Part shown: piece after piece, positions 1-64,000 of the stretch
How positions within the stretch are numbered: position 1 is the first letter of the stretch
How the letters are laid out: the number at the start of each line of letters is the position of its first letter
Assembly (NCBI RefSeq): GCF_002896855.1
Contig: NZ_CP021850.1
Coordinates: 2,567,665-2,631,664 of the forward strand
Reading direction: 5' to 3'
DNA: 64,000 nt
DNA from: Clostridium thermosuccinogenes
Lineage (GTDB): Bacteria > Bacillota > Clostridia > Acetivibrionales > DSM-5807
Made by a program: the position numbers and the translations under genes
Notes under the pieces: model-generated
Told to the model about the DNA's origin: nothing
What the model saw: the letters and a program-made list of their open reading frames with translations, nothing else
Database searches by the model: none

Positions 1-110
1 GTAGCTGAGTCCGACGATGGCTTTGAATTATCCCCCGTGCTTTGGCATCCAAATAGCGGAAGGCAGATGATCGCTCCCAGCAAAAGATATATTAAGACCT
101 TTTTCTTCAT
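1..110 (-). CDS. Lipoprotein, N-terminal fragment cut by window edge
   Basis: An open frame starts at ATG 110 and runs off the left edge. It encodes a signal peptide (MKKK, then a hydrophobic stretch) ending in a lipobox-like LFGC near residue 24, followed by a Ser/Asp-rich linker, so an exported lipid-anchored protein is expected. AAAGGA lies about 10 nt upstream. It follows the sugar permease gene after only a few bases, so it is probably the fourth gene of the importer operon, perhaps another solute-binding or surface protein. Function cannot be read from 36 residues. Confidence 0.6.
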   Translation of the reverse strand, partial: MKKKVLIYLLLGAIICLPLFGCQSTGDNSKPSSDSA

Positions 111-116
111 TCCATT

Positions 117-995
117 TCATCCTTTCACACTACCTAAAACCAGGCCTTTAGTAAAATATTTCTGAAAAAACGGATAGGTCACCAGAACAGGAAATGAGCC
201 GAGGAATATCTGCGCAGCCTTATAGGTTTTATCACCAAGAACTGAGAGTTTTTGTATTTCCTCAGGGGTTAACTTATTAAAATCTATACTGATGACAGCA
301 GTCTGCAAATAGGTCATAACGGGATACTTATTGGGATCGTTTAAATATATAAGCCCGTCAAACCAACTATTCCAATGACCTAATATTGCGTAAACGCAAA
401 TTGTGGCCAGCGCCGGCAGAGATAAAGGTATGTATATGGTAAATAATATTCTCCATTGGCTGGCCCCGTCTATCAATGCAGCCTCCTCCATCTCATTGGG
501 CAGCCCGCGAAAGAAGTTCAGCATCAAAAGGATATAAAATATGGGAACCGCCCCCGGCAGGATCAATGCCCATATGCTGTTCATCAGTTTCAAGTCTTTT
601 ACCAGTATAAAAGTAGGTATCAATCCGCCGCCAAATATCATGGGTATAAAGAAAATCCAGGCATAAAACGTTCTTTGCTTGAATCTGGATGTTTCCTTTG
701 ATAAGGGATAGGCTGCCAGCACAGTAAACAGCAGATTTACTGCCAAGCCAAGCACCACCCTTATTAGTGAATTGTACATGCCTTTCCAAAAAAGTTTATT
801 TTCGAGGATATATTCATAGCCGACCAAAGTAAACTTTTTAGGCCAGAAAGTTACTTTTCCGCTTGTCACCATCTCATTTGCGCTTAGGGATATCGCAAAA
901 ATGTGTATCAGTGGAGCAAGACATATAATTGCTACCGATATAAGAAATATTGTGTTTATAAAGTAAAATACTCGTTCACCCCTTGTTGCTCTCAT
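117..995 (-). CDS. Carbohydrate ABC transporter permease, LplC/YtcP-like
   Basis: A 292-residue inner-membrane permease of the CUT1 sugar family, with about six hydrophobic segments. The EAA loop that contacts the ATPase is visible around residue 170 (EEAALIDGASQWRI). The C-terminus (F-x-K-G-L-V-x-G-S-V-K-G) is typical of the LplC/YtcP branch. It pairs with the permease gene 12 nt upstream to form the channel for a sugar or oligosaccharide. No ATPase gene is present here; CUT1 systems of this kind often share an MsmX-type ATPase encoded elsewhere (family knowledge). The substrate is unknown. Confidence 0.9.
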   Translation of the reverse strand: MRATRGERVFYFINTIFLISVAIICLAPLIHIFAISLSANEMVTSGKVTFWPKKFTLVGYEYILENKLFWKGMYNSLIRVVLGLAVNLLFTVLAAYPLSKETSRFKQRTFYAWIFFIPMIFGGGLIPTFILVKDLKLMNSIWALILPGAVPIFYILLMLNFFRGLPNEMEEAALIDGASQWRILFTIYIPLSLPALATICVYAILGHWNSWFDGLIYLNDPNKYPVMTYLQTAVISIDFNKLTPEEIQKLSVLGDKTYKAAQIFLGSFPVLVTYPFFQKYFTKGLVLGSVKG

Positions 996-1007
996 CTGCT
1001 CTCCTCC

Positions 1008-1916
1008 TTAGAAAATTCGATAATCCGCCACTTTATATGCCAGGTAATAGGATGTGGAAATCAACACCAACGAAACAAGGGATTTGAAAAGCCCGATTGC
1101 AGTTGAAAGGCTGTAATTGGCATCCAGTAGACCTACTCTATATATTAAGGTATCAAGAATGTCTCCGGATCGGTATACCTGCGGACTATACAGATTAAAT
1201 ACCTGGTCGAAATTTCCATTCAATATGCTGCCGATGTTCAAAAGGGACAGCAAGATTATTATAGGCAGCAAACCCGGTATGGTTATGTGCCATATCTGCC
1301 TCCACTTGTTTGCGCCATCCACAATTGCCGATTCATACAAACTAGGGTCTATTGACACTATTGCAGCTAAATATACTATTGTTCCGAATCCAAACTCTTT
1401 CCATACTTCCGTTCCGATCAGAACAGCTGGAAACCATTTGTTGCTTCCCAAAAAGAATATTGGCTCAAAGCCCAGCGCTTTAATAAGCTTATTGATAATT
1501 CCGTAGGACGGCGAAAAAATATCCACAAAAACCCCTGCCAGTATGATCCATGATAAGAAATGGGGAAGGTAAACTGCAGTCTGAATTGTTCTCTTTAGCT
1601 TATTATTGCGGAGTTCGTTGAGCAGTATCGCAAAAATAATGGAAGTCAACATGCCTAAAAATAATTTCATAAAGGATATGAAAATCGTATTGCGCAGCGC
1701 TATATAAAAATCTTGCATTTTGAAAATGTAAGTTAAATTCTTAAGACCTACCCAAGTCTGCTCCCCAAACATTCCTCGGGCCGGTATGAATTTTTGAAAT
1801 GCTATTTTCACGCCATACATGGGAATATAGTTAAAAATCACCAGCATAATGACGCAAGGCAACAACATAAGGTGAAATGGTAAATTGCGTTTGAAATCCC
1901 TCAATTTTGCGTTCAA
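1008..1916 (-). CDS. Carbohydrate ABC transporter permease, LplB-like
   Basis: A 302-residue permease with a cytoplasmic N-terminus and about six membrane segments. The EAA motif (ESAIVDGANKWRQIW) sits near residue 205. It resembles the LplB/YtdP partner of LplC-type permeases. It lies between the solute-binding protein gene, about 100 nt upstream, and the second permease, 12 nt downstream, so the three should be co-transcribed. The substrate is inferred only as an oligosaccharide or glycoside, because this subfamily is usually paired with YesM/YesN regulators as here. Confidence 0.9.
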   Translation of the reverse strand: MNAKLRDFKRNLPFHLMLLPCVIMLVIFNYIPMYGVKIAFQKFIPARGMFGEQTWVGLKNLTYIFKMQDFYIALRNTIFISFMKLFLGMLTSIIFAILLNELRNNKLKRTIQTAVYLPHFLSWIILAGVFVDIFSPSYGIINKLIKALGFEPIFFLGSNKWFPAVLIGTEVWKEFGFGTIVYLAAIVSIDPSLYESAIVDGANKWRQIWHITIPGLLPIIILLSLLNIGSILNGNFDQVFNLYSPQVYRSGDILDTLIYRVGLLDANYSLSTAIGLFKSLVSLVLISTSYYLAYKVADYRIF

Positions 1917-2018
1917 GATTTTATCCCTCCAGCCTGTCTACACAAAGCGAATGCGATTGAACCGGGTGATGAATTGTTGTGGTTTACCACCCGGTTCAAT
2001 CCAAGTGTAAACTGATGC

Positions 2019-3770
2019 TTATTTATTCTTGCTGTACCAATCGTTGAGCTCTTTGGTTATCTGTTCTCCGCCCAATGACTTCCACTGTTCAACATAGTTG
2101 TCGAATTCGTCAATACTTGCATCACCTACGATGATTCTGGTAATGATCTCCAGTTCCATTTTGTCCAGCGTAGCCTGATTTTCAATCATAGTCGGCGATA
2201 CATACTTACCCAACCTGTCATACTGGAGCATACCTGCGTCATTCAGTTCTATAGCTTTCAGGAAATTCTTTCCCGACATAACCCAACCATGGGCTGCGGC
2301 GGCAAGACCCAAGTCTTCTTCTCCATTGATATTTTTCATCTTACGTCCATCTTTTAAGAAGTTGCTGACATCTGTGTACTGCTGGATGTTTAAATAGTTT
2401 TTATTAACCTCTGTAGTATCCCCTGTTTCAATAGCTTTAAAGGTATTGATCCATCTTTGAATGTTACCGTGTACAGTTTCAGGAAGCCACAAACCGTCTC
2501 CGCACACATCCCAAAGCTCTTTCCACTCTTCATACGTCTTTGCAAACCTGCCTTCGCCTTGCGGTCCCAAGCCCATCAGGTGAATGTAATTGTTTATCTT
2601 TACCGGTGCTTCAGGATATTTACACTCAGAACTTACAACCAGGAAGCTGTTGGTATTGTTATAAACTATAGGCTTGGTCGGGCCTTTGGGTCCATCAGGC
2701 AATTGATAAATAGTCCACTCACAATTTTCATTATTCTTAAATGCGGAAGGTACGGCATCTCCTATGAAGCTAGCCCACTGAACACCGAAGAACATACCCA
2801 ATTGCTCTTTTGCAACCGATTGTGAAGCTTTATCTTCATCTTTTACTGTAAACTCCTTGTCAATCAAACCTTCTTTATAATACTTGTTGAGCCTGAGCAG
2901 CGCTTCCTTCATCTCAGGCATTATGCCGCCATACTGAAGATTTCCGTTGGCATCCTCCACCCATGCTCTCGGATAGGCTCCGAACATATTGCAAAAACTG
3001 GTGATTTCGTATCCATTTGTGAAAAGGTTCTTGTTCAATCCTATCCCTAAAGTATCCTTCTCCCCGTTCTTATTGGGGTCCTGATCACGGAAGGCATACA
3101 TTATTTTTTCCATGTCATCTATGGTTTTAGGCTCAGGCAAACCCAATTCTTTTCTCCAGTCCTCACGCACATACAGCACATGCATGCTTTCAAGGATAGG
3201 AACAACAGCCGGTATACCATAGAGCTTTCCATCTATTGTGGCAATATCAAAACTTGATGTTCCCCCTGCGGTCATTGCTGCCTTAACTTGATCTGTTGCA
3301 TATGCATCCCATACCGCTTTTAAATCTTGTATTTGTCCGGCTTCCGCCATCTGATAAAGCTGGCGCAAATTTACCTGCATGACATCCGCAAGGTCATTGC
3401 TGGCCAGCATGAGGTTCACTTTTTGTTCATACTGGTCTCCGATAACCATCCATTTGTATTTCAGCTTTATGCCCAACTGTTTTTCATACTCTTGAATCCA
3501 AACATTATCAGTATAGTTGGCTTCCGTTGAGCCTGCCGGAATACCTCTGATGGCTGTAAGTTCTATGGCGGGTGTATATTTACCGAATTGGTCGACTGGT
3601 TCACTTTCCTGGTTTGATGTTGTTTGCGCAGTAGTGGCGGGTGAGGTATCTTCACTTGTGCTCTGAACGTTGCTTTCCCCAGATGATTTATTGCCCTGAC
3701 AGCCTACCACAGACAAGATCATAGAAAATACCACAAAGATAGCTAAGAGCGTGCTTAACCCTTTTTTCAT
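2019..3770 (-). CDS. Extracellular sugar-binding lipoprotein (LplA-type)
   Basis: A 583-residue solute-binding protein. It begins with a lipoprotein signal peptide (MKKGLSTLL, lipobox VVGC near residue 24) and a Ser/Thr/Gln-rich linker, followed by a long family-1-like binding fold. The start at 3770 is chosen over an upstream in-frame codon because GGGAGG lies 8 nt before it and the signal peptide begins exactly there. The protein captures the ligand outside the membrane and delivers it to the two permeases encoded downstream. It is the first gene after the promoter at 3881-3909, so it heads the importer operon. Confidence 0.9.
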   Translation of the reverse strand: MKKGLSTLLAIFVVFSMILSVVGCQGNKSSGESNVQSTSEDTSPATTAQTTSNQESEPVDQFGKYTPAIELTAIRGIPAGSTEANYTDNVWIQEYEKQLGIKLKYKWMVIGDQYEQKVNLMLASNDLADVMQVNLRQLYQMAEAGQIQDLKAVWDAYATDQVKAAMTAGGTSSFDIATIDGKLYGIPAVVPILESMHVLYVREDWRKELGLPEPKTIDDMEKIMYAFRDQDPNKNGEKDTLGIGLNKNLFTNGYEITSFCNMFGAYPRAWVEDANGNLQYGGIMPEMKEALLRLNKYYKEGLIDKEFTVKDEDKASQSVAKEQLGMFFGVQWASFIGDAVPSAFKNNENCEWTIYQLPDGPKGPTKPIVYNNTNSFLVVSSECKYPEAPVKINNYIHLMGLGPQGEGRFAKTYEEWKELWDVCGDGLWLPETVHGNIQRWINTFKAIETGDTTEVNKNYLNIQQYTDVSNFLKDGRKMKNINGEEDLGLAAAAHGWVMSGKNFLKAIELNDAGMLQYDRLGKYVSPTMIENQATLDKMELEIITRIIVGDASIDEFDNYVEQWKSLGGEQITKELNDWYSKNK

Positions 3771-3880
3771 TAATATTACCTCCCTGATTTCACTGCTAGA
3801 TAGTGTCATCTCATTTTAAAGGCTGCTTTACATAAAAATATGATGTTGAAAGGATGCCGGCAAACTAACATCATAATCTG

Positions 3881-3909
3881 ATTATATCCCTGCACCTATA
3901 GGTGTTCAA
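3881..3909 (-). promoter_or_regulatory. Promoter of sugar importer operon with palindromic operator
   Basis: On the minus strand a -35 TTGAAC (3904-3909) and -10 TATAAT (3881-3886) are separated by 17 bp. The spacer carries a perfect 12-bp palindrome CACCTATAGGTG (3893-3904), a likely regulator site. Just downstream, around the predicted start of transcription, a 7-bp stem TGATGTT/AACATCA (3841-3873) could form in the leader. Which protein binds is unknown; the neighbouring YesN regulator is the obvious candidate. Confidence 0.7.
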
Positions 3910-4009
3910 TATAACGTTGTTGTCACAAATGCATCGCAAAATAGCTCAATCTTGCCAGCTATTACAGCATGAAAAAGATATAAGTAGATATCTTGCCAAA
4001 CATGAATCA

Positions 4010-5620
4010 TTAATTTCGATAGTCATTTGGTGTTCTACCCAATAGACGCTTAAAGGATTTGATAAAATAAGGCACGGATTCATAGCCAACCATCTTGGCG
4101 ATATCTCCAACTTTCATATTGGTTTCGCAAAGCAATTCCTGTGCCTTTTTTAGTCTTTTAGCCAGTATATAATCGCTGAAATTCTCTCCTGTTACTTTTT
4201 TAAACAGCTTTGAGAAGTATGTCGGGCTGTAGTTAACCATCGAAGAGATTGCAGTAAGGGACAAATCCCCGGATAGGTTGTTGTCTATATATTCTTCTAC
4301 CTGTTTTATCATATCTGTCACAGCATTGTTATACTCAATGGACTGGGCGAAAAGGGTTTCTGTGATTTGCTTGTACGTCAAAATCAGATTTTCGCCGGAT
4401 ATGTTTGAAATATCCACGCTAAAGAGCACAGAGCAGATCTCCTTGTAAACATCAAAAGGCGCGGCTATCGCCTCAAGACATTTTATGTAAATCGCACTGA
4501 TTTTATAATGAAAGCCGACAAGATCGACATTCCCCAATATTTTATCGAGCTTGTCAATTGCCTTGAAAACTCTTTCACGATCATTGCAAAGCAACGAATG
4601 CTCTATTTCCTGGAGGAATTGCTTGTACTGTTCTTCAGAAGATATCTCGTCCTGAAGTTCAAAGCTGTTCTCTGCTATCAATATCGATTCATTGAGGTTA
4701 TGATGTCTGTGAATTGCCCTCTTAATGGCAAAAAATTTATATTGCAGTTCATCCCAACTGCATTGATTGTCTGCAATGACAAAAGAAACATCGGATTTTA
4801 ATATTTTCGAGCAGGAGTCCTGAATGATGTCCAGCAAGGAAAGAACATATTGGAAGCTGTCTCCCTGATATATATCCATCATATCCTCCCTTGCCTTTTG
4901 TATAAACCATAAGACAAAACCTCCGTCCATGTTTACACAATAATGCTTGTGAGTATGCTTCAGATGCTCGCTTAACACACTGTCTACAGCCAGTACGGAC
5001 AGGTTGTTGTCGGATTGTCCTAATTGACAGTCTCTTCCCTTATCCTCCTTTATGACTGCTCCCAGGAGGATTACAGGATTTTCTGCATTCAGCTCTATGC
5101 TATATTGATTTAGCTTTTTATTTATTGCTTGCTGGTCTGTAATTTTTCCATTTATAACGTCCATAAAAAACTCTTTACGAAGCATCGGCAAAGCAAGCTG
5201 GATATTTTTTTGCATGCGCAGAAAAACTTCATCCGCCCTGATTGAAGATTCGATCTTTTCTATTGCTTTATTGACGGCTTTAGCCAATACATCGAAATGC
5301 TCATTCTTAAGAACATAATCGACAAAAGATGCCTGACGTATGGCATTTTGGGCAAAGTGAACCTCCTCGTTTCCTGTAAGGAAGATTACATTGCATTTGG
5401 GCCATATCTGGCATATTTTCTTTTGAAGGGTATAACCGTCCATTCGCGGCATGGTGATATCCGTTATGAGAATATCCACTCTGTTATGCGCCTTCTGCAA
5501 AGCTTCTGAAGGGGTGTAAGCCTTTTGAATATTTAACATATTGGCATATTTATCGCTGAGGTATTCAAAATAACTGTCTGTTATTATTGGCTCATCATCA
5601 ACAATCAGCAGATTATACAT
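4010..5620 (-). CDS. YesN-type response regulator with AraC output domain
   Basis: A 536-residue response regulator. Residues 1-120 form a receiver with acidic pocket D8/D9, phospho-acceptor D54 (LITDITMPRMDG) and a Lys near 104. A long middle region of about 300 residues follows, and the C-terminal 100 residues carry two AraC helix-turn-helix units (SPTYFSKLFKKVTGENFSDY, then VGYESVPYFIKSFKR). It should be phosphorylated by the kinase encoded 4 nt upstream and activate the sugar importer operon downstream, the usual arrangement of YesM/YesN with LplABC transporters. Regulation of that operon is inferred from position. Confidence 0.9.
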   Translation of the reverse strand: MYNLLIVDDEPIITDSYFEYLSDKYANMLNIQKAYTPSEALQKAHNRVDILITDITMPRMDGYTLQKKICQIWPKCNVIFLTGNEEVHFAQNAIRQASFVDYVLKNEHFDVLAKAVNKAIEKIESSIRADEVFLRMQKNIQLALPMLRKEFFMDVINGKITDQQAINKKLNQYSIELNAENPVILLGAVIKEDKGRDCQLGQSDNNLSVLAVDSVLSEHLKHTHKHYCVNMDGGFVLWFIQKAREDMMDIYQGDSFQYVLSLLDIIQDSCSKILKSDVSFVIADNQCSWDELQYKFFAIKRAIHRHHNLNESILIAENSFELQDEISSEEQYKQFLQEIEHSLLCNDRERVFKAIDKLDKILGNVDLVGFHYKISAIYIKCLEAIAAPFDVYKEICSVLFSVDISNISGENLILTYKQITETLFAQSIEYNNAVTDMIKQVEEYIDNNLSGDLSLTAISSMVNYSPTYFSKLFKKVTGENFSDYILAKRLKKAQELLCETNMKVGDIAKMVGYESVPYFIKSFKRLLGRTPNDYRN

Positions 5621-5624
5621 AATA

Positions 5625-7358
5625 TCAGGCTCCCTTTAAAACAGGTATAGTAACAGTGACTTTGAAATATTCATTTTCCACACTCTCCACATGGAGTCCA
5701 TACTCGCTGCCATATTTAAGTTTAAGACGCTGGTTTACATTTTGCAACCCATCATGCTCCGAAAATGTTCCTTCGTCAAGATACTTTTTGAGCTTCTCCA
5801 GTTCAGAGGCATTGATGCCACATCCATTATCTTTGACTTCGATAAACAGGTTATTATCCTCAGTATACCATGTGAGGCTAACGCGCCCGGAATATTCCGT
5901 ATTTTTGAGGCCGTGTTTGTAGCAATTCTCGATTAAGGGCTGCAGAATCATACGTGGAACCTTAATATCACTATATGGCTCTACTATGGGTTTAAACTCT
6001 ATATGAATCTTATTCTGAAAGCGTATTTTCTGGATGTTCAGATAAGTTTGGGCAAATTCAAACTCCTTGCCCAAAGTAGTATCCTCATCGATGTTTTTGG
6101 TTATATATTTGAAGTAGCTAGATAAGTTATTTGCCATTGAAAGGGCTACCTCATTATCATTTCGCATTATTGAATGGGTCAGAATACCAAAGCTGTTATA
6201 CAGAAAATGCGGGTTGATTTGTGCCTGAAGCTGCCTCAGCTGAGCTTTTTTCAGATTGATTTGAGCCAAGTAAACCTGATTGATCATAGAATTCAGCTGC
6301 GTCAGCATTTTATTGAAAAATTTGAAAACCGTTCCGAATTCATTGTTGCTGCGGTAGTGGATCTCCATATCCAGATTACCTTTCTCCATCTGCCGAAAAG
6401 CATCCAAAAGATGGTTGAGGGGCACTTTCAGCATGCTATAGAGATAAAATGCCAGGACTAATCCGCCGACCAAGGTGCAGATGCCAATAATCAAAACAAT
6501 ATTGATATAGGACTGCATATGTACCATGATCTCTGACAAAGGCGTATAGTATGATATCAAGCAATTTAATACAGGGGATTTCACATAGGATACAATGTAT
6601 TTCACTGAGTCAATATCTATAACATCCGTTATAATTTCATTATCAATCATATCATATTTTTTGGATGATTCAATCAACACCTGTGCGTTATTAGGGTTAG
6701 GGTCATTGCTCATCTGAAAATCCTGGTTGTGAATGATCCAGAATACATCATCGCTTGCAGCGCCAAGCATGGATCGAATGCTCTTTTCAGACAATTGCAC
6801 ACATATCATGTATTCAGGAAGGGTGTCCTTTCCGGTAAAGGTATTGTAATGGCAAAGAAGCATCTGCTTGTCCGCATAAGCCACACTCCCCTGCTGGGTA
6901 TCCATTGTATTGAGATACAGGTTTTCCGCCATATTTTCGGAAATGACGTCAAAATAACTAATTGTTGATACCTCTCTTTGAATCGCAGGAATATATAACT
7001 TTACAGAATCTACCAGCGAGCTGGATTTTTTAATAGACCACAGGTTATCATTTATGCTCTGGACAAGCTTACCCAACTGATATGCATTTATTTTATTGTA
7101 TCCCCGGTGCAGCATCGTTATTTCAAAGTTATTTGCCGCCATTATCTGTTGGGTATTATAAACACGCGCGAGTTCATTCTCTATGAAGGTTATGCTTCTA
7201 TTGGTGTAGTTTGTTATCACTTCACTTCTTTCATTGTTTATGTCCTTTGAAATTCGTATTTGGAAAATAACAAACAAAGCATATATGGGCAAAATAGTTA
7301 TGAGATAGACGACAAGGATTTTGAAATATATGGAATTGAGAGGCTTTCTTAAAGTCAT
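5625..7358 (-). CDS. YesM-type sensor histidine kinase
   Basis: A membrane sensor kinase of about 577 residues. One N-terminal transmembrane helix leads to an extracellular sensing region of about 250 residues, a second helix (about residues 280-300) and a HAMP linker. The His_kinase core has the phospho-accepting His in QAQINPHFLYNS and an HATPase domain (IENCYKHGLKN, KDNGCGI). The start is placed at 7358 because AAGGGGG touches the ATG at 7364 directly but lies 6 nt from this one. It forms a two-gene unit with the YesN-type regulator and probably senses an extracellular sugar or the loaded binding protein. Confidence 0.88.
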   Translation of the reverse strand: MTLRKPLNSIYFKILVVYLITILPIYALFVIFQIRISKDINNERSEVITNYTNRSITFIENELARVYNTQQIMAANNFEITMLHRGYNKINAYQLGKLVQSINDNLWSIKKSSSLVDSVKLYIPAIQREVSTISYFDVISENMAENLYLNTMDTQQGSVAYADKQMLLCHYNTFTGKDTLPEYMICVQLSEKSIRSMLGAASDDVFWIIHNQDFQMSNDPNPNNAQVLIESSKKYDMIDNEIITDVIDIDSVKYIVSYVKSPVLNCLISYYTPLSEIMVHMQSYINIVLIIGICTLVGGLVLAFYLYSMLKVPLNHLLDAFRQMEKGNLDMEIHYRSNNEFGTVFKFFNKMLTQLNSMINQVYLAQINLKKAQLRQLQAQINPHFLYNSFGILTHSIMRNDNEVALSMANNLSSYFKYITKNIDEDTTLGKEFEFAQTYLNIQKIRFQNKIHIEFKPIVEPYSDIKVPRMILQPLIENCYKHGLKNTEYSGRVSLTWYTEDNNLFIEVKDNGCGINASELEKLKKYLDEGTFSEHDGLQNVNQRLKLKYGSEYGLHVESVENEYFKVTVTIPVLKGA

Positions 7359-8217
7359 TTGCATCCCCCTTATCAACTCAGTGATGGTAATAGCCAAAAG
7401 ATCGGCCTAATCTCTCCCGGCAATTTTCTAATTTTTCTGCATTGCGGTCTTACAAAAATATGAAATGTGATGTGTTTCCACTTAAGAAGCAATCTTATTG
7501 AAGCATTGCGTATTAAGGAATCCGAATTTTCTTCGGTGACATCCCTCCCATTTATCAAGGGGTCGTGCCCCAAATTCTTCGTCCTATCTGCCCACGATAT
7601 GGATGCAATTCATATTCCTTTACGGGCTTACAATACATGAAGGTGGAGTATTCAATTCTAACAAGCCGGCTCATTTTGTCAATATTCAATCATTAATTCA
7701 GCACGGCAAATTTTTTAGCTCATATCAATACATAATGCTGCTTGATTACCTTACCATCTCTTTCATATGGCTGTCAAGGGTCAGCAACTCCGTCCCGTCC
7801 TTGACTGACGCCAGAAGCGATGCATTCTTCAAGCAATTTTATGGGATTCCTTCGGCCATTTTTACAGGATTGTCATCATACAGTCCCTTGCTCCTCTTTA
7901 CATGAAACGGCTTTACCAGTACGATTTTTAATTAGATAAAAAGAATATGATATCTTCTATTTTATAATAAATAGTATACAACACTTTATGAATTTTGGCT
8001 CATGGAAAATTTAATAAAAGCAAAAACTTTACTTAAAACAAGGAGGGTTTGACAGACCTGGCCATAGGCCTGAAGGGAGAGCTCCTTTAAATTCTGAAGG
8101 GTATAAGCCTTTTTACGATACGAATTGCACGTCCTTATGAAAGGCGCTCCCGGCGCTTTCAATCCGGAAATTATTGCCCATAACTGATTTCTTATCCTGC
8201 TGCTATGTTAATGTTGA

Positions 8218-8280
8218 CATAAAACTACTCCTCCCTGGCAAAAGCTTTTTAATGCTTAACCAAGAAGGAGTAGTTTTATG
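8218..8280. repeat. 15-bp perfect inverted repeat, long hairpin
   Basis: CATAAAACTACTCCT (8218-8232) is matched perfectly by its reverse complement at 8266-8280, with a 33-nt loop that itself contains an AAAAGCTTTT-like palindrome. It lies downstream of the copper operon on the minus strand and could act as its transcription stop or as an RNA stabiliser. There is no clear T-run after the stem in either direction, so a classical intrinsic terminator is not certain. Confidence 0.7.
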
Positions 8281-8327
8281 CTTCTATGCTTCTATGCTTC
8301 TATGCTTCTATGCTTCTATGCTTCTAT
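8281..8327. repeat. Tandem repeat, 8-bp unit CTTCTATG
   Basis: Five exact copies of CTTCTATG followed by a partial sixth abut the right arm of the inverted repeat. No gene crosses it. An 8-bp unit would shift frame with each copy, so coding is unlikely. Copy number is expected to vary by replication slippage. Confidence 0.9.
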
Positions 8328-8375
8328 ATATCACTATACCTGATTTGATTCGTATGCCAGCAGTAAAGCAACAAT

Positions 8376-8585
8376 TTACTGTATGGCGGTAACTTCATAT
8401 CCTGCATCGGCTACCGCAGCCTTTATCTTCTCATCATCCACATCATGTTCCAGCTCGATCTCTGCAACCTTTCCTTCCAGACTAACCTTTACTTCTTTTA
8501 TGCCGCTTACTTCTTTTAGCGCTTCTTCAACGTGCATTACACAGTGTTTGCATGACATGCCTTCTATAAATACTTTTTTTGTCAT
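8376..8585 (-). CDS. copZ: Copper chaperone CopZ
   Basis: A 69-residue protein made of a single heavy-metal-associated domain with the metal-binding motif GMSCKHC near residue 9. It binds Cu(I) and hands it to the CopA ATPase or to CsoR in the cytoplasm. AAAGGAG lies 7 nt before the ATG at 8585; an adjacent ATG at 8588 is also possible, whereas the open frame further upstream has no ribosome site. It is the last gene of the csoR-copA-copZ unit, about 240 nt after copA. Confidence 0.88.
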   Translation of the reverse strand: MTKKVFIEGMSCKHCVMHVEEALKEVSGIKEVKVSLEGKVAEIELEHDVDDEKIKAAVADAGYEVTAIQ

Positions 8586-8829
8586 CATAATTCTCCTTTC
8601 ATGAACTTTCTCATTGTGCCAGCGTTTTCGATAGCACAACAAACTGATTTATTTTACTATTTTTATTATATCTTAAAATTGAAATGGCATAGGGAGAATT
8701 TGTTGAGATTACTTATGCTGAGTACGAATAATAATTCTACGAAAGCATAAGTGGAAAAATTCAACGATAGCCAATAAATCTCCCTTTAACATATTCTTTT
8801 GCCTGAATTCCGGCAAACTGCCCTATTGT

Positions 8830-11289
8830 TTAATGCAAAGGCTTGAATCTTTTTAGTCTCAACGCATTTGTCAGTACCGATACCGAGCTGAAAGCCATGG
8901 CGGCAGCCGCAATCATCGGGCTAAGAAGTGGCCCTCCGAAAATGTGCAGCACTCCTGCCGCAATGGGTATGCCTGCGGTATTGTATCCAAACGCCCAGAA
9001 GAGATTTTGCTTGATGTTCCTTATGGTCCTTCTGCTCAGTTCTATAGCGGCAGGCACATCCATAAGGTCGCTTCTCATCAGCACTATGTCCGCCGACTCC
9101 ATCGCCACATCAGTTCCGGAGCCTATGGCAATGCCTATGTCTGCCTGAGCCAGAGCCGGAGCATCATTTATACCGTCGCCAACCATGGCAACCTTTTTGC
9201 CTTCTGCTTGGAGCTTCTGCACTTCTTTCGCTTTATCCTGAGGCAAAACCTCTGCCAGCACCCTGTCTATGCCCGCCTGCTTTGCAATCGCCTCTGCTGT
9301 TCTTCTGTTATCCCCGGTAATCATGGCCACCTCTATGCCCATTTCATGGAGCTTTTCGATAGCCCTCTTGCTGCTTGGCTTCATCACATCGGCTACGGCT
9401 ATTATCCCGGCCAGCTTGTTGTCTATCGCAACAAACATAGGCGTCTTTCCTTCCCCGGCCAGCCTGTCGGACTCCTTCTGCAGTGTAATCTCTATATTCC
9501 TGCTGTCCATCAGCTTCTTATTGCCCAGGAGCATTTTCCTGCCCTTTATCACCACCTCAATACCTTGGCCAGGAATTGCTTCAAAGCTTTCCACCTCCAG
9601 CAAGTCCATTTTTTTATCCTTTGCTTCATTGACGATAGCTTCTCCAAGAGGATGCTCGGACCCTCTTTCCGCTGAGGCCGACAGTCTAAGCAATTCTGCT
9701 TCGTCCATGCCTTCTGCAGTGATTATGTCCGTCACCTTGGGCTTTCCTTCAGTGATAGTACCGGTCTTGTCAAATACAATGGTTTTTATCCTGTGGGCAG
9801 TTTCCAGAGCTTCTCCCCCTTTTATCAAAACCCCGTATTCTGCGCCTTTACCCGTGCCTACCATTATAGCGGTAGGCGTAGCCAGTCCTAAAGCGCAAGG
9901 ACATGCTATAACGAGGACGGATATAAAAATGGTGAGGGAGAAAATGAGGGATTCTCCGGAAATATACCATGCCACACCTGCCAGAACAGCGATGGCAATG
10001 ACCACCGGTACGAAATAACCGGCTATTATATCTGCCAGTTTGGCTATGGGCGCCTTGGAGCCCTGGGCATCTTCCACCAGCTTAATTATTTGCGCCAAAG
10101 TGGTGTCCTTGCCAACCTTGGTTGCCTTGAACCGGATGGTGCCATTTTTATTTATGCTTGCACCTACCACCTTGCTGCCTGCATATTTCTCCACCGGGAT
10201 GCTCTCTCCCGTGAGCATGGATTCATCCACCGAAGTCCTGCCTTCTATTACTTCGCCATCGACAGGAATTTTCTCTCCGGGTTTTACCAGGATTATGTCC
10301 CCCACTTCCACTTCTTCGATGGGTATGACCATTTCCTTTCCATCATGGATAACGGTGGCGGTTTTCGGCGACAGTCCCATCAATTTTTTAATAGCTTCGG
10401 AGGTCTTTCCCTTGGTAATAGCCTCCAGATATTTTCCCAGCATGATCAGGGCAATGATAACCCCCGCAGTCTCAAAATACAGGTCCTGGGCATATTCCGT
10501 GTTTCCGTTAATTATCTGTACAATGGCATAAATGCCATACAGAAAGGCTGCGCTAGTACCCACCGCGATAAGGGAATCCATGTTAGGCTCTCCTTTGAAC
10601 AGTCTGCTGAAACCTACAGTATAAAACCTATAGCCTGAAATCATGACAGGTATAACCAGGATGAGCTGCACCAGCCCAAAGTTTAACGGATGCATTTCCG
10701 GCATTATGAAATCGGGCATGGGCAGTCCCATCATATGCCCCATGGAGATGTACAACAAAGGTGCAGTGAAAATAACCGCAACGAGGAACTTTGTCCACAA
10801 GGTCTTTCGTTCCTTTTCCCTGCGTTCCCTCTCTCTGTCCACCTGTTCACCGGCCTCCACCTCCATAGGCTTATACCCGGCTTTGGATACAGCGTTCTTT
10901 ATCTCTGAAATCCTCGTGCTGCCAGGATCATACAAAACCCTGGCTTTTTCGGTAGCATAGTTTACACTTACTTCCCTTATTCCCGGCAGCTTTTTTATCG
11001 CTCTTTCCACAGCTTTTGCGCAGGATGCGCAGGTCATGCCGGAAATAGGTATCGTCACATCCCTCAGGATATCGTTTTTTTCCTCTTCAACACCGTAACC
11101 GGCCTTTTTCACTGCTTCCTTTATTTCATCAAGGGTCACCTGGCTTTCATCAAATTCCACCACTAACTTTTCGGTAGCTAAATTTACATCGGCTGAATTT
11201 ATGTTCCCCAGCCTCTTTACACTTCTTTCCACCGCCTTGACGCAAGATGCGCAGGTCATGCCGGTTATGTTCAATGTTTCCTTTTTCAT
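8830..11289 (-). CDS. copA: Copper-exporting P-type ATPase CopA
   Basis: An 819-residue P1B-type ATPase exporting Cu(I) from the cytoplasm. Two N-terminal metal-binding domains each carry GMTCASC (residues about 10-16 and 84-90). Eight membrane helices are expected, with the transport motif CPC (ACPCALG, about residue 463). The phosphorylation motif DKTGT is at about 506, followed by the ATP-binding HP motif (SEHPLGEA) and the hinge GDGINDAP. Full length for the family. It lies between csoR and copZ on the same strand, so CsoR release by copper should induce it. Confidence 0.96.
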
Positions 11290-11412
11290 CCTTTCACCGT
11301 CCTATCCATACATAAAATATTGAAGAAATTGCATCTCGGCAATGATGGGAAAGCAATTGCCGGAAGATAAGTTTCTCTTGCAGCAAGGCCTATCTTTTCC
11401 CGACGAAATGTG

Positions 11413-11679
11413 CTATTTTGCATATTTATCAATCAACTCCATGACCTCATTTACCTTTTCATCGCCATTCCCTTCCGTAAATGCCTGCTTCACACAGTGC
11501 TTTATATGCTGGTCGATTATCTTCAGATTGGCTTTTTTGAGCAAAGCTTGAACAGACAGTATCTGTTTTGAAATATCAACACAATATCTGTCTTCCTCCA
11601 GCATCTTTAGAATTCCATCCATCTGACCCCTGGCGGTCTTTATCAGGTTCATAACCTGCTTTTTGTCGTTGCAGTCCAT
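11413..11679 (-). CDS. csoR: Copper-sensing repressor CsoR
   Basis: An 88-residue all-alpha repressor of the CsoR/RcnR family. The Cu(I) triad is visible as C33, H58 and C62 (RYCVD, then DQHIKHC), which is the copper-type rather than nickel-type ligand pattern. Cu(I) binding releases it from DNA. It is the first gene of the operon and is preceded by AAAGGAGG. A GC-rich CsoR-like operator lies about 320 bp upstream at 11998-12026, next to a consensus promoter, so it should repress itself together with copA and copZ. Confidence 0.93.
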   Translation of the reverse strand: MDCNDKKQVMNLIKTARGQMDGILKMLEEDRYCVDISKQILSVQALLKKANLKIIDQHIKHCVKQAFTEGNGDEKVNEVMELIDKYAK

Positions 11680-11997
11680 GCAATCCCTCCTTTAGTAAGG
11701 TACTTGTATAATGCTGCTACACTATTTAGTATAGGAATGAGTCCAGCCAATAATGGATGCATTGATTCCGTATAATTCATCAATACCATAAGGCGGTGAA
11801 TGCTTGCAAAACCCGCCTTTCACTTCAATGGCATTAAATCGATGGTATTAAAAGGCTTGTTGCAAACTGCTTCACCCGGAATTAAATCCCGTGCTCTGAC
11901 GAATACCAGCCCTGGTCGCATTCCTTCTGACTTTATTAATGTTATATATTTCACCAAAAATTAAGTTTATATCATCAGCAGCTAAATAACAGCACTG

Positions 11998-12059
11998 TAT
12001 ACCTACCCCCCATGGGGTGGGGTATGATTTTATTATACTTTACTATTCCTATTTGTCAA
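11998..12059 (-). promoter_or_regulatory. Copper operon promoter with CsoR-type operator
   Basis: On the minus strand a consensus -35 TTGACA (12054-12059) and -10 TATAAT (12032-12037) are 16 bp apart. Immediately downstream, around +1, is an inverted repeat of the form ATACC..CCCC ATG GGG..GGTAT (11998-12026), which matches the known CsoR box pattern (TACCCC...GGGGTA). The transcript would have a leader of about 345 nt before csoR. That leader contains a 33-codon open frame (ATG near 11922) whose purine-rich site directly abuts the ATG; I see no other feature in it. Confidence 0.82.
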
Positions 12060-12330
12060 GTAGTATTTTTATAAAAACATATTTGACCCAAGCATGATAA
12101 CGGCCTTCCCCGTTGATTTGTGCACCATTCATAAAAAAACCTTCTACTATGAAGTTCTGCGATCCGATGGACTATCATAAGCTATGACGGATGGCATGAG
12201 CACAATCAAATTAAATAATGACTAAAAAATAGAGGAATCCGAGGAAATAAGTAGAATATAATAAATGCAGGCGTTTAGGGTTTATATTTCTCTATAACCC
12301 GAAATCACTATAATTTATGGAGGTATACTT

Positions 12331-12576
12331 ATGGATAAGCTGAATTACTGTCTTGACTGCAAGAGAATTTTCACTCAAAAAGAAACATGTGAATATTGCA
12401 GCTCGGTTAACATCAGGGAATTGGCTAAAAATGCTCCGGTAAATGTTATTGGAAGCAAACTCAAAGGTAGAGTCCTCAATGCGAAACAGGGTATGGTGCA
12501 GGTATTGTTTACTGAACAAGGCAATACCAAAACCATAAGAGAATATGAACCTTCTAAAATACGCAAAGTTTTATAA
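12331..12576 (+). CDS. Small zinc-ribbon-like protein
   Basis: An 81-residue protein with two CxxC pairs (C7/C10 and C20/C23) that would bind one zinc, followed by a beta-rich basic tail (residues 40-81). GGAGG lies 7 nt before the ATG, and a strong terminator follows 7 nt after the stop, so it is a single-gene transcript. I do not recognise the family. The size and layout suggest a nucleic-acid- or ribosome-associated zinc finger, but that is only inference. Confidence 0.75.
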   Translation: MDKLNYCLDCKRIFTQKETCEYCSSVNIRELAKNAPVNVIGSKLKGRVLNAKQGMVQVLFTEQGNTKTIREYEPSKIRKVL

Positions 12577-12583
12577 AAGAAAT

Positions 12584-12613
12584 AAAGGGTGGTAATTTTA
12601 ACCACCCTTTTTT
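12584..12613 (+). terminator. Intrinsic terminator after the small zinc protein gene
   Basis: The stem AAAGGGTGGT/ACCACCCTTT is followed by six T residues. It ends the 12331 transcript. Confidence 0.9.
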
Positions 12614-12650
12614 AATTGCCATTATTGCCTTTATGTATCGTAAATATGCG

Positions 12651-12691
12651 AAAACTGGCCGACAAGCCATTGGCGCTTATCGACCAGTTTT
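12651..12691. terminator. Terminator between converging genes, serving pckG
   Basis: A long stem (AAAACTGG..CGA..AAGC paired with GCTT..TCG..CCAGTTTT) lies just downstream of the pckG stop. The arms end in A- and T-rich runs, so it may work in both directions. Confidence 0.8.
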
Positions 12692-12709
12692 TAAATTCTA
12701 TTGAAATTA

Positions 12710-14521
12710 TTACATTTCGTTCAATCTCTTTTCGAGAGCGTCGAGCTGTGCAACCAGTTCCTTAGGCAGCCTGTCTCCGAACTTAGCGTAATGCTCTCTT
12801 ATGGAAGCAACTTCTTTTAACCATTCATCCTTGTTAACCTTAAGCAGTTCTTCCATATCTTCCTTGCTTACCTTAAGTCCTTCTACATCTATTGCATCAG
12901 GAGTAGGCATATAACCAATAGCAGTGCTTACTGCCTTGCCCACACCGTTAACTCTTTCAACGATCCATTTGAGTACACGGCTGTTTTCGCCGAATCCAGG
13001 CCATAACCATTTGCCGTTAGCATCCTTACGGAACCAGTTAACATAGAATATCTTAGGCAGCTTGTCGGCATCGGTCTTTGTTCCGATATTCAGCCAATGC
13101 TGCAGATAATCGCTGATATTGTAACCGCAGAAAGGCAGCATTGCAAATGGGTCACGGCGAACCTGACCGATATCCTTGGAAATTGTAGCAGCGGTAATTT
13201 CAGAACCCATTATTGAACCCATGAATACACCATGGTTCCAATCGAAGCTCTGGTGAACCAACGGTATAGTGCTTGGACGACGTCCACCGATCAATATTGC
13301 AGAAATCGGCACTCCCTGAGGATCTTCCCATTCAGGAGCAATTACAGGGCACTGGCCAGCAGGTGCTGTGAAACGAGCATTGGGATGAGCTGCCGGTGTC
13401 TCGGAACCTGGAGTCCAGTCATTTCCTCTCCAGTCGATGAGATGATCCGGAGCATCATATCCGATGCCTTCCCACCAAACATCGCCATCGTCGGTCAATG
13501 CAACGTTGGTAAATATGGTATTCTTTTCTATGCTGTGCATAGCATTGGGGTTAGATTCTGATGATGTACCAGGTGCAACACCAAAGAACCCTGCTTCAGG
13601 ATTGATAGCGTACAAGCGGCCATCTTTTCCGAATTTCATCCATGCTATGTCGTCACCGATGGTTTCAACCTTCCATCCGGGAATAGTAGGAACAAGCATC
13701 GCCAGGTTGGTCTTACCGCAAGCACTTGGGAAAGCTCCTGCGATATAAGTCTTGTTGCCATTAGGATCAGTAATTCTGAGTATCAGCATATGTTCAGCCA
13801 ACCAGCCTTCATCACGGGCCTGAACAGAAGCTATACGCAGTGCGAAGCATTTCTTTCCTAAGAGAGCATTACCGCCATATCCGGAACCATAGGACCATAT
13901 AGTTCTCTCTTCAGGGAAGTGGCTAATATATTTCTTTTCCATCGGAGCGCAAGGCCATGATGAATCCTTCTGTCCTTTCTCCAGAGGAGCACCTACTGAA
14001 TGAAGACATTTTACAAATTCCCCGTCACCCAGTGCATCGAGAACTGCCTGGCCCATACGGGTCATAATACGCATGTTAACTACAACATAAGGGCTGTCGG
14101 TCAGCTCAACGCCGATCTTGGATGCAGGTGAACCTATTGGACCCATGGAGAATGGGATTACATACATGGTTCTTCCCTTCATACATCCGGTGTATAACTC
14201 TGTCATAGTTTTCTTAAGCTCGACAGGATCTATCCAGTTATTTGTCGGACCTGCATCTTCCTTGGTTTTTGATGCTATGAAAGTCCTGTCCTCAACACGG
14301 GCAACATCGGACGGATGGCTGCGGAACAGGTAGCATCCCGGACGCTTTTCCTGATTCAAGCGGATTGCCATCCCTGAATCTACCATCTCTTGTAACAGGC
14401 GATCATTCTCTTCCTGGGAACCATCACACCAATAAATATTATCTGGCTGGCACATATCAGCCATTTCTTTTACCCATGCCAACAATTCTTTGTTTGTAGT
14501 TCTTGGTTCGTTTAAATTCAT
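12710..14521 (-). CDS. pckG: Phosphoenolpyruvate carboxykinase (GTP)
   Basis: A 603-residue cytosolic enzyme interconverting oxaloacetate + GTP and PEP + CO2 + GDP. The GTP-type signature is clear: nucleotide loop [13 protein letters not shown] near residue 280, [11 protein letters not shown], and substrate/metal residues within the EWEDPQGVP and MGPIGSP regions. In fermenting anaerobes the enzyme may run towards oxaloacetate. The start at 14521 is chosen over an ATG five codons upstream because GGAGGG then lies 8 nt away. It is transcribed alone, from an extended -10 site at 14639-14647 to the terminator at 12651-12691. Confidence 0.96.
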
Positions 14522-14638
14522 AATTTCTCCCTCCAAATAAGTATATTATTCATGATACTACAAAATAGCAATATCAATGTTCCCATATCTTATATCAAAT
14601 ATCCGGGTAACCAAACTATAGTTAATTTTTTCACTAAC

Positions 14639-14647
14639 ATTATATCA
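14639..14647 (-). promoter_or_regulatory. Extended -10 element upstream of pckG
   Basis: TGATATAAT on the minus strand is an extended -10. No good -35 is seen 17 bp upstream. It would give a leader of about 110 nt before pckG. Confidence 0.45.
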
Positions 14648-14758
14648 TATAGTAACACATAGACACAGAAAATTCAATAAATCTTTGGCATAAATATCCT
14701 ACGAAATTTTCAAAAACCACATGTGTAGCTTTCCACTAATAAGCGCATTCTTATGTAT

Positions 14759-14828
14759 AAAAAAACAGACAGGTCAAGCCTGTCTGAGCAATAATGACAA
14801 AGTATGTTTATATGTTCAAAACATACAA
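14759..14828 (-). ncRNA. Candidate small RNA of about 70 nt, two hairpins
   Basis: A promoter (14834-14861) would start transcription near 14827. The RNA would open with a perfect 8-bp hairpin (GTATGTTT/AAACATAC, 14802-14826), then a short single-stranded linker, then a perfect 8-bp stem (CAGACAGG/CCTGTCTG, 14766-14786) followed by seven U residues. No start codon with a ribosome site lies inside. It is either an independent small RNA or a terminated leader of pckG, whose ATG is 240 nt further on. I know no family that matches. Confidence 0.6.
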
Positions 14829-14833
14829 TTTCC

Positions 14834-14861
14834 ATTATAACATTAAAAATTTTCAAATCAA
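14834..14861 (-). promoter_or_regulatory. Promoter of the candidate small RNA
   Basis: A -35 TTGATT (14856-14861) and -10 TATAAT (14834-14839) are 16 bp apart on the minus strand. The rest of the 14865-15030 stretch is AT-rich and shows no gene. Confidence 0.65.
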
Positions 14862-15051
14862 CATAAATCGGCAAAATAAAGTTGGAAAAATTCCTTGCTT
14901 TTTAACAAATCATGTGATATTCTTAATAAGTCGTGATATTACATATATCCGATATGGGTTGATTATTTCTGTACTGACCTCTCTTAAATTTATTTGGAGA
15001 CAGTAATCAGGAAATTAGTTTAATCCAAATAATTTAGGGAGGTATATTTAA

Positions 15052-15240
15052 ATGGCAGACAAAACATTGGTTTGCAAGGATTGCAACAGCGAATTTATTT
15101 TTACGGAAGGCGAGCAGGAATTCTACAAAGAAAAGGGATTCGAAAACGAGCCTCAGAGATGCCCTGATTGCAGAAGAGCGAGAAAGCAGCAGAGAAACAA
15201 CAACAATAGCAGAAACAGAAGCTTCGGCAACAGGTGGTAA
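15052..15240 (+). CDS. Zinc-ribbon domain protein
   Basis: A 62-residue protein with CxxC pairs at C8/C11 and C37/C40 forming a treble-clef-like zinc ribbon, then a basic Arg/Asn/Gln-rich tail. It matches the 'probable zinc-ribbon domain' family common in Clostridia, whose molecular role is not established. AGGGAGG lies upstream at good spacing and a perfect terminator follows. The basic tail suggests nucleic-acid binding, which is inference. Confidence 0.88.
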   Translation: MADKTLVCKDCNSEFIFTEGEQEFYKEKGFENEPQRCPDCRRARKQQRNNNNSRNRSFGNRW

Positions 15241-15250
15241 ATTCGAAGAT

Positions 15251-15276
15251 AAAGGAGAGTGCACACTCTCCTTTTT
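15251..15276 (+). terminator. Intrinsic terminator after the zinc-ribbon gene
   Basis: The perfect palindrome AAAGGAGAGTGCACACTCTC continues into CTTT and a T-run, 10 nt past the stop codon. Confidence 0.92.
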
Positions 15277-15349
15277 AGTTTATCCAAATTGCCGTCGGTG
15301 AAAGCTGCTCACCTGTCAAAGCTTCCTGTATTTTAAAAACATTTTATGT

Positions 15350-16198
15350 TTATCGCAGCTTCTGGTATACAATTATGTTTATATCCACCTCAGTCTCCAG
15401 AGCATTCAGCCTTTTCAGTTTTTCTACCGCATCCTGGTCCGTATGGCGGGTATAAGGCGTCATGCTTAACAGATTCATAATATCCTGCGTGCTTTCCAGT
15501 GAAATGCCATATGATATGTTGACACATTCCAGCACGGAAAATCCTTCACCCACAGTTCCCTTTTGCCCTATATATTCCGGATTTTCATACAATTCCTTCT
15601 TAAAGCTGTAAAGGTGCTTTGGTCCTGGGGCTGCAACTATTAGCTTGCCCTTGGGTTTTAAGACACGAAGGAATTCCTTCTCGTCCCTCGGAGAAAAAAT
15701 GCACAATATGCCATCCAAGCATCGGTCCAGCAGGGGTAAATGATAAGTGCTGGCAACAGCAAAGCGTATAGCCTTGTCCCTGCCGGAAGCTAAATTTATC
15801 GCGGCTTTGGACACATCTATGCCGTAAATATCCGTTTTCTCCATACCACTGGCCCATAGGCTGTTTTTAAGCCGTGAAATGTAATAGCCCTCGCCGCATC
15901 CGGCATCAAGAATACTTATGCCGTTGGCGTCATCATTGGGTATATAATGCGAAGATAGAGCATTCAATCTATCTGAAAAGCCTTCATAATACCCTTTGTT
16001 TAAAAAATCCCTCCGGCTTTGCAGCATTTCCTTGCTGTCTCCCGGATTGCCCGATCCCTTGTGATTAGGAAGAAGCAGGTTTACATACCCTTTTCTCGAT
16101 ATGTCAAAGCTGTGGCCTTTATTGCAACGATATTCCTTCTCACCCTGCACCAGCGCTTTTTTGCACACAGGGCACTGAAACAGACTTTTCCTTTCCAA
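15350..16198 (-). CDS. rlmA: 23S rRNA (guanine-N1) methyltransferase, RlmA family
   Basis: A 282-residue enzyme. The N-terminal zinc finger is visible (CPVCKKAL, then YRCNKGHSFD), followed by the characteristic GYVNLLLPNHKG..GD segment and a class I SAM-binding core (ILDAGCGEGYYI). It methylates N1 of a guanine in 23S rRNA helix 35, at G745 or G748 depending on subtype. The start is taken as TTG 16198, 7 nt after AGGAGG and just after the DUF1905 gene stop. The longer open frame upstream overlaps that gene and lacks a ribosome site. It is the second gene of a two-gene unit. Confidence 0.85.
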   Translation of the reverse strand: MERKSLFQCPVCKKALVQGEKEYRCNKGHSFDISRKGYVNLLLPNHKGSGNPGDSKEMLQSRRDFLNKGYYEGFSDRLNALSSHYIPNDDANGISILDAGCGEGYYISRLKNSLWASGMEKTDIYGIDVSKAAINLASGRDKAIRFAVASTYHLPLLDRCLDGILCIFSPRDEKEFLRVLKPKGKLIVAAPGPKHLYSFKKELYENPEYIGQKGTVGEGFSVLECVNISYGISLESTQDIMNLLSMTPYTRHTDQDAVEKLKRLNALETEVDINIIVYQKLR

Positions 16199-16209
16199 TA
16201 AACTTCCTC

Positions 16210-16485
16210 CTATTTTTTGACTTCTCTTTCCCTGATAGTTACAAAAACCTTGTCTCCTGGCTGCTTGTTTATTTTCGCCCTGATATCTTTCCGTATGCCT
16301 ATTATGTGGCATGGTGTTTTCATTCTCACAAGCATGCCATGATATACTTCGCCATCAAAGGTTGCAGTAACAGATACCCGCCCTTTGCCAAATTTAGCCT
16401 TCACATCAAAGGGGATCTCAATATATGCACCATCAATATCCGGCACTTTTTTAATCTCAGCTTCAAATTCATATACCTTGCTCAT
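16210..16485 (-). CDS. DUF1905 domain protein
   Basis: A 91-residue beta-rich protein matching the DUF1905 pattern: YIEIPFDV near residue 20, a middle [11 protein letters not shown] strand, and a [14 protein letters not shown] end. The family has an AbrB-like barrel fold and no settled function; it is often found alone or fused to YdeI/OmpD domains. A consensus promoter lies at 16561-16589 and AGAAGG precedes the ATG. It is transcribed with rlmA. Confidence 0.85.
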
Positions 16486-16560
16486 CGCTTACCTTCTCCC
16501 CATGTTTCTATATTTGCATTATATAACATTTCAGTCAACATTCCATAGGGATTGCGATGT

Positions 16561-16589
16561 ATTCTAATCAATTATATTCACGCTGTCAA
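16561..16589 (-). promoter_or_regulatory. Promoter of DUF1905-rlmA
   Basis: On the minus strand a -35 TTGACA (16584-16589), a 17-bp spacer and -10 TAGAAT (16561-16566). It lies between the CRISPR array and the DUF1905 gene. Confidence 0.75.
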
Positions 16590-16658
16590 CATTTTAAATT
16601 TATGCACCTTTTACGAGATGCAACTCATTGACAAAGCCGTAGCTTTGGTATCAGCTAC

Positions 16659-16830
16659 GTTTCAATCCACGCACCCGTGCAGGGTGCGACGATAGAGTTC
16701 CCGGTTTTTATAGAAGTCCATTTATGTTTCAATCCACGCACCCGTGCAGGGTGCGACTACAGCATGTATATCATCTGCTTCTCTGATGTTTTTGAACCGT
16801 TTCAATCCACGCACCCGTGCAGGGTGCGAC
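16659..16830 (-). CRISPR. Type I-C CRISPR array, three repeats, two spacers
   Basis: Three identical 32-bp repeats lie at 16659-16690, 16726-16757 and 16799-16830. Read on the minus strand each begins GTCGCACCC and ends GTGGATTGAAAC, the classic type I-C repeat with an internal palindrome (GCACCC TGCAC GGGTGC). The two spacers are 35 nt (16691-16725) and 41 nt (16758-16798). The cas genes are directly upstream on the same strand, so the leader-proximal repeat is at 16799-16830. No degenerate repeat is seen on either side. Confidence 0.97.
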
Positions 16831-17003
16831 TGCACTATATTCAAAAGCAGGTATATCAGCACTTCTATGCAATATTTCCGCGGATCTTAAAAAATGATGC
16901 AAAATCTCTTTTCAAAAAATTAGCAAAAGACTCTGAAACCTTTGAAAATCAGACTTCCGCGACTTCCCCGCAAAAACATGTTCACTTGGGTTCCGCGGAA
17001 AAC
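16831..17003 (-). promoter_or_regulatory. CRISPR leader
   Basis: This AT-rich 173-bp stretch between cas2 and the first repeat is the expected leader and array promoter. The sequence CCGCGGAA occurs twice, and a near-palindrome with arms TCACTTG/CAAGTGA (about 16982-17011) straddles the cas2 stop; it could end the cas transcript or bind a protein. No clear -35/-10 pair was identified. Confidence 0.6.
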
Positions 17004-17294
17004 TCAAGTGATTATAACACCTTCCGGATCATAAGGTTTTTTCGCACCAAGATGCTCCACACGACGTTTCCAATTGCTCCCCAGATTGTAGAACCTTATG
17101 CTGTCTCTCTCAATATCCATCAGTTTCTCAAGTTTCGCTTTCAGCTCTATATACTGATGAGGTTCTAGCACACATTCAAAAACAGATTCCTGCACTCTTT
17201 GTCCATAGTTCACACATGTTTTGGCAACCTTATATAAACGTCTTTGTCCTCCATAAGTGGTAGTGTCAACATCGTATGTGATCAATACCATCAT
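17004..17294 (-). CDS. cas2: CRISPR-associated endonuclease Cas2
   Basis: A 96-residue adaptation protein of the ferredoxin-like fold. The N-terminal strand ends in the conserved Asp (MVLITYDVDT), then GGQRRLYKVAK, and ESVFECVLE follows. It forms the integration complex with Cas1. The start is one of two adjacent ATGs (17294 or 17291) after AGAGGTGG. It is the last cas gene before the array. Confidence 0.94.
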   Translation of the reverse strand: MMVLITYDVDTTTYGGQRRLYKVAKTCVNYGQRVQESVFECVLEPHQYIELKAKLEKLMDIERDSIRFYNLGSNWKRRVEHLGAKKPYDPEGVIIT

Positions 17295-17305
17295 GCAAAC
17301 CACCT

Positions 17306-18337
17306 CTACTTTATCAAAAATGGTGGATATTCGTCAATTTCGCCCCGCAGGGTCCTTGCAAGCAGCATTGCCTGAACATATGGTAACAACCCTACAGGAA
17401 TTTTCTCGTTAATATATGGATGCATGATTTCTTCCTGTTTTCTCTTTTGCCACGCTGTGATTACAACTTTTCTTGTATCATCATCCATAATCACCGCTCC
17501 TGATTCCTTGCTGACAAATCCTTTAGAATCAACCTGTCGTTTGTTAATCAAGGACAATGTCATGCGGTCGGCTAGATAAGGCCTAAGCTCCTCCATTAAA
17601 TCCAAAGCAAGGCTGGCCCTCCCCGGCCTATCCCTGTGCAAAAAGCCTACATACGGATCCAACCCGACAGTCTCCAGTGCCGCTTGAACATCATGCATCA
17701 ATAATGTATAAAGAAATGACAGAAGCGCATTTACATTATCCAAAGGTGGGCGCCGATTTCTTTCAGAAAACAGGAAAGATTCTTTCTGATTTATGATTAA
17801 ATGATTGAAACATGAGAAGTAAATATGCGCACTTTCACCCTCTATTCCTCTTACTGTTTCCAGATTTTCTGAATTATCTAACCGCATCAACTGAAAATTA
17901 AGATAATCGGATGCCCTTTGTAGTTCCCCGCTGCTTTCCATATTCTTATACTCACGAAGAGCACGTTGAAGTATGGCTCTGGAGTTGTATACCTTCCCAA
18001 TTATGAAGTTCTTGGCAAAAGCTGATGATTCCATGAGGTTGTCTGCGACCCTGTATTGCTTTCTTCTTAGCAAAACATTCCCATTGACTTTACCAGTAAC
18101 TCTTGCGTAGAAATATCCGCTTGGGGAAAGAAATGACAAAGAAATGCCCTTTTCTGCACACAAGCTCATCAAGGAAGGGCTGGCTCCTGCATAATTGAAA
18201 CATATAACACTCTCAAGGTTATGAGCAGGGATACGCAGCTTCTCTTTATCCTCTTCCTTTATTACAATATTATCACCGTCTCTTGTCAGGTAGCTGTTAG
18301 GGGATGTTACATAAAGAGTGTTTAGCAGCTTTCTCAT
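17306..18337 (-). CDS. cas1: CRISPR-associated integrase Cas1 (type I-C)
   Basis: A 343-residue protein that catalyses spacer integration. The N-terminal beta domain (MRKLLNTLYVTSP) resembles type I-C Cas1, and the helical catalytic domain carries the conserved Glu, His and Asp region (NALLSFLYTLLMHDVQAALE; GFLHRDRPGRASLALDLMEE). The start at 18337 is chosen because AAAGGAG lies 5 nt upstream; the GTG 15 nt earlier overlaps that site. It is 11 nt after cas2 in the operon sense and full length. Confidence 0.95.
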   Translation of the reverse strand: MRKLLNTLYVTSPNSYLTRDGDNIVIKEEDKEKLRIPAHNLESVICFNYAGASPSLMSLCAEKGISLSFLSPSGYFYARVTGKVNGNVLLRRKQYRVADNLMESSAFAKNFIIGKVYNSRAILQRALREYKNMESSGELQRASDYLNFQLMRLDNSENLETVRGIEGESAHIYFSCFNHLIINQKESFLFSERNRRPPLDNVNALLSFLYTLLMHDVQAALETVGLDPYVGFLHRDRPGRASLALDLMEELRPYLADRMTLSLINKRQVDSKGFVSKESGAVIMDDDTRKVVITAWQKRKQEEIMHPYINEKIPVGLLPYVQAMLLARTLRGEIDEYPPFLIK

Positions 18338-18363
18338 AGGTTCTCCTTTCACAGATCCATTGT

Positions 18364-19053
18364 TTATAAATGAGTATGGGTATCAGTCTCTTCATGCATT
18401 GCTTTATACAAATATTGTTTAACGGTAGTCTTTTTCTTCGTTAGGGTTGGCATGCATAGGTCGTACAGCGAACATTGTCTACAGTGTTTTGAATAATACG
18501 GCTGCGGAGTATGCCCTTCTGTGAACAACTCATGCATTTTCAGCGATAGTTCCTTTACCTTTTTTCGAATTTTACCATCAAAATCAACCAGCTCCCGATG
18601 CCGCGTTTCTCCATAATATAAAGAGCCTCTGTCTATTCTTATTCCGTACATCTCCTCAAGGCAAATAGCCTGAGCACATAGCTGTACTATATCCCTTTCA
18701 TCCGGCTTTGGCCTTCCTTTTTTATACTCAACAGGGTGTGGTACCCATACCCCGTCATAATATTTTAGAGCCACGCCTTTGCCATCAACTTCTGTCTTTA
18801 TGAATTCAACAACATCAGCAACACCATATAATCCTATTTCATAGCTTACCAATGGTACTGAACGGGCAACTACTATATTCCCCCTACTTTCCTGAATAAA
18901 AGGGTTGTCTGCTCTTTCATGCATGAGTCTGCCTTCTGTAGTTCTTGCATTTTCTGCCCACTGGCATTCGACATGAATTAGAGCCCATTGTCTTGGGCAA
19001 AAAGCTATATGCTGGATACCGGATAAGGCAAGCAATTCTTCTTCCGTATACAT
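18364..19053 (-). CDS. cas4: CRISPR-associated Cas4 nuclease
   Basis: A 229-residue RecB-family exonuclease that trims prespacers and helps choose the PAM. Iron-sulfur ligands are visible as an N-terminal Cys (AFCPRQWAL, about C19) and a C-terminal cluster (CRQCSLYDLC). Nuclease motifs include GVADVVEF and the catalytic VEYKKGRP. It lies 6 nt after cas7 and upstream of cas1, the standard type I-C order. Confidence 0.94.
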   Translation of the reverse strand: MYTEEELLALSGIQHIAFCPRQWALIHVECQWAENARTTEGRLMHERADNPFIQESRGNIVVARSVPLVSYEIGLYGVADVVEFIKTEVDGKGVALKYYDGVWVPHPVEYKKGRPKPDERDIVQLCAQAICLEEMYGIRIDRGSLYYGETRHRELVDFDGKIRKKVKELSLKMHELFTEGHTPQPYYSKHCRQCSLYDLCMPTLTKKKTTVKQYLYKAMHEETDTHTHL

Positions 19054-19059
19054 TGATAA

Positions 19060-19941
19060 TCATAACCTTTCTATCAGCGTTACACCGTCAGGAATGCTCT
19101 CCTTTTCTACTACAACTTCATAGTCTGTGAAAAAACGAGGTGGAGTAGATGGATCTACCCTATTCACTTTTATGCAATCGAAAAGCTTATGAGCAGGAGC
19201 ATTTCCAAGCATGGAGGAATGCTGGAATATAAACAGCTTTCTGGACTCCATCTTTCCTCTCGCAGCAGAACGGTCATGGTCAAACATATTTATTAAGGCT
19301 TCCCACAACAGCTCCAGGTCGGATGATGAGAATCCCGTCTTTTTAGCAAAGTTGGCCGAAACAAATCCTTCAACCCTGTATAGACCATAGGGTATAATAT
19401 ACTTTCTGCCCATGGACCTCTCTTTTTCCATATCCTTTATATTTGTTACAGCCATTCTTGTGATAGTAACTTCCTGCTGAACAACAGGATCTATGCTTCT
19501 GGCAAAATTAATCTGAACAGGCCCCCGGAGCTGTCCGCAATTTACCTCCGTAGTCATTACTGCTCCGAAAGTTCTTATATCATAGAAATGCTTACACATA
19601 AAGTCTATGATTTGTTCAGCCTTGTCCTTATCGGAAGGTAGCCTCTTATTCTTAGTGTCAGGTTCAATTCCAACAGCCTTATATGCCTTAAGATGCTGTT
19701 CATTCAAAACAGCGCCCTCCTGGACATATATATCATATCCATCTTCAGAACCCTTAGCGATAGAAACATAGTTTCGTATTTTCCTCTTAAGGCATACATC
19801 AGTTACAAGACCTAAGCCTGTTTCGGGATCTATTCTAGGCATATTCCCTGCATCAGGATCTCCGTTTGGATTTCCGTTTTCCACATCAAAAAGAAGCACA
19901 AATTCATAACGATTTGCAATAGGATTGTTCTTATTAAACAT
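19060..19941 (-). CDS. cas7: Cascade backbone protein Cas7 (Csd2 type)
   Basis: A 293-residue RAMP protein that coats the crRNA in the type I-C complex. Typical features are RYEFVLLFDVENGNPNGDPD near the start, VTDVCLKRKIRNYV, and an RGPVQINFARSIDPV segment. The start at 19941 is chosen because GGGAGG lies 9 nt upstream and it then avoids overlapping the cas8c stop. Upstream ATGs are adjacent to or overlap the ribosome site. Confidence 0.95.
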   Translation of the reverse strand: MFNKNNPIANRYEFVLLFDVENGNPNGDPDAGNMPRIDPETGLGLVTDVCLKRKIRNYVSIAKGSEDGYDIYVQEGAVLNEQHLKAYKAVGIEPDTKNKRLPSDKDKAEQIIDFMCKHFYDIRTFGAVMTTEVNCGQLRGPVQINFARSIDPVVQQEVTITRMAVTNIKDMEKERSMGRKYIIPYGLYRVEGFVSANFAKKTGFSSSDLELLWEALINMFDHDRSAARGKMESRKLFIFQHSSMLGNAPAHKLFDCIKVNRVDPSTPPRFFTDYEVVVEKESIPDGVTLIERL

Positions 19942-19942
19942 T

Positions 19943-20314
19943 TTAATCATCCTCCCTTTTCTCTTCATTTTTTCTATTAAAAAAGTTTTCTCTCTGATGA
20001 TAATAACCCAGCATAAACAGTCCTTGCTCTTCCAGAGTCAAGCGCGCAGGAAAGTTTTCAATTTGGGATATATTCTCCATTACTTTGTTCTCCCAATAAA
20101 TTCTAGATCCAGTCTCTAATTTCGCCAAATGGTGGTTTGAAAGGCGCATCAACTGGGGAAAAACCGTCGATGGGGTTGCTGATGCAGAATTAAAGTATCT
20201 CTCCTTAATGGTAGCATTGATTCCTGGATTGGCATTTTGTTGTATCTTTTCCAGAATCGCAAAAAGAGCACCAAGATTTCGGGCAGTCTCACCGTTTCTA
20301 GCATTAAGACTCAT
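19943..20314 (-). CDS. cas11: Internal Cas11 small subunit encoded within cas8c
   Basis: Inside cas8c, codon 468 is an ATG preceded by GGAGGAGG at 8-nt spacing, a near-perfect Shine-Dalgarno in the middle of a coding region. Translation from it, in the same frame, gives a 123-residue helical protein identical to the Cas8c C-terminus. Independent translation of a small Cas11 subunit from within cas8 is established for type I-C, I-D and I-B systems, and the length fits. It would sit along the belly of Cascade, stabilising the R-loop. Confidence 0.78.
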   Translation of the reverse strand: MSLNARNGETARNLGALFAILEKIQQNANPGINATIKERYFNSASATPSTVFPQLMRLSNHHLAKLETGSRIYWENKVMENISQIENFPARLTLEEQGLFMLGYYHQRENFFNRKNEEKREDD

Positions 20315-21715
20315 TGGCAATACCTCCTCCGATATAGTTTCTACTTTCCTGTATTTTTTTGCTTTACGCAATAAGCACGCTTTAATGATGGCAGCTCTTA
20401 TGCTGTTAATTTCATGATCTGATCTGATTCGGTTTATAATGGATGTGTAAAGAGTTTGTGGATATAAATCTCCCGTCAAGATGGCTCTCATAATTCCTCC
20501 CTCCAGAATTGGAGATACATTTTTAAGCTCACGGCGTACAGCTGTCTCTTTCAAAATCATCCACACAGGGATTGCATCATGTTTGAGCCCCTCTATTTTA
20601 AGATCTGCATAATGTTGCCCGATTTTTTCCGCAAATCCGTTCAATGTATCCATATGCCAAAACCGCACAGCAAGCCTGGCATTATTGGGAGATAAACCGA
20701 GGATATAAAAATGCATATCTCCATCAATATTAGCAATCCAGTTTTTGATGGGTAATCCCATGCTTACCCTTTTTAAGGTATCTTCAAGCAGTTGCCGGGT
20801 TTTTTGGTCTCTCACCATCGCATTTTTATCTTTTTCCTCCTCCTCAAACATCGGCGGATTTAACAAATAGGAGAATATTTCTTCCTCCAGGCTTCCAGGC
20901 TTTTCCGCCCAGAAGACCGTTGTGGTATCTATGATTGAGAGTCGATGTTTGGGGTCAGCCAAAAGATAATTTAGCGCAGTAGTATAACCAAAAGCTGCCT
21001 CCTCACTAACCGGAGCATTATAGCTCTGATCCTTTCCAAAGGACTTAAAAGATGGTATATTGAATGAAACCAGTGCTGCACCGCTACTCTGAGCTCCAAA
21101 CACACCCTTTATGCTAGGATGTATATTAGCAATCTTAGCTTTTTTCCCAGTCACAAGGCAAATTGCCTCATACTCCGCTGTCTTACCAAGAAGATACCTT
21201 TCCCACACAGCTTTAATTTCCGGGACATCATGGACATAGGAGTAACTGCCGTCCAACTGAAAAACCAGATTTGCATTCTTTATATCCTTATATAAGTCTT
21301 TGATAATCGAATGAACGGAAGCTTTCTCTACATCCCAGGTGTCCAGAAACTTAATCACTGCATGGGCTTCAATGCTTGGACATGATGCCAGGATTTGCTT
21401 TTGAAAGTCGCAAAAAGCATCATATTTTACCTTTCCCCTTTTTTCATCCAGACCAAGTACATACCCTGCATTATCGCAAAGGAAAAAAGGCAAAGTTCCG
21501 GAAGTGCGTTTTGGCTGTTCTGGTACAATGAGGGTTCTGGGCAAGGCTTTTTTACCGTTGGAAATTCTTAAGTCCCTTACATCCAAAAGCTCACCCTCAT
21601 GCGACAATATAAGGCTGAATGAAACCTTTGCTGCTGAATATCCCGGAGGAGCAATTTCACAATCAGGATCATCCAATAATACATGATAAAAATTATATAA
21701 AGATTGGAGAATCAT
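19943..21715 (-). CDS. cas8c: Cascade large subunit Cas8c (Csd1)
   Basis: A 590-residue protein that recognises the PAM in type I-C Cascade. Recognisable points are the N-terminal ILQSLYNFYHVLLDDPD, the central GAQSSGAALVSFN and FGYTTALNYLL segments, and a helical C-terminal third. It overlaps cas5 by 4 nt (ATGA) and its stop lies immediately before the cas7 start, so translation is coupled. It is full length with no interruption, and it also contains the internal Cas11 start at 20314. Confidence 0.95.
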   Translation of the reverse strand: MILQSLYNFYHVLLDDPDCEIAPPGYSAAKVSFSLILSHEGELLDVRDLRISNGKKALPRTLIVPEQPKRTSGTLPFFLCDNAGYVLGLDEKRGKVKYDAFCDFQKQILASCPSIEAHAVIKFLDTWDVEKASVHSIIKDLYKDIKNANLVFQLDGSYSYVHDVPEIKAVWERYLLGKTAEYEAICLVTGKKAKIANIHPSIKGVFGAQSSGAALVSFNIPSFKSFGKDQSYNAPVSEEAAFGYTTALNYLLADPKHRLSIIDTTTVFWAEKPGSLEEEIFSYLLNPPMFEEEEKDKNAMVRDQKTRQLLEDTLKRVSMGLPIKNWIANIDGDMHFYILGLSPNNARLAVRFWHMDTLNGFAEKIGQHYADLKIEGLKHDAIPVWMILKETAVRRELKNVSPILEGGIMRAILTGDLYPQTLYTSIINRIRSDHEINSIRAAIIKACLLRKAKKYRKVETISEEVLPMSLNARNGETARNLGALFAILEKIQQNANPGINATIKERYFNSASATPSTVFPQLMRLSNHHLAKLETGSRIYWENKVMENISQIENFPARLTLEEQGLFMLGYYHQRENFFNRKNEEKREDD

Positions 21716-22374
21716 GACATTCCTCCTTTTTTCAGCAAATCTGGAACCTCTATAATTCCGTTCTTCATTACCGGTCGGAAAAACAGAGGCTTTTTGTCGT
21801 TGCTGTAGTCAATGTCCCAGAGCATCCAGCCAAGATCTTTTTCGGTGCCTGTATAGAAAGAGGCCGGAATATCTCCTTCCAGAAGTTCTACTTTGGCAGA
21901 AAACTCCCTACATCCAAGATATGGCTGATAGTAACACTGTCCCTTTCTAAGACGCCTTACTGCAATATTGTAATGCTTTTCTTCGGTATCATCCGGCCCT
22001 GCCCTGTCCGTCATCTCAAAATGCGCCTCAATGACATAGCTGACGTCTCTTAACAGTAAAGATGCCCTCTGCTGTCTTTCCAAGCTTGCATACTGATGAA
22101 GATCACTTGGCTTTCCGTTGAAAGCTGCCATCACATTCCTGACTGAGATAACATTCTCCACTTCATTGCGCCGTACATTATCAAAACGTATTTCATTCAT
22201 TACATGGATGCGGTCAATAATCCACCGTATGGCAGGCTTAAAATAGCAAGCTTCAATGATGGCTCGCGCTGCTGAGGGAGTGATGACGTCATAGCTCACC
22301 CTTTCAGCTTTCATCTCCGGGCGGCAGAAGAGTGCATAAGGTCCCTGAACCTTTATGGCAATACCAAAACCCAC
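21712..22374 (-). CDS. cas5c: Cas5c, crRNA-processing RAMP endonuclease
   Basis: A 220-residue RAMP protein. In type I-C systems, which lack Cas6, Cas5c cuts the pre-crRNA and stays on the 5' handle. Visible features are IKVQGPYALFCRPEMK at the N-terminus, YDVITPSAARAIIEA, and RQQRASLLLRDVSYVIEA. The start is GTG 22374, 9 nt after GGAG. It heads the five-gene effector/adaptation block and is separated from cas3 by 393 bp. Confidence 0.94.
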   Translation of the reverse strand: MGFGIAIKVQGPYALFCRPEMKAERVSYDVITPSAARAIIEACYFKPAIRWIIDRIHVMNEIRFDNVRRNEVENVISVRNVMAAFNGKPSDLHQYASLERQQRASLLLRDVSYVIEAHFEMTDRAGPDDTEEKHYNIAVRRLRKGQCYYQPYLGCREFSAKVELLEGDIPASFYTGTEKDLGWMLWDIDYSNDKKPLFFRPVMKNGIIEVPDLLKKGGMS

Positions 22375-22767
22375 CTTATTCCACTCCTTTCACTGGTAAG
22401 ATAGTGTGATTGGATTAACAAATGTTTAAATCCGCTTAACAATTCGTAAAGTATATTGTAAATAACTTCTACATATAATACATATTTCCTCCTCATTTCA
22501 AATAAATTTCTATAAAATAACAATGTAAAGAAAAATCCGACCATATATTACATATGAGGGGATATTACTGACCAAGGTTAGTTAAATCAATTCATATGCT
22601 TGGTGTAACAGGATAATTGAATGTCTTCTATTTGTCGAAATGTAGCCTCGGTATCTTAGGAGCAAACCCACACTCTATAGCAAACATGGTAAAATGCTTG
22701 ATATACTTATAATATTTCAACATGATAAAATATCATCCTAGTAAATTTACTTCTATCCTTCGGAATA
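22375..22767. other. 393-bp gap between cas3 and cas5c
   Basis: This AT-rich stretch has no convincing gene. A 63-codon minus-strand frame overlaps the cas5c start but lacks a usable ribosome site. On the minus strand AGGAGG precedes a four-codon mini-ORF (ATG near 22489). The interval may carry a separate promoter for cas5c and the downstream genes, but I cannot point to a good -35/-10 pair. Confidence 0.5.
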
Positions 22768-24972
22768 TCAGTAAATTAGAATATCCTGTTCTACTGTACC
22801 TTTTGGCAAAATCAATCCTTTGTTGTCATCATAAAACTTCATGTCACTCAAAACATAAAAGACTCCTGCTACAGTCTCAATCAGATTGTTTTTCTCAAGA
22901 TCTTTGAACTGGTATACTTCCAGCGGCACAACATATGGCTGAAGCTTTCTGGCAAGTTTTTCTGGTTTATCCAGCCATTGTGCATCTGAAAGCATTTTTC
23001 TGCATCTTTCATCATAGGGTATGATTAATGATACTTGGTTGTTGCTGATAAGTCGAAATAGGCGGGCAATGGTTGCAAAAGGAAATTGCAGCGACATACC
23101 ACATTCACTCAATGCTTCGATAATTCTGTGTTTGTCTAGCAGATTTTCATCTTGATGGTACAAACAACGAAAATACTCTTTTATAGCTTCCAGAAGCATG
23201 GGATCATCATATTTTCTCAGAACAGACCTACCAATGGAGGCGGCTCTTGCCAGAAAACTGTCTGATGCTAATAGTTTCTCTGGCTCAAATACAAAAACTC
23301 TGCCCCACTCTAACCTTCCTTCTCTGTTGCATCTACCCGCTGCTTGATTTATTGAATCAATTCCTGCAATTTCGCGATAAACTGTTGGAAAATCCAAATC
23401 CACACCAGCCTCCACCAACTGTGTTGATACGACACGGCAGGGTAAATTGCTGTTTTGCTTGCTGGCTTTCAGGCATTCCTTTATTTCATTGAGTTTTTTA
23501 TTTCTGTGTATTGGGCACATAAATGTACTAAGGTGATATATCCCTTCACCATCATTTATCAAGTCATAGATCTGAGATGCCCTGCTCTTGGTGTTTACTA
23601 TGCATAATACCTGTCGGCAATCCTTGAGTTTTGTACTAAGCTCTTCATCAGTCATTCGTCCAACATATGAAGTTTTAACCCTCTTAAGGGATCTGAACAG
23701 TTCATCTGCATTATGAATTATTTCCCTGGGTTTCATATCTACAGGCAAAAAATCGTTAATATCCGGTTGAGTTGCAGTACATAGTACAACACTGCAACCG
23801 TAGTTGCGTATCAACTCACATATAGCAGCAAGACAAGGTTTTAAAAATTCAATGGGTATCATCTGAGCTTCATCCAGAACAATAACACTATTGCACAAAT
23901 TGTGAAGCTTGCGGCAACGGGAGCTTCGATTCGAAAACAGGGATTCGAAAAATTGGACATTGGTAGTAACCACAACAGGTATGTTCCAGTCCTCTGCGGC
24001 TAAACGTAAAGGATTATCCTCATAGTTTAAGTCATCTTCATCTCTGTCAAATAGGAAGTTGCTATGGTGTTCCAGCACAAACTCCTCTCCCAGCGCTTCG
24101 CGAAAGACCTGGGCATTTTGCTCGATAATGCTGGTATAGGGTATAGCATAAATAACCCTATCCATATTGTGGCAAATAGCATGTCTTATAGCAAATTCTA
24201 AGGAAGATAGTGTTTTTCCTCCACCGGTCGGAACCTTAAGAGAAAACATTCCTTTGGGCAATGAGGACTTTTCGATGCAAGCAATACGGATTTCATTTCT
24301 CTTTCTGTTAATATATCCTTCACTGCTCTTAGAGCATTTAGCTTCCATATATGTATCAAGATTTTGTAACAGTTGGGATAAGTTAATTTTTAAATCACGG
24401 TTTTTTGATTTCTGTGGATCAATAAATCTCTCCGTGTCTCGGTAATCCGCATCCACTAGACAAGAATAAAGCATGCGGGTAAAAAATGAAAGTGAGAATC
24501 CAGTACTCTTTCTTATTTCCTCTCTGTCTCTTCCATGAATTTTAATAGGTAAAGGCGGTAATTTGTCGGTTAGAGATATTTCTTTATGAAATTCCTTGTA
24601 GTCGGGCAAATCAGCATTCTCTATACGCTCACTAAGGGATGAGCTGGAACCTGGATCTATCCAATCCGGCATACCGGTATGATGTCCTGCAACAACATAA
24701 GCTAATATAAGTCCTGGCAAACCATACTTTTCGAATGCTTCTTTTGCTCCAGCTGTAGAATGGTCCACAGGCACCTTTGAGCCTCTCAGTCGCTTTTGAA
24801 ATTCAATAGAATATTTGCCTGCATCATGTAGTAATCCAGCAACCTTTCCATATTCCTCTCCATTGAACTTTGAAGCTTTTTTACCTGCTAATTCCGATGT
24901 TCCGGTCAAGTGATCGGATAGTTTTTGCCATTCATCCTCCGGCAAACCTACTTTTGTATGAGCATAATACAT
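22768..24972 (-). CDS. cas3: CRISPR-associated helicase/nuclease Cas3
   Basis: A 734-residue single-polypeptide Cas3. The N-terminal HD nuclease domain (HLTGTSELAG, LLHDAGKYS around residue 50, AGHHTG near 115) is followed by an SF2 helicase with Walker A VPTGGGKTLSSLE (about residue 246), DEAQ box VIVLDEAQMIP, motif III CTATQP and motif VI QAAGRCNREGR. It is recruited by Cascade to unwind and degrade target DNA. It is intact and the first gene of the locus; GGAGG precedes the ATG. Confidence 0.96.
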   Translation of the reverse strand: MYYAHTKVGLPEDEWQKLSDHLTGTSELAGKKASKFNGEEYGKVAGLLHDAGKYSIEFQKRLRGSKVPVDHSTAGAKEAFEKYGLPGLILAYVVAGHHTGMPDWIDPGSSSSLSERIENADLPDYKEFHKEISLTDKLPPLPIKIHGRDREEIRKSTGFSLSFFTRMLYSCLVDADYRDTERFIDPQKSKNRDLKINLSQLLQNLDTYMEAKCSKSSEGYINRKRNEIRIACIEKSSLPKGMFSLKVPTGGGKTLSSLEFAIRHAICHNMDRVIYAIPYTSIIEQNAQVFREALGEEFVLEHHSNFLFDRDEDDLNYEDNPLRLAAEDWNIPVVVTTNVQFFESLFSNRSSRCRKLHNLCNSVIVLDEAQMIPIEFLKPCLAAICELIRNYGCSVVLCTATQPDINDFLPVDMKPREIIHNADELFRSLKRVKTSYVGRMTDEELSTKLKDCRQVLCIVNTKSRASQIYDLINDGEGIYHLSTFMCPIHRNKKLNEIKECLKASKQNSNLPCRVVSTQLVEAGVDLDFPTVYREIAGIDSINQAAGRCNREGRLEWGRVFVFEPEKLLASDSFLARAASIGRSVLRKYDDPMLLEAIKEYFRCLYHQDENLLDKHRIIEALSECGMSLQFPFATIARLFRLISNNQVSLIIPYDERCRKMLSDAQWLDKPEKLARKLQPYVVPLEVYQFKDLEKNNLIETVAGVFYVLSDMKFYDDNKGLILPKGTVEQDILIY

Positions 24973-25295
24973 TTTGCCACCTCCAATAAAGGTTTACACA
25001 GTATTATCAAAACTTCAGCATGATCCATAACAAGGCATTCTATCTCATTTACATGCCATAAAAAATTATGACTTACCCACCATTTTCCAGAGGACTTCCT
25101 CCTGGAAACACAATGTTGGATCTGTACCCTTTAGAATTGCAGGTATAGGGAGCTGTCTGCTTTTATATGTAAACTCCAATCACCTGGGAAAGTCCTCTAA
25201 ATCCTCTAGCATATACAAGCACGATATCTTTTTTCCACTAAAGTTCCCAGCTGTTAGTACCAAAGTTACGCATAGTATACAAATATGTTGAACTC
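24973..25295. other. 323-bp intergenic region upstream of cas3
   Basis: It lies between the PocR-type regulator gene and cas3 and should hold the cas3 promoter. The copies AGAGGACTT (about 25090) and AAGTCCTCT (about 25187) form a spaced 9-bp inverted repeat. No convincing consensus promoter or open frame was found. Confidence 0.45.
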
Positions 25296-26231
25296 CTATA
25301 ACACAGTATCGCCATTTCCATGGCTTTTGAGGACTTTTCGGTATTCTCCCGGGCTTATCCCGGTTTGCTTTCTGAAAACCCTGTTAAAATAGGTCACATT
25401 GTTATACCCCACCTGCAGCGCTATATTCATTATGGCATCGTCCGACCCCGTCAAAAGCTGCTTCGACTTTTCGATGCGTATGTCATTAACATACTCGGAA
25501 AAGTTTTTCCCGGTTTCTTTTCTGAACAGCCGGCACAGATAGTCCGGATTTACAAAGTACAGCTTGGATAAATAAGAAAGCTTCAAATCCCTGTCATAAT
25601 ATGCCCGGATGTAATTCTCCACCGCATCGATAATCCAGTGTTTCCCACTGCCGGCAGCCGTTATTAACATTTCCTCCGTTCTATCCCTTTTCATATAATT
25701 TAATAGTGTTTGCCGAATCAGGTGCGATACAACCTCCACTATTTCCTTATACTGCTCTATATCCTGTTTTCCAACCTTTTCTGTTCCTTCAAGGGCATCG
25801 AGCAAAAGATTTTCCTTTACTCCGGTAATTCCACATGCTTTATGTATCATGCCCTTTATGGAAGGCAATTTTTCCTCTTCCGTCATGTTTCCAAGATATA
25901 TGACACAGATTTTTCTGCCATTCAAAACCACCGGCTTTACGATTTCCGTAATCCCCAGATAGCAACGCCCCACATACATTTCGTTTACAGAGAAGGCCTT
26001 CCGTATAGAACAGGCCTTGCACCTTAGGCAAAAACGCAGGCCGGCACAGGTAGTCTTGGCTTTATTGCAAAAATCATTATAATGCACTTTATATATCGGA
26101 TGCAGCTTAAGATCGGGATTGCTTTGAAAAACACCCGAAGCATCATGGATGGATATGTGTATCTTCTTGCCGCTGCATAGCCATTTCATACTTTTATCGA
26201 GAATGCTCATAGGTTCCGCATCAAATTTCAC
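25296..26231 (-). CDS. AraC-family regulator with PocR sensory domain
   Basis: A 311-residue regulator. Residues about 10-165 form a PocR-type ligand domain with a dense Cys cluster (DFCNKAKTTCAGLRFCLRC, then KACSIRKA), which in related proteins binds small ligands or metal. Residues 210-300 carry two AraC helix-turn-helix units (NPDYLCRLFRKETGKNFSEY; VGYNNVTYFNRVFRKQTG). The start is taken as GTG 26231 after AAGGAAG; an ATG seven codons later is an alternative. A promoter lies at 26480-26507. The target genes are unknown; PocR relatives control propanediol or C1 metabolism. Confidence 0.88.
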   Translation of the reverse strand: MKFDAEPMSILDKSMKWLCSGKKIHISIHDASGVFQSNPDLKLHPIYKVHYNDFCNKAKTTCAGLRFCLRCKACSIRKAFSVNEMYVGRCYLGITEIVKPVVLNGRKICVIYLGNMTEEEKLPSIKGMIHKACGITGVKENLLLDALEGTEKVGKQDIEQYKEIVEVVSHLIRQTLLNYMKRDRTEEMLITAAGSGKHWIIDAVENYIRAYYDRDLKLSYLSKLYFVNPDYLCRLFRKETGKNFSEYVNDIRIEKSKQLLTGSDDAIMNIALQVGYNNVTYFNRVFRKQTGISPGEYRKVLKSHGNGDTVL

Positions 26232-26274
26232 CGGGAATTCTTCCTTCCATAGGTAATTTAATTTTAATATCCGG

Positions 26275-26472
26275 TCAAAGCCGACAAATCTTCAAATCCG
26301 CTTCATTTAGTTTCATAAAGTTTTCAGACATCTGAACATCGTCTTTTGTTAAAACTAGTTTTCTTTTCAATTCCAACCGAGACCTGGGGATGTCCTTTTC
26401 AATTGTACACAAATAACCATACTCTATCCCATAAGTTTTATTTGATAGCAAATCACACTCAAATACCATCAT
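26275..26472 (-). CDS. Possible 65-residue ORF, perhaps leaderless
   Basis: An ATG-started frame of 65 codons begins within a base or two of the predicted transcription start of the promoter at 26480-26507, so any mRNA would be leaderless here. It has no ribosome site. The product is hydrophilic with no recognisable motif. It may be chance, or a leader ORF of the regulator gene that follows 43 nt later. Confidence as a real gene is low. Confidence 0.25.
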   Translation of the reverse strand: MMVFECDLLSNKTYGIEYGYLCTIEKDIPRSRLELKRKLVLTKDDVQMSENFMKLNEADLKICRL

Positions 26473-26479
26473 GCTTCAA

Positions 26480-26507
26480 ATTATACCAGAATTTATAATG
26501 TATTCAA
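26480..26507 (-). promoter_or_regulatory. Promoter upstream of the PocR/AraC regulator
   Basis: On the minus strand a -35 TTGAAT (26502-26507), 16-bp spacer, and -10 TATAAT (26480-26485) with a TG just before it. It would give a 240-nt leader before GTG 26231. Confidence 0.65.
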
Positions 26508-26587
26508 ACATGATGCCTATAATGCCGGAGTTTTACAATACATAAACATGAAAAAGCAATTGCCACCTATTTCCATTCCAGATAAAT

Positions 26588-26618
26588 AAAAAGGAGCGGC
26601 TGGTATTACCAACCGCTC
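26588..26618 (-). terminator. Terminator of the TipA-like regulator gene
   Basis: The stem GAGCGG.TGGT/ACCA.CCGCTC with one mismatch is followed on the minus strand by TTTTT. It lies just after the stop codon at 26627. Confidence 0.88.
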
Positions 26619-26626
26619 TCCCCTGC

Positions 26627-27391
26627 TTATTTATTCATACCGGTATATATTAAAACAGCATCCCTTAAAAATTTAGCCAGTCCAGGCTGCTCTTTATCAT
26701 AGTACTGTGTAAACCTCTCATCATCCACATACATCTGAGCAACGCCTGCATGAGCCTCTTTAGTGTAATTTGGCCAAAAATAGCATAACCACTGGCGGTG
26801 AAGATCCGCAGCTTTTTGTGCCAGTTCCCCGGCCGGATCGCCGGTTTTAAAGGCCTCTTTTAATGTAGTCATCACGTCTTCACCTAATTTCTGAACTTCT
26901 TCGTATTGCTCCTGGGTCATATTTTTAAACTTTTCGTAAGATTTGGCCACTTGCTCTTCACCGTATTTTTCCCTTATCTCTTTTCCGTATTTCTTTTCAT
27001 TTTCATCCAACAGCTTTTGCTTAAAACCTTCGAATTTTTCCATATCGCTCATAATAATCCTCCCTTCCGATGCAGCTATTGTTTTTTCTACATTGGCAAT
27101 CAGCGCATCCAGTTGCTTACGTTTTTCAAGAAGCTTTTCACGGTGTTCCTTCAGTGCAGCCAAACTGTCGAAGGACGGCGAGGACATGATATCCTTTATG
27201 CTGTCAAGGCTTACCCCCAGCTCCCTGTAAAACAGTATCTGCTGCAACCGGTCGACCTCCGACTGTCCGTATATGCGATATCCTGAAGAATTGATCCTAG
27301 CCGGCTTTAGAATCCCAATTTCATCATAATACCGCAGTGTTCTGGTACTGATACCTGCCATCTTTCCCAGTTTTTGCACCGTGTATTCCAT
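26627..27391 (-). CDS. MerR-family regulator with TipAS ligand domain
   Basis: A 254-residue regulator. Residues 1-75 are a MerR winged helix (VQKLGKMAGISTRTLRYYDE), residues 75-110 the dimer coiled coil, and residues about 140-254 a TipAS-like all-helical domain (HRQWLCYFWPNYTKEAHAGVAQMYVDDERF). TipA relatives bind thiopeptides or other hydrophobic drugs and activate their own promoter. The upstream promoter has the abnormal 19-bp spacer with a dyad expected for MerR activation, so autoregulation is likely. No obvious exporter lies next to it. Confidence 0.92.
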   Translation of the reverse strand: MEYTVQKLGKMAGISTRTLRYYDEIGILKPARINSSGYRIYGQSEVDRLQQILFYRELGVSLDSIKDIMSSPSFDSLAALKEHREKLLEKRKQLDALIANVEKTIAASEGRIIMSDMEKFEGFKQKLLDENEKKYGKEIREKYGEEQVAKSYEKFKNMTQEQYEEVQKLGEDVMTTLKEAFKTGDPAGELAQKAADLHRQWLCYFWPNYTKEAHAGVAQMYVDDERFTQYYDKEQPGLAKFLRDAVLIYTGMNK

Positions 27392-27413
27392 GCTTTCACC
27401 TCCTGATAAAAAT

Positions 27414-27444
27414 AATTTACACCTTTACGTAACGTTAAGGTCAA
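27414..27444 (-). promoter_or_regulatory. MerR-type promoter with 19-bp spacer and dyad
   Basis: On the minus strand a -35 TTGACC (27439-27444) and -10 TAAATT (27414-27419) are 19 bp apart, the long spacing that MerR activators correct by DNA distortion. The spacer holds the dyad ACCTTAACGTTACGTAAAGG, centred where the regulator should bind. Confidence 0.8.
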
Positions 27445-27733
27445 TAGTTTTTTAAAATTTTAATATTTTTTAAATGTTCGGTCAGAATCCTCAGACTTAG
27501 AGCTTTCATAGGCATTATTTGCTTTCAGCCTTGTGTTCGTATATAGTCATGCTTCAATTTGTATCCAAGCTTAAACTGCATTAAAAATATGATGTCAATA
27601 TTGTTTAAGTTTTAATCAGTACAGTATAAGATAAAGTTTTTCCCGTCCTCTATAATTAGCTTATCGGTATGATAGCATCTATTCCCATATAAAACATGAA
27701 TTTTAGGAAGCAAATTACAGGGAGGGATATCAA
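27445..27733. other. Divergent intergenic region before the FAD oxidoreductase
   Basis: About 290 bp of AT-rich DNA. A weak plus-strand promoter candidate is TTGTTT (27601-27606), 18 bp, TATAAG (27625-27630). No hairpin or riboswitch motif was recognised. GGGAGGG precedes the next ATG. Confidence 0.4.
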
Positions 27734-28999
27734 ATGTCAGGAAATAAAAAGTATGACCTTATCGTGGCCGGTGGCGGGCTGTCGGGAGTTGCCGCAGCCG
27801 TAGCAGCCGCCCGGGAGGGAGTAAAAGTGCTGCTTATTGAAAAGAACGGTTATTTAGGAGGAATGGCCACGGCTGGTCTGGTAAATCCTTTTATGCCCTA
27901 TTGCGAGCGTTCTGAAAATGGTGGGTATAACTGGAACAAAATAGTAAACGAAGGCCTTTTCAAAGAAATTTTAAGACGTTTGGATGAACTGGAAGGGCTT
28001 CATAAGAACAGACAGACCTTCAATGAGGAAATTATGAAGCTCGTACTGGACAGGATGATACTTGAGCATAAGATTGACATACTGCTGCACTCATTTATTT
28101 CCTCAGTGGAAAAGCAAGGTGCAAGGCTGAAAGCAGTCACGGTAACCAGCAAGTCAGGGACAGCTTCCTATGAAGGGTCATACTTTGTAGACGCTACCGG
28201 CGATGCTGATCTCAGTACCTTGGCAGGCTGTGAGTATAGAATAGGACGGGACTCGGATCACCTGTGCCAGCCCATGACCCTTTGTTTCAGACTTGCCAAT
28301 GTTGACACATCCAAATACGACCGCAATTTCGTTAATAAAAAGTTCAATGAAATGAAGCAAAAAGGGCTAATAAAAAATCCCCGGGAAGATGTCCTCACTT
28401 TCGCCCATGTTGTGGACGATGTGATGCATTTTAATTCCACCCGGGTTGTCGGTAAATCCGGAGTAAAGGCCGAAGACCTTACCCAGGCAGAAATTGAAGC
28501 CCGGGAGCAGGTTTATGAATTATACCGCTTTATGAAAGATAATATTCTAGGTTTTGAAAACTGCCAGCTGCTTATGAGCGCACCGGAAATCGGAGTTCGG
28601 GAGAGCAGGCGCATTGTAGGTGAATATACGATTACGCAGGAAGACTTGTTGAATACGGTGAAATTTGAAGATTCCATAGCTCGGGGCACATATCCGGTGG
28701 ATATCCACAATCCTTCAGGCTCCGGAACCGTCATACAGCATATCCCTGCCGGTGACTACTATACCATTCCCTACAGGGCCCTCCTTCCAAAAGGGATGGA
28801 TAACCTCATCGTGGCAGGCCGGCCTATTTCATCCACCCATGAAGCCCATTCCGCATACAGGGTCATGCCTATATGCACATGCATAGGCGAAGGAGCCGGA
28901 ACTGCTGCCTCCATAGCGGTAAAACGTAATTTAGCCTTCCGGGATGTGGATTATAAAGAAATTCAGAGTCTGCTGGATAGTCATGGCGCTTTATATTAA
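27734..28999 (+). CDS. FAD-dependent oxidoreductase
   Basis: A 421-residue flavoprotein. The N-terminal dinucleotide fold is clear (LIVAGGGLSGVAAAVAA, then an acidic residue in LLIEKNG and YLGGMATAG), and a second FAD contact (VDATGDADLSTLAG) lies near residue 155. The C-terminal ALLPKGMDNLIVAGRPIS motif matches the FAD_oxidored family (PF12831 type), whose members are mostly uncharacterised. The substrate is unknown. It lies 50 nt upstream of a threonine aldolase gene on the same strand, so the two are probably co-transcribed. Confidence 0.88.
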   Translation: MSGNKKYDLIVAGGGLSGVAAAVAAAREGVKVLLIEKNGYLGGMATAGLVNPFMPYCERSENGGYNWNKIVNEGLFKEILRRLDELEGLHKNRQTFNEEIMKLVLDRMILEHKIDILLHSFISSVEKQGARLKAVTVTSKSGTASYEGSYFVDATGDADLSTLAGCEYRIGRDSDHLCQPMTLCFRLANVDTSKYDRNFVNKKFNEMKQKGLIKNPREDVLTFAHVVDDVMHFNSTRVVGKSGVKAEDLTQAEIEAREQVYELYRFMKDNILGFENCQLLMSAPEIGVRESRRIVGEYTITQEDLLNTVKFEDSIARGTYPVDIHNPSGSGTVIQHIPAGDYYTIPYRALLPKGMDNLIVAGRPISSTHEAHSAYRVMPICTCIGEGAGTAASIAVKRNLAFRDVDYKEIQSLLDSHGALY

Positions 29000-29049
29000 A
29001 TCTCCGTTATGTTAAAATGACCCCATAAACATATTTTGGAGGTCATTCT

Positions 29050-30081
29050 ATGAAGTTCATTGACTTGAGAAGCGATACGGTTACACAACCAACCCAGGAA
29101 ATGAGGGAAGCCATGTACAAAGCCGAGGTGGGCGACGATGTATATGGAGACGACCCTACCATCAGGGAGCTGGAAGAGTATGCCGCCCACCTGGTGGGAA
29201 AGGAAGCTTCCCTTTTTGTACCCAGCGGAACCTTCGGCAACCAGCTAGCTCTGTTTACCCACTGCAGGCATGGGGATGAGGTCATATTGGGTGACGACTG
29301 CCACATAGTGGCCCATGAAGTAGGTGCTTCATCCGTGATAGCAGGAGTGCAGCTGAGAACGCTGCAAAGCCGTAAAGGCGCTCTTGACCCCGATGAAGTC
29401 AGATCGAAAATCAGAGGAGAAGATATCCACTTCCCCAGAACCGGGCTCATATGCTTAGAAAACGCCCATTCCAACGGTAGAGTTATACCGTTGGAAAACA
29501 TGGAGAAAATATACGGCATTGCCAGGGAACACGGAATTCCTGTCCATCTGGATGGTGCTCGGCTTTTCAACGCTGCTACAAGTCTTGGCATTGATGCCGC
29601 TGAGATAGCAAAATACTGCGCCTCCGTGATGTTCTGCCTTTCCAAAGGCTTATGCGCACCCGTCGGGTCCATGCTGGCCGGCAGCAGCAGCTTCATTGAG
29701 AAAGCCAGAAAAGGCCGCAAGCTTATGGGAGGCGGCATGAGGCAGGCAGGTTTCCTCGCTGCGGCAGGGTTGGTAGCTTTAAAAAAGATGAGGCTAAGGC
29801 TCAAGGAAGATCATGACAATGCCGCGCTTTTAGGCCGGGAGCTGGCAAAAATACCAGGCATAAAGGTGTTTACGGATGACATACAGATAAACATGGTCTA
29901 TTTCGACATGAGAGACACCGGGGATGATGGTTCTAAGCTGGTGAAGGAACTACTCAAAGAAGGAATTAAAATAAACGGACCGGAAAATGGCATTATGCGT
30001 TTTGTTACCAACTACTGGGTAACAAAGGATGATATAATGCATGTGGTGGATGTAATAAAAAATGTGCTGAAGGCAGCATGA
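29050..30081 (+). CDS. ltaE: Low-specificity L-threonine aldolase
   Basis: A 343-residue PLP enzyme of fold type I that splits L-threonine and L-allo-threonine to glycine and acetaldehyde. Family hallmarks are IDLRSDTVTQPT at the N-terminus, GDDVYGDDPTI, the PLP-contacting VHLDGARLFNA, and the PLP lysine K199 in CLSKGLCAPVGS. TTGGAGG lies upstream of the ATG. A strong terminator follows about 120 nt after the stop. Confidence 0.94.
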   Translation: MKFIDLRSDTVTQPTQEMREAMYKAEVGDDVYGDDPTIRELEEYAAHLVGKEASLFVPSGTFGNQLALFTHCRHGDEVILGDDCHIVAHEVGASSVIAGVQLRTLQSRKGALDPDEVRSKIRGEDIHFPRTGLICLENAHSNGRVIPLENMEKIYGIAREHGIPVHLDGARLFNAATSLGIDAAEIAKYCASVMFCLSKGLCAPVGSMLAGSSSFIEKARKGRKLMGGGMRQAGFLAAAGLVALKKMRLRLKEDHDNAALLGRELAKIPGIKVFTDDIQINMVYFDMRDTGDDGSKLVKELLKEGIKINGPENGIMRFVTNYWVTKDDIMHVVDVIKNVLKAA

Positions 30082-30198
30082 TAAAAGCTGTGGTGCATTG
30101 TTTTTCTGATTTTAACATTTTGATTAAGAAAGCAATGGCCCTGGAGAGTAATTAACGGTGAATGCCGTTTCATTGATCGCCATTATGCTTAATATTGA

Positions 30199-30249
30199 AA
30201 AAGAACTCCCTTCATACATAAACTGCTGTCAATGAAGGGAGCTCTTTTT
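30199..30249. terminator. Bidirectional terminator between converging genes
   Basis: The stem AAAGAACTCCCTTCAT/ATGAAGGGAGCTCTTT has an A-run on its left and a T-run on its right. It can end both ltaE (plus) and the fusion ligase gene (minus). Confidence 0.9.
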
Positions 30250-30326
30250 ATAGTCTTTATAGTTTTTATAGTCTGTATAGTTTTTATAGTCTTTATAGCC
30301 TTTATAGCCTTTGTAGTCTTTAAGGC
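30249..30326. repeat. 9-bp tandem repeat, unit TATAGTCTT
   Basis: About eight imperfect 9-bp units (TATAGTCTT, TATAGTTTT, TATAGCCTT) sit between the bidirectional terminator and the stop codon of the fusion ligase gene. Read on the minus strand they stay open in the ligase frame past its TAA and would encode a Lys-Thr/Ala-Ile repeat. Confidence 0.88.
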
Positions 30327-32858
30327 TTAGGCGGTGATTATGTTGTTGGCTGCCTGCAGCCCTAGCTTCTCTATCGCCTGCTCGCGCATCTTGTATTTAA
30401 GTATTTTTCCGGCTGCGTTCATGGGGAATTCGGTCACAAATTCCACATACCTTGGAGTCTTGTGCTTTGCCATATGCGAGCGTACAAAATCCTTGAGTTC
30501 TTCTTCCGTCATCGTTTCTCCGTCTTTTAGTATTACGCATGCCATTATCTCTTCACCATACTGTTTGTCCGGAACTCCGATGACTTGGACATCCCTTACC
30601 TTGGGATGGGTATAGATGAAGTCCTCAATCTCCTTGGGATAAATATTCTCTCCTCCGCGGATGATCACGTCTTTGATGCGTCCGGTGATTTTAAAATTAC
30701 CGTTGGAATCCCTTCTGGCCAGGTCGCCGGTATGCAGCCATCCATCCTTATCGATAGCAGCTGCTGTCGCTTCCGGCATTTTATAATAGCCTTTCATGAT
30801 ATTGTAGCCCCGGGCGACAAATTCTCCATCCACACCGTCGGGCAAATCTTCGCCGGTCACAGGGTCCACGATTTTGCACTCTATTCCTGGGAGAGGACGT
30901 CCTACGGTGTTTACCCTAACCTCCAGGGGGTCATCCACACGGCTCTGGGTACAGCCGGGGGATGCCTCGGTCTGCCCGTATACAATGGTTATCTCCTTCA
31001 TGTTCATTTTATCCACAACATCCTGCATTACCTTTACAGGACAAGGGCTGCCTGCCATTATGCCCGTTCTCATATGGGAGAAATCCGTTTTCGGGAAATC
31101 CTCATGCTCCAGCAGGGCGATAAACATTGTGGGTACGCCGTGGAAGCAGGTGATTTTTTCCTTGTTAATGCACTCCAGTGCCGCCTTCGGTGAGAAATAT
31201 GGCAGCGGGGACATGGTGACTCCATGAGTCATGGCAGCTGTCATTGCCAGCACCATGCCAAAACAGTGGAACATGGGCACCTGAATCATCATGCGGTCCG
31301 CGGTGGAAAGATCCATACAGTCACCTATGCACTTTCCGTTGTTCACGACATTGTAGTGAGTGAGCATAACAGCTTTAGGAAAGCCTGTGGTTCCAGAGGT
31401 ATACTGCATGTTGCACACATCATGCTTGTTTATAGAAGCTTCCCGCAGGTAAACGGATGCCAGCGGCACCTTATCCGCCAAAGCAATGGCTTCATCCCAG
31501 GTCAGGCATCCCTTTTGCTTTGACTCTATTGTGATGATGTTGCGCAGGAAAGGAAGACGTTTTATGTAAAGCGGCTTACCAGCTTCAGCAGTTTCCAACT
31601 CAGGACACAGCTCTTTTATAATCTCAACATAATTGGAATCCTTATATCCGTCTATCATAACAAGGGTATGGGTATCCGACTGCCGCAGCAGATATTCGGC
31701 TTCATGAATCTTATAGGCTGTATTCACCGTCACAAGGACCGCCCCTATTTTTACCGTTGCCCAAAAGGTGATGAACCACTGGGGCACATTGGTGGCCCAT
31801 ATTGCGACATGGTCCCCCGGCTTGACGCCTAATGCAATCAATGAACGGGCAAAGGTATCCACATCATCCCTGAATTCGGCATACGTCCTTGTGTAATCCA
31901 TAGTGGTGTACCGGAACGCATATTGATCCGGAAACTCATCCACTACGCGGTCAAGCACCTGAGGAAAGGTCAGGTCTATCAGAGTATCCTTCTCCCAAAT
32001 GTATTTGCCTGTCTTTGTCTTATTGTCAAACAACTTGGTACTTACATTGTTCTTGCCCAAATACTTTTCCATGAAATTTGCGAAATGAGGGAATACTATG
32101 CCGGCATCTTCTATATCCGGAGCCCAACGTTTAACCCATTCCAGAGAAACATATCCGTCATAGTTGATGGAACGCAGTGCCAGCATCATATCATCTATGG
32201 GCAGGTCCCCTTCACCCATCATGCGGTATTGGGTTTTGCCATCCACAACTACCGAATCCTTGGCATGTACATGTTTTATGTAAGCTCCCAGATTCTGCAC
32301 CGTCTTAGCCGGTGATTCACCGGCATACCTGTAGGGATGGTGGATATCCCACAGGGCTGCCACCGCATCACTGGCCACGGAGTTCAACAGGTTGCACAGA
32401 CGAGCTGTATCCGAGTATACACCATTGGTTTCCACCAAAAGGGTTACTCCCTTTTCCTCGGCAACAGGAGCCAGGCGTTTCAGCATGGAGATGACTATCT
32501 CATCATCCACTTCACCTTCCGGATGAGGTTCAAGGTCTCCAAGTATGCGGACATAAGGCGTACCAAGCTTCGAGGCGAGGTTGATATACTTCACGATTTC
32601 CTGAAAGTTTTCCTCCTCTTTTTCAGGAAACTTCAGACAACAGCCGGAAGAAAGGCAGGGAATTTCCAGACGCAACCCGGCAAGCTTCTTGATAGTTTGC
32701 GGAAGCTGGCTTTCAGAAAATGGATTTGAATCGGCTGTAAAGATGTCATCTCCCAATCCACGGATTTCAATTCCTTTAAAGCCAAGATCTTTGGCCATGG
32801 AATATGTGTCTGTCCAGCTGAAACCAGGACAGCCCAAAGTTGAAAACGAAATTTTCAT
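30327..32858 (-). CDS. Fusion: sugar isomerase-like TIM barrel + acyl-CoA ligase
   Basis: An 843-residue two-domain protein. Residues 1-285 are an AP-endonuclease-2/xylose-isomerase-like TIM barrel with candidate metal ligands (LLVETNG, LWDIHHPYR, HVHAKDS, VSLEW). Residues 300-843 are an AMP-dependent acyl-CoA ligase: YTSGTTGFPKAVMLTH, YGQTEASPG, GWLHTGDLA, GRIKDVIIRGGENIYPKE and the C-terminal catalytic Lys in AGKILKYKM. The start at 32858 follows GGAGGGG at good spacing; the longer open frame upstream is the T-box terminator region. The ligase would activate a carboxylate with ATP and CoA. Substrates of both halves are unknown. Confidence 0.88.
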   Translation of the reverse strand: MKISFSTLGCPGFSWTDTYSMAKDLGFKGIEIRGLGDDIFTADSNPFSESQLPQTIKKLAGLRLEIPCLSSGCCLKFPEKEEENFQEIVKYINLASKLGTPYVRILGDLEPHPEGEVDDEIVISMLKRLAPVAEEKGVTLLVETNGVYSDTARLCNLLNSVASDAVAALWDIHHPYRYAGESPAKTVQNLGAYIKHVHAKDSVVVDGKTQYRMMGEGDLPIDDMMLALRSINYDGYVSLEWVKRWAPDIEDAGIVFPHFANFMEKYLGKNNVSTKLFDNKTKTGKYIWEKDTLIDLTFPQVLDRVVDEFPDQYAFRYTTMDYTRTYAEFRDDVDTFARSLIALGVKPGDHVAIWATNVPQWFITFWATVKIGAVLVTVNTAYKIHEAEYLLRQSDTHTLVMIDGYKDSNYVEIIKELCPELETAEAGKPLYIKRLPFLRNIITIESKQKGCLTWDEAIALADKVPLASVYLREASINKHDVCNMQYTSGTTGFPKAVMLTHYNVVNNGKCIGDCMDLSTADRMMIQVPMFHCFGMVLAMTAAMTHGVTMSPLPYFSPKAALECINKEKITCFHGVPTMFIALLEHEDFPKTDFSHMRTGIMAGSPCPVKVMQDVVDKMNMKEITIVYGQTEASPGCTQSRVDDPLEVRVNTVGRPLPGIECKIVDPVTGEDLPDGVDGEFVARGYNIMKGYYKMPEATAAAIDKDGWLHTGDLARRDSNGNFKITGRIKDVIIRGGENIYPKEIEDFIYTHPKVRDVQVIGVPDKQYGEEIMACVILKDGETMTEEELKDFVRSHMAKHKTPRYVEFVTEFPMNAAGKILKYKMREQAIEKLGLQAANNIITA

Positions 32859-32893
32859 GATTATCCCCTCCATAAACTTTCCTGAATATAACA

Positions 32894-33203
32894 AAAGGCT
32901 TTCATCTCCGACATTTCTGCCAGAGACGAAAGCCATTACTTCCGTGGTACCACTCTAATTGGTATGTACATACCCTCTTTGCGGCATCGATCTTACGATG
33001 AATGCCCTCTCGTTATAACGGCGAGAAACCCGGTCCCACCTACTTGCCACAAACAGCACGGAGCCGCCGCAGCTTTCAGCTGACTGCTCAAGGGGGAGTT
33101 CACAGCCTGCCATGTGCACTGTCTCTCAGCAACCGACAGCTCTCTGAAGCACATTAAAACAGTGTGTTTTCCCTGTCAACGCATTTACGAATATACAATA
33201 TTG
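32894..33203 (-). promoter_or_regulatory. T-box leader, specifier probably CUC (Leu)
   Basis: The minus-strand leader of the fusion gene has the T-box hallmarks: a Stem I start AGAGAGC..GGTTGCTGAGAG (about 33145-33120), a specifier region GTGAA-CTC-CCCCTTGAGC with CTC at 33098-33096, the conserved T-box AGAGTGGTACCACGG (32942-32956), and a terminator stem GGCTTTCGTCTC/GAGATGAAAGCC plus a T-rich run (about 32894-32934). Uncharged tRNA-Leu would stabilise the antiterminator and switch the gene on. Specifier assignment is by aligning to the usual spacing before GAGC and is less certain than the T-box itself. Confidence 0.85.
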
Positions 33204-33209
33204 CTGCAA

Positions 33210-33238
33210 ATAATATCAAATATTTAATTATATGTCAA
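33210..33238 (-). promoter_or_regulatory. Promoter of the T-box leader
   Basis: A consensus -35 TTGACA (33233-33238), 17-bp spacer and -10 TATTAT (33210-33215) on the minus strand. Transcription should start near 33203. Confidence 0.82.
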
Positions 33239-33248
33239 GTATCAAAGT

Positions 33249-33806
33249 TTACAATACACCCAAATGTTCAGCCAGTATTTTAGCGCCCATGACGATTAAT
33301 ATAATGCCCCCGGTCAGCTCAGCCTTTGATTTAAACCTGCAGCCAAACACACTGCCGATTTTTACTCCCAGGAAGGATATGATAAAAGTGGTGATGCCGA
33401 TTATGGAAACCGCCGGGATAATGTCAACCTGCAGGAAAGCAAAAGTTATTCCCACTGCAAGAGCATCAATGCTAGTAGCCACTGACAGAACAAGCATTCT
33501 TTTCAAACCGAAATCGCTATCCACCTCACACTCTTCATCCCTAGATTCACGGATCATGTTGATGCCTATCAACGAAAGCAGAACAAAGGCAACCCAATGG
33601 TCAATAGATGTTATCGCACTGCTGAACCGGGTTCCGAGTATATAGCCCAGGAGAGGCATTAATGCCTGAAAGCCTCCAAAGAAAGCTCCTGTCATCAGCG
33701 CATTCTTATAGTTCAATTTCCTCATGGATAATCCTTTGGTGATAGCTACCGCAAAGGCATCCATCGCTAAACCAATCGCAATCATAAGCAACTCATATAA
33801 TCCCAT
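33249..33806 (-). CDS. mntP: Manganese efflux pump MntP
   Basis: A 185-residue membrane protein of the MntP (YebN) family with six helices. Conserved acidic signatures are visible: [16 protein letters not shown] near residue 9 and [15 protein letters not shown] near residue 110. It exports Mn(II). The start at 33806 follows GGAGG; the upstream frame begins inside the riboswitch terminator. Control by the manganese riboswitch just upstream supports the assignment. Confidence 0.94.
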
Positions 33807-33837
33807 ATTTTTCCTCCACAAGCTAAAGTGCTTACTC

Positions 33838-33965
33838 AAAAAAAACTCATAAGTAGCCTTTTTAGCTACCTATGAGTCTTGTTCTTTAAGGCAAGCCAGG
33901 CTGTTGTGCAGCCATGATGTTGACTTGTCACACATATAAAATGTGCAAACTACTCCCCCACAGGA
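33838..33965 (-). promoter_or_regulatory. Manganese riboswitch (yybP-ykoY type) with terminator
   Basis: On the minus strand the leader carries the aptamer landmarks GGGGGAGTAG (33950-33959), GTCAACATCATGGC, and GCCTGGCTTGCCTT, as in known yybP-ykoY RNAs. The stem ACTCATA.GTAGC/GCTAC.TATGAGT (33845-33877) with a T-run follows, then the mntP ribosome site. Mn(II) binding is expected to prevent termination and switch on mntP. Confidence 0.85.
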
Positions 33966-33980
33966 TATGCAATTTTTTAT

Positions 33981-33989
33981 ATTATATCA
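33981..33989 (-). promoter_or_regulatory. Extended -10 promoter of the mntP leader
   Basis: TGATATAAT on the minus strand, about 15 nt before the aptamer; no good -35 is visible. Confidence 0.55.
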
Positions 33990-34462
33990 CAGCTTTGCTC
34001 AAATTTCTATATATTTCATTATTCTTCCCTTTATATTTCCGGAAACAACAGACCTTCCAGTCCTAAATAACAGCTTCTTGCCACCGGCATCAGTCAGTAT
34101 GGCATCAGCCGGAGCACGAACACAGCTTCAAGGTAATCGATATAACCTTAATAATTTTACATAAAAGCACCTGTTGATGTAAAGGGTTTTTCATTATCAA
34201 GGATGATTTTTATGCAGAGTTTTCGCAATGCCATTGATTTACATAGGTTGTAATATTGAAAGTATTCAATTTGCAAGCCTCCCCATGGCATGCACCGGAT
34301 CAGCATCTCAAGTGTCCTCAAAGCAGGTTCTGCGGAAAGACAAAATCGGCGACCGGGATATACATCTCCCCGACCGCCGTACATCGATCTCATATGGAAT
34401 TATGATAAATATAACTTTAATAAGAATTAACCCTTTTTAGATGATGTGTACCTGATAAAGTG
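33990..34462. other. Intergenic stretch with possible gene remnant
   Basis: Between the pyrP stop and the mntP leader there is no intact gene. On the minus strand a roughly 40-codon stretch (about 34015-34135) reads like the end of a protein (for example TDAGGKKLLFRTGRSVVSG) but has no start. An imperfect GC-rich hairpin (GGCG.CCGGGA..TCCC.GACCGCC, about 34349-34380) may end the permease transcript. Confidence 0.4.
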
Positions 34463-35866
34463 CTATGTGGAAGCTTTCTCATCCGCTTTGGCCTTTTTCT
34501 CCCCTATGCTTAAAACAAGGTTGAGAAGGATTCCGAATATAGCCGCTCCTGCAATACAAGGAACATTTACTCCAAAGAACGGTATATTTCCGCCGAAGGC
34601 ATACTGTCCTCCCAGTCCTATAACCATGATGGTTGCAATTACGGCTATGTTTTTGGAGCTGAAAAGGTCAACCTTTTTTTCCACCATTATAGCAACACCC
34701 TGAGCTGCTATAGCACCGAACAGATAGATTTCCATACCTCCAATAACCGCTGTGGGTATTGAATAAATTGCATTTACCAGCGGAGTAAAGCAGGCAATTA
34801 CCATAGCAATAATTGAAGCTGCAATTATTACCGGTACGGAGAATATTCTGGTGATAGCCATTGCACTGATGTTTTCTCCATAGTTGGTTCCGGCAGGACC
34901 TCCCACTAAACCGGATACAATATCACCAATACCGTCTCCTATCAGGTTGAGACCCAGCTTGTCCGCTATGTTGAACTTCTTACCGGTACCCTTCTTCTTT
35001 GCCAAGTCATTTACATAAATGTCCAGCTGATATACATGGGCTGTAGATTCCGGAATGGTGGCAATAGCTATTGGCATGATGGCTGCAACCGCCATTGCTG
35101 ATGGTTTTGGCAAAGTGAAAATCGGCAGGGCGAAAATTCCACTGTTGGCAGTCTCCGGCAGCACTTTGAAGAGGTTTATGCCGGTTGCCAGATTTATAAT
35201 AAAAGTTGCTAAGCATCCAACAATTGGTCCAAGAATAAGGGGCAGCTGTCCCATAAAACCTTTCAGATATACTGAAAACAATATAGTCGAAATCAATGTG
35301 ACCAGTGAGATGATCCATGCCATGTTTTTCGCCAGCTGCATCTGAGAGTCAGCCACTACCACCGTACCTGCCGTATCAATTGCTATAGATGCGGCATCAC
35401 TTAAGGCAGTGCCTGCCAAGGTAAGTCCTATTACCATTGCTATCGGTCCTGTAATTGAAGCAGGTAAAATCTTTTCTATGGAATCTCTTCCGAATCGATT
35501 TACTATCAAGCCTGCAATAATCGAAACAAAACCGGACATGACTATACCGAATTGAGCTATGGATATCTTTTCGTTAAGCGTCAAACCGGCCAGAGCTTCC
35601 GAAGTCATCAAGCTGCCTATCGCAGCAACGTATGAAAAGCTCGAACCGTAATATAGCGGAATTTTTCTTCCGGTGACCAGTATGAAGCAAATAGTTGCAA
35701 AACCGCTGGCAAAAATCGTTGTAGAAATGTGAAAACCTGTGATGATTGCAACAGCTACCGTTGCGGGAAACATTACAATGACTTGCTGCAGAGCATAAAG
35801 CAATAACTTCCAGACCGGTGGCCGTTCGTCGGGCAAGTACCCGATTTCCTGCTGATTTCTTACCAT
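34463..35866 (-). CDS. pyrP: Uracil permease (NCS2 family)
   Basis: A 467-residue nucleobase:cation symporter of the NCS2 family with about 14 helices. Visible features are the N-terminal LLYALQQVIVMFPATVAVAI, the ligand-site Glu in IPESTAHVYQLD, and GLVGGPAGTNYGENISAMAITR. NCS2 members carry uracil, xanthine or uric acid. The PyrR-type attenuator in its leader favours uracil, since PyrR controls pyrimidine uptake. It is transcribed alone. Confidence 0.88.
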   Translation of the reverse strand: MVRNQQEIGYLPDERPPVWKLLLYALQQVIVMFPATVAVAIITGFHISTTIFASGFATICFILVTGRKIPLYYGSSFSYVAAIGSLMTSEALAGLTLNEKISIAQFGIVMSGFVSIIAGLIVNRFGRDSIEKILPASITGPIAMVIGLTLAGTALSDAASIAIDTAGTVVVADSQMQLAKNMAWIISLVTLISTILFSVYLKGFMGQLPLILGPIVGCLATFIINLATGINLFKVLPETANSGIFALPIFTLPKPSAMAVAAIMPIAIATIPESTAHVYQLDIYVNDLAKKKGTGKKFNIADKLGLNLIGDGIGDIVSGLVGGPAGTNYGENISAMAITRIFSVPVIIAASIIAMVIACFTPLVNAIYSIPTAVIGGMEIYLFGAIAAQGVAIMVEKKVDLFSSKNIAVIATIMVIGLGGQYAFGGNIPFFGVNVPCIAGAAIFGILLNLVLSIGEKKAKADEKAST

Positions 35867-35962
35867 AAAACATCCCCCTCATATTAAGTTTAAATTATTT
35901 GTGTTTAGTTGAATGCTGGTAACTTCATGCCATCCGTTAAGGCAAGCCGCTCTGAATGACAT

Positions 35963-36106
35963 AAAAAAATCTTGCCTGAGATATCACAGACAAGATCGTG
36001 TTTCATTCAAGATCACATATGCATCATATATACACACATGTACATATAATTAAATGTGTTCAATATCTTGTCGGCATCTCTGTACCAGACTTAAAAATAT
36101 TCAACC
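35963..36106 (-). promoter_or_regulatory. PyrR-type transcription attenuator of pyrP
   Basis: On the minus strand the leader carries CAGAGATGCCGACAAGA (36066-36082), close to the PyrR-binding consensus CAGAGAGGCUNGCAAG. Its GACAAGAT is exactly complementary to ATCTTGTC, the 5' arm of the terminator ATCTTG.CTG.GATATC.CAG.CAAGAT plus T7 (35963-35996). That is the PyrR logic: an antiterminator forms unless UMP-loaded PyrR holds the upstream hairpin, in which case transcription stops. Confidence 0.75.
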
Positions 36107-36112
36107 TTCGAC

Positions 36113-36141
36113 ATTGTATCATATGTAATTAGTTTTTTCAA
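36113..36141 (-). promoter_or_regulatory. Promoter of pyrP
   Basis: A -35 TTGAAA (36136-36141), 17-bp spacer and -10 TACAAT (36113-36118) on the minus strand. Confidence 0.75.
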
Positions 36142-36556
36142 CATATTTTAGAATTTTCAGAAAAGTTTTCTCCCAGGGTTTAATTGAAAAAGTTATTTCC
36201 ACCCCAAGTTCATAAACAGTGGAATTTAGTTATTATGTAAATCAGCAGAAATAAAAAAGGTGGAAGTTACTTTTACAACGTGGCATGTATTTTTCAATTC
36301 ACTGTTTTGCCTGCTATTTAACTTAAGAAAAATTCAGCCAACAACGGATGCTTTTATTTATATACATTGATTCCTTTCAGGGCAGCAGCCATCTATTTTC
36401 TATCATCTATAATCAAACCGATTTTATATAGAATATAGTATTTGAAAAAATCATAGTATTATATGTGCCGGTCTTATAAATACAGATAAAATCCGGCTGA
36501 TTTCCATAGCTTATATGACATCTTATTTTCATATGTGAAGGTAGGTATGTGCAGTT
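36142..36556. other. Intergenic region upstream of the M23 peptidase gene
   Basis: About 400 bp of AT-rich DNA without a gene. An imperfect 16-bp inverted repeat (about 36187-36203 and 36259-36275; TTTCCACC/GGTGGAA core) with a 55-nt loop is the only structure noticed. The plus-strand promoter was not identified. Confidence 0.4.
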
Positions 36557-37810
36557 ATGATTTTCATCATATCAAAGAAAAGTCTGATATATGCCGGAAT
36601 TGGCATTATTCTGTGTGCCGTTTTGGTATTTGGCACATGGATGCTGGTTTCAAATCAGATTGTTCAAAACGCCTTTTTAAGCGATGGTGAGGATGCTTTA
36701 GAGGCTGAACCCGGAATCGGTACAACATCCGGGTCTGGCACCGTATCCGGTTCCGGCTCAGAATCCGAATCCCAAAAGACTCAAAAATCGTATATAAAGT
36801 GGGTGGATTTTAATGTTCCCTATGAGGCCATGTACAAAGCAATGAAGCTGGATATAAACTCCCAGGACAAACCGGTTAAATTGAACTGGATTGAAATGCT
36901 GGCCTATCTCGCCGCAAAAAACGGAGGCAATTTTAAGGGATATAAGGATAAGCAGCTGGATGATCTGGCCGAAATCCTAAGCTCGGGGAAAACCATGGAA
37001 GAGCTTACACAGAATTTGAAATACTACCCCTACTATCTCGAAGCCTACAGCGCAGTGTTGTCGGGTTTTGTAGGAGAATATGAAATCGAAGTGCCGGACA
37101 AAAATGCAGAAGGGGGAAAACGCTGGGAAAGACGTTACGGCCTCAAGGCCTTCTCCCCCATAGCAAAGAATTTTCCATACAGCCACTACGATGACTTTGG
37201 AAACAGCCGCACCTATGGCTTTAAAAGAGTACATCTCGGGAATGACCTTATGGGGCAGGTAGGGACGCCCATCATTGCTGTGGAAGGCGGAGTTGTGGAA
37301 GCTATGGGCTGGAATCAGTATGGTGGCTGGAGAATTGGAATTCGTTCCCACGACTCCAAAAGATATTACTATTATGCGCACCTTAGAAAGAATTTCCCAT
37401 ACAGAAAGGATTTAAAGGTCGGGTCGGTGGTTAAGGCTGGAGATGTCATAGGATATATGGGACGAAGCGGTTACAGCAGGGAAGAAAATGTAAACAACAT
37501 ACGGCAGCCCCATCTTCATTTCGGTATGCAGCTGATTTTTGACGAATCTCAAAAAGAGGGCAAAAATGAAATCTGGATAGATGTATATCAAATTGTACGC
37601 CTTCTGAACCGCAACAGGTCGGAAGTAGTCAAAAATCCTGAAACTAAGGATTATTACAGGGTTTATGATTTTCGTGACAGCAGTGAGCTGTCAAAACCAA
37701 GCACTCCTCCCGATGATGCACTTATTGATGAAGACATTTTTGATGATATTTTTGACACCGGCGTCATTGATGAAGGTGTTCCGGAAGACTGCCCGGCTGA
37801 TGGGATATAA
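36557..37810 (+). CDS. Membrane-anchored M23 family peptidase
   Basis: A 417-residue protein with one N-terminal membrane helix (residues 8-30), a Ser/Gly-rich linker (55-75), an all-helical region (80-180) and an M23 (LytM) endopeptidase domain. The zinc ligands are visible as H226/D230 (HLGNDLMG) and H321 of HLHFG (319-323), so the domain should be active on peptidoglycan cross-bridges outside the cell. The Asp-rich C-terminus (about 385-417) is acidic. A single gene closed by a strong terminator. A developmental or cell-wall remodelling role is inferred. Confidence 0.9.
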   Translation: MIFIISKKSLIYAGIGIILCAVLVFGTWMLVSNQIVQNAFLSDGEDALEAEPGIGTTSGSGTVSGSGSESESQKTQKSYIKWVDFNVPYEAMYKAMKLDINSQDKPVKLNWIEMLAYLAAKNGGNFKGYKDKQLDDLAEILSSGKTMEELTQNLKYYPYYLEAYSAVLSGFVGEYEIEVPDKNAEGGKRWERRYGLKAFSPIAKNFPYSHYDDFGNSRTYGFKRVHLGNDLMGQVGTPIIAVEGGVVEAMGWNQYGGWRIGIRSHDSKRYYYYAHLRKNFPYRKDLKVGSVVKAGDVIGYMGRSGYSREENVNNIRQPHLHFGMQLIFDESQKEGKNEIWIDVYQIVRLLNRNRSEVVKNPETKDYYRVYDFRDSSELSKPSTPPDDALIDEDIFDDIFDTGVIDEGVPEDCPADGI

Positions 37811-37843
37811 GCTGCTATACAGTATATTTCTCCATATTTCGGT

Positions 37844-37900
37844 AAAGCTAACATCGGTATTCATTCTTCACAGCTTTATTAAAATACCGATGTTAGCTTT
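37844..37900 (+). terminator. Intrinsic terminator after the M23 peptidase gene
   Basis: A perfect 18-bp stem AAAGCTAACATCGGTATT and its complement surround a 21-nt loop, 33 nt after the stop. Confidence 0.88.
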
Positions 37901-38015
37901 ATCTTTTGGGCCAGCAAACTGGTGCTATTGAAGGTAAAATAAGCTCCGGATAAGACAGACCAAACTTAAAGCACAGTTTGATGCATTTATTTTACGAAAG
38001 ATGGGAGGATATGAT

Positions 38016-39146
38016 ATGAAAGCACTTGTCTATGAGGGAGTAAGAAAAGTGGGTGTCAGCAATGTAGGTGATCCGCAAATTAAAAAACCGGATGATATAA
38101 TAATCAGAGTTACATCCACAGCCATTTGCGGTTCAGATTTGCACCTCATCCACGGATTTGTACCAAACATGCCAAAAGGCTTCATTCTTGGCCATGAAAC
38201 CATGGGAATTGTTGAAGAAGTAGGAAGGGATGTCCATAAAGTAAAAAAAGGCGACAGAGTTATAGTTCCCTTCCCGGTAGCCTGCGGCCATTGCTGGTAT
38301 TGCGAGCACGATCTTTGGAGCCAATGCGACAATTCCAATACCAACGGAGAGGTAGGCGGCCTTTTCGGTTACAGCAAAACCTATGGCGGATATGACGGAG
38401 GTCAGGCGGAATACCTAAGGGTACCCTATGCCAATGTCGGCCCCACCGTTGTTCCTGAGGATTTAAAAGATGAACAGGTCCTGTTTCTGACTGACATCCT
38501 GCCTACATCCTATTGGGGTGTTGATATGGCCGGCGTCAAATCCGGGGATACCGTAGTGGTTCTTGGCTGTGGCCCTGTCGGACTTCTAGTGCAGAAGTGG
38601 GCCGCCTTTAGAGGAGCCAAAAGAATCATTGCCGTGGATTATATCGGTTACAGACTAGAGCATGCCAGAAAACACAATGGAGTTGAAGTCATAAATTTCG
38701 AGGATCATGACAACACCGGTGAATATATAAAAGAAATCACCCATGGAGGTGCAGACGCAGTAATCGATTGTGTCGGCATGGACGGGAAAATGACTACCAT
38801 CGAGCTGATAGAATCAATGTTAAAGCTTCAGGGAGGTTCCAAATCGGCAATAGAAATCGCCACCCAGGCCGTCAGGAAAGGTGGCACTGTTGTACTGGTA
38901 GGAGTTTACGGTGCCAGGTACAACATGTTCCCTCTAGGGGATTTTTTTGCAAGGAATATTACTCTGAAAATGGGTCAGTGCCCTGCCCATTCCTATGTTG
39001 AGCCCATACTGAAGCTTATCAGGGAAGGAAAGTTTGACGCGACAGACATAATAACACATGTACTGCCCCTGGATAAAGGTCCGTATGCTTATGAAATATT
39101 CGATCAGAAAAAGGACAATTGCATTAAGGTGATCCTGAAGCCATGA
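38016..39146 (+). CDS. Zinc-dependent alcohol dehydrogenase
   Basis: A 376-residue medium-chain dehydrogenase resembling glutathione-independent formaldehyde dehydrogenase-like enzymes. Catalytic zinc ligands C38 (TAICGSDLH) and the His/Glu of LGHETMG are present. A structural-zinc-like Cys cluster appears (CGHCWYCEHDLWSQC), and the NAD(P) fold has VLGCGPVGLL. The start at 38016 follows GGGAGG. The substrate is not predictable. It stands alone between two terminators. Confidence 0.9.
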   Translation: MKALVYEGVRKVGVSNVGDPQIKKPDDIIIRVTSTAICGSDLHLIHGFVPNMPKGFILGHETMGIVEEVGRDVHKVKKGDRVIVPFPVACGHCWYCEHDLWSQCDNSNTNGEVGGLFGYSKTYGGYDGGQAEYLRVPYANVGPTVVPEDLKDEQVLFLTDILPTSYWGVDMAGVKSGDTVVVLGCGPVGLLVQKWAAFRGAKRIIAVDYIGYRLEHARKHNGVEVINFEDHDNTGEYIKEITHGGADAVIDCVGMDGKMTTIELIESMLKLQGGSKSAIEIATQAVRKGGTVVLVGVYGARYNMFPLGDFFARNITLKMGQCPAHSYVEPILKLIREGKFDATDIITHVLPLDKGPYAYEIFDQKKDNCIKVILKP

Positions 39147-39340
39147 CACTATGATGATGCCCCTTTGGGTATTCCTTTGATTTGCTCAGGCTGTACAAAG
39201 CCGGTTTGAATTCAGTTGATTGAAACGGATGATTGCTGCCTCGAAAGGAATCAAAAGCACAAATCAATCAATACATCCATTAATAGCTGAACTCTTTCCT
39301 AAACTATGTTGGGAGAAGGCGATCAGTGAATTTTTAATGC

Positions 39341-39377
39341 AAAAAAGGCGCCAGGATTATTCAACCAGACGCCTTTT
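39341..39377 (-). terminator. Terminator of the sigma/anti-sigma/surface-protein operon
   Basis: The stem AAAAGGCG/CGCCTTTT is extended by partial pairing and followed by a T-run on the minus strand, shortly after the stop at 39403. Confidence 0.85.
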
Positions 39378-39402
39378 AATATTTCTCAGAAATTTTGATA
39401 TT

Positions 39403-40092
39403 TTATCTTTCCGCAGTTTTTCTTTTGCGTATCACAACAGCAGAGCCTCCAATCACGATAATCGCACCTGCTGCAGCAGCTATCGCCGGCAAAGCCATTG
39501 AAGAAGCATCCTTACTCTGTGTCGAAACTCCGCTTGCAGTATAAAGCTCTGCTGTTGCAGCAACATCATCTGCAGGAGCACTGGTTATGGCAACAGTATC
39601 TGTTGCAACATCAGGCACAACATCATCGGATGAAACGCTGGTGGACAGGACGATGTCCGGTGCCATGTCGGATGTAGCCGCGTTTCGCGCATCCGGGTTG
39701 TCCTCCGGAACAGGCTCCACATCTTTGGCAGGTCCGACATCCATCAGCACTGCTTGCTGGCCTTCCACAACCTTAACCATATCGTTACCGAAGATGTCAT
39801 ACAGAAACTTAGCATTTTCTTCACTGTAAGGAGTAATGCCTATCTCTACATATTCTCCCATCGGTCCGGTATGGGTGATCTTAAATCCTTTAGCTTCAAT
39901 TTCCTTTGCATGGTCTTCAAATACATACTTGTCTATCTCTGCCTGTTTTTGCAGCAGCCTGCTGTCTATTTCCACCGTCTGGCCCTGATATGCAGGCGAC
40001 TGTCCTCCCCCTTCTTCAGCATGAGCCACCGAAGTTAGTATGCTTAATGACATACCCAGAATAAAAGCTTTCGATATTATTGATTTTTTCAT
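39403..40092 (-). CDS. Secreted, C-terminally anchored protein of unknown function
   Basis: A 229-residue protein with a signal peptide (MKKSIISKAFILGMSLSILTSVAHAEE, cleavage near residue 25), a soluble domain to about residue 115, an Asp/Ala/Thr/Ser-rich low-complexity stalk (115-195) and a C-terminal helix followed by RKRK. The tail resembles a sortase signal in layout, but no LPXTG is present, so membrane anchoring is more likely. It follows the anti-sigma gene by 136 nt, so it may belong to that regulon. No family recognised. Confidence 0.75.
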   Translation of the reverse strand: MKKSIISKAFILGMSLSILTSVAHAEEGGGQSPAYQGQTVEIDSRLLQKQAEIDKYVFEDHAKEIEAKGFKITHTGPMGEYVEIGITPYSEENAKFLYDIFGNDMVKVVEGQQAVLMDVGPAKDVEPVPEDNPDARNAATSDMAPDIVLSTSVSSDDVVPDVATDTVAITSAPADDVAATAELYTASGVSTQSKDASSMALPAIAAAAGAIIVIGGSAVVIRKRKTAER

Positions 40093-40228
40093 ATAAAAAC
40101 CCTCCTGATCAAATTTAAAATTTTAATAACCTCATTACTTTTTCTTGTTCAATGATTTCACTCGTCAACACATCGGTTATGGCTGTCTTTTTGTCTTTTT
40201 GCCTTTTCAACTAAAGAAACTGTCCTGT

Positions 40229-40939
40229 TTACCGCTTCATAGAAGCGGCTACCCTGAGAGCCTCATCTGACGATATATGTCCCGCCACTGAGTAGTGGAC
40301 CCCGTCCAAGAACCAGTGAACCTCTGTCCCATCTTCTTTCAAATAACCGGAAACACCATTGATGTCTATTTTTTTGTAACCGGAAAATTCGTCTTCCAAG
40401 GCCTTTGTCTCCTCAGTAATTGAAAACGAAAGCTCTTCTTTTACATAATTGAGGATGATTTTGTCTGCCATCTCGCCCTTATATCCCGAAGCAAGGATTT
40501 CTTCCAACTTAAAGCCTTCCGGGATATACCCCGGCATGATAAAGGCATCTCCGAAAATCTTCCGTGCCTCATCAGGATTTGTGACAGACCAGCTTTCAAT
40601 CGCTTCAGAGTCAGAACCCGAAAGAATATCTACGGTGGTTTGCCCTGGAGCCACCTCCATAGCATTATCTGTGGCTGCCATTATGTTGGGCTGTGCAGCA
40701 TTATCTTCACCTGTTCCGGTTTTCGGTGGCAGCAAGTTGAGAATTCCGACGGTTGCAAGGATCAGCACAAAGCTAGCAGCCGGGACCAGTAATCTGTTAA
40801 CCCTGATATTTAGGTTGATATTTCTTTTTTTCTGACAGCACATCAAGGTTTTATCCTTGAGCTCTTCGCTGACTTTGATATCCTTCATGCATTCATCCGC
40901 AATGCTTTTAAAATCTCTAATATTAATCACCCAAGTCAA
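40229..40939 (-). CDS. Anti-sigma-like membrane protein with DUF4367 domain
   Basis: A 236-residue protein. The N-terminal 45 residues are cytoplasmic and Cys-containing, one helix spans about residues 49-67, and the outer part ends in a DUF4367-like domain (residues about 120-236; PGYIPEGFKLEEI, VNGVSGYLKEDGTEVHWFLDG). Such proteins are commonly encoded after ECF sigma factors and probably hold the sigma at the membrane. The start is uncertain: TTG 40939 or GTG 40930, both overlapping the sigma gene end. Translational coupling is likely. Confidence 0.8.
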   Translation of the reverse strand: MTWVINIRDFKSIADECMKDIKVSEELKDKTLMCCQKKRNINLNIRVNRLLVPAASFVLILATVGILNLLPPKTGTGEDNAAQPNIMAATDNAMEVAPGQTTVDILSGSDSEAIESWSVTNPDEARKIFGDAFIMPGYIPEGFKLEEILASGYKGEMADKIILNYVKEELSFSITEETKALEDEFSGYKKIDINGVSGYLKEDGTEVHWFLDGVHYSVAGHISSDEALRVAASMKR

Positions 40940-41486
40940 TTCTCCCTTCTAACTTTCCTTTGAGCATTGTCCTCGCCCTGTGAAGTCTGCTTCTTACAGT
41001 TCCCTCAGCCACATTCAGAATTTTGCTTATTTCTGCAGTATCGTAGGCATGATAGTAATAAAGTATGATCACTTCTTTTAAAGCTGCCGGAAGGGATAAT
41101 ACTTCATCGAACAGGGCCTTGTTTTCATCTCTTTTTATGATTCTGCCCTCAATATCCGATGTCCGTCCGGAAGTTTTTATCCTGTCGGTAAGCAGCACTC
41201 TTTTGATCCATGAATTACGCAGCATGTCCTTGCAAACATTGATGGTCACTTTTATAATCCATGTTTTTTCGCTGCTTTCTCCCTTAAAGCTGTCAAACTT
41301 GTTGTAAATCTTTATAAATACCTCCTGAAATGCATCTTCCGCCTTTTGCATGTCTTTAAGATACATATAGGAAGTTCTCAGCACATCATTGCCATAGACA
41401 TCCATCAGCCTTTGCAGTTCTTGATCAATATTTTTTTTTGCTACCTTCTCAGGGTTATTCTCCTTTGGTACCGAAAGGAAATACAT
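40923..41486 (-). CDS. ECF-type RNA polymerase sigma factor
   Basis: A 187-residue sigma-70 family protein. Region 2 (YGNDVLRTSYMYLKDMQKAEDAFQEVFIKIY) recognises the -10, and region 4 (LPAALKEVIILYYYHAYDTAEISKILNVAEGTVRSRLHRAR) the -35. The start at 41486 follows GGGAGGAGG; an upstream in-frame codon lacks a site. It overlaps the anti-sigma gene by about 17 nt. The signal sensed is unknown. Confidence 0.92.
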   Translation of the reverse strand: MYFLSVPKENNPEKVAKKNIDQELQRLMDVYGNDVLRTSYMYLKDMQKAEDAFQEVFIKIYNKFDSFKGESSEKTWIIKVTINVCKDMLRNSWIKRVLLTDRIKTSGRTSDIEGRIIKRDENKALFDEVLSLPAALKEVIILYYYHAYDTAEISKILNVAEGTVRSRLHRARTMLKGKLEGRIDLGD

Positions 41487-41574
41487 GTATTGCCTCCTCC
41501 CTGTTGTGCTGTCACTTATTAGACGAGGCACAATCCTTTTTCGCTCCCTGATTTGACTGGCAATTTTTACGCAT

Positions 41575-41670
41575 AAAAAAACCTGCCCTTATGCCTGTCC
41601 TTTTAAGAGTAACGTCTGAAGCTGTCCAGCCGTCCGGCTTAAAAGAGATACAGCGCTTTGCAGCAGGTTT
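41575..41670 (-). terminator. Large branched terminator between ftsX and the sigma gene
   Basis: On the minus strand AAACCTGC (41663-41670) pairs with GCAGGTTT followed by a T-run (41575-41586). About 75 nt lie inside, including an 8-bp stem CTTTTAAG/CTTAAAAG. It can end the ftsEX transcript. The complex interior would also suit a regulated leader of the sigma gene, whose ATG is about 90 nt downstream. Confidence 0.7.
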
Positions 41671-41763
41671 AATTGCTAATTGCTATTGCAGATTTTCTTT
41701 AGCATTCAATGTTTAAACTTATATTTTAACTTCTGTCGTGATGAGAAAGGAGGCACCGGTCTG

Positions 41764-42672
41764 TCAAACGCTGCCTTCCGCATCCCTGGTAGAGGAAAGT
41801 CCAAAAAGGCTCCCTGCTATTCCAAGAAAAGCACTGATTGCCAGCAGGAGCCTGGTTAGGTCTGTTACCAGCACCTTTCCGGAAGGAAGGGGTATAAAAG
41901 GTAAAGAAACGCTTACCATGTCATACCCACGGCTTATAACAAAGGATATAAGGGCAACTGCCAATATGCCACCTCCCAGGGTCAGCATCAGCCCCACCAG
42001 GATATAGGGAAAGCCAATAAAACTGCCGGGAGCTCCCAAAAGCTTCAATGTGCTTATCTGCTCCCTGTTATTGTATATTCCCTGCCGTATCATGTGGGAA
42101 ACTATAACCAGCGTGGTTATGCCAACAGCGGCAATAGCCAGTAATCCTAAAGCTTTTAAAGCATTTGTTATGCTCTGCAATCGTTGCAGAACCCCTTTGT
42201 TATCCCGCACATGTTCTATCCCATCAAGGGCTGAAACCTTTTCCAAAATCTCCTCCATCTTGTCCAGATGAATCCTCACCTCTATGAATGCTTCAAAGGG
42301 GTTATCATCAAAGAGTTCCAGAATATGCGCCTCTTCTCCCAGGACATCCTCCATCCTGCTATAGGCTTCCTCTTCTTCCACCAGACGCACCTGCCATACA
42401 CCGTCAATAGCTTTTATCTTCTCCACCAGCCTTTGAACCTCATCCCTGTCCGAATTTTCACTGAAATATGCACTGATTTCGGCCTCCTCCTGCAGCATTT
42501 CAATCATCTGGCTCCCGATCCACCATCCGGATATGATCATGCCCAGTATGAACATAACAAGGCCTGTACCTAAAAATGAAAAGATGTTGGAAAGGAGATT
42601 CATTCTGACTATCCTGCCTGCCTCTTTCAGAAAATAACCTAAATTAGATAAGAAGCTCTTCATTCGATTCAC
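41764..42672 (-). CDS. ftsX: Cell-division ABC permease FtsX
   Basis: A 302-residue membrane protein with four helices (one near residue 30, then three after 180) and a large extracellular loop between the first two. The FtsX signature is visible (NIFSFLGTGLVMFILGM; NNREQISTLKLLGAPGSFIGFPYI). With FtsE it transmits ATP hydrolysis across the membrane to activate a peptidoglycan hydrolase. It overlaps the ftsE end by 29 nt; the start may instead be the ATG three codons later. Confidence 0.94.
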   Translation of the reverse strand: MNRMKSFLSNLGYFLKEAGRIVRMNLLSNIFSFLGTGLVMFILGMIISGWWIGSQMIEMLQEEAEISAYFSENSDRDEVQRLVEKIKAIDGVWQVRLVEEEEAYSRMEDVLGEEAHILELFDDNPFEAFIEVRIHLDKMEEILEKVSALDGIEHVRDNKGVLQRLQSITNALKALGLLAIAAVGITTLVIVSHMIRQGIYNNREQISTLKLLGAPGSFIGFPYILVGLMLTLGGGILAVALISFVISRGYDMVSVSLPFIPLPSGKVLVTDLTRLLLAISAFLGIAGSLFGLSSTRDAEGSV

Positions 42673-43336
42673 ACCGCCGTTCTATAGAAATGTTGCCCTT
42701 ATTCACCCGGACAAAAGTGGCATTCTTCTGGTCTTCAATCAAATGGGTCGCATGGGTGGTTATAATGACCGTCGTATTTTTATCCTTGAAAGAAGTCAAA
42801 AGATCCAATATATTCAACGCATTGGCATGGTCCAGATTGCCTGTGGGTTCATCGGCCAGAATTAAGGCAGGCTTCCTGGCTACAGCTCTGGCAATGGACA
42901 CTCTTTGAGCTTCACCCCAGGACAGGTTTTCCACCCGGGAATAAGCCTTATGCTCCAGCCCAACCCTGGCAAGGGCACTTATGGCATTTTGCTTGATCTG
43001 CCGGGAGGGAATGCCTAAAAAACGCATGCCCATCATGACATTTTCCATTGCAGTTCTTCCCTCGATGAGCCTGAAATCCTGAAATACAGGACCTATCTTC
43101 CTTCTCAGCTTTCTGATCTTCATGGCTTCCCGCCTGAACATGGCCTGGCCCAACACCTTCAAAGCTCCGGAGGTGGGATATTCCACTCCCATGAACAGTT
43201 TTAAAAGGCTGGTCTTTCCGGAACCGCTCGGCCCGGTTATGTAAACTAACTCTCCTAGCTTTATTTCAAGGTTAACATTGTGCAAAGCCAGGGTTCCATC
43301 CTTATACCTTAAAGAAACTCCCTTTGCCTCAATCAT
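42644..43336 (-). CDS. ftsE: Cell-division ABC ATPase FtsE
   Basis: A 230-residue ABC ATPase. Walker A is GPSGSGKTSLLKL (about residue 36), the Q-loop follows, and Walker B is LILADEPTGNLD. The ABC signature reads LSWGEAQR instead of the usual LSGGEQQR, a mild departure. It lies between the coiled-coil gene, 3 nt upstream, and ftsX, and works with both at the septum or sidewall. Confidence 0.95.
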   Translation of the reverse strand: MIEAKGVSLRYKDGTLALHNVNLEIKLGELVYITGPSGSGKTSLLKLFMGVEYPTSGALKVLGQAMFRREAMKIRKLRRKIGPVFQDFRLIEGRTAMENVMMGMRFLGIPSRQIKQNAISALARVGLEHKAYSRVENLSWGEAQRVSIARAVARKPALILADEPTGNLDHANALNILDLLTSFKDKNTTVIITTHATHLIEDQKNATFVRVNKGNISIERRCESNEELLI

Positions 43337-43339
43337 ATC

Positions 43340-44491
43340 TCACCCTCCTGATCTGCGAAGCCACAGGAAATCCGGCTTGAATTGAAATCTCAAGCTTCCT
43401 TCCTCCATCTCTATTGATTCCAGTGTTATATCAATATAATCACCTATGAGCTCCTTGAAATCTATCAGCAAATATCCATTCCGGAATAATTCGTTTATAG
43501 ATTCAGGTTCCAGGGGCATATCATAAAAGCTCCCTTCCGACACCTCAAACTTCAAAACGCTTTTATCCTCCACCGAGAATACTCCCTTAAGGACAAGATG
43601 CTTTTCAGGGACTTCTATATCAACCCTATCCTTAAAGAAGTGGAATTCTACACCTGACAGGGTCTTATTCCCTTTCAGCACTTCATTCAGCACATCTTCA
43701 TAAACGGTTCCCTGTACGGTAAAAAGTCCGATTTCCAGGTTCAAATCCTTCAGAGGAAACTCTCCTTCTATCATAATCCTGCTAAACTCTTGCACTATAT
43801 CGGAAAACAAAGCTTTAATTTCATCCCACATCTGCTGCAGATTTCCCAGCTGTTCCTCATAGTATTCCCTTTCTTCCTCCAGAGAGTCCAAATAAGCTTC
43901 CTGTTCCCCCCTCAACCTTATGCTTTCGTCCAATTTCAACTGAAGCTCTGCCTTTTTATCCTCCAACAGCCTGACTTTCTCCGACAGCTTTTCCTTTTCG
44001 ACCGTCAATTCTCTTTCCAGCTCTTCCACAGAATCCAGCAGTTCTCCCACGTTTTTCGTCAGATCCTTCAGAATGTTGAGATTTTTAAGAAAGGAGGACA
44101 AATCCTTTGAGCTTAAAAGGGTTTCCAGGTATGAGGCCGGTCCGCTTCTCTGATAGCTTACCAGAACCTGTCTTAAGGTATCCAACTGCTTGTCATATTT
44201 TTCCTGCTGCTTAGCAATCAGCTTTTCCACATCTCTTATTTCGTCCTGGAGAACTCCAATCTCCCCGTTGACCCTTTCAGCTTCCCTCTCCATCTCTTCG
44301 ATCTTCTGCAGGAGAATAAAAAGATCCGCCAGGACAGCCTTTTCTTTGTCGGATATGCTTTCCAGCTTCTCCTGAACCTCTTCGATGGGCTGCACCTCTC
44401 CGGAAATCTTTAAGGGAAAAAGGGATGCTATCACGATAGCAAAAGATAGGGCAAAAATTAAAATAGTCCTCGGTTTCTGAAGAACAGCCAT
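43340..44491 (-). CDS. FtsEX-linked secreted coiled-coil protein, no hydrolase domain
   Basis: A 383-residue protein with an N-terminal membrane/signal segment (residues 8-30), then two long coiled-coil blocks (about 35-135 and 160-235) with a helical hinge between (YQRSGPASYLETLLSSKDLSSF). This hinge and coil pattern resembles the FtsX-binding part of PcsB, CwlO and EnvC. The last 140 residues are beta-rich and contain no CHAP, NlpC/P60 or M23 motif. It lies 3 nt upstream of ftsE, so it is very probably the FtsX partner. How it would act on peptidoglycan is unknown. Confidence 0.85.
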   Translation of the reverse strand: MAVLQKPRTILIFALSFAIVIASLFPLKISGEVQPIEEVQEKLESISDKEKAVLADLFILLQKIEEMEREAERVNGEIGVLQDEIRDVEKLIAKQQEKYDKQLDTLRQVLVSYQRSGPASYLETLLSSKDLSSFLKNLNILKDLTKNVGELLDSVEELERELTVEKEKLSEKVRLLEDKKAELQLKLDESIRLRGEQEAYLDSLEEEREYYEEQLGNLQQMWDEIKALFSDIVQEFSRIMIEGEFPLKDLNLEIGLFTVQGTVYEDVLNEVLKGNKTLSGVEFHFFKDRVDIEVPEKHLVLKGVFSVEDKSVLKFEVSEGSFYDMPLEPESINELFRNGYLLIDFKELIGDYIDITLESIEMEEGSLRFQFKPDFLWLRRSGG

Positions 44492-44575
44492 GCTTCCACC
44501 CTCCTTTACTGTATTATATCATGGGCAGTAATTTCTTTCCACCGGGAACCTGCACAAAGATTTAAGAATCGCTAT

Positions 44576-45271
44576 TTATTTGTCGGCAAATCTATAGCCA
44601 ATACCAACCTGTGTAAGAATAAACCTTGGATTAGCCGTATCTCTCTCTATCTTCCTCCTAAGGCTCGCCATAAACACTCTAAGGCTTTTCGCATCGCCGA
44701 CCTCGCCAAAACCCCATATTTGGCTGATTATATAGTTATGAGTGAGCACCTTGCCCCTATTGGCAATCAAAAGTCGCAGGAGCTTGTACTCTATCGGTGT
44801 CAGATGGACTTCCTCACCATCTACGAATACCAAGCCTTTTCCATAATCCACGGTAAGGTAGTCGCAAGTAAAGGTCTTGGCATTATCAGGATTTGTCATG
44901 CTGTTTATCTTGCGCTGTGCGACCCTGATCCTGGCCATAAGCTCACCTGTGTAAAAAGGTTTTGTCATATAGTCGTCAGCTCCGCAATCAAGGGCGTTGA
45001 TTATATCACTTTCTTCTTCCCTGGCGGAAAGAACTATGATGGGAGCATTGCTTTTTTCCCTTATCTGCCGTATGACATCCATGCCATCAATATCAGGCAA
45101 ACCCAGGTCCAAAAGAATCAAGTCAGGGTTATTGGCATAGAAAAGGGCAACAGCTTCCTTTCCGCTGGAAGTTGTAATGGTTCTGTATCCTTCATCCTTA
45201 AGGAACATGTTTACCAACGACATGATATATTTGTCATCCTCGACTATTAGAACGGTAATGCTATCTGCCAT
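44576..45271 (-). CDS. kdpE: KdpE-like response regulator
   Basis: A 231-residue OmpR-type regulator: receiver with D12/D13 and phospho-site D55 (LLDLGLPDIDG), and a C-terminal winged helix (TPIEYKLLRLL; GDAKSLRVFMASLRRKIE). The KdpE branch is indicated by the ITVLIVEDDKYI and RFADK ends and by the KdpD-like kinase next to it. No kdpFABC pump lies here; the nearby targets are Ktr/Trk-type uptake genes in the same cluster. Confidence 0.9.
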   Translation of the reverse strand: MADSITVLIVEDDKYIMSLVNMFLKDEGYRTITTSSGKEAVALFYANNPDLILLDLGLPDIDGMDVIRQIREKSNAPIIVLSAREEESDIINALDCGADDYMTKPFYTGELMARIRVAQRKINSMTNPDNAKTFTCDYLTVDYGKGLVFVDGEEVHLTPIEYKLLRLLIANRGKVLTHNYIISQIWGFGEVGDAKSLRVFMASLRRKIERDTANPRFILTQVGIGYRFADK

Positions 45272-45411
45272 AATAACTCCTCAAATTTGCTCGTCTGTAC
45301 AAAAATTCAATATCACTTCTATTTTAAACAGAATTTTTTAAGCAGGAATACTGACTTTTTTTAAAGTCCTGCCAATCTATATATTTGCAAGATACATTCC
45401 CTTTTATAATT

Positions 45412-46827
45412 TTATTTTGCCTGGTTGCTGTAATCCTTCATACATGGCAACGTAAATGCAAACAGCGCACCACCGAGACTGGATTTACCGGCCCATATGC
45501 TTCCTCCGTGGGACTCGACAATAGCTTTGCAGATAGCCAGTCCCAAGCCTATTCCCCTCTTGCCGTCTGAACCGCATTTACCGCTTGTTACAAAAGCATC
45601 AAAAATTTTATTCGCCATTGCAGGATCTATTCCTTTCCCTCCGTCGGCAACATTAAATTCCACATATCCATCCCGTTGAAATACCGATAGCTCGACCGGT
45701 GCATCCTTTGAGGTATGGGTAATGGCATTATCCAGAAGATTTATCAGCACCTGGGCAATCATTTTTCCATCCATGGGAATTGCAATCAACTCTTTCGGCA
45801 TTTTTATACAAAAGGGCCTCTCAGAAAGTCCGTTAACATGGCTGACCGCATCGTTTACAATGTCTTCGACCACCTCAATTTGCTTTTTAACCTCCAGCTT
45901 CCCATTCTCAATTCTTGTCATATTCAATATGTTTTCCACCATGGTTGTAAGCCAAACTGCCTGCTCATTTATATCCTTAGCCAGGTGCTCAATGCTTTTC
46001 ATGTCAAGGCTTTTGCTCCTCTGCAGGATATAGCTGCTTGCGCCTGTAATTCCGGTTAGGGGAGTGCGCAAATCGTGGCTTATGCTTCTTAAAAGGTTGC
46101 TCTTCAAATGTTCCCGTTCCATGGCAATTTTTATGTTTTCCCGTTCATTGTAAATCAGCTCGCGGTCCAGTACAATACCAATCTGTGCCGCTACCGCATT
46201 TGCAATCCACTTTTTCTCAATATTGAGGCTGGGACCGCTGCCATATATCTTTAATGTACCCAGTTTTCTGGCCAGACCCATTATGGGAATCTCCATGATT
46301 TTTAAACCTTCGTCAAAGATAAAGCTGTCGCTTTTATAAATCTGGCTGCTTTCATTCAGCTCCACCACGCTGTCACAGCCTGTATATTCCTTGATGCAGC
46401 GTATCCCCTGCTGTGCGATGTTTGCTTCACCGGTAACATTAAGGAGGCGCTGCAGCACTTCATACAGCAGCTTTGCCGTCCTCTCGTTTTTCTGGGAAAT
46501 CAGCAGTTGGCGCTGAAATCTTACCGTCAGGCTGGAAGATATTACCGATGCAGTGAGGAAGAAGAATATCAGCGCGATATCATTGGTGTTATTAATGACA
46601 AACGTGTGGAGAGGCTCTGCAAAAAAATAGTTGAATGCCATGACGCTTATGAACGAGGCAATGATTCCGAAGCGGTATCCCCTTGTCAATGCTGTTACCA
46701 GCAGCACCCCCACCATAAAAAACATCAATATGTTCTCCTTGTCTATGCCTAATCGGTTTAAAGCTATGGAGCTCACAGCCGTAGCCATCATGATAAGGAG
46801 AAGCCTCAGATAACTTCTTCCTTCCAT
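45412..46827 (-). CDS. kdpD: Short KdpD-type sensor kinase lacking N-terminal domains
   Basis: A 471-residue histidine kinase. It begins directly with the four-helix DUF4118 membrane domain of KdpD (residues 5-105; YRFGIIASFISVMAFNYFFAEP), then a GAF-like linker, the H-box (RSISHDLRTPLTGITGASSY, about residue 250) and HATPase (LINLLDNAITHT; GLGLAIC). The usual 370-residue cytoplasmic KdpD and Usp-like front is absent. It should sense potassium limitation or osmotic state with KdpE. Confidence 0.9.
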   Translation of the reverse strand: MEGRSYLRLLLIMMATAVSSIALNRLGIDKENILMFFMVGVLLVTALTRGYRFGIIASFISVMAFNYFFAEPLHTFVINNTNDIALIFFFLTASVISSSLTVRFQRQLLISQKNERTAKLLYEVLQRLLNVTGEANIAQQGIRCIKEYTGCDSVVELNESSQIYKSDSFIFDEGLKIMEIPIMGLARKLGTLKIYGSGPSLNIEKKWIANAVAAQIGIVLDRELIYNERENIKIAMEREHLKSNLLRSISHDLRTPLTGITGASSYILQRSKSLDMKSIEHLAKDINEQAVWLTTMVENILNMTRIENGKLEVKKQIEVVEDIVNDAVSHVNGLSERPFCIKMPKELIAIPMDGKMIAQVLINLLDNAITHTSKDAPVELSVFQRDGYVEFNVADGGKGIDPAMANKIFDAFVTSGKCGSDGKRGIGLGLAICKAIVESHGGSIWAGKSSLGGALFAFTLPCMKDYSNQAK

Positions 46828-46860
46828 ATAGTCACCTCATAGAGATTATTTTATCACTTT

Positions 46861-47514
46861 TCAGTCTATGAGTTTAAGGATCTTTTCCATATCACTATGG
46901 CGTCCGATAACTATAAGGTGCTCATCCGGACGGAATACATAGTCAGCAGACGGCAGCGGAGAAATCTCGCCACCAGCTTTTGTAGCCAGTATGCCGACAT
47001 GGTATTTGACCCTGAAATTTACTTCTTTTATGCTTTTTCCAACCCAGCATTCTGCCGGTGGTATCTCATAGATGGAAAAATCCTTTGTCAGCTCGATGTA
47101 ATCAAAAATATGATTACCACTGCAACGCACCGCCAATCTTTCCGCAATATCCCGTTCCGGGTCTATGACTTCATCGGCGCCGTTTCGCAGCAAGAATTTC
47201 ACATGGATATCGCGGCTCCCATTGCTGATTACATGCTTTGCCCCCAAATCCTTAAGAAGGCTGGTGATTACCAGGCTGCTCTGAAAATCGTTTTCAATAC
47301 AGACAAAGCATATGTCGAAGTTTCTAATACCCAACGAGCGAAGGACTTCTTCCTTTGTGCAGTCACCTATCTGTGCACTTGTGACAAAAGGCAACAGTTC
47401 GTTGATATTTTCTTCATTTTTGTCAACAATCATGACTTCGTTGCCAAGCTCTATCAGCTTCCGGCTTAAATGCTTTCCAAATCTTCCGATTCCAATTACT
47501 AGAAAAGATTTCAT
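46861..47514 (-). CDS. ktrA: KtrA/TrkA-type potassium uptake regulator
   Basis: A 217-residue cytoplasmic RCK protein. The N-terminal Rossmann fold has GIGRFGKHLSRKL (residue 7 on) and an acidic strand end (VDKNEENI), and the C-terminal RCK_C domain contains a possible c-di-AMP site. It gates the KtrB/TrkH channel encoded 10 nt upstream. The start at 47514 follows AGGGG; the longer upstream frame overlaps the previous gene and lacks a site. Confidence 0.92.
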   Translation of the reverse strand: MKSFLVIGIGRFGKHLSRKLIELGNEVMIVDKNEENINELLPFVTSAQIGDCTKEEVLRSLGIRNFDICFVCIENDFQSSLVITSLLKDLGAKHVISNGSRDIHVKFLLRNGADEVIDPERDIAERLAVRCSGNHIFDYIELTKDFSIYEIPPAECWVGKSIKEVNFRVKYHVGILATKAGGEISPLPSADYVFRPDEHLIVIGRHSDMEKILKLID

Positions 47515-47524
47515 ATCAATACCC

Positions 47525-48877
47525 CTATCCAATATTAATTTTTTCCGTCGGATTCTGAATAGTTGACGGAATCTTATGCTCTGTAAATACAAGTGCGAAG
47601 GAAAGGCTGCCAACCCTACCGCTATACATCAACAGGGCAAGAATTATATGAGCAAAAGAGTTCAATTTGCTTGTAATCCCGATGGTGAGTCCAACGGTGC
47701 CAATGGCAGACAATACCTCAAACAAAACGTCGCTCAAGTAAAAATTCACATTTGTTGCACTGATCAAAAAAGCAGCGCTCAATACAAGCACCAGGTTGAC
47801 TGTAATAACTGCCGACGCTTTCTTGAGGGCATTTTCTTCCAGCCGACGCCCAAATACATTTTCACTTTTCATATTTCTCAAGCTCGACCATAATGAAATC
47901 ATCACAACCGCCAGAGTGGTTGTCTTAATTCCGCCGGCAGTAGATCCAGGGCTGCCTCCTATAAACATTAGAACCATGGTAAGGAGCTTCGCTGCCGGAG
48001 ATATCTTTGCCATATCAACTGTGTTAAAGCCGGCAGTTCTGGGTGTGACGGAAGCAAATAGCGACGCCAGTATTTTTTCGCTCATTGGCATTTCCGATAA
48101 AAGGTTGTCTTTTTCAGAAACATAAAAACATAATGCCCCTACAGCAATAAGTATCACAGTGGTTGACAATACGATCTTCGTATGAAGCTGGTACCTTCTG
48201 AAATGAAATTTGCTTTTGGAAAGATCATCCCATACAAGGAAGCCTATTCCTCCAATGATGATCAATGCCATGATCGTTAGGTTTACGACGGCATCTCCGG
48301 AAAAGGTCGTAAGGGATGAATACTCTCCATATTTGCCCATAATATCAAATCCGGCATTGCAAAAAGCTGAAACCGAATGAAAAATACCGTTATAGATACC
48401 TTCCGCCCAGCCCATCTTCGGTACAAATCTTATCGACAGCAGTATCGCTCCTGCACCTTCGAACAGCAGGGTCCCCAGCAGTATTTTTCTTGTAAGGCGC
48501 ACGACTCCTCCAATATACATGGTGCTTACGCTTTCCTTCAGCAACCCTCTTTCTTTTAGCCCAATTTTTCTTTTCAGGAAAAATGAAAACAGGGTTATTA
48601 TCGTCATAAATCCGAGTCCGCCTATTTGTATCAGAGTCAGGATGACCAATTCTCCGAAAATTGTCCATTGGGTATAAGTATCGAAGATGACCAGACCTGT
48701 CACACAGGTGGCAGATGTTGCAGTAAACAGAGCATTTATAAAACCAGGCGACATGTTGTTGTAATTTGCTACCGGCAGCATCAGTAGCAGCGTACCCACC
48801 ATAATCACCAAAAAATATCCAAGAGCGATCATCTGAGGGTAGGATAACGAATTTAACTTAACCATCCACTTGTTCAC
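47525..48877 (-). CDS. ktrB: KtrB/TrkH-type potassium channel subunit
   Basis: A 450-residue membrane protein with four M1-P-M2 repeats. The four filter segments are readable: ATCVTGL, FCNAGFD, RTAGFN and GTVGLT, each with the single-filter Gly. It lets K+ (with Na+) enter under KtrA control. The start is GTG 48877 after AGGAGG, overlapping the upstream gene stop by four bases, so translation is coupled. Confidence 0.93.
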   Translation of the reverse strand: MNKWMVKLNSLSYPQMIALGYFLVIMVGTLLLMLPVANYNNMSPGFINALFTATSATCVTGLVIFDTYTQWTIFGELVILTLIQIGGLGFMTIITLFSFFLKRKIGLKERGLLKESVSTMYIGGVVRLTRKILLGTLLFEGAGAILLSIRFVPKMGWAEGIYNGIFHSVSAFCNAGFDIMGKYGEYSSLTTFSGDAVVNLTIMALIIIGGIGFLVWDDLSKSKFHFRRYQLHTKIVLSTTVILIAVGALCFYVSEKDNLLSEMPMSEKILASLFASVTPRTAGFNTVDMAKISPAAKLLTMVLMFIGGSPGSTAGGIKTTTLAVVMISLWSSLRNMKSENVFGRRLEENALKKASAVITVNLVLVLSAAFLISATNVNFYLSDVLFEVLSAIGTVGLTIGITSKLNSFAHIILALLMYSGRVGSLSFALVFTEHKIPSTIQNPTEKINIG

Positions 48878-49356
48878 AGCATCACCTCCTTACCGTAAAC
48901 AACTGCTTTATAAAGCATCAAGGCAGTTACTTCTTTACCCCATCCATAGCAAATTCCTTCCTTGATAAACATGCTCTCATTTGCTTTGTCGTTGCACAGA
49001 CAGATCATTTTTTCAATGCCATACACTTTCTTCCCTATTTTATATAGTATAATATTTTCCACATCCTTTTCTGATAATGCAAACAGGTAGCTGAAATTCT
49101 GCTCCTGCTCCAACAGAAATGGCTCAGTTATCCGGTGCACCCGAATATTGTTTTTTTCAAGGAGTTCCTCCACCTTCCTTGCCAGGTCGGTTTCACCCAT
49201 GACAACAGCAATCGGACGGCCCTTATCCTCTTCCTTGGCAAAGCCAGCTTCTGTCAAAAAAATGTCCAATCTTGCCATTAGGTATCCGAAAAGAGCAATA
49301 ACACCTAAAAGGCAAATAATCAGCAGAACCACATACACACACCTTCTTAAAAACAA
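48874..49356 (-). CDS. Membrane-anchored RCK/TrkA-like protein of unknown role
   Basis: About 152-160 residues with one N-terminal helix (residues 7-28) followed by a Rossmann-like domain resembling TrkA-N (PIAVVMGETDLARKVEELLEK, then VHRIT, then FSYLFALSEKDVENI). The glycine-rich nucleotide loop is degenerate (VMGETD instead of GxGxxG), so NAD binding is doubtful. The start is uncertain: TTG 49356, or GTG 49332 at better spacing from AAGAAGG. It is the first gene of the potassium cluster and may tether or tune the channel; that is inferred. Confidence 0.75.
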   Translation of the reverse strand: MFLRRCVYVVLLIICLLGVIALFGYLMARLDIFLTEAGFAKEEDKGRPIAVVMGETDLARKVEELLEKNNIRVHRITEPFLLEQEQNFSYLFALSEKDVENIILYKIGKKVYGIEKMICLCNDKANESMFIKEGICYGWGKEVTALMLYKAVVYGKEVML

Positions 49357-49558
49357 TATGTAAATATTCTACTGCCTTATGTGTTAAGATTGTATTAATA
49401 CTTTTACTGCTGATATTAATACGGTGCAAAGATTTTGAGCTGTTGTGTTAAGACGTTATAAAGATGTGTTTTTCCATCGCAATGATACTAGTCCAACAGA
49501 TAGATATAAGCCTTTTCCTTCCTTGATATAAATTCAAAATTTTATTTTGCGGGAACTA

Positions 49559-49588
49559 TTGACAAATAATCCAAAAGCAATATATAAT
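49559..49588 (+). promoter_or_regulatory. Promoter of the ATC-hydrolase operon
   Basis: A consensus -35 TTGACA (49559-49564), 18-bp spacer and -10 TATAAT (49583-49588). The leader to the M20 gene is about 180 nt and contains the small Cys-rich ORF. The minus-strand promoter of the potassium cluster should also lie in this 420-bp interval but was not identified. Confidence 0.78.
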
Positions 49589-49650
49589 TTATAAAACAAT
49601 TCATAGTAAACCTATATATTTAATATGAATTATTGGGAGGTATTAGGTCA

Positions 49651-49752
49651 GTGGTATTTGGATACAGTCATATCAAATTGAGCTTTCTTTTATACAGAAG
49701 CCAAATAACCAAATGTGGAGATCATTGTTGCCGGCTTCCGTTGTTCATATAA
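49651..49752 (+). CDS. Candidate leader peptide with Cys cluster (33 residues)
   Basis: GGGAGG (49635-49640) precedes a GTG-started frame of 33 codons ending 25 nt before the M20 gene. Late in the peptide it has the run KCGDHCCRLP, giving Cys at codons 22, 26 and 27. All three Cys codons lie in the loop of a possible hairpin (GAAGCC 49697-49702 with GGCTTC 49733-49738). That is the layout of an amino-acid-responsive leader peptide. Given the sulfur-type operon behind it, cysteine-dependent translation control is a reasonable hypothesis. No homologue was checked. Confidence 0.45.
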   Translation: MVFGYSHIKLSFLLYRSQITKCGDHCCRLPLFI

Positions 49753-49777
49753 AAACTAAAAGAATCGAGGTATAAAA

Positions 49778-51103
49778 ATGGATGCTGTAGAACAAAAAAT
49801 CTTAAACATAATAGATTCAAATAAAGATAAAATAATTAATTTCGGCAGAGATATATACCGTAACGCGGAGCTGGGATACAAGGAATTCAGAACTTCAAAA
49901 AGGTTTGCCGACCTTTTAAAATCTCTCCACCTGGATGTGCAGGAAAAACTGGCAATCACTGGAGTCAAAGGGTACTTGAGAGGAAACCAGCATGATATCA
50001 CCCTGGCTCTGATAGGAGAACTGGATGCTTTGCGGATACCCGACCACCCCTTTGTCAATAAAGAAACCGATGCCGCCCACAGCTGCGGTCATAATGCCCA
50101 GCTTGCAGGAGTTGCCGGTGCCGCTCTGGCCTTGTCGGACCCTGAGGTTGCGTCCAATTTGGATGGAGATGTGGTTTTTTTCGCTGTTCCTGCTGAGGAA
50201 TACGGTGAGATTGAATTCAAAAATCAGCTGCGAGAAGAAGGCAAAATTGTATATGGAGGCGGCAAAAGCGAGCTTATCAGAATAGGAGCCTTTGATGATA
50301 TAGATATAAGCATTGTCCACCATTCCTCAAAGGATGGCATCATTATAGGAAACGGTACCTCCAACGGTTTTGTCTCAAAGGTAATCCGATACATCGGACG
50401 AGAAGCCCATGCCGCAGCAGAGCCTGAAAAAGGAGTAAACGCCTTGAATGCTGCCTCTTTGGCCGTGTCTGCCCTGGCCTATCAGAGAGAGACCTTCCGG
50501 GACGAGGATTCAGTCCGGGTTCACGCAATCATCACCAAGGGAGGAAACCTGGTCAATGTGATCCCGAATGAAGTAGTCATTGAAAGCCTCGTACGGGCAA
50601 AAAGCACCGAAGCCATCCTCGATGCCGACAGAAAAACCGATCGGGCCTTCATAGCAGGCTCACTGGCCATCGGAGCAGGGATAGAAATAACCACCATGCC
50701 CGGTTATCTGCCAAAGCTATCTACACCGGCACATCCGCTTATGATTGAAGCTGCCCGTGAAGCTGCCCCCGGAAGAAAAGTAAAAGAAGCCGATCCGGCT
50801 TCCCATGGAGCAGGTTCCACTGATGTGGGCGACTTGCAGCATATAATGCCCGTACTGGAGTTTAACACCGGTGGAGTATCCGGAGCTTTCCATTCCAAAG
50901 ACTTTCAGGTTATCGACGAAGAGGAAGCCTATGTCGTGACTGCAAAAATCTTTGCCCTTTCTGCATACAAACTGCTGAAAGAAGGAGCAGCTGCTTCAAA
51001 GAAAATCGTCGTGGGTTACAAACCCAAGTACACGAAGGAAGAATATCTCAACTTTATGAATAGCCTGATCCGGCACGAAAGGAAGGAAATCAAAAATGTA
51101 TGA
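49778..51103 (+). CDS. M20 family amidohydrolase
   Basis: A 441-residue metal-dependent amidohydrolase of the M20D/AbgB branch. Metal ligands are visible in HSCGHNAQLAG (about residue 104), EEYGEIE (about 145) and IVHHSS, with the lid-domain His in GREAHAAAEPEKG. Relatives cleave N-acyl, N-carbamoyl or aminobenzoyl-glutamate amides. In this operon a role on the ring-opened product of the ATC-hydrolase-like protein is plausible. Its stop overlaps the next start. Confidence 0.9.
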   Translation: MDAVEQKILNIIDSNKDKIINFGRDIYRNAELGYKEFRTSKRFADLLKSLHLDVQEKLAITGVKGYLRGNQHDITLALIGELDALRIPDHPFVNKETDAAHSCGHNAQLAGVAGAALALSDPEVASNLDGDVVFFAVPAEEYGEIEFKNQLREEGKIVYGGGKSELIRIGAFDDIDISIVHHSSKDGIIIGNGTSNGFVSKVIRYIGREAHAAAEPEKGVNALNAASLAVSALAYQRETFRDEDSVRVHAIITKGGNLVNVIPNEVVIESLVRAKSTEAILDADRKTDRAFIAGSLAIGAGIEITTMPGYLPKLSTPAHPLMIEAAREAAPGRKVKEADPASHGAGSTDVGDLQHIMPVLEFNTGGVSGAFHSKDFQVIDEEEAYVVTAKIFALSAYKLLKEGAAASKKIVVGYKPKYTKEEYLNFMNSLIRHERKEIKNV

Positions 51104-51629
51104 AAAGAAAAGTATCGAGTATCAAGATGCGGTAAAGGAAGTTAGAAAAGCGTGCCGTCAGTTTGCAATGCTGTATTTCCACTTTGCAAAGGTTTTGGTT
51201 GAAGAACTGGGAGAAGATAAGGCAAAGCCCCTTATACAAAAAGCCATATTTGAGCTGGCTGTCGACCGTTCGGATCAACTGAGGGAAAAAGCCATAAAAC
51301 AAGGACTTCCCTGCACCATGGAAACCTTCATGAAAATATCTGATCTGCCGCTGATCGGCTGGGTAAAGGAGCTTGGACGCAACCACTGTCCTTATGCGGA
51401 AACCTGGTTCCAATACTTCGATGAATATCCATGGTTTAAGGAAATAGCCCCTCTTTACTGTGATGTGATAGATACAACAAATGCAGAGAATTTCACCCAG
51501 GGCTTGTCCCATAAAATCACAAAAAATGTCCTGACTGGAGGTGAGTCCTGTGAAAGAGAATACTTTGCAAGTGAACAAGTCTCAAAAGGTATTTACAGCT
51601 ACGGCGAAAAAATCAAAAAGGAAGGATAA
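51096..51629 (+). CDS. L-2-amino-thiazoline-4-carboxylate hydrolase family protein
   Basis: A 177-residue protein matching the ATC_hydrolase family (PF14196 type), with a helical N-terminus, the LPLIGWVKELG and NHCPYAETWFQYFDEYPWFKEIAPLYCDVID segment, and a conserved Cys in each of two clusters. Characterised members open the thiazoline ring of ATC to N-carbamoyl-cysteine, although many family members have unknown substrates. It overlaps the M20 gene by 8 nt and the permease by 80 nt, so the three are tightly coupled. Confidence 0.82.
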   Translation: MYEKKSIEYQDAVKEVRKACRQFAMLYFHFAKVLVEELGEDKAKPLIQKAIFELAVDRSDQLREKAIKQGLPCTMETFMKISDLPLIGWVKELGRNHCPYAETWFQYFDEYPWFKEIAPLYCDVIDTTNAENFTQGLSHKITKNVLTGGESCEREYFASEQVSKGIYSYGEKIKKEG

Positions 51630-52392
51630 GCACAAACAGCCCCTGTGGGTTACAATATCCCGATTGGGAATAATCGCTGCAATACTTGTCGGTATAGAGC
51701 TTGCAGTATCGCAAGGATATGTGAATAAGATTTTTCTGGCTTCCCCCTCCCAAATAGCCGACGAGTTTACATATATGCTTCGGCAAAACGAGCTGCTGCC
51801 GCAAATCATGCTTACACTGCAGGAGGCTCTCCTGGGATATGCAATTTCCGCTGTCGTAGGCATCGGAATTGGAGTCCTATTTGTGACCTTTCCCAAGCTT
51901 GAAGCTCTGCTTACCCCCTTTTTTTCAGCCATAATGGCCGTACCCAAGACTGCAGTCATGCCCCTTTTGATAGTTTGGTTCGGCATTGGCTTCAAAAGCA
52001 AGGTGATAATGGTGTTCCTGTTCTGCATGTTTACCGTGCTGTTTAACACCGTATCCGGGACAAAGCAGACCAAGGTCGAGCACTTGAAGGTGGCCCATGT
52101 TTTTAAAGCAACACGAGCCCAGATAGTATTCAAAGTTCTGATACCCTCTGCACTACCCGGCATATTTACGGGTCTTAGGGTCACAGCGGCAACAGCCATC
52201 ACCGGTGTAATCTTTGCTGAAATGACTGCCTCAAAAGGCGGAGCAGGATATCTGCTGAGTGAAGCCCAGGCAGTACTGAATACTCCAAAGCTGTACCTGG
52301 TAGTCATCATAGTAACTCTGCTCTCGGTTCTGTTTGTGAGTATTGTAAACTTAGCGGAAAGAATTGTTTTCCGTCATCAGCGTACCATATAA
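51550..52392 (+). CDS. ABC permease, taurine/sulfonate (SsuC/TauC) type
   Basis: A 280-residue permease with about six helices after a basic cytoplasmic N-terminus (KKSKRKDKHK). The EAA loop is present (EHLKVAHVFKATRAQIVFKVLIPSALPGI). The start is GTG 51550, 8 nt after GGAGG, inside the end of the preceding gene in another frame. The family imports sulfonates, nitrate, bicarbonate or pyrimidine precursors; here an organosulfur or thiazoline ligand is inferred from neighbours. Confidence 0.88.
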   Translation: MKENTLQVNKSQKVFTATAKKSKRKDKHKQPLWVTISRLGIIAAILVGIELAVSQGYVNKIFLASPSQIADEFTYMLRQNELLPQIMLTLQEALLGYAISAVVGIGIGVLFVTFPKLEALLTPFFSAIMAVPKTAVMPLLIVWFGIGFKSKVIMVFLFCMFTVLFNTVSGTKQTKVEHLKVAHVFKATRAQIVFKVLIPSALPGIFTGLRVTAATAITGVIFAEMTASKGGAGYLLSEAQAVLNTPKLYLVVIIVTLLSVLFVSIVNLAERIVFRHQRTI

Positions 52393-52484
52393 ATCCCTTA
52401 TAAATATATCATTATAAATCTTTTATAAAATTCCAATATCAATCTTTATACAATCAAATCATCATAATGAATGAGGTGTGAAAT

Positions 52485-53603
52485 ATGATAGGTAATAAAA
52501 AAGCTTTTGTCAGAATTTTATCTGCAGCAATCGCAGTCATGATAACTCTCATCACAACGGCGTGCTCATCGGCCACCGGCAGTCAGAATCAGACAGCCCA
52601 AAATACCAGCAACGCTTCAACGCAGCAAAATACCGATGCTGACTTTACTCCCCTTGCCTCTCCCGATGATGCTCCATGGAAATCACGGGAAAATAAGCAG
52701 GTAACCGTCCGTGCAGGGTTTGCAAAAGGCATGACAGGCATAGCCAACCAGTTTGCCATACAAAATGGCTGGTATAAGGAAGCTGGCATTGAACTGAGCC
52801 TGATAGACATACCAAATCCTGTGTCGGCCTTTGGCGCAGGCGAAGTCGACATAGCCGACGGAGACCCCGGCACATATATTCCCGCCATCGTAAACAATGT
52901 CCCCATGAAAATTGTGAGCAACATGTGGCGCAATAAAGGGGCATACTGGATCATAGCAAGACCTGAAATCAAGTCATGGGCTGATTTAAAAGGCAAAAAA
53001 ATAGGATCCGCACAGCCTACGGGCGGTATGAAGCTCACCCTCATGGAAGTGCTGACCCAGAACGGAATCGACCCGGAAAAGGATGTTGAGCTTATCGCCA
53101 ACGGATCTTATCAAACTGCCTATGCCACCCTTACCTCCGGAGAAGTGGATGCCACTATCATTCACCAGCCTTATGCCACCCTTGCAGAAAAAGAAGGCAC
53201 TGGGCACGTGCTGGCAAAGACATGGGAATTCCTTCCCGGATATCATACCGGAGTACTGGTGGCTTCCCAGAAAATGATAGATGAGCAACCGGATGTGGTT
53301 GAGCGGGTGCTGGAGGTCTATTTCTACGCCAATAATTACGCTAAAAACCATTTGGATGAGTTTATACCCTGGGCAGCCAAATATTTGAATGTGGATGAGG
53401 ATACGGCCCGCAAAGCCATTGAAGCGGAAATAGTGCTTTGGGAAAACGATCCTATAGTCGATACAAACCGTCTGCAAGTAACAGAAGATCTGCTTACCAA
53501 ATATGGAATGCAGAGGGAATCCTACAAGGTTGACGGCGTCGTCGACAACCGGTTTGCCGAAAAGGTTGCAAAAGCCTTAAAACTCGGAAAATATGCTTCA
53601 TAA
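52485..53603 (+). CDS. ABC substrate-binding lipoprotein, SsuA/TauA/NMT1 type
   Basis: A 372-residue binding protein with a lipoprotein signal (lipobox TTACS near residue 26) and a Gln/Asn/Thr-rich linker. The NMT1-like fold shows TVRAGFAKGMTGIANQFAIQ, EVDIADGDPGTYIPAIVN and a LKGKKIGSAQPTGG segment. It captures a small organic ligand outside the cell. It lies 92 nt after the permease gene, with GAGGTG before the ATG. Confidence 0.9.
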   Translation: MIGNKKAFVRILSAAIAVMITLITTACSSATGSQNQTAQNTSNASTQQNTDADFTPLASPDDAPWKSRENKQVTVRAGFAKGMTGIANQFAIQNGWYKEAGIELSLIDIPNPVSAFGAGEVDIADGDPGTYIPAIVNNVPMKIVSNMWRNKGAYWIIARPEIKSWADLKGKKIGSAQPTGGMKLTLMEVLTQNGIDPEKDVELIANGSYQTAYATLTSGEVDATIIHQPYATLAEKEGTGHVLAKTWEFLPGYHTGVLVASQKMIDEQPDVVERVLEVYFYANNYAKNHLDEFIPWAAKYLNVDEDTARKAIEAEIVLWENDPIVDTNRLQVTEDLLTKYGMQRESYKVDGVVDNRFAEKVAKALKLGKYAS

Positions 53604-53628
53604 AAATTAAGCAAAAGGAGAAGGAATC

Positions 53629-54411
53629 ATGCCTGCTATTGAGTTTCGCAATATATCAAAATATTATGAAAATTGGGAAGGCGAAGAAACAACAGCGCTT
53701 AAAGATATAAACCTGACGGTCAAGGATGGCGAATTTGTCTGCATCCTTGGGCCCAGCGGATGCGGAAAAAGTACGCTTCTGGAAATAGCAGCAGGACTTT
53801 TGCCCCATTCGGAAGGTGAGATTTTATTGGATGGCAAGCTTCAGTCCGGCACCAGCCGCGATATTGGAGTGGTTTTTCAGGACTCATCCCTCTTTCCCTG
53901 GCGAAGTGTAAGAAAAAATATAGAGTTTGGTCTGGAAGTGGCAGGTGTAAGTAAAGAGGAACGGCTTCAGAAAGTGCAAAAGGCAATTGAAATGGTTGGG
54001 TTAAAAGGCTTTGAAAATAAATACCCCCACCAGCTTTCCGGAGGTATGCGCCAGCGAGCCGGTATTGCCCGCACTTTGGTGAATGATCCTGCCTGCATAC
54101 TTATGGATGAGCCCTTCAGCGCAGTAGATCACTTGACTCGCCTTGCTCTCCAGGATGAGATTATCAGGATTTGGCAGCAAGAGAAAAAAACCATACTTTT
54201 TGTCACCCATGATGTCTCCGAAGCGGTATATCTCTCAACTCGCATAGTGCTGCTCACGCCACGTCCCGGGCGCATACAGCGGATTTTTGAAGTTCCCTGT
54301 GGCTGGCCGCGGAGCCGTAATAACCCGGCACTGCTGGATATAGTGGAGAAAATCTACATGTGCCTCAACAATCCTGATGAAAACGAAGATATGATCGAAT
54401 ATAACATATGA
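53629..54411 (+). CDS. ABC ATPase, SsuB/TauB type
   Basis: A 260-residue ATPase: Walker A GPSGCGKSTLLE (about residue 43), Q-loop VFQDSSLFPWRSV, signature LSGGMRQRAGIARTL, Walker B ILMDEPFSAVD and switch His in FVTHD. It powers the importer with the permease and binding protein just upstream. AAAGGAG precedes the ATG. Confidence 0.93.
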   Translation: MPAIEFRNISKYYENWEGEETTALKDINLTVKDGEFVCILGPSGCGKSTLLEIAAGLLPHSEGEILLDGKLQSGTSRDIGVVFQDSSLFPWRSVRKNIEFGLEVAGVSKEERLQKVQKAIEMVGLKGFENKYPHQLSGGMRQRAGIARTLVNDPACILMDEPFSAVDHLTRLALQDEIIRIWQQEKKTILFVTHDVSEAVYLSTRIVLLTPRPGRIQRIFEVPCGWPRSRNNPALLDIVEKIYMCLNNPDENEDMIEYNI

Positions 54412-54428
54412 GTGAAGGAGGATGTAAA

Positions 54429-55265
54429 ATGTCGGATAATGTATTAAAACAATTCAATTTAACCGATGAGGAATATTTGAAATTGGACGAGGTGGAATTC
54501 AGGGCCAGATTCCGTGAAAGAGTGCATCACACCCTGGAGATTCAGACCTATGCCGCCGCAAACGGCGATGAGGTTCTGAAAGAAAATCAGAGCGCGACAG
54601 CCAAGAAGTTTATCAGGCTTTGGGAGGAACGGAACCTGCCCAAGGATCTTCCCGAATATGTATACGCAAAGAAGCTGATAGAATTTTCCGAAACACTGCT
54701 AAGGGGCGAAAAACTAGATTTAAGCGAATATGAACCTTATAAGCTGTCGGATGAGGAGAAGGATGCGTTTTTTAAGGTTATCAAGGAAAGAAGGTCGGTG
54801 AGGCATTTCACTGATGAAAGAGTTCCTGACGAGCTGATTGACAAAATACTGGAAAGTGGATTGTGGGCAGCCCATTCGTGCAATTTGCAGTCAATAAAAT
54901 ATCTGGTGGTTATGGAGGAAACCACTCCTGGATTATTTAAAGGAAGCGATGTTCCTGGAGGCCCGGTTCACCTGGTAGTGCTTCAGGATGAACGAGTATA
55001 CAGGGCCAATCCTTTGAACCCGGTAAGAAACCGGCTGATAGATGCAGGTGCAGCAGCCCAGAATATGGTTCTTGCAGCCCATGCCCTGGGATTAGGCAGT
55101 GTATGGTTGACCTTCAACGATGCGATGATAGAGAGGATCAGCAAATATTTCAACCTGCCGGAATACCTGAAATTAGTGACATATGTGGATGTCGGCTATC
55201 CCAATCAAACCCCGTATGCGCCTCAGAGAAAAACATTAAAGGAAGCGATAGAGGCAAGGGTTTAG
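54429..55265 (+). CDS. Nitroreductase-family flavoprotein
   Basis: A 278-residue FMN enzyme. The core begins near residue 115 (FFKVIKERRSVRHFTDERVPDEL) and includes the FMN/NADPH region (GAAAQNMVLAAHALGLGSVWLT). An extra helical N-terminal domain of about 100 residues precedes it. Family members reduce or oxidise heterocycles, including thiazoline oxidation in some pathways, so a redox step on the imported compound is possible but unproven. The start at 54429 follows GAAGGAGG. Confidence 0.87.
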   Translation: MSDNVLKQFNLTDEEYLKLDEVEFRARFRERVHHTLEIQTYAAANGDEVLKENQSATAKKFIRLWEERNLPKDLPEYVYAKKLIEFSETLLRGEKLDLSEYEPYKLSDEEKDAFFKVIKERRSVRHFTDERVPDELIDKILESGLWAAHSCNLQSIKYLVVMEETTPGLFKGSDVPGGPVHLVVLQDERVYRANPLNPVRNRLIDAGAAAQNMVLAAHALGLGSVWLTFNDAMIERISKYFNLPEYLKLVTYVDVGYPNQTPYAPQRKTLKEAIEARV

Positions 55266-55290
55266 CCTGTCCAATAGAAGGAGTGGTATA

Positions 55291-55986
55291 GTGAAAATCC
55301 TAATAACAGGAGGAAGTCAAGGCATTGGGCTGGCAATTGCAAAAGAGCTCCATACTGCCGGACATGAGCTTTTCCTGGTAGCAAGAAATCCGGAAAGACT
55401 AGACAGTACTATCAAAAGCTTTTCCGCCAAAGTCCAAGGCTTTGCCTGTGACATTGGAAAAGAAGGGCAAATTGATGCATTGATAAATGCCACCCGGCGG
55501 GAGAATTTCTATCCGGATGTGATAGTTCTTAACGCCGCAGCTTTCGGAGGCCCCGAAAGATCGGTGCTAAAACCTTCTCCGGATGAGCTGAGGCAACTGC
55601 TGGAAGTCAACGTCCTGTCAAATTATCAATTGGTGCAAGGTTTTATTGAAACTTTGAAAAAAAGCCAGTATCCCCGCATTATAATAATCGGGTCAACCGC
55701 CGGGATAAGAGTTGATGATGGCTCCCTTTACGGAGTCACCAAATGGGCATTAAGGTCCTATTCCTATTTTTTGAGGAATGAACTGAAACAGCTTGGAGTC
55801 GGAGTCACTTTAATAAATCCGGGGGGAACCTTTACCCAAAAACGCGTTCCCAATGAAAAAATCCCTGCCGACAGGCTTCTTGAAGCCTCAGACGTAGGAA
55901 AGCTTGTGGCAGCCATCCTTACCCTCTCCCCCCAGGCAGTTGTTGAAGAATTGAATATCCGCCCTCTTTTAGGCGATACTTATTGA
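55291..55986 (+). CDS. Short-chain dehydrogenase/reductase
   Basis: A 231-residue SDR. NAD(P) motif TGGSQGIGLAIAKEL at the N-terminus, NAA motif (VLNAAAFGG), catalytic Ser in IIIGSTAG and YxxxK as YGVTKWAL. The start is GTG 55291 after GGAG. It is the last gene of the operon; a small AGCACC/GGTGCT hairpin follows its stop and a strong terminator lies about 110 nt later. Confidence 0.9.
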   Translation: MKILITGGSQGIGLAIAKELHTAGHELFLVARNPERLDSTIKSFSAKVQGFACDIGKEGQIDALINATRRENFYPDVIVLNAAAFGGPERSVLKPSPDELRQLLEVNVLSNYQLVQGFIETLKKSQYPRIIIIGSTAGIRVDDGSLYGVTKWALRSYSYFLRNELKQLGVGVTLINPGGTFTQKRVPNEKIPADRLLEASDVGKLVAAILTLSPQAVVEELNIRPLLGDTY

Positions 55987-56095
55987 GCACCCTTAACGGT
56001 GCTAACTGATCACGCATGTAATATTTACCGATCATACTGGGTAATGCCTACTGATCATGCTTGAATATTACTAATTATATTTATTTATGGAAGAA

Positions 56096-56134
56096 AATAA
56101 CCGCTGTTCTCTCATCAGAGAAAAGCGGTTATTT
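56096..56134 (+). terminator. Terminator of the ATC-hydrolase operon
   Basis: The stem AAATAACCGCT.TTCTCT/AGAGAA.AGCGGTTATTT carries A- and T-rich flanks. Confidence 0.88.
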
Positions 56135-56286
56135 GCATTTAATGTAAGTTTATGATATTAGTCAAGTGTATTCCAAAAACTAAGTTGAGCATACTCGCTA
56201 TGAATGTGCGCTTGCGATATTGATCACCAGCCTAACGCCGAGGATTTATTAACGTCCAGTGCCAACCCCCATCACAAAGCACGCCC

Positions 56287-56370
56287 TTCTCTAAATCTTT
56301 TTCTAAATCTTTTTCTAAATCTTATTCTAAATCTTATTCTAAATTTTTTTATAAACCTTTCTCTATATCC
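56287..56370. repeat. 12-bp tandem repeat, unit TTTTCTAAATCT
   Basis: About seven units decaying from left to right (TTCTCTAAATCT, TTTTCTAAATCT twice, TATTCTAAATCT, then looser copies). The rest of 55987-56428 contains two diverged copies of a CTGATCA..GAATATTA-like motif and no gene. Confidence 0.85.
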
Positions 56371-56428
56371 AACTTTAAGTTTATCTTTAAAATATCCTTT
56401 TTTCTGCTAAAGCCCTATTTCATGAGGC

Positions 56429-57163
56429 TTAAATCGTCCACTGGTCGTGTATGATGCCGACAATATACCACTGGTCACTCTTCTTTTCAAATACCAGCCG
56501 GAGGCTTCTCCAGTCCATTCCTTCATACTGGGGATCGATACCCGGGAAGTGGTATTCTACGATTATTGAGTTTTTATATACTTCAAAGCTGTTATTTAGT
56601 GAGTTTCCATGCCCCAGCACCTTATTATAGCCTACTTCGTCCGCATTGATAAAGTCCTCATCATATATGAACCTTTTGTGATAGTCCGGGAAAGTGAGTT
56701 CTATAGGCTCTCCCGAGCCATCGTAATATCCCCACATGTATACCTTGGATTCGTCCATGCTCTCAATTTCCTCTGCGGTAAACACCAGGTTTTCCTTTAC
56801 ATCCACATATCCATAAGGAGAGAAACGCACTCCTTTGTCAGGATGGATATACTGTGAAAGTTTTTTAAGGTCATAATCCTTAAGGGCGGTCAATACTTCG
56901 GTAGCCCTGTCGTCGATAATGCTCTTAATGTACTCTTCGGTGTCCTTTTGAAGCACCTCTCCTTTTTCATTCAAATCGCTTTTTTGTTTGTCATCATCTT
57001 TGTTCTGGCCTGTGCCGCTGCCCTGATTCTGTTCGATTTTATCCTCCGTCTTAGGTTTATCTATCACCTTCACATCATCAGTGTCCAGCTGCAGGGTGCT
57101 GCAAGCAACGAAAGCAAATATTGAAACTGTAAGCACCGGCAGTATCAGAAACTTCTTTTTCAT
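56429..57163 (-). CDS. Putative lipoprotein with charged linker
   Basis: A 244-residue exported protein: signal peptide with lipobox FVACS (Cys about 21), an Asp/Lys/Gln-rich linker (residues 40-72), then a globular domain (about 75-244) with an all-helical start and beta-rich end (WRSLRLVFEKKSDQWYIVGI). I do not recognise the family; the end resembles proteins with an NTF2-like fold. It follows the sensor kinase gene by 117 nt on the same strand, so it might be part of or controlled by that system. Confidence 0.8.
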   Translation of the reverse strand: MKKKFLILPVLTVSIFAFVACSTLQLDTDDVKVIDKPKTEDKIEQNQGSGTGQNKDDDKQKSDLNEKGEVLQKDTEEYIKSIIDDRATEVLTALKDYDLKKLSQYIHPDKGVRFSPYGYVDVKENLVFTAEEIESMDESKVYMWGYYDGSGEPIELTFPDYHKRFIYDEDFINADEVGYNKVLGHGNSLNNSFEVYKNSIIVEYHFPGIDPQYEGMDWRSLRLVFEKKSDQWYIVGIIHDQWTI

Positions 57164-57279
57164 TTTACATTACCTCCATCAATCAGAATTTGTTTCTTTC
57201 TACATTTATCATAGCATCCGGTTGTTTCATCCTTAAATCAAACTTGTTTCAAAGTTGTAACTTTTTAAAGGCATGATGC

Positions 57280-58674
57280 TTATCCCTGCTGCAGGACAGG
57301 CAGCCTTACCTTTGCTGCCGTACCCTTTTCAATGCCCGGTTTAAGCTCAATGGAGCCTTTATGCTCCTCGACTATATATTTCACAATAGGAAGGCCCAAT
57401 CCTGTACCCGTTATGTTTCGGGCATTTTCAGCCCTGTAAAATCGTTCAAACACCTTTTCAGCTTCCTTCTCGGGAATGCCGATTCCCTGGTCGGTTATGG
57501 ACAGGAGAGCCATATTTGCATCCCTGTGAAGTTTTACTTCCACTGTGGATGGGGACGGTGAGAACTTAAAAGCATTATCCAGAAGGTTCACGATCATCTG
57601 GATCAGCTTTTCCCTGTCTCCCCATATGAAAATATCCGGCTCAATGCCGGAGACTATCCTTATTCCATATTTTTGTGCCCTGAGGGACATTTTTTCTATC
57701 GTTTCCTTTACAATAGACGATAGATTCAACCTGCCAAACTGGAAACTTTCCTTATTGGAGTCTATTCTGGACAGGGTCAGAACCTCATCCACCAGTTTTG
57801 CCAGACGCCTGGACTCATTGTTCAGATGATATACCGCCTTTTCCATATCAGGATGTCCTTTCACTTCATCCATCAGAAGCTCGGAATAGCCTTTAATGGC
57901 GGTCAAAGGGGTTCTGAGCTCATGGGACACGTTGGATACAAACTGTTTTTGCCTTTGTATATAATCCTGAAGCTGAGCGCCCATTGCATTGAAGCTCCGG
58001 TAAAGCTGGGCTATTTCGTCGGAACCTTTTATTTTAAGCGGCACAAAGTTCCGGTTGGCATAATTTTCTGCCGCCACTGCCAGCTTGTTTATGGGCTTGG
58101 TCACTTTTGCCGCAATATTGGCTATTAAAAAAGTAATCAATATTGTAAATAGGCCTGCCCCGATGAACAGTATATTTATAAACCTGCCGGTGAAATCCCT
58201 GAAAAAGGTCAATGGGTATATTATCTCCAAAATTGCGATGGTGTTTTCCTGGACACAAACCGGAGACGCAAAATATATTCTGTTGTCCCTGATGATATAA
58301 GCATAATTGCCTTTAGAAGCCGCCTCCAGGATTTTTTTATTCTCATATTCGGTTATGCTGTCCTTCTCATTACTTTTAGAAGATGCCAGAAGGCTGTAGT
58401 TTTCATCATATATCCGGATATTGCCCAGAATCAGGCCTAATTTGCTGATTACGCCTGAAGCCGTTTCACTGCTCAAATCTTCAGAGCTGTCATTTTTGAT
58501 AATGTGCATCTGGGATATATAAATTTCAGCCAGCTTGCTTTGCTCAATGAGCTGCTGTTCTATAGAGCTTATGCTGAGCTGTTTGATTCCTTCCATGACC
58601 AAAATGCCTACCAGCAGCAGAGTCAGCATGGTTGCAAGGAGATTGCCTGTTATAAGCCGGGCCTTCAGCTTCAT
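57280..58674 (-). CDS. Sensor histidine kinase (HAMP/HisKA type)
   Basis: A 464-residue membrane kinase. Two helices (about 10-30 and 165-190) flank an outer sensing domain of about 130 residues, then HAMP, the H-box FVSNVSHELRTPLTAIKGYSE (about residue 250) and HATPase (NLLDNAFKFS, DQGIGIPEKE, GTGLGLPIVK). It resembles the PhoR/WalK group. It starts 4 nt after its partner regulator gene. The signal is unknown. Confidence 0.93.
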   Translation of the reverse strand: MKLKARLITGNLLATMLTLLLVGILVMEGIKQLSISSIEQQLIEQSKLAEIYISQMHIIKNDSSEDLSSETASGVISKLGLILGNIRIYDENYSLLASSKSNEKDSITEYENKKILEAASKGNYAYIIRDNRIYFASPVCVQENTIAILEIIYPLTFFRDFTGRFINILFIGAGLFTILITFLIANIAAKVTKPINKLAVAAENYANRNFVPLKIKGSDEIAQLYRSFNAMGAQLQDYIQRQKQFVSNVSHELRTPLTAIKGYSELLMDEVKGHPDMEKAVYHLNNESRRLAKLVDEVLTLSRIDSNKESFQFGRLNLSSIVKETIEKMSLRAQKYGIRIVSGIEPDIFIWGDREKLIQMIVNLLDNAFKFSPSPSTVEVKLHRDANMALLSITDQGIGIPEKEAEKVFERFYRAENARNITGTGLGLPIVKYIVEEHKGSIELKPGIEKGTAAKVRLPVLQQG

Positions 58675-58677
58675 TTT

Positions 58678-59361
58678 CTATGCACCTCCATAACGGTAGC
58701 CAAAGCCATATATGGTTATTATGTGCTTTGGATTGCTGCTGTCGTCTTCAATCTTCTTTCTCAAGCGGGTGATGCAGATATCCACTACCCGGGTGTCTCC
58801 CATGAAATCATATCCCCATACCTTCTGCAGGAGCTCCTCCCTGGAAAACACCTTATGAGGGTTTCTGACAAACACTTCAAGAAGTTCATACTCCTTCAAT
58901 GTGAGCTCGACCAGTTTTCCCCTTTTAAAAACCGTCCTGTTATCCAGGTCCACCATAAGCTCATAGTCTCCCACTTTGTTTTCCTTTGGTTCATCATTCC
59001 TCTCAAGGCGTCTTAGCACTGCCTTTATACGGGCGATCAGCTCCCTTGCGTCAAAAGGCTTTGTTATATAATCATCGGCTCCCAGCTCCAGCCCGAGAAC
59101 CTTGTCTACTATGTCATCCTTTGCAGTGAGCATGATAACCGGTGTCTTGCGCTTATTTGTTATTTCTCTGCACACCTCATGTCCGCTGATATCCGGAAGC
59201 ATGATATCCAGCAATACCAGGTCGGGATTAAAGCTATCAAACAGCCGCAGCCCGGATTTTCCATCCGGGGCTGTAGCTACCTGAAATTTCTCTCTTTTCA
59301 GTATCATTTCAATCAGGTCCAAAATAGCCTGCTCATCATCTATTACAAGAATTTTCGTCAC
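58678..59361 (-). CDS. OmpR-family response regulator
   Basis: A 227-residue regulator: receiver with D8/D9, phospho-site D52 (LLDIMLPDISG) and a conserved Lys in YITKPFDA, and a C-terminal winged helix (TLKEYELLEVF; GDTRVVDICITRLRKKIE). It pairs with the kinase encoded 3 nt downstream. Confidence 0.94.
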   Translation of the reverse strand: MTKILVIDDEQAILDLIEMILKREKFQVATAPDGKSGLRLFDSFNPDLVLLDIMLPDISGHEVCREITNKRKTPVIMLTAKDDIVDKVLGLELGADDYITKPFDARELIARIKAVLRRLERNDEPKENKVGDYELMVDLDNRTVFKRGKLVELTLKEYELLEVFVRNPHKVFSREELLQKVWGYDFMGDTRVVDICITRLRKKIEDDSSNPKHIITIYGFGYRYGGA

Positions 59362-59434
59362 TCTACTTCTCTCCTACTAACAAAATTGCCAGCAAAAATA
59401 TATGGAAATTATCTGCAAATAAATATAGTTGCAA

Positions 59435-60430
59435 TTATTTTTTTGATTTCACAAATCCGGATATACTGTCCCAAATGCAAAACCCGATAAAAATTAAAGC
59501 AAATATTGTCTTTTGGATATTTACCTGCTCCATTATTTGAGAAGCAGGCATTTTAAGAAGCTCTGCCACTTTTGACAGAAAGCTTCCATTAAATAATGCT
59601 GTATCCTGCATCATACAATATAATAGTATGCAGATACCCAGATTGTATACTGCATTAACTGCTGCCAAGGCTGAGTTCCAGTGCATGGCTATATATTTCC
59701 ACACCAGAATGCCCAGAGAAACCGCCACAAACATAAGCATCACAGGAATATATATCTGTAGACGTTGAACGTTCAGCAAAGGTTCAATATGAATAGTATC
59801 ATTTCCGCCCACGCTGTACCATCCAATCATCTGAGGCTTAGTTATCAACAGCGCTGCAAACAGCATAGTAAAAAACATAGTGAATATGGTTTCGCCGCGG
59901 GATATTTTTCTTTTATCCTTTACTTGCAAATCCATAAGTTCATCTACTGTCCACTTCTTCTTTACATAAGGAAGCTTTCCCTCATTAACTCCAACCCTCT
60001 CCAGCACTGCAAAAATCAATGTTACCCAAACTATGCTCTGCATTACTCCCTGAAAAACACCGACAGACATATCAACAGCAACATCGACAAAAGCCTTTGG
60101 AAATCCGCTCTCCAACGGTGGATTTATGATACTCCCTATCAAAGCAATGAATGCCAGCACTATGGCAACAAGACCAGTAACCAGCTTTAGAACAGAAATA
60201 TAGCTGTCATATAGATCGGGACCAACAAGATATTTTTTCTTACCGCTGTATTCTGCTGCAAGGTTGGCAGGATCGCCGAGTTTTTCCAAAACTTCTCTTA
60301 CATCTTCTTCTGTGGCATCTTCAGGCAACATATCTGTTATATTTGACTCCAGTTCTCTGGCTATGTCTTCCCGTGCATCCTCAGGCAGATGCCTTGTGGC
60401 AGAATACACATAAAGATCAATCATTTTCAT
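59435..60430 (-). CDS. HAAS-domain membrane protein
   Basis: A 331-residue protein. Residues 1-70 form a HAAS (DUF1700-like) domain (HLPEDAREDIARELESNI; EEDVREVLEKLGDPANLAAEY), followed by about six membrane helices. Such genes are regularly paired with PadR regulators, as here, and are thought to be membrane stress or signalling components. It overlaps the PadR gene by about 14 nt; the start at 60430 is one of three nearby ATGs, chosen by spacing from GGAGG. Confidence 0.88.
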   Translation of the reverse strand: MKMIDLYVYSATRHLPEDAREDIARELESNITDMLPEDATEEDVREVLEKLGDPANLAAEYSGKKKYLVGPDLYDSYISVLKLVTGLVAIVLAFIALIGSIINPPLESGFPKAFVDVAVDMSVGVFQGVMQSIVWVTLIFAVLERVGVNEGKLPYVKKKWTVDELMDLQVKDKRKISRGETIFTMFFTMLFAALLITKPQMIGWYSVGGNDTIHIEPLLNVQRLQIYIPVMLMFVAVSLGILVWKYIAMHWNSALAAVNAVYNLGICILLYCMMQDTALFNGSFLSKVAELLKMPASQIMEQVNIQKTIFALIFIGFCIWDSISGFVKSKK

Positions 60431-60773
60431 TATCCTCATCCTCCATTAATAAGACTTCCAGCTGGTTGGAAAGCGACTTCCACTCACTTTTCAGAAGCTG
60501 GTATACCTGTTTTCCTTTTTCACTTAATACATAGAATTTTCGCGGCCTGCTTTCTGTCGTGTCCCATTCGCTACTGAGAAGCTCTTGCTTTTCCAATCGT
60601 CTTAACAGCGGATAGAGGGTGCCTGCTTCGATCGCTGCATTTTTCTTCTCCAGCTTCTGTACGAGGGAATATCCATACTCAGGTTTTTGAAGCTGGCTTA
60701 ATACGGAAAGCACCAGGGTACCCCGTCTAAGCTCTACAATAAGCGAATTAACTAAATCATTTACTGATTCCAC
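60417..60773 (-). CDS. PadR-family transcriptional regulator
   Basis: A 118-residue winged-helix repressor of the short PadR type (LRRGTLVLSVLSQL, YGYSLVQKLEKKNAAIEAGTLYPLLRRLEKQELL, then RPRKFYVLSEKGKQ) with a C-terminal dimer helix. The start is GTG 60773 after GAGGTG. The promoter carries a TGTATG.CATACA palindrome inside its spacer, the expected PadR operator, so it probably represses itself and the HAAS gene. Confidence 0.93.
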   Translation of the reverse strand: MESVNDLVNSLIVELRRGTLVLSVLSQLQKPEYGYSLVQKLEKKNAAIEAGTLYPLLRRLEKQELLSSEWDTTESRPRKFYVLSEKGKQVYQLLKSEWKSLSNQLEVLLMEDEDNEND

Positions 60774-60790
60774 GTAATCACCTCGTTTTT

Positions 60791-60820
60791 AGTATACTGT
60801 ATGACATACACTATTGTCAA
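60791..60820 (-). promoter_or_regulatory. Promoter of padR-HAAS with palindromic operator
   Basis: A -35 TTGACA (60815-60820), 18-bp spacer and -10 TATACT (60791-60796) on the minus strand. The palindrome TGTATGACATACA (60798-60810) fills the spacer, and a further TGTATG half-site lies just upstream of the -35. Confidence 0.82.
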
Positions 60821-61494
60821 TCATACATTATTAAAAAATTTATATTGTTGTATCAAACAAAATGTAGTTCAACAACAACTAAAATCCCAGTAATATTTGT
60901 TTCAACTTGCAACTATACCTGTAAAATGCCAACACATCAAGTTAACTTAAGATAGTGTTCTACAACTGAGATAGAATCACCGCAGAACTGCATCGAAAAG
61001 TTGCAGTTTTGTCCAGCTTGTCATATACTATGATATGGACATTTAACAAGAGGCTTAATATCTTTGAAGCAATAAAGATACTGTATCAATATATACTTTG
61101 GCAGTTTTAGCTTCCTTGCATCTAAGCACTGCTGGGAGGTTGCTTTTTAAGCTATGGATTGCTTTATATGATGCTATTTAAGTGTCTTTATTGAACTGCA
61201 GCCAATAGGTAAATCATTATGGCTGAATGTATTTTTCAAAAGAATTTCATGCCTCACCGTGCAGGTTTAATCCGATATGCCGGTATTTAAATTTACTATA
61301 CAAGTTCAGAGTTAGAGAGTTGGCATGCTTAATTAAGAACTGCCGATTCGTTTGGGTTTTGGGAGTTGGCATATGCTCCGCTATACAAGCCATCACCAAG
61401 AGCTTCCACTACGTTACCTTTTTACCGGCATAACCGAAGGCTTTAAAGGAAGATCCTTGGCAATGATTGAAGATCAAAGGTGGTAATTTGCTTA
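60821..61494. other. 674-bp region without a recognisable gene
   Basis: No open frame here has a good start or familiar product. A 7-bp hairpin AACTGCA/TGCAGTT with a T-rich tail (about 60996-61018) could end a plus-strand transcript. The motif GAGTTGGCAT occurs twice (near 61317 and 61363) in a stretch that reads like decayed coding sequence. The promoter of the MATE gene should lie near the right end but was not identified. Confidence 0.4.
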
Positions 61495-62862
61495 ATGGAT
61501 AAAAAAGTTGAATTTTCAAATCACGATTTAAAAAAACTTATAGGTCCTCTCATAATAGAACAGGCACTGGCAATTTCGGTAGGCATGATAGACACCATCA
61601 TGGTTTCCTCCCTGGGAGAGGCCGCAGTTTCAGGTGTATCGTTGGTGGACATGATTAACGTCCTTCTCATCAATATATTTGCAGCTCTGGCAACAGGGGG
61701 AGCTGTTGTGGCAAGCCAGTTTATCGGTGCAAGGGATTTGGAAAAGGCGCGCAGGTCTGCAAATCAGCTGTTGACGGTTACTTTTACCATTTCGTTGATA
61801 ATAATGACAATTGCTCTTTTTTTACGTTCCCGTTTGCTCCTTTTGCTGTTCGGGACCATCGAAGATGATGTCATGAAAAATGCCATGACTTATTTCTTTA
61901 TAACAGGACTAGCCTACCCGTTCATAGCCATATATAATTCATGCGCCGCGCTTTTTAGGGCTATGGGCAACTCCCGGGTTTCTATGGCCACATCGATGGT
62001 TGTAAATATGGTAAATGTTGCAGGCAATGCCTTTTGCCTTTTTATCCTGCGTATGGGCGTAGAAGGGGTTGCAATACCCACACTGGTATCCCAGGCTACA
62101 GGTTCGGCAATAATGCTGGTGCTCATTTCCAACCCTCACAGGGTGATTTATATAAGGCGGAAAGGCTTCAAGCCTGATTTCAATATCATTCGCAGAATAT
62201 TGTTCATCGGGATTCCCAGTGGCCTGGAAAACAGCATTTTTCAGCTGGGCCGTCTTCTGGTGGTAAGCATCATCGCATATTTTGGAACAGTGCAGATAGC
62301 AGCCAACGCTGTGGCCAACAATCTGGATTCCTTGGGCTGCATTCCGGGACAGGCAATGAGCCTCGCGATGATAACTGTAATCGGTCAATGTATCGGTGCT
62401 CGTGACTACAAGCAGGCACGATATTACACAAAAAAGCTAATTAAAATAGCCTATGCCGTAACAGCAGGGATGAATGCCATAATACTTATATCTATGCCTT
62501 TGATATTGCGCATATATAATCTGTCCGATGAAACCTTGCGTCTTGCTGCGATATTGGTATTAATTCATAACGGATGCGCAATACTGCTCTGGCCTTCATC
62601 CTTTACACTGCCCAATGCGCTCCGGGCTGCCAATGATGTGAAATATACCATGTTCGTATCCATAGGCTCCATGTTTTTATTCCGGGTGGTTTTCAGCTAT
62701 ATTTTAGGAATAGGCCTGGGATGGGGAGCCATAGGTGTCTGGGTGTCTATGGTCATGGACTGGATAAGCCGCTTCTGCTTTTTCGTCTTCCGCTTCCGCT
62801 CAGGAAAATGGGAAACAAAATATATACCTGTTTCGTCGGACAATGTGGAATTAAGCGCATAA
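61495..62862 (+). CDS. MATE family efflux transporter
   Basis: A 455-residue, 12-helix exporter of the MATE family. The two pseudo-symmetric halves each begin with the usual pattern (PLIIEQALAISVGMIDTIMVSSLG; IGIPSGLENSIFQLGRLLVVSIIA), and ANAVANNLDSLGCIPGQAMSLAM matches the family. It expels drugs or metabolites using Na+ or H+. The start at 61495 lies 11 nt after AAAGGTGG. Transcribed alone. Confidence 0.92.
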   Translation: MDKKVEFSNHDLKKLIGPLIIEQALAISVGMIDTIMVSSLGEAAVSGVSLVDMINVLLINIFAALATGGAVVASQFIGARDLEKARRSANQLLTVTFTISLIIMTIALFLRSRLLLLLFGTIEDDVMKNAMTYFFITGLAYPFIAIYNSCAALFRAMGNSRVSMATSMVVNMVNVAGNAFCLFILRMGVEGVAIPTLVSQATGSAIMLVLISNPHRVIYIRRKGFKPDFNIIRRILFIGIPSGLENSIFQLGRLLVVSIIAYFGTVQIAANAVANNLDSLGCIPGQAMSLAMITVIGQCIGARDYKQARYYTKKLIKIAYAVTAGMNAIILISMPLILRIYNLSDETLRLAAILVLIHNGCAILLWPSSFTLPNALRAANDVKYTMFVSIGSMFLFRVVFSYILGIGLGWGAIGVWVSMVMDWISRFCFFVFRFRSGKWETKYIPVSSDNVELSA

Positions 62863-63084
62863 GAAATGAGCAAGCTTTGATTAAATATATGTGATTTTAA
62901 TACTTTGTACGAATTGCACCCTAACCTTTATCAGGGTATTTATAAAAAACTAGCATGTTGTAAAATAGCATCAGTAACTCTATGTAAATTTTATACCTTA
63001 TGCAAATTTAATGCAGCATAATGTTCTAAGCAGATTTATATAATCAATATCCTGAAAGTGATGAAAACAGCAACGATAAAGAAA

Positions 63085-63123
63085 GCCGCTTTTATGCTCT
63101 TTATCCATAGGAGCATAAGCGGC
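63085..63123. terminator. Hairpin terminator between converging genes
   Basis: The stem GCCGCTT.TATGCTC/GAGCATAAGCGGC lies 28 nt past the methyltransferase stop, with T-rich flanks on both sides. Confidence 0.82.
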
Positions 63124-63150
63124 ATTTCTTTTAAATTGGTTTGCTCTACC

Positions 63151-64000
63151 CTATTTTTCAGTGCAAACCTGAAAAATAAAAAATTTAAGATAAAACGACT
63201 CATCAGCCGCCCAAAGAATAGGATGGTCGGGAGCTTGCGTCCGGTACTCAACCTGCCTCAAGCGCTTTCTGGCATCCTTTGCGGCAAGGGCAATGGTTTT
63301 TTCAAACAGCTCCCGGGTCATAAAATGGGAGCAGGAACATGTCACCAGAAAACCCCCGTCCTTTACCAGCTTCATCCCCCGCAAATTTATCTCCTTATAT
63401 CCTTTAGCCGCTTTCTTTACTGATTCTCTGGACTTGGTGAAAGCAGGCGGATCCAGTATGACCACATCAAATTGCTCACCTTTTTCTTCAAGCTGCGGCA
63501 GTAAATCAAAAACATCTGCAGCCTGGAAGCGTACTGTTCCCTCCAGGCCGTTTAATCTCGCGTTTTCTTCTGCTTCCGCTATGGCCAGCTCCGATGCATC
63601 CACACCCAAGACAGAAGCTGCCCCGGCAGCTCCTGCATTCAAAGCAAAAGAACCGGTATGGGTAAAGCAGTCCAATACTTTTGCTCCCTTGCACAGAGGT
63701 CTTATCGCAGCACGGTTGAGCTTTTGATCCAGAAAAAAGCCGGTTTTTTGGCCTTTTTCAACATCCACATAGTATTTGACACCGTTTTCCACAATCTGAA
63801 CCTTGGTATCGAAAGGGTCGCCAATGAAGCCTTTTACTGGCTCCATGCCTTCTAAAGCCCGCACTTTTGCATCACTGCGTTCATAAACTCCCCGTATCGG
63901 CATTCCTTCCTCAGCAAGGATTTTTTTCAATGCCTCCACAATTTTCAATTTAAACCGGTCGATCCCCAGAGCAAGGGACTGAACCACCAGAACGTCGGAA
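63151..64000 (-). CDS. RlmI-like 23S rRNA methyltransferase, cut by window edge
   Basis: The frame is open to the right edge, so the N-terminal PUA part is missing. The visible 280 residues contain the RlmI/RlmK-type EEGMPIRGVYERSDAKVRALEGM segment, GQKTGFFLDQKLNR, the SAM site VLDCFTHTGSFALNAG and the catalytic region VVILDPPAFTKSRESV, then CSCSHFM. The family methylates cytosine C5 in 23S rRNA (m5C1962 in E. coli). No start is seen within the window. Confidence 0.9.
   Translation of the reverse strand, partial: SDVLVVQSLALGIDRFKLKIVEALKKILAEEGMPIRGVYERSDAKVRALEGMEPVKGFIGDPFDTKVQIVENGVKYYVDVEKGQKTGFFLDQKLNRAAIRPLCKGAKVLDCFTHTGSFALNAGAAGAASVLGVDASELAIAEAEENARLNGLEGTVRFQAADVFDLLPQLEEKGEQFDVVILDPPAFTKSRESVKKAAKGYKEINLRGMKLVKDGGFLVTCSCSHFMTRELFEKTIALAAKDARKRLRQVEYRTQAPDHPILWAADESFYLKFFIFQVCTEK

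Follow-up and report, generated by a model that had tools for sequence, protein, structure and literature searches.

The 64-kb window considered here, that is, the whole 64,000-nucleotide stretch of DNA analysed, carries on its minus strand a leader that extends from promoter to terminator (32894-33238) and precedes a gene encoding an 843-residue fusion of a TIM barrel and an acyl-CoA ligase (P0001, 32858-30327, minus strand). The promoter (33238-33210) is of the sigma-70 type, TTGACA-17-TATTAT with an extended -10 TG, and agrees with the consensus at 11 of 12 positions. The T-box leader itself (33188-32919), comprising Stem I, Stem II, Stem III and the antiterminator, is matched by the full Rfam model RF00230 (positions 1-219) as a class-I T-box, with a covariance score of 109.5 bits against a gathering threshold of 93 (E 2.8e-23), and is the sole Rfam match within the window. 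In the RF00230 alignment, the leader segment GAA-CUC-CCCCUUGAG (that is, GAA-CUCCCCCUUGAG) falls on the consensus GAAauucaCCcugGAG, and the CUC triplet at 33098-33096 therefore fills the specifier columns and designates leucine. The first-pass annotation had proposed a complete leader with a CUC specifier in front of an acyl-CoA ligase fusion; the covariance model that it called for, together with the located promoter and terminator, confirms both points.

The T-box sequence AGAGUGGUACCACGG is located at 32956-32942 by the RF00230 match, and comparison with the tRNA sequence indicates that its UGGU bulge (32952-32949) matches A73-CCA of tRNA-Leu(GAG). The specifier and the bulge each have a partner, because the host genome encodes a tRNA-Leu(GAG) with discriminator A73 and an encoded CCA. 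The competing intrinsic terminator (32934-32897) overlaps the 3' arm of the antiterminator, and its hairpin reaches -29.8 kcal/mol (z -6.3), a stability equalled by none of 200 shuffled sequences. The host genome, a single contig of 4.73 Mb, contains 27 RF00230 matches, and the T-boxes of leuS and ilvB display CUC at the same specifier place as the fusion leader. Elsewhere in this genome, RF00230 is found as two adjoining partial pieces before metG-like genes (G000:C1:1501840-1502327 and 1511269-1511697, L024 to L027), which are possibly tandem or split T-boxes.

The ligase half of the fusion consists of an AMP-binding domain (residues 303-692; 31952-30783; Pfam E 2.8e-95) and an AMP-binding_C domain (residues 743-818; 30632-30405; Pfam E 7.4e-21). 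These domains and the nucleotide motif TSGTTGFPK, invariant or nearly so among 59 aligned fusions, place it among the AMP-forming ligases of the ANL superfamily. The closest NCBIfam model, PRK12583, gives the fusion 711 bits, under its cut-off of 832, and gives a stand-alone ligase orthologue 817 bits. The AlphaFold model shows two well-folded domains (pLDDT 84.9, pTM 0.63), and a fold search returned, among the matches listed, ANL ligases only, for the ligase half, and nothing on the reaction of the TIM barrel. The latter half, which the first-pass annotation had left undescribed while correctly recognizing an acyl-CoA ligase fusion, is a xylose-isomerase-like TIM barrel of the AP_endonuc_2 family (residues 22-245; 32795-32124; minus strand; 107 bits against a cut-off of 31). 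It retains the metal-ligand positions E143, D171, H198 and E240, which by analogy with the family would bind metal. These positions are kept in nearly all of 87 fusions, and this conservation suggests that the TIM barrel probably catalyses some reaction in most hosts. A sequence search of the PDB with the TIM half produced nothing beyond weak matches to Art22 and MJ1311.

The fusion has close homologues that are widely distributed among Clostridia and also occur in some Negativicutes. In other genomes the ligase stands alone, with 54-64 per cent identity, and the TIM barrel is encoded by the next gene (L138-L141) or elsewhere. Among the matches listed, a separate TIM homologue is present in approximately 25 of 28 genomes with a split ligase versus 1 of 30 without any ligase. 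In five genomes, the ligase gene has an amidohydrolase-type gene next to it (L141:6384-7208, L200:10120-10926, L203:9238-10029, L139:2765-3625 and L140:425-1291). No conserved gene neighbour of the fusion was found among 80 named loci, and the T-box is for this reason the main clue to the function of most members.

The survey of specifiers covered 102 distinct fusion genes for which 400 nt or more of upstream sequence was available, calls scoring below 5.2 being dropped as misreadings. On host genes, the automatic caller was correct for thrS, leuS, ileS, two valS, trpB, trpE and tyrS, and wrong for alaS and serS by a slip of register. It returned 53 specifiers before fusion genes, all CUC or CUG, and seven more leaders (L043, L048, L052, L082, L105, L124 and L128) were read by eye as leucine. 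All 60 T-boxes that could be read in front of distinct fusion genes, in very diverse Clostridia and Negativicutes, therefore specify leucine, and the exchanges between CUC and CUG leave the amino acid unchanged. The split genes agree, since the 11 T-boxes of stand-alone ligases all carry CUC (ten called automatically, L146 by eye). The survey of homologues for T-boxes of unrelated amino acids, suggested by the first-pass annotation, thus yielded no confidently called leader, of fusion or stand-alone ligase, that reads as another amino acid. About 42 of the 102 loci are without a readable T-box, most of them lacking the motif, and cmscan detected a T-box in none of 16 such motif-less loci. The leucine T-box on this acyl-CoA ligase is a real and conserved feature.

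Several loci in the survey depart from the usual arrangement. In L063, some 220 nt ahead of the fusion, a leader with T-box, Stem III and terminator has apparently lost Stem I, a deletion that may reflect an error of assembly. In L132 and L137, the latter with a readable leucine specifier, a small DUF1294-like membrane ORF lies between T-box and fusion. Locus L201 also contains a T-box with an apparent UAC (Tyr) specifier (4618-4870) before a sodium/solute symporter, predicted from this leader to be a tyrosine transporter.

The genomic context in relatives of the host points to a role of the ligase in leucine synthesis. A complete genome of 1.5 Mb contains the operon vorB-vorA-vorC-ilvE-leuA paralogue-fusion (L176), whose ilvE scores 486 bits against a cut-off of 307 and whose gene order would cover ligation, reductive carboxylation and transamination. 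Among 50 named fusion genomes, leuB exceeds its cut-off in only 21, and both leuB and leuC are missing in 28, where only relatives of isocitrate dehydrogenase or aconitase are found; many of these genomes are metagenome assemblies, but the two genes nonetheless vanish together. VorB is present above cut-off in 46 of the 50 and in 26 of the 28 genomes lacking leuB and leuC, about 18 of which still possess the T-box. Over the 99 relatives listed, VorB occurs in 64 of 69 genomes with the ligase versus 16 of 30 without it (Fisher p 1.7e-5), an association that persists when each family is represented by a single genome (p 5.6e-4). The host encodes VorBAC together with a full ilvBNC-leuA and leuCDB set, so that isovalerate salvage would not be obligatory there; no T-box was found at its vor, ior-paaK and leuCDB loci.

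In seven genomes (G065, G074, G075, G083, G088, G097 and G099), a relative of LeuA is encoded directly upstream of the fusion (L176:4821-6260, L200:6170-7633, L201:9009-10418, L202:9185-10687, L203:5317-6717, L205:1893-3302 and L208:6414-7796). In all seven proteins, the catalytic RD and the two histidines of HxH, which are metal ligands, are gone but the leucine-binding LeuA_dimer domain is kept; a leucine T-box (CUC or CUG, read by eye in L208) precedes the operon in five of the seven. The protein is accordingly a candidate leucine-sensing pseudoenzyme, as judged from the lost residues and the kept domain. A role of this paralogue in the normal leucine pathway was considered and rejected, because the metal ligands are missing in all seven copies. 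Six fusions from these operons were examined, and five of them have also lost the TIM metal ligands and kept the ligase, which argues that the link to leucine does not require the TIM reaction.

A second, unrelated family of ligases, combining an HTH-cupin region with an AMP-ligase, carries isoleucine (AUC) T-boxes in eight genomes (L215-L220, L222 and L223) and adjoins vor genes in several. The host relative (L229) is devoid of a T-box. This family is likely a 2-methylbutyrate-CoA ligase. Carboxylation of isovalerate to leucine (cited in PMC7356843) and of 2-methylbutyrate to isoleucine (PMC2812497) are both documented in rumen anaerobes, and the isoleucine T-boxes match the second route in the same way as those of the present ligase match the first.

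Taken together, these observations make it probable that the fusion is a leucine-controlled ligase for exogenous isovalerate, and use of this acid for leucine synthesis is the most likely function. When leucine is limiting, pairing of uncharged tRNA-Leu(GAG) with the CUC specifier and with the UGGU bulge would let the antiterminator form, and the ligase gene would be transcribed; with charged tRNA, the terminator would stay. The enzyme would convert isovalerate (3-methylbutyrate) to isovaleryl-CoA, which VOR, a 2-ketoisovalerate-type ferredoxin oxidoreductase working in the carboxylating direction, would reductively carboxylate to 2-ketoisocaproate, and a branched-chain aminotransferase would then produce leucine. 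In the host, this route would operate alongside the complete ilv-leu pathway; many relatives lack leuB and leuC and might have no other means of making leucine. Several observations count against this reading: the host has a complete leucine pathway of its own, about 42 of the 102 fusion loci are without a readable T-box, the fusion scores below the PRK12583 cut-off, the vor-ilvE-fusion operon was seen in one genome only, VorB is common without the ligase too, and a plain isovalerate ligase has no need of the conserved TIM metal ligands or of the separate TIM gene that accompanies most split ligases.

The first-pass annotation had suggested that the enzyme handles a leucine-derived or branched acid. 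The kind of acid holds; its direction is refined to a precursor of leucine, isovalerate, instead of a breakdown product, because the T-box would be on when leucine is short, the ligase is found in a vor-ilvE operon and in hosts lacking leuB and leuC, and it is accompanied in some genomes by the LeuA-derived partner. A catabolic role in leucine fermentation was set aside, since genes under a T-box should be activated when leucine is scarce.

The main rival to the synthesis of leucine from isovalerate is that the ligase makes up for a shortage of leucine, the usual source of isovaleryl-CoA, by providing this thioester to prime the synthesis of iso-branched membrane fatty acids. A leucine T-box would fit this role too, since isovaleryl-CoA would fall as leucine became scarce, and Staphylococcus aureus MbcS sets a precedent with 2-methylbutyrate and isobutyrate (PMC10026030). 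This explanation is nevertheless unlikely, given that the operon partners are vorBAC and ilvE and not fatty-acid genes, that the LeuA-derived partner retains a leucine-binding domain, that the T-box is retained in hosts lacking leuB and leuC, that parallel isoleucine T-box ligases exist, and that MbcS handles isovalerate poorly (PMC10026030).

Equally improbable is that the ligase activates another acid of the leucine pathway, made by the TIM barrel with the amidohydrolase in some loci, along an unrecognised route to leucine or a precursor and not by salvage of free isovalerate. The TIM barrel is fused, adjacent or separately encoded in most ligase genomes, its metal ligands are conserved in nearly all of the 87 fusions, and five genomes have the amidohydrolase-type gene next to the ligase gene; against this, five of the six fusions from leuA-paralogue operons lost these ligands and kept the ligase, and no obvious chemistry would lead there from known precursors. 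That the T-box was gained by chance and reports general starvation only, on an enzyme without a leucine role, is very improbable, for even if T-boxes can spread by duplication and roughly 40 per cent of the fusion genes are without one, the uniformly leucine specifiers of such diverse bacteria, their CUC/CUG switches and the agreement of the split orthologues speak against it.

Beyond the preferred synthesis of leucine from isovalerate, a wider scheme can be put forward, though only tentatively. In this scheme, a branched-acid module would be wired to leucine by the T-box and, in some lineages, by a catalytically dead LeuA acting as a leucine sensor to gate the enzyme; the isoleucine T-box ligase would belong to a module running in parallel, and the TIM barrel, with the amidohydrolase in some loci, would perform an undescribed step. 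The leucine T-box and its isoleucine counterpart on another ligase family name candidate ligases and predict when they would be on. The fusion illustrates how T-boxes can serve as clues to the function of unassigned enzymes, and gut Clostridia lacking leuB and leuC need not be leucine auxotrophs if isovalerate is present.

Compared with the known leucine T-boxes of leuS and ilv-leu (RF00230), the present leader has Stem I, the CUC specifier, the UGGU bulge and the terminator/antiterminator pair in common; CUC is also the specifier of Bacillus subtilis ilv-leu (Marta et al. 1996, cited in PMC2494555). The target differs, being a TIM-fused acyl-CoA ligase and not a synthetase, a leucine biosynthesis gene or a transporter. 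The survey PMC2494555 does not list such a ligase among its T-box targets, and no paper naming this target was found among those searched; an earlier listing in the RNA 2008 or MMBR 2009 surveys of T-box targets may exist. The fusion and MbcS of S. aureus are both AMP-forming ligases predicted for extracellular branched short-chain acids, but MbcS prefers 2-methylbutyrate and isobutyrate, is poor on isovalerate and feeds fatty-acid synthesis, and the paper describing it mentions no T-box (PMC10026030). The PaaK-IorAB system, a phenylacetate-CoA ligase with indolepyruvate ferredoxin oxidoreductase (L170 in the host), likewise pairs an acid-CoA ligase with a 2-ketoacid ferredoxin oxidoreductase; it differs by its aryl acids and its PaaK-type ligase, and a T-box was not found at the host locus. 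The isovalerate carboxylation pathway of rumen bacteria goes back to Allison, Bryant and Doetsch (1962, cited in PMC7356843); among the papers searched, none was found that gives the pathway a dedicated ligase gene. The conversion of branched volatile fatty acids to leucine and isoleucine in the rumen and in other anaerobes has been known by labelling since the 1960s, and the rumen carboxylation of isovalerate is the physiology that the fusion gene would serve.

Follow-up and report, generated by a model that had tools for sequence, protein, structure and literature searches.

A conserved clostridial operon with an ATC_hydrolase-family protein and a predicted CymR-type operator, probably devoted to organosulfur scavenging

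Our analysis of the Clostridium thermosuccinogenes genome identified a seven-gene operon of new composition, in which an ATC_hydrolase-family (PF14196) protein and an M20D amidohydrolase are combined with an ABC importer, a nitroreductase-family flavoenzyme, and a short-chain dehydrogenase/reductase (SDR). We consider it probable that this is a cysteine-repressed organosulfur scavenging operon. The operon itself, its conservation, its sulfur-gene neighborhood, its operator, and the conserved residues of its proteins all emerge from computational analysis of a 64,000-nucleotide stretch (NZ_CP021850.1:2567665-2631664, hereafter the window, to whose first letter positions refer) and of related genomes.

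RESULTS

Seven genes in one operon

ORF reading of the 64-kb window placed seven genes in a single operon on the plus strand, running from 49778 to 55986, and Pfam profiles back the family assignment of each of them. Together with the promoter and the same gene order in relatives, this bears out the view of an earlier note on this DNA that the seven genes form one operon. The note also had them run from one promoter to one terminator. A sigma-70 type promoter (TTGACA-18-TATAAT; 49559-49588, plus strand) matches the consensus at 12 of 12 positions and is the sole such match in the 11-kb region scanned. At the other end stands a hairpin (56095-56134, plus strand; 11+6-bp stem, -22 kcal/mol, z = -5.65); given the poor U-run after its stem, the hairpin is a likely rather than certain terminator, so that only the promoter half of this claim stands in full. 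The junctions are mostly overlapping or short, as the note had it, with the exception of a 92-nt gap 5' of the binding-protein gene and a 189-nt leader. Folding of the 5' leader (49589-49727) was no stronger than that of shuffled sequences (z = 0.65), and a search for an Rfam element in it found none.

Elsewhere in the window, a T-box leader (109.5 bits; 32919-33188, minus strand) lies 5' of a single ORF (30327-32936, minus strand) encoding a sugar-isomerase-like TIM barrel fused to an acyl-CoA ligase, an odd T-box target. Also present in the genome is an IS30-like transposase gene, in two or more copies (L087 1-435 and L089 1847-3016).

The M20 and ATC-like proteins

The opening gene (49778-51103, plus strand) encodes an M20D amidohydrolase (PF01546) that we predict to be an N-acyl-cysteine deacylase. 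The protein scores 179.7 bits against TIGR01891, above the cut-off of 153.75, and gives no match to the carbamoylase model TIGR01879, which we take to be the marker of AtcC, the carbamoylase-type amidohydrolase of the Pseudomonas ATC pathway. Residues C103, H105, E140, E141, H181, H182, and H372 are invariant across 15 relatives, a set that likely includes the metal ligands and the catalytic Glu. Among the solved relatives is YxeP (1ysj), now ScmP, a specific N-acetylcysteine deacetylase (PMC12757645). By sequence, then, the M20 protein is assigned to the N-acyl-amino-acid/N-acetylcysteine deacylase group (B. subtilis ScmP/YxeP) and not to the carbamoylase group. The operon is therefore unlikely to reproduce the Pseudomonas ATC pathway exactly, which speaks against the note's assumption that the amidohydrolase acts as in that pathway. 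M20 relatives on plasmids (41-46%) adjoin DUF3100 membrane proteins, neighbors that yield no substrate clue.

The second gene (51096-51629, plus strand) encodes the ATC-like protein, which scores 39 bits against PF14196 (cut-off 28.1) and is a predicted ring-opening or C-S cleaving enzyme. An alignment of 20 PF14196 members, distant ones and the window protein included and the Pseudomonas L-ATC hydrolase itself not among them, revealed that G39, C98, C122, D126, and C152 are kept in all 20. The note had named a lack of family catalytic residues as grounds for doubt; the window protein retains the residues that are invariant across the sampled members.

The structure model of the ATC-like protein (mean pLDDT 92.9) appears to resemble V4R/Bet3 ligand-binding domains, including those of the phenol-sensing MopR, PoxR, and DmpR: the first 31 matches listed are all Bet3, MopR, PoxR, DmpR, or TRAPPC3, with modest Z scores (5.7-7.9) and weak Foldseek E-values (0.28 at best). 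Given this predicted fold, the Pfam name "ATC hydrolase" is no proof of hydrolase activity. A three-Cys cluster is common to V4R and PF14196, and one member of the latter family is reported to cleave the ring of ATC (PMC5847659). A sequence search against solved structures returned nothing significant, and a search of plasmids found no match to the protein.

Distant PF14196 genes have no M20 gene within their 3.4-kb loci, and the M20 pairing is thus a trait of the present subfamily. ATC-like proteins without M20 occur in C. difficile, L029, and L032, and family sampling around G292 yielded weak relatives only. In C. difficile and one sampled genome, an orphan ATC-like gene stands by a GntR-type regulator in the same gene order (L033 9971-10519, L034, L035, and L009 9420-9968; 46-49% identical). 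In a further locus (L042), the PF14196 domain is fused behind a cupin-like domain.

Importer and redox genes

The ABC permease, of SsuC/TauC type (PF00528 and sequence), ends at 52392 on the plus strand; its start is ambiguous between GTG 51541 and GTG 51550, the latter of which lies behind GGAGG. It is followed by a lipoprotein solute-binding protein of NMT1/SsuA/ThiY fold (PF09084; 52485-53603, plus strand) with an invariant lipobox Cys27, and by an ABC ATPase whose profile matches are of TauB/SsuB type (53629-54411, plus strand). The description of this importer as SsuABC/TauABC-type holds for the permease, the ATPase, and the architecture, and is less secure for the binding protein, which scores 115 bits against the SsuA aliphatic sulfonate-binding family TIGR01728, below the cut-off of 163.5. 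The folds nearest to the binding-protein model are those of thiamin-, FAMP-, sulfonate-, and taurine-binding proteins, all equally near, and as modeled the protein does not appear to decide among these substrate classes.

The operon is completed by a nitroreductase-family flavoenzyme (PF00881 and alignment; 54429-55265, plus strand) and an SDR (PF00106; 55291-55986, plus strand). The former has an N-terminal extension of ~110 aa (54429-54760), conserved in relatives, that carries FRARxRERxHHTLEIQ and matches no Pfam family; a search for nitroreductase relatives in plasmids found none.

Conservation of the cassette and its sulfur-gene neighbors

Relatives of the ATC-like gene were sought in one genome per species, and 24 were found. 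The order M20, ATC-like, permease, binding protein, and ATPase is present in 13 other clostridial genomes, with a nitroreductase in 12 of the 13 and an SDR, an optional member, in 5, counts that are not independent because some relatives are mutually close (L018/L019 and L015/L017). Such conservation of gene order excludes a chance grouping, the outcome that the note had said a search of other Clostridia might bring to light. Loci of Spirochaetaceae/Treponema combine M20 and ATC-like genes, in two cases with a nitroreductase, with a non-homologous Opp-type importer, and a sampled clostridial-class genome (L010) has a 66%-identical M20 and a 28%-identical ATC-like protein with an Opp importer. 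The enzymes therefore travel together, with the importer swapped. All cassettes examined lack an acetyltransferase and a monooxygenase. No description of the gene set as a whole was found in the literature covered.

Ahead of M20, the spirochete loci encode a fumarate-reductase-like flavoprotein together with a 2Fe-2S protein (L020 2-2036, L028 1199-3323, and L036 6899-9029), a pair that is possibly an alternative redox module.

In 8 of the 13 relatives, the cassette adjoins cysteine/methionine genes. These neighbors are CysK, O-acetylhomoserine sulfhydrylase, Rrf2, cystathionine gamma-lyase/synthase, and PatB in L015, L017, L018, and L019, and cystathionine gamma-lyase/synthase and PatB in L022, L024, L026, and L030. 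Moreover, the cassette-side PatB is the strongest of its genome in all seven genomes searched from among those eight. The sulfur genes lie downstream of the cassette or, in L030, upstream, and such differing arrangements argue against a single inherited accident. C-S bond breakdown is not the only role open to PatB and the cystathionine enzymes, which would suit ordinary methionine synthesis equally well.

A predicted Rrf2/CymR-type operator

A predicted Rrf2/CymR-type operator, TCATAGTAAACCTATATA, is located at 49601-49618 (plus strand), 13 nt past the -10 element. At the start site, the promoters of L015-L019 share the motif ACCTACTAATCC(T/G)A(T/C)A(G/T)G, which also occurs 5' of cysK, metN, and amino-acid permease genes in one relative (G781) and 5' of the Rrf2-metY (cymR-metY) operon of C. 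thermosuccinogenes itself. The latter operon (G000:C1:3709524), read from sequence as an Rrf2-like gene followed by metY, thus has an operator of its own, to which the window site is identical at 15 of 18 positions. We ran operator matrices on the window and on individual loci. A first matrix, built from the relatives' and own cymR-metY sites with the window site left out, gave 49601-49618 as the top match on both strands of the 64-kb window (17.1 bits), and a second one, built solely from sulfur-gene sites outside the cassettes, again ranked it best there. With the second matrix, the cassette promoter ranked first or second in its own locus in 12 of 14 cases, the weak L021 and L014 among them and L023 and L031 being outright failures; overall, this matrix found no convincing operator in the L021, L023, and L031 cassettes and a doubtful one in L014.

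A mismatch-pattern search covered the own genome with a pattern that already included the window site. Its only one-mismatch site lies 19 nt 5' of cysK, and a two-mismatch site lies 5' of larE-metN. Weak hits numbered 13 versus 16 for a reversed-pattern control, i.e., not above control, so that the case for the operator rests on the positions of the sites. We dismissed as chance the weak matches that fell inside coding regions, rpsP among them.

CymR represses cysteine metabolism in B. subtilis and is likely present in Clostridium (PMC3828012). The Rrf2 protein of one relative matches TIGR00738, with a CymR-model score under the equivalog cut-off. On this sequence evidence, it is well supported that the operon promoter carries an Rrf2/CymR-type operator, and we predict that the operon belongs to a CymR/Rrf2 regulon. 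Together with the neighboring cysteine and methionine genes, the operator also backs the role in sulfur or thiol amino acid supply that the note had proposed.

DISCUSSION

We infer the order of steps, the product, and the substrate of the pathway as follows. A shortage of cysteine would release a CymR-like Rrf2 repressor from the operator at 49601 and so permit transcription of the seven genes. The ABC importer would then take up a small organic sulfur compound, whose redox state the nitroreductase (and the SDR) may adjust, and the ATC-like protein would yield an N-acyl-cysteine by opening the ring or a C-S bond, after which M20D would remove the N-acyl group. The freed cysteine could pass to neighboring cysteine/methionine enzymes, as in the relatives.

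The B. subtilis salvage clusters need an acetyltransferase. Since the present operon has a deacylase and no acetyltransferase, the substrate itself is expected to supply the N-acyl group, just as a thiazoline would when opened, and for this reason we tentatively favor a thiazoline/thiazole-type compound as the single most likely substrate class. A fuller version, in which sulfur acquisition from S,N-heterocycles proceeds anaerobically, with the nitroreductase reducing an aromatic thiazole or a related ring to a thiazoline, the V4R-fold ATC-like protein opening it to N-acyl-cysteine, and M20D freeing cysteine, is doubtful. Relatives of the nitroreductase are known for thiazoline oxidation, and the proposed thiazole reduction is the reverse reaction. 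The expected product, cysteine, and the PF14196 protein beside an M20-type amidohydrolase recall the route by which Pseudomonas converts ATC to cysteine with an L-ATC hydrolase and a carbamoyl-cysteine amidohydrolase. However, the M20 protein here is of the TIGR01891 type and not a carbamoylase, and the operon, found in anaerobic hosts, adds an importer, a nitroreductase, an SDR, and a CymR-type operator.

It is also conceivable, at a rather low probability, that the operon does anaerobically what scm/ytm salvage does in B. subtilis, importing N-acetylated S-substituted cysteines (mercapturate-like or alkyl-damaged); the redox enzymes and the ATC-like protein would remove the S-group, and M20D would deacetylate N-acetylcysteine. 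An M20D deacylase, a transporter, flavin enzymes, and cysteine-linked control are common to the operon and the scm (yxe), ytm, and yha clusters (ScmP/YxeP, YtnL, and YhaA). More specifically, the M20D group and its similarity to YxeP/ScmP (PMC12757645) agree with such a route, as do the PatB C-S lyase adjoining many cassettes and the CymR-type control, CymR being what governs B. subtilis cysteine metabolism (PMC3828012). Against it, the operon, like every cassette, is devoid of the acetyltransferase and monooxygenase, its importer is of another family, and it has a nitroreductase and an ATC-like protein, the latter without a counterpart in scm/ytm. Alternatively, the ATC-like protein might be no enzyme at all and serve as a V4R-like ligand-binding or sensing subunit, leaving the chemistry to M20, the nitroreductase, and the SDR. 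We rate this as unlikely. Its predicted fold appears to match the sensor domains of MopR, PoxR, and DmpR as well as Bet3 (TRAPP), V4R and PF14196 have the three-Cys cluster in common (PMC5847659), and the orphan copies of C. difficile adjoin a GntR regulator. Yet the Foldseek E-values are weak (0.28 at best) and the Z scores all lie below 8, the invariant Asp and three Cys would equally serve a catalytic site, ATC ring cleavage has been ascribed to one family member (PMC5847659), and, unlike the V4R sensors, the ATC-like protein stands alone in a catabolic operon without a DNA-binding or output domain.

Two further readings concern the importer. The system might take up taurine-type sulfonates or N-acyl-sulfonates, which would suit a permease, ATPase, and binding protein that share the architecture and folds of SsuABC/TauABC, but the binding protein falls under the SsuA-family cut-off, the operon lacks any desulfonating enzyme, sulfonate monooxygenase included, and the spirochetes pair the same enzymes with a peptide-type importer, all of which makes this reading very improbable. 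We give still less credence to a salvage of thiamin breakdown products as in ThiXYZ-YlmB, with formylaminopyrimidine uptake and deformylation by M20. YlmB is an M20 enzyme, and the nearest folds of the binding-protein model include thiamin- and FAMP-binding proteins besides SsuA/TauA; however, a search for a TPP riboswitch found none over threshold anywhere in the 64-kb window, the operon carries no thiamin signals, and its neighbors and operator indicate cysteine/methionine rather than thiamin.

The known B. subtilis cysteine-salvage pathways use oxygen-requiring monooxygenases, and cysteine salvage in strict anaerobes is therefore poorly mapped. The cassette described here is a candidate oxygen-free route, common to Lachnospiraceae and other Clostridia, many of evident gut or rumen origin, and partly also to spirochetes. 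In addition, PF14196, a family usually named after one Pseudomonas enzyme, gains a defined context in which its activity can be assayed.
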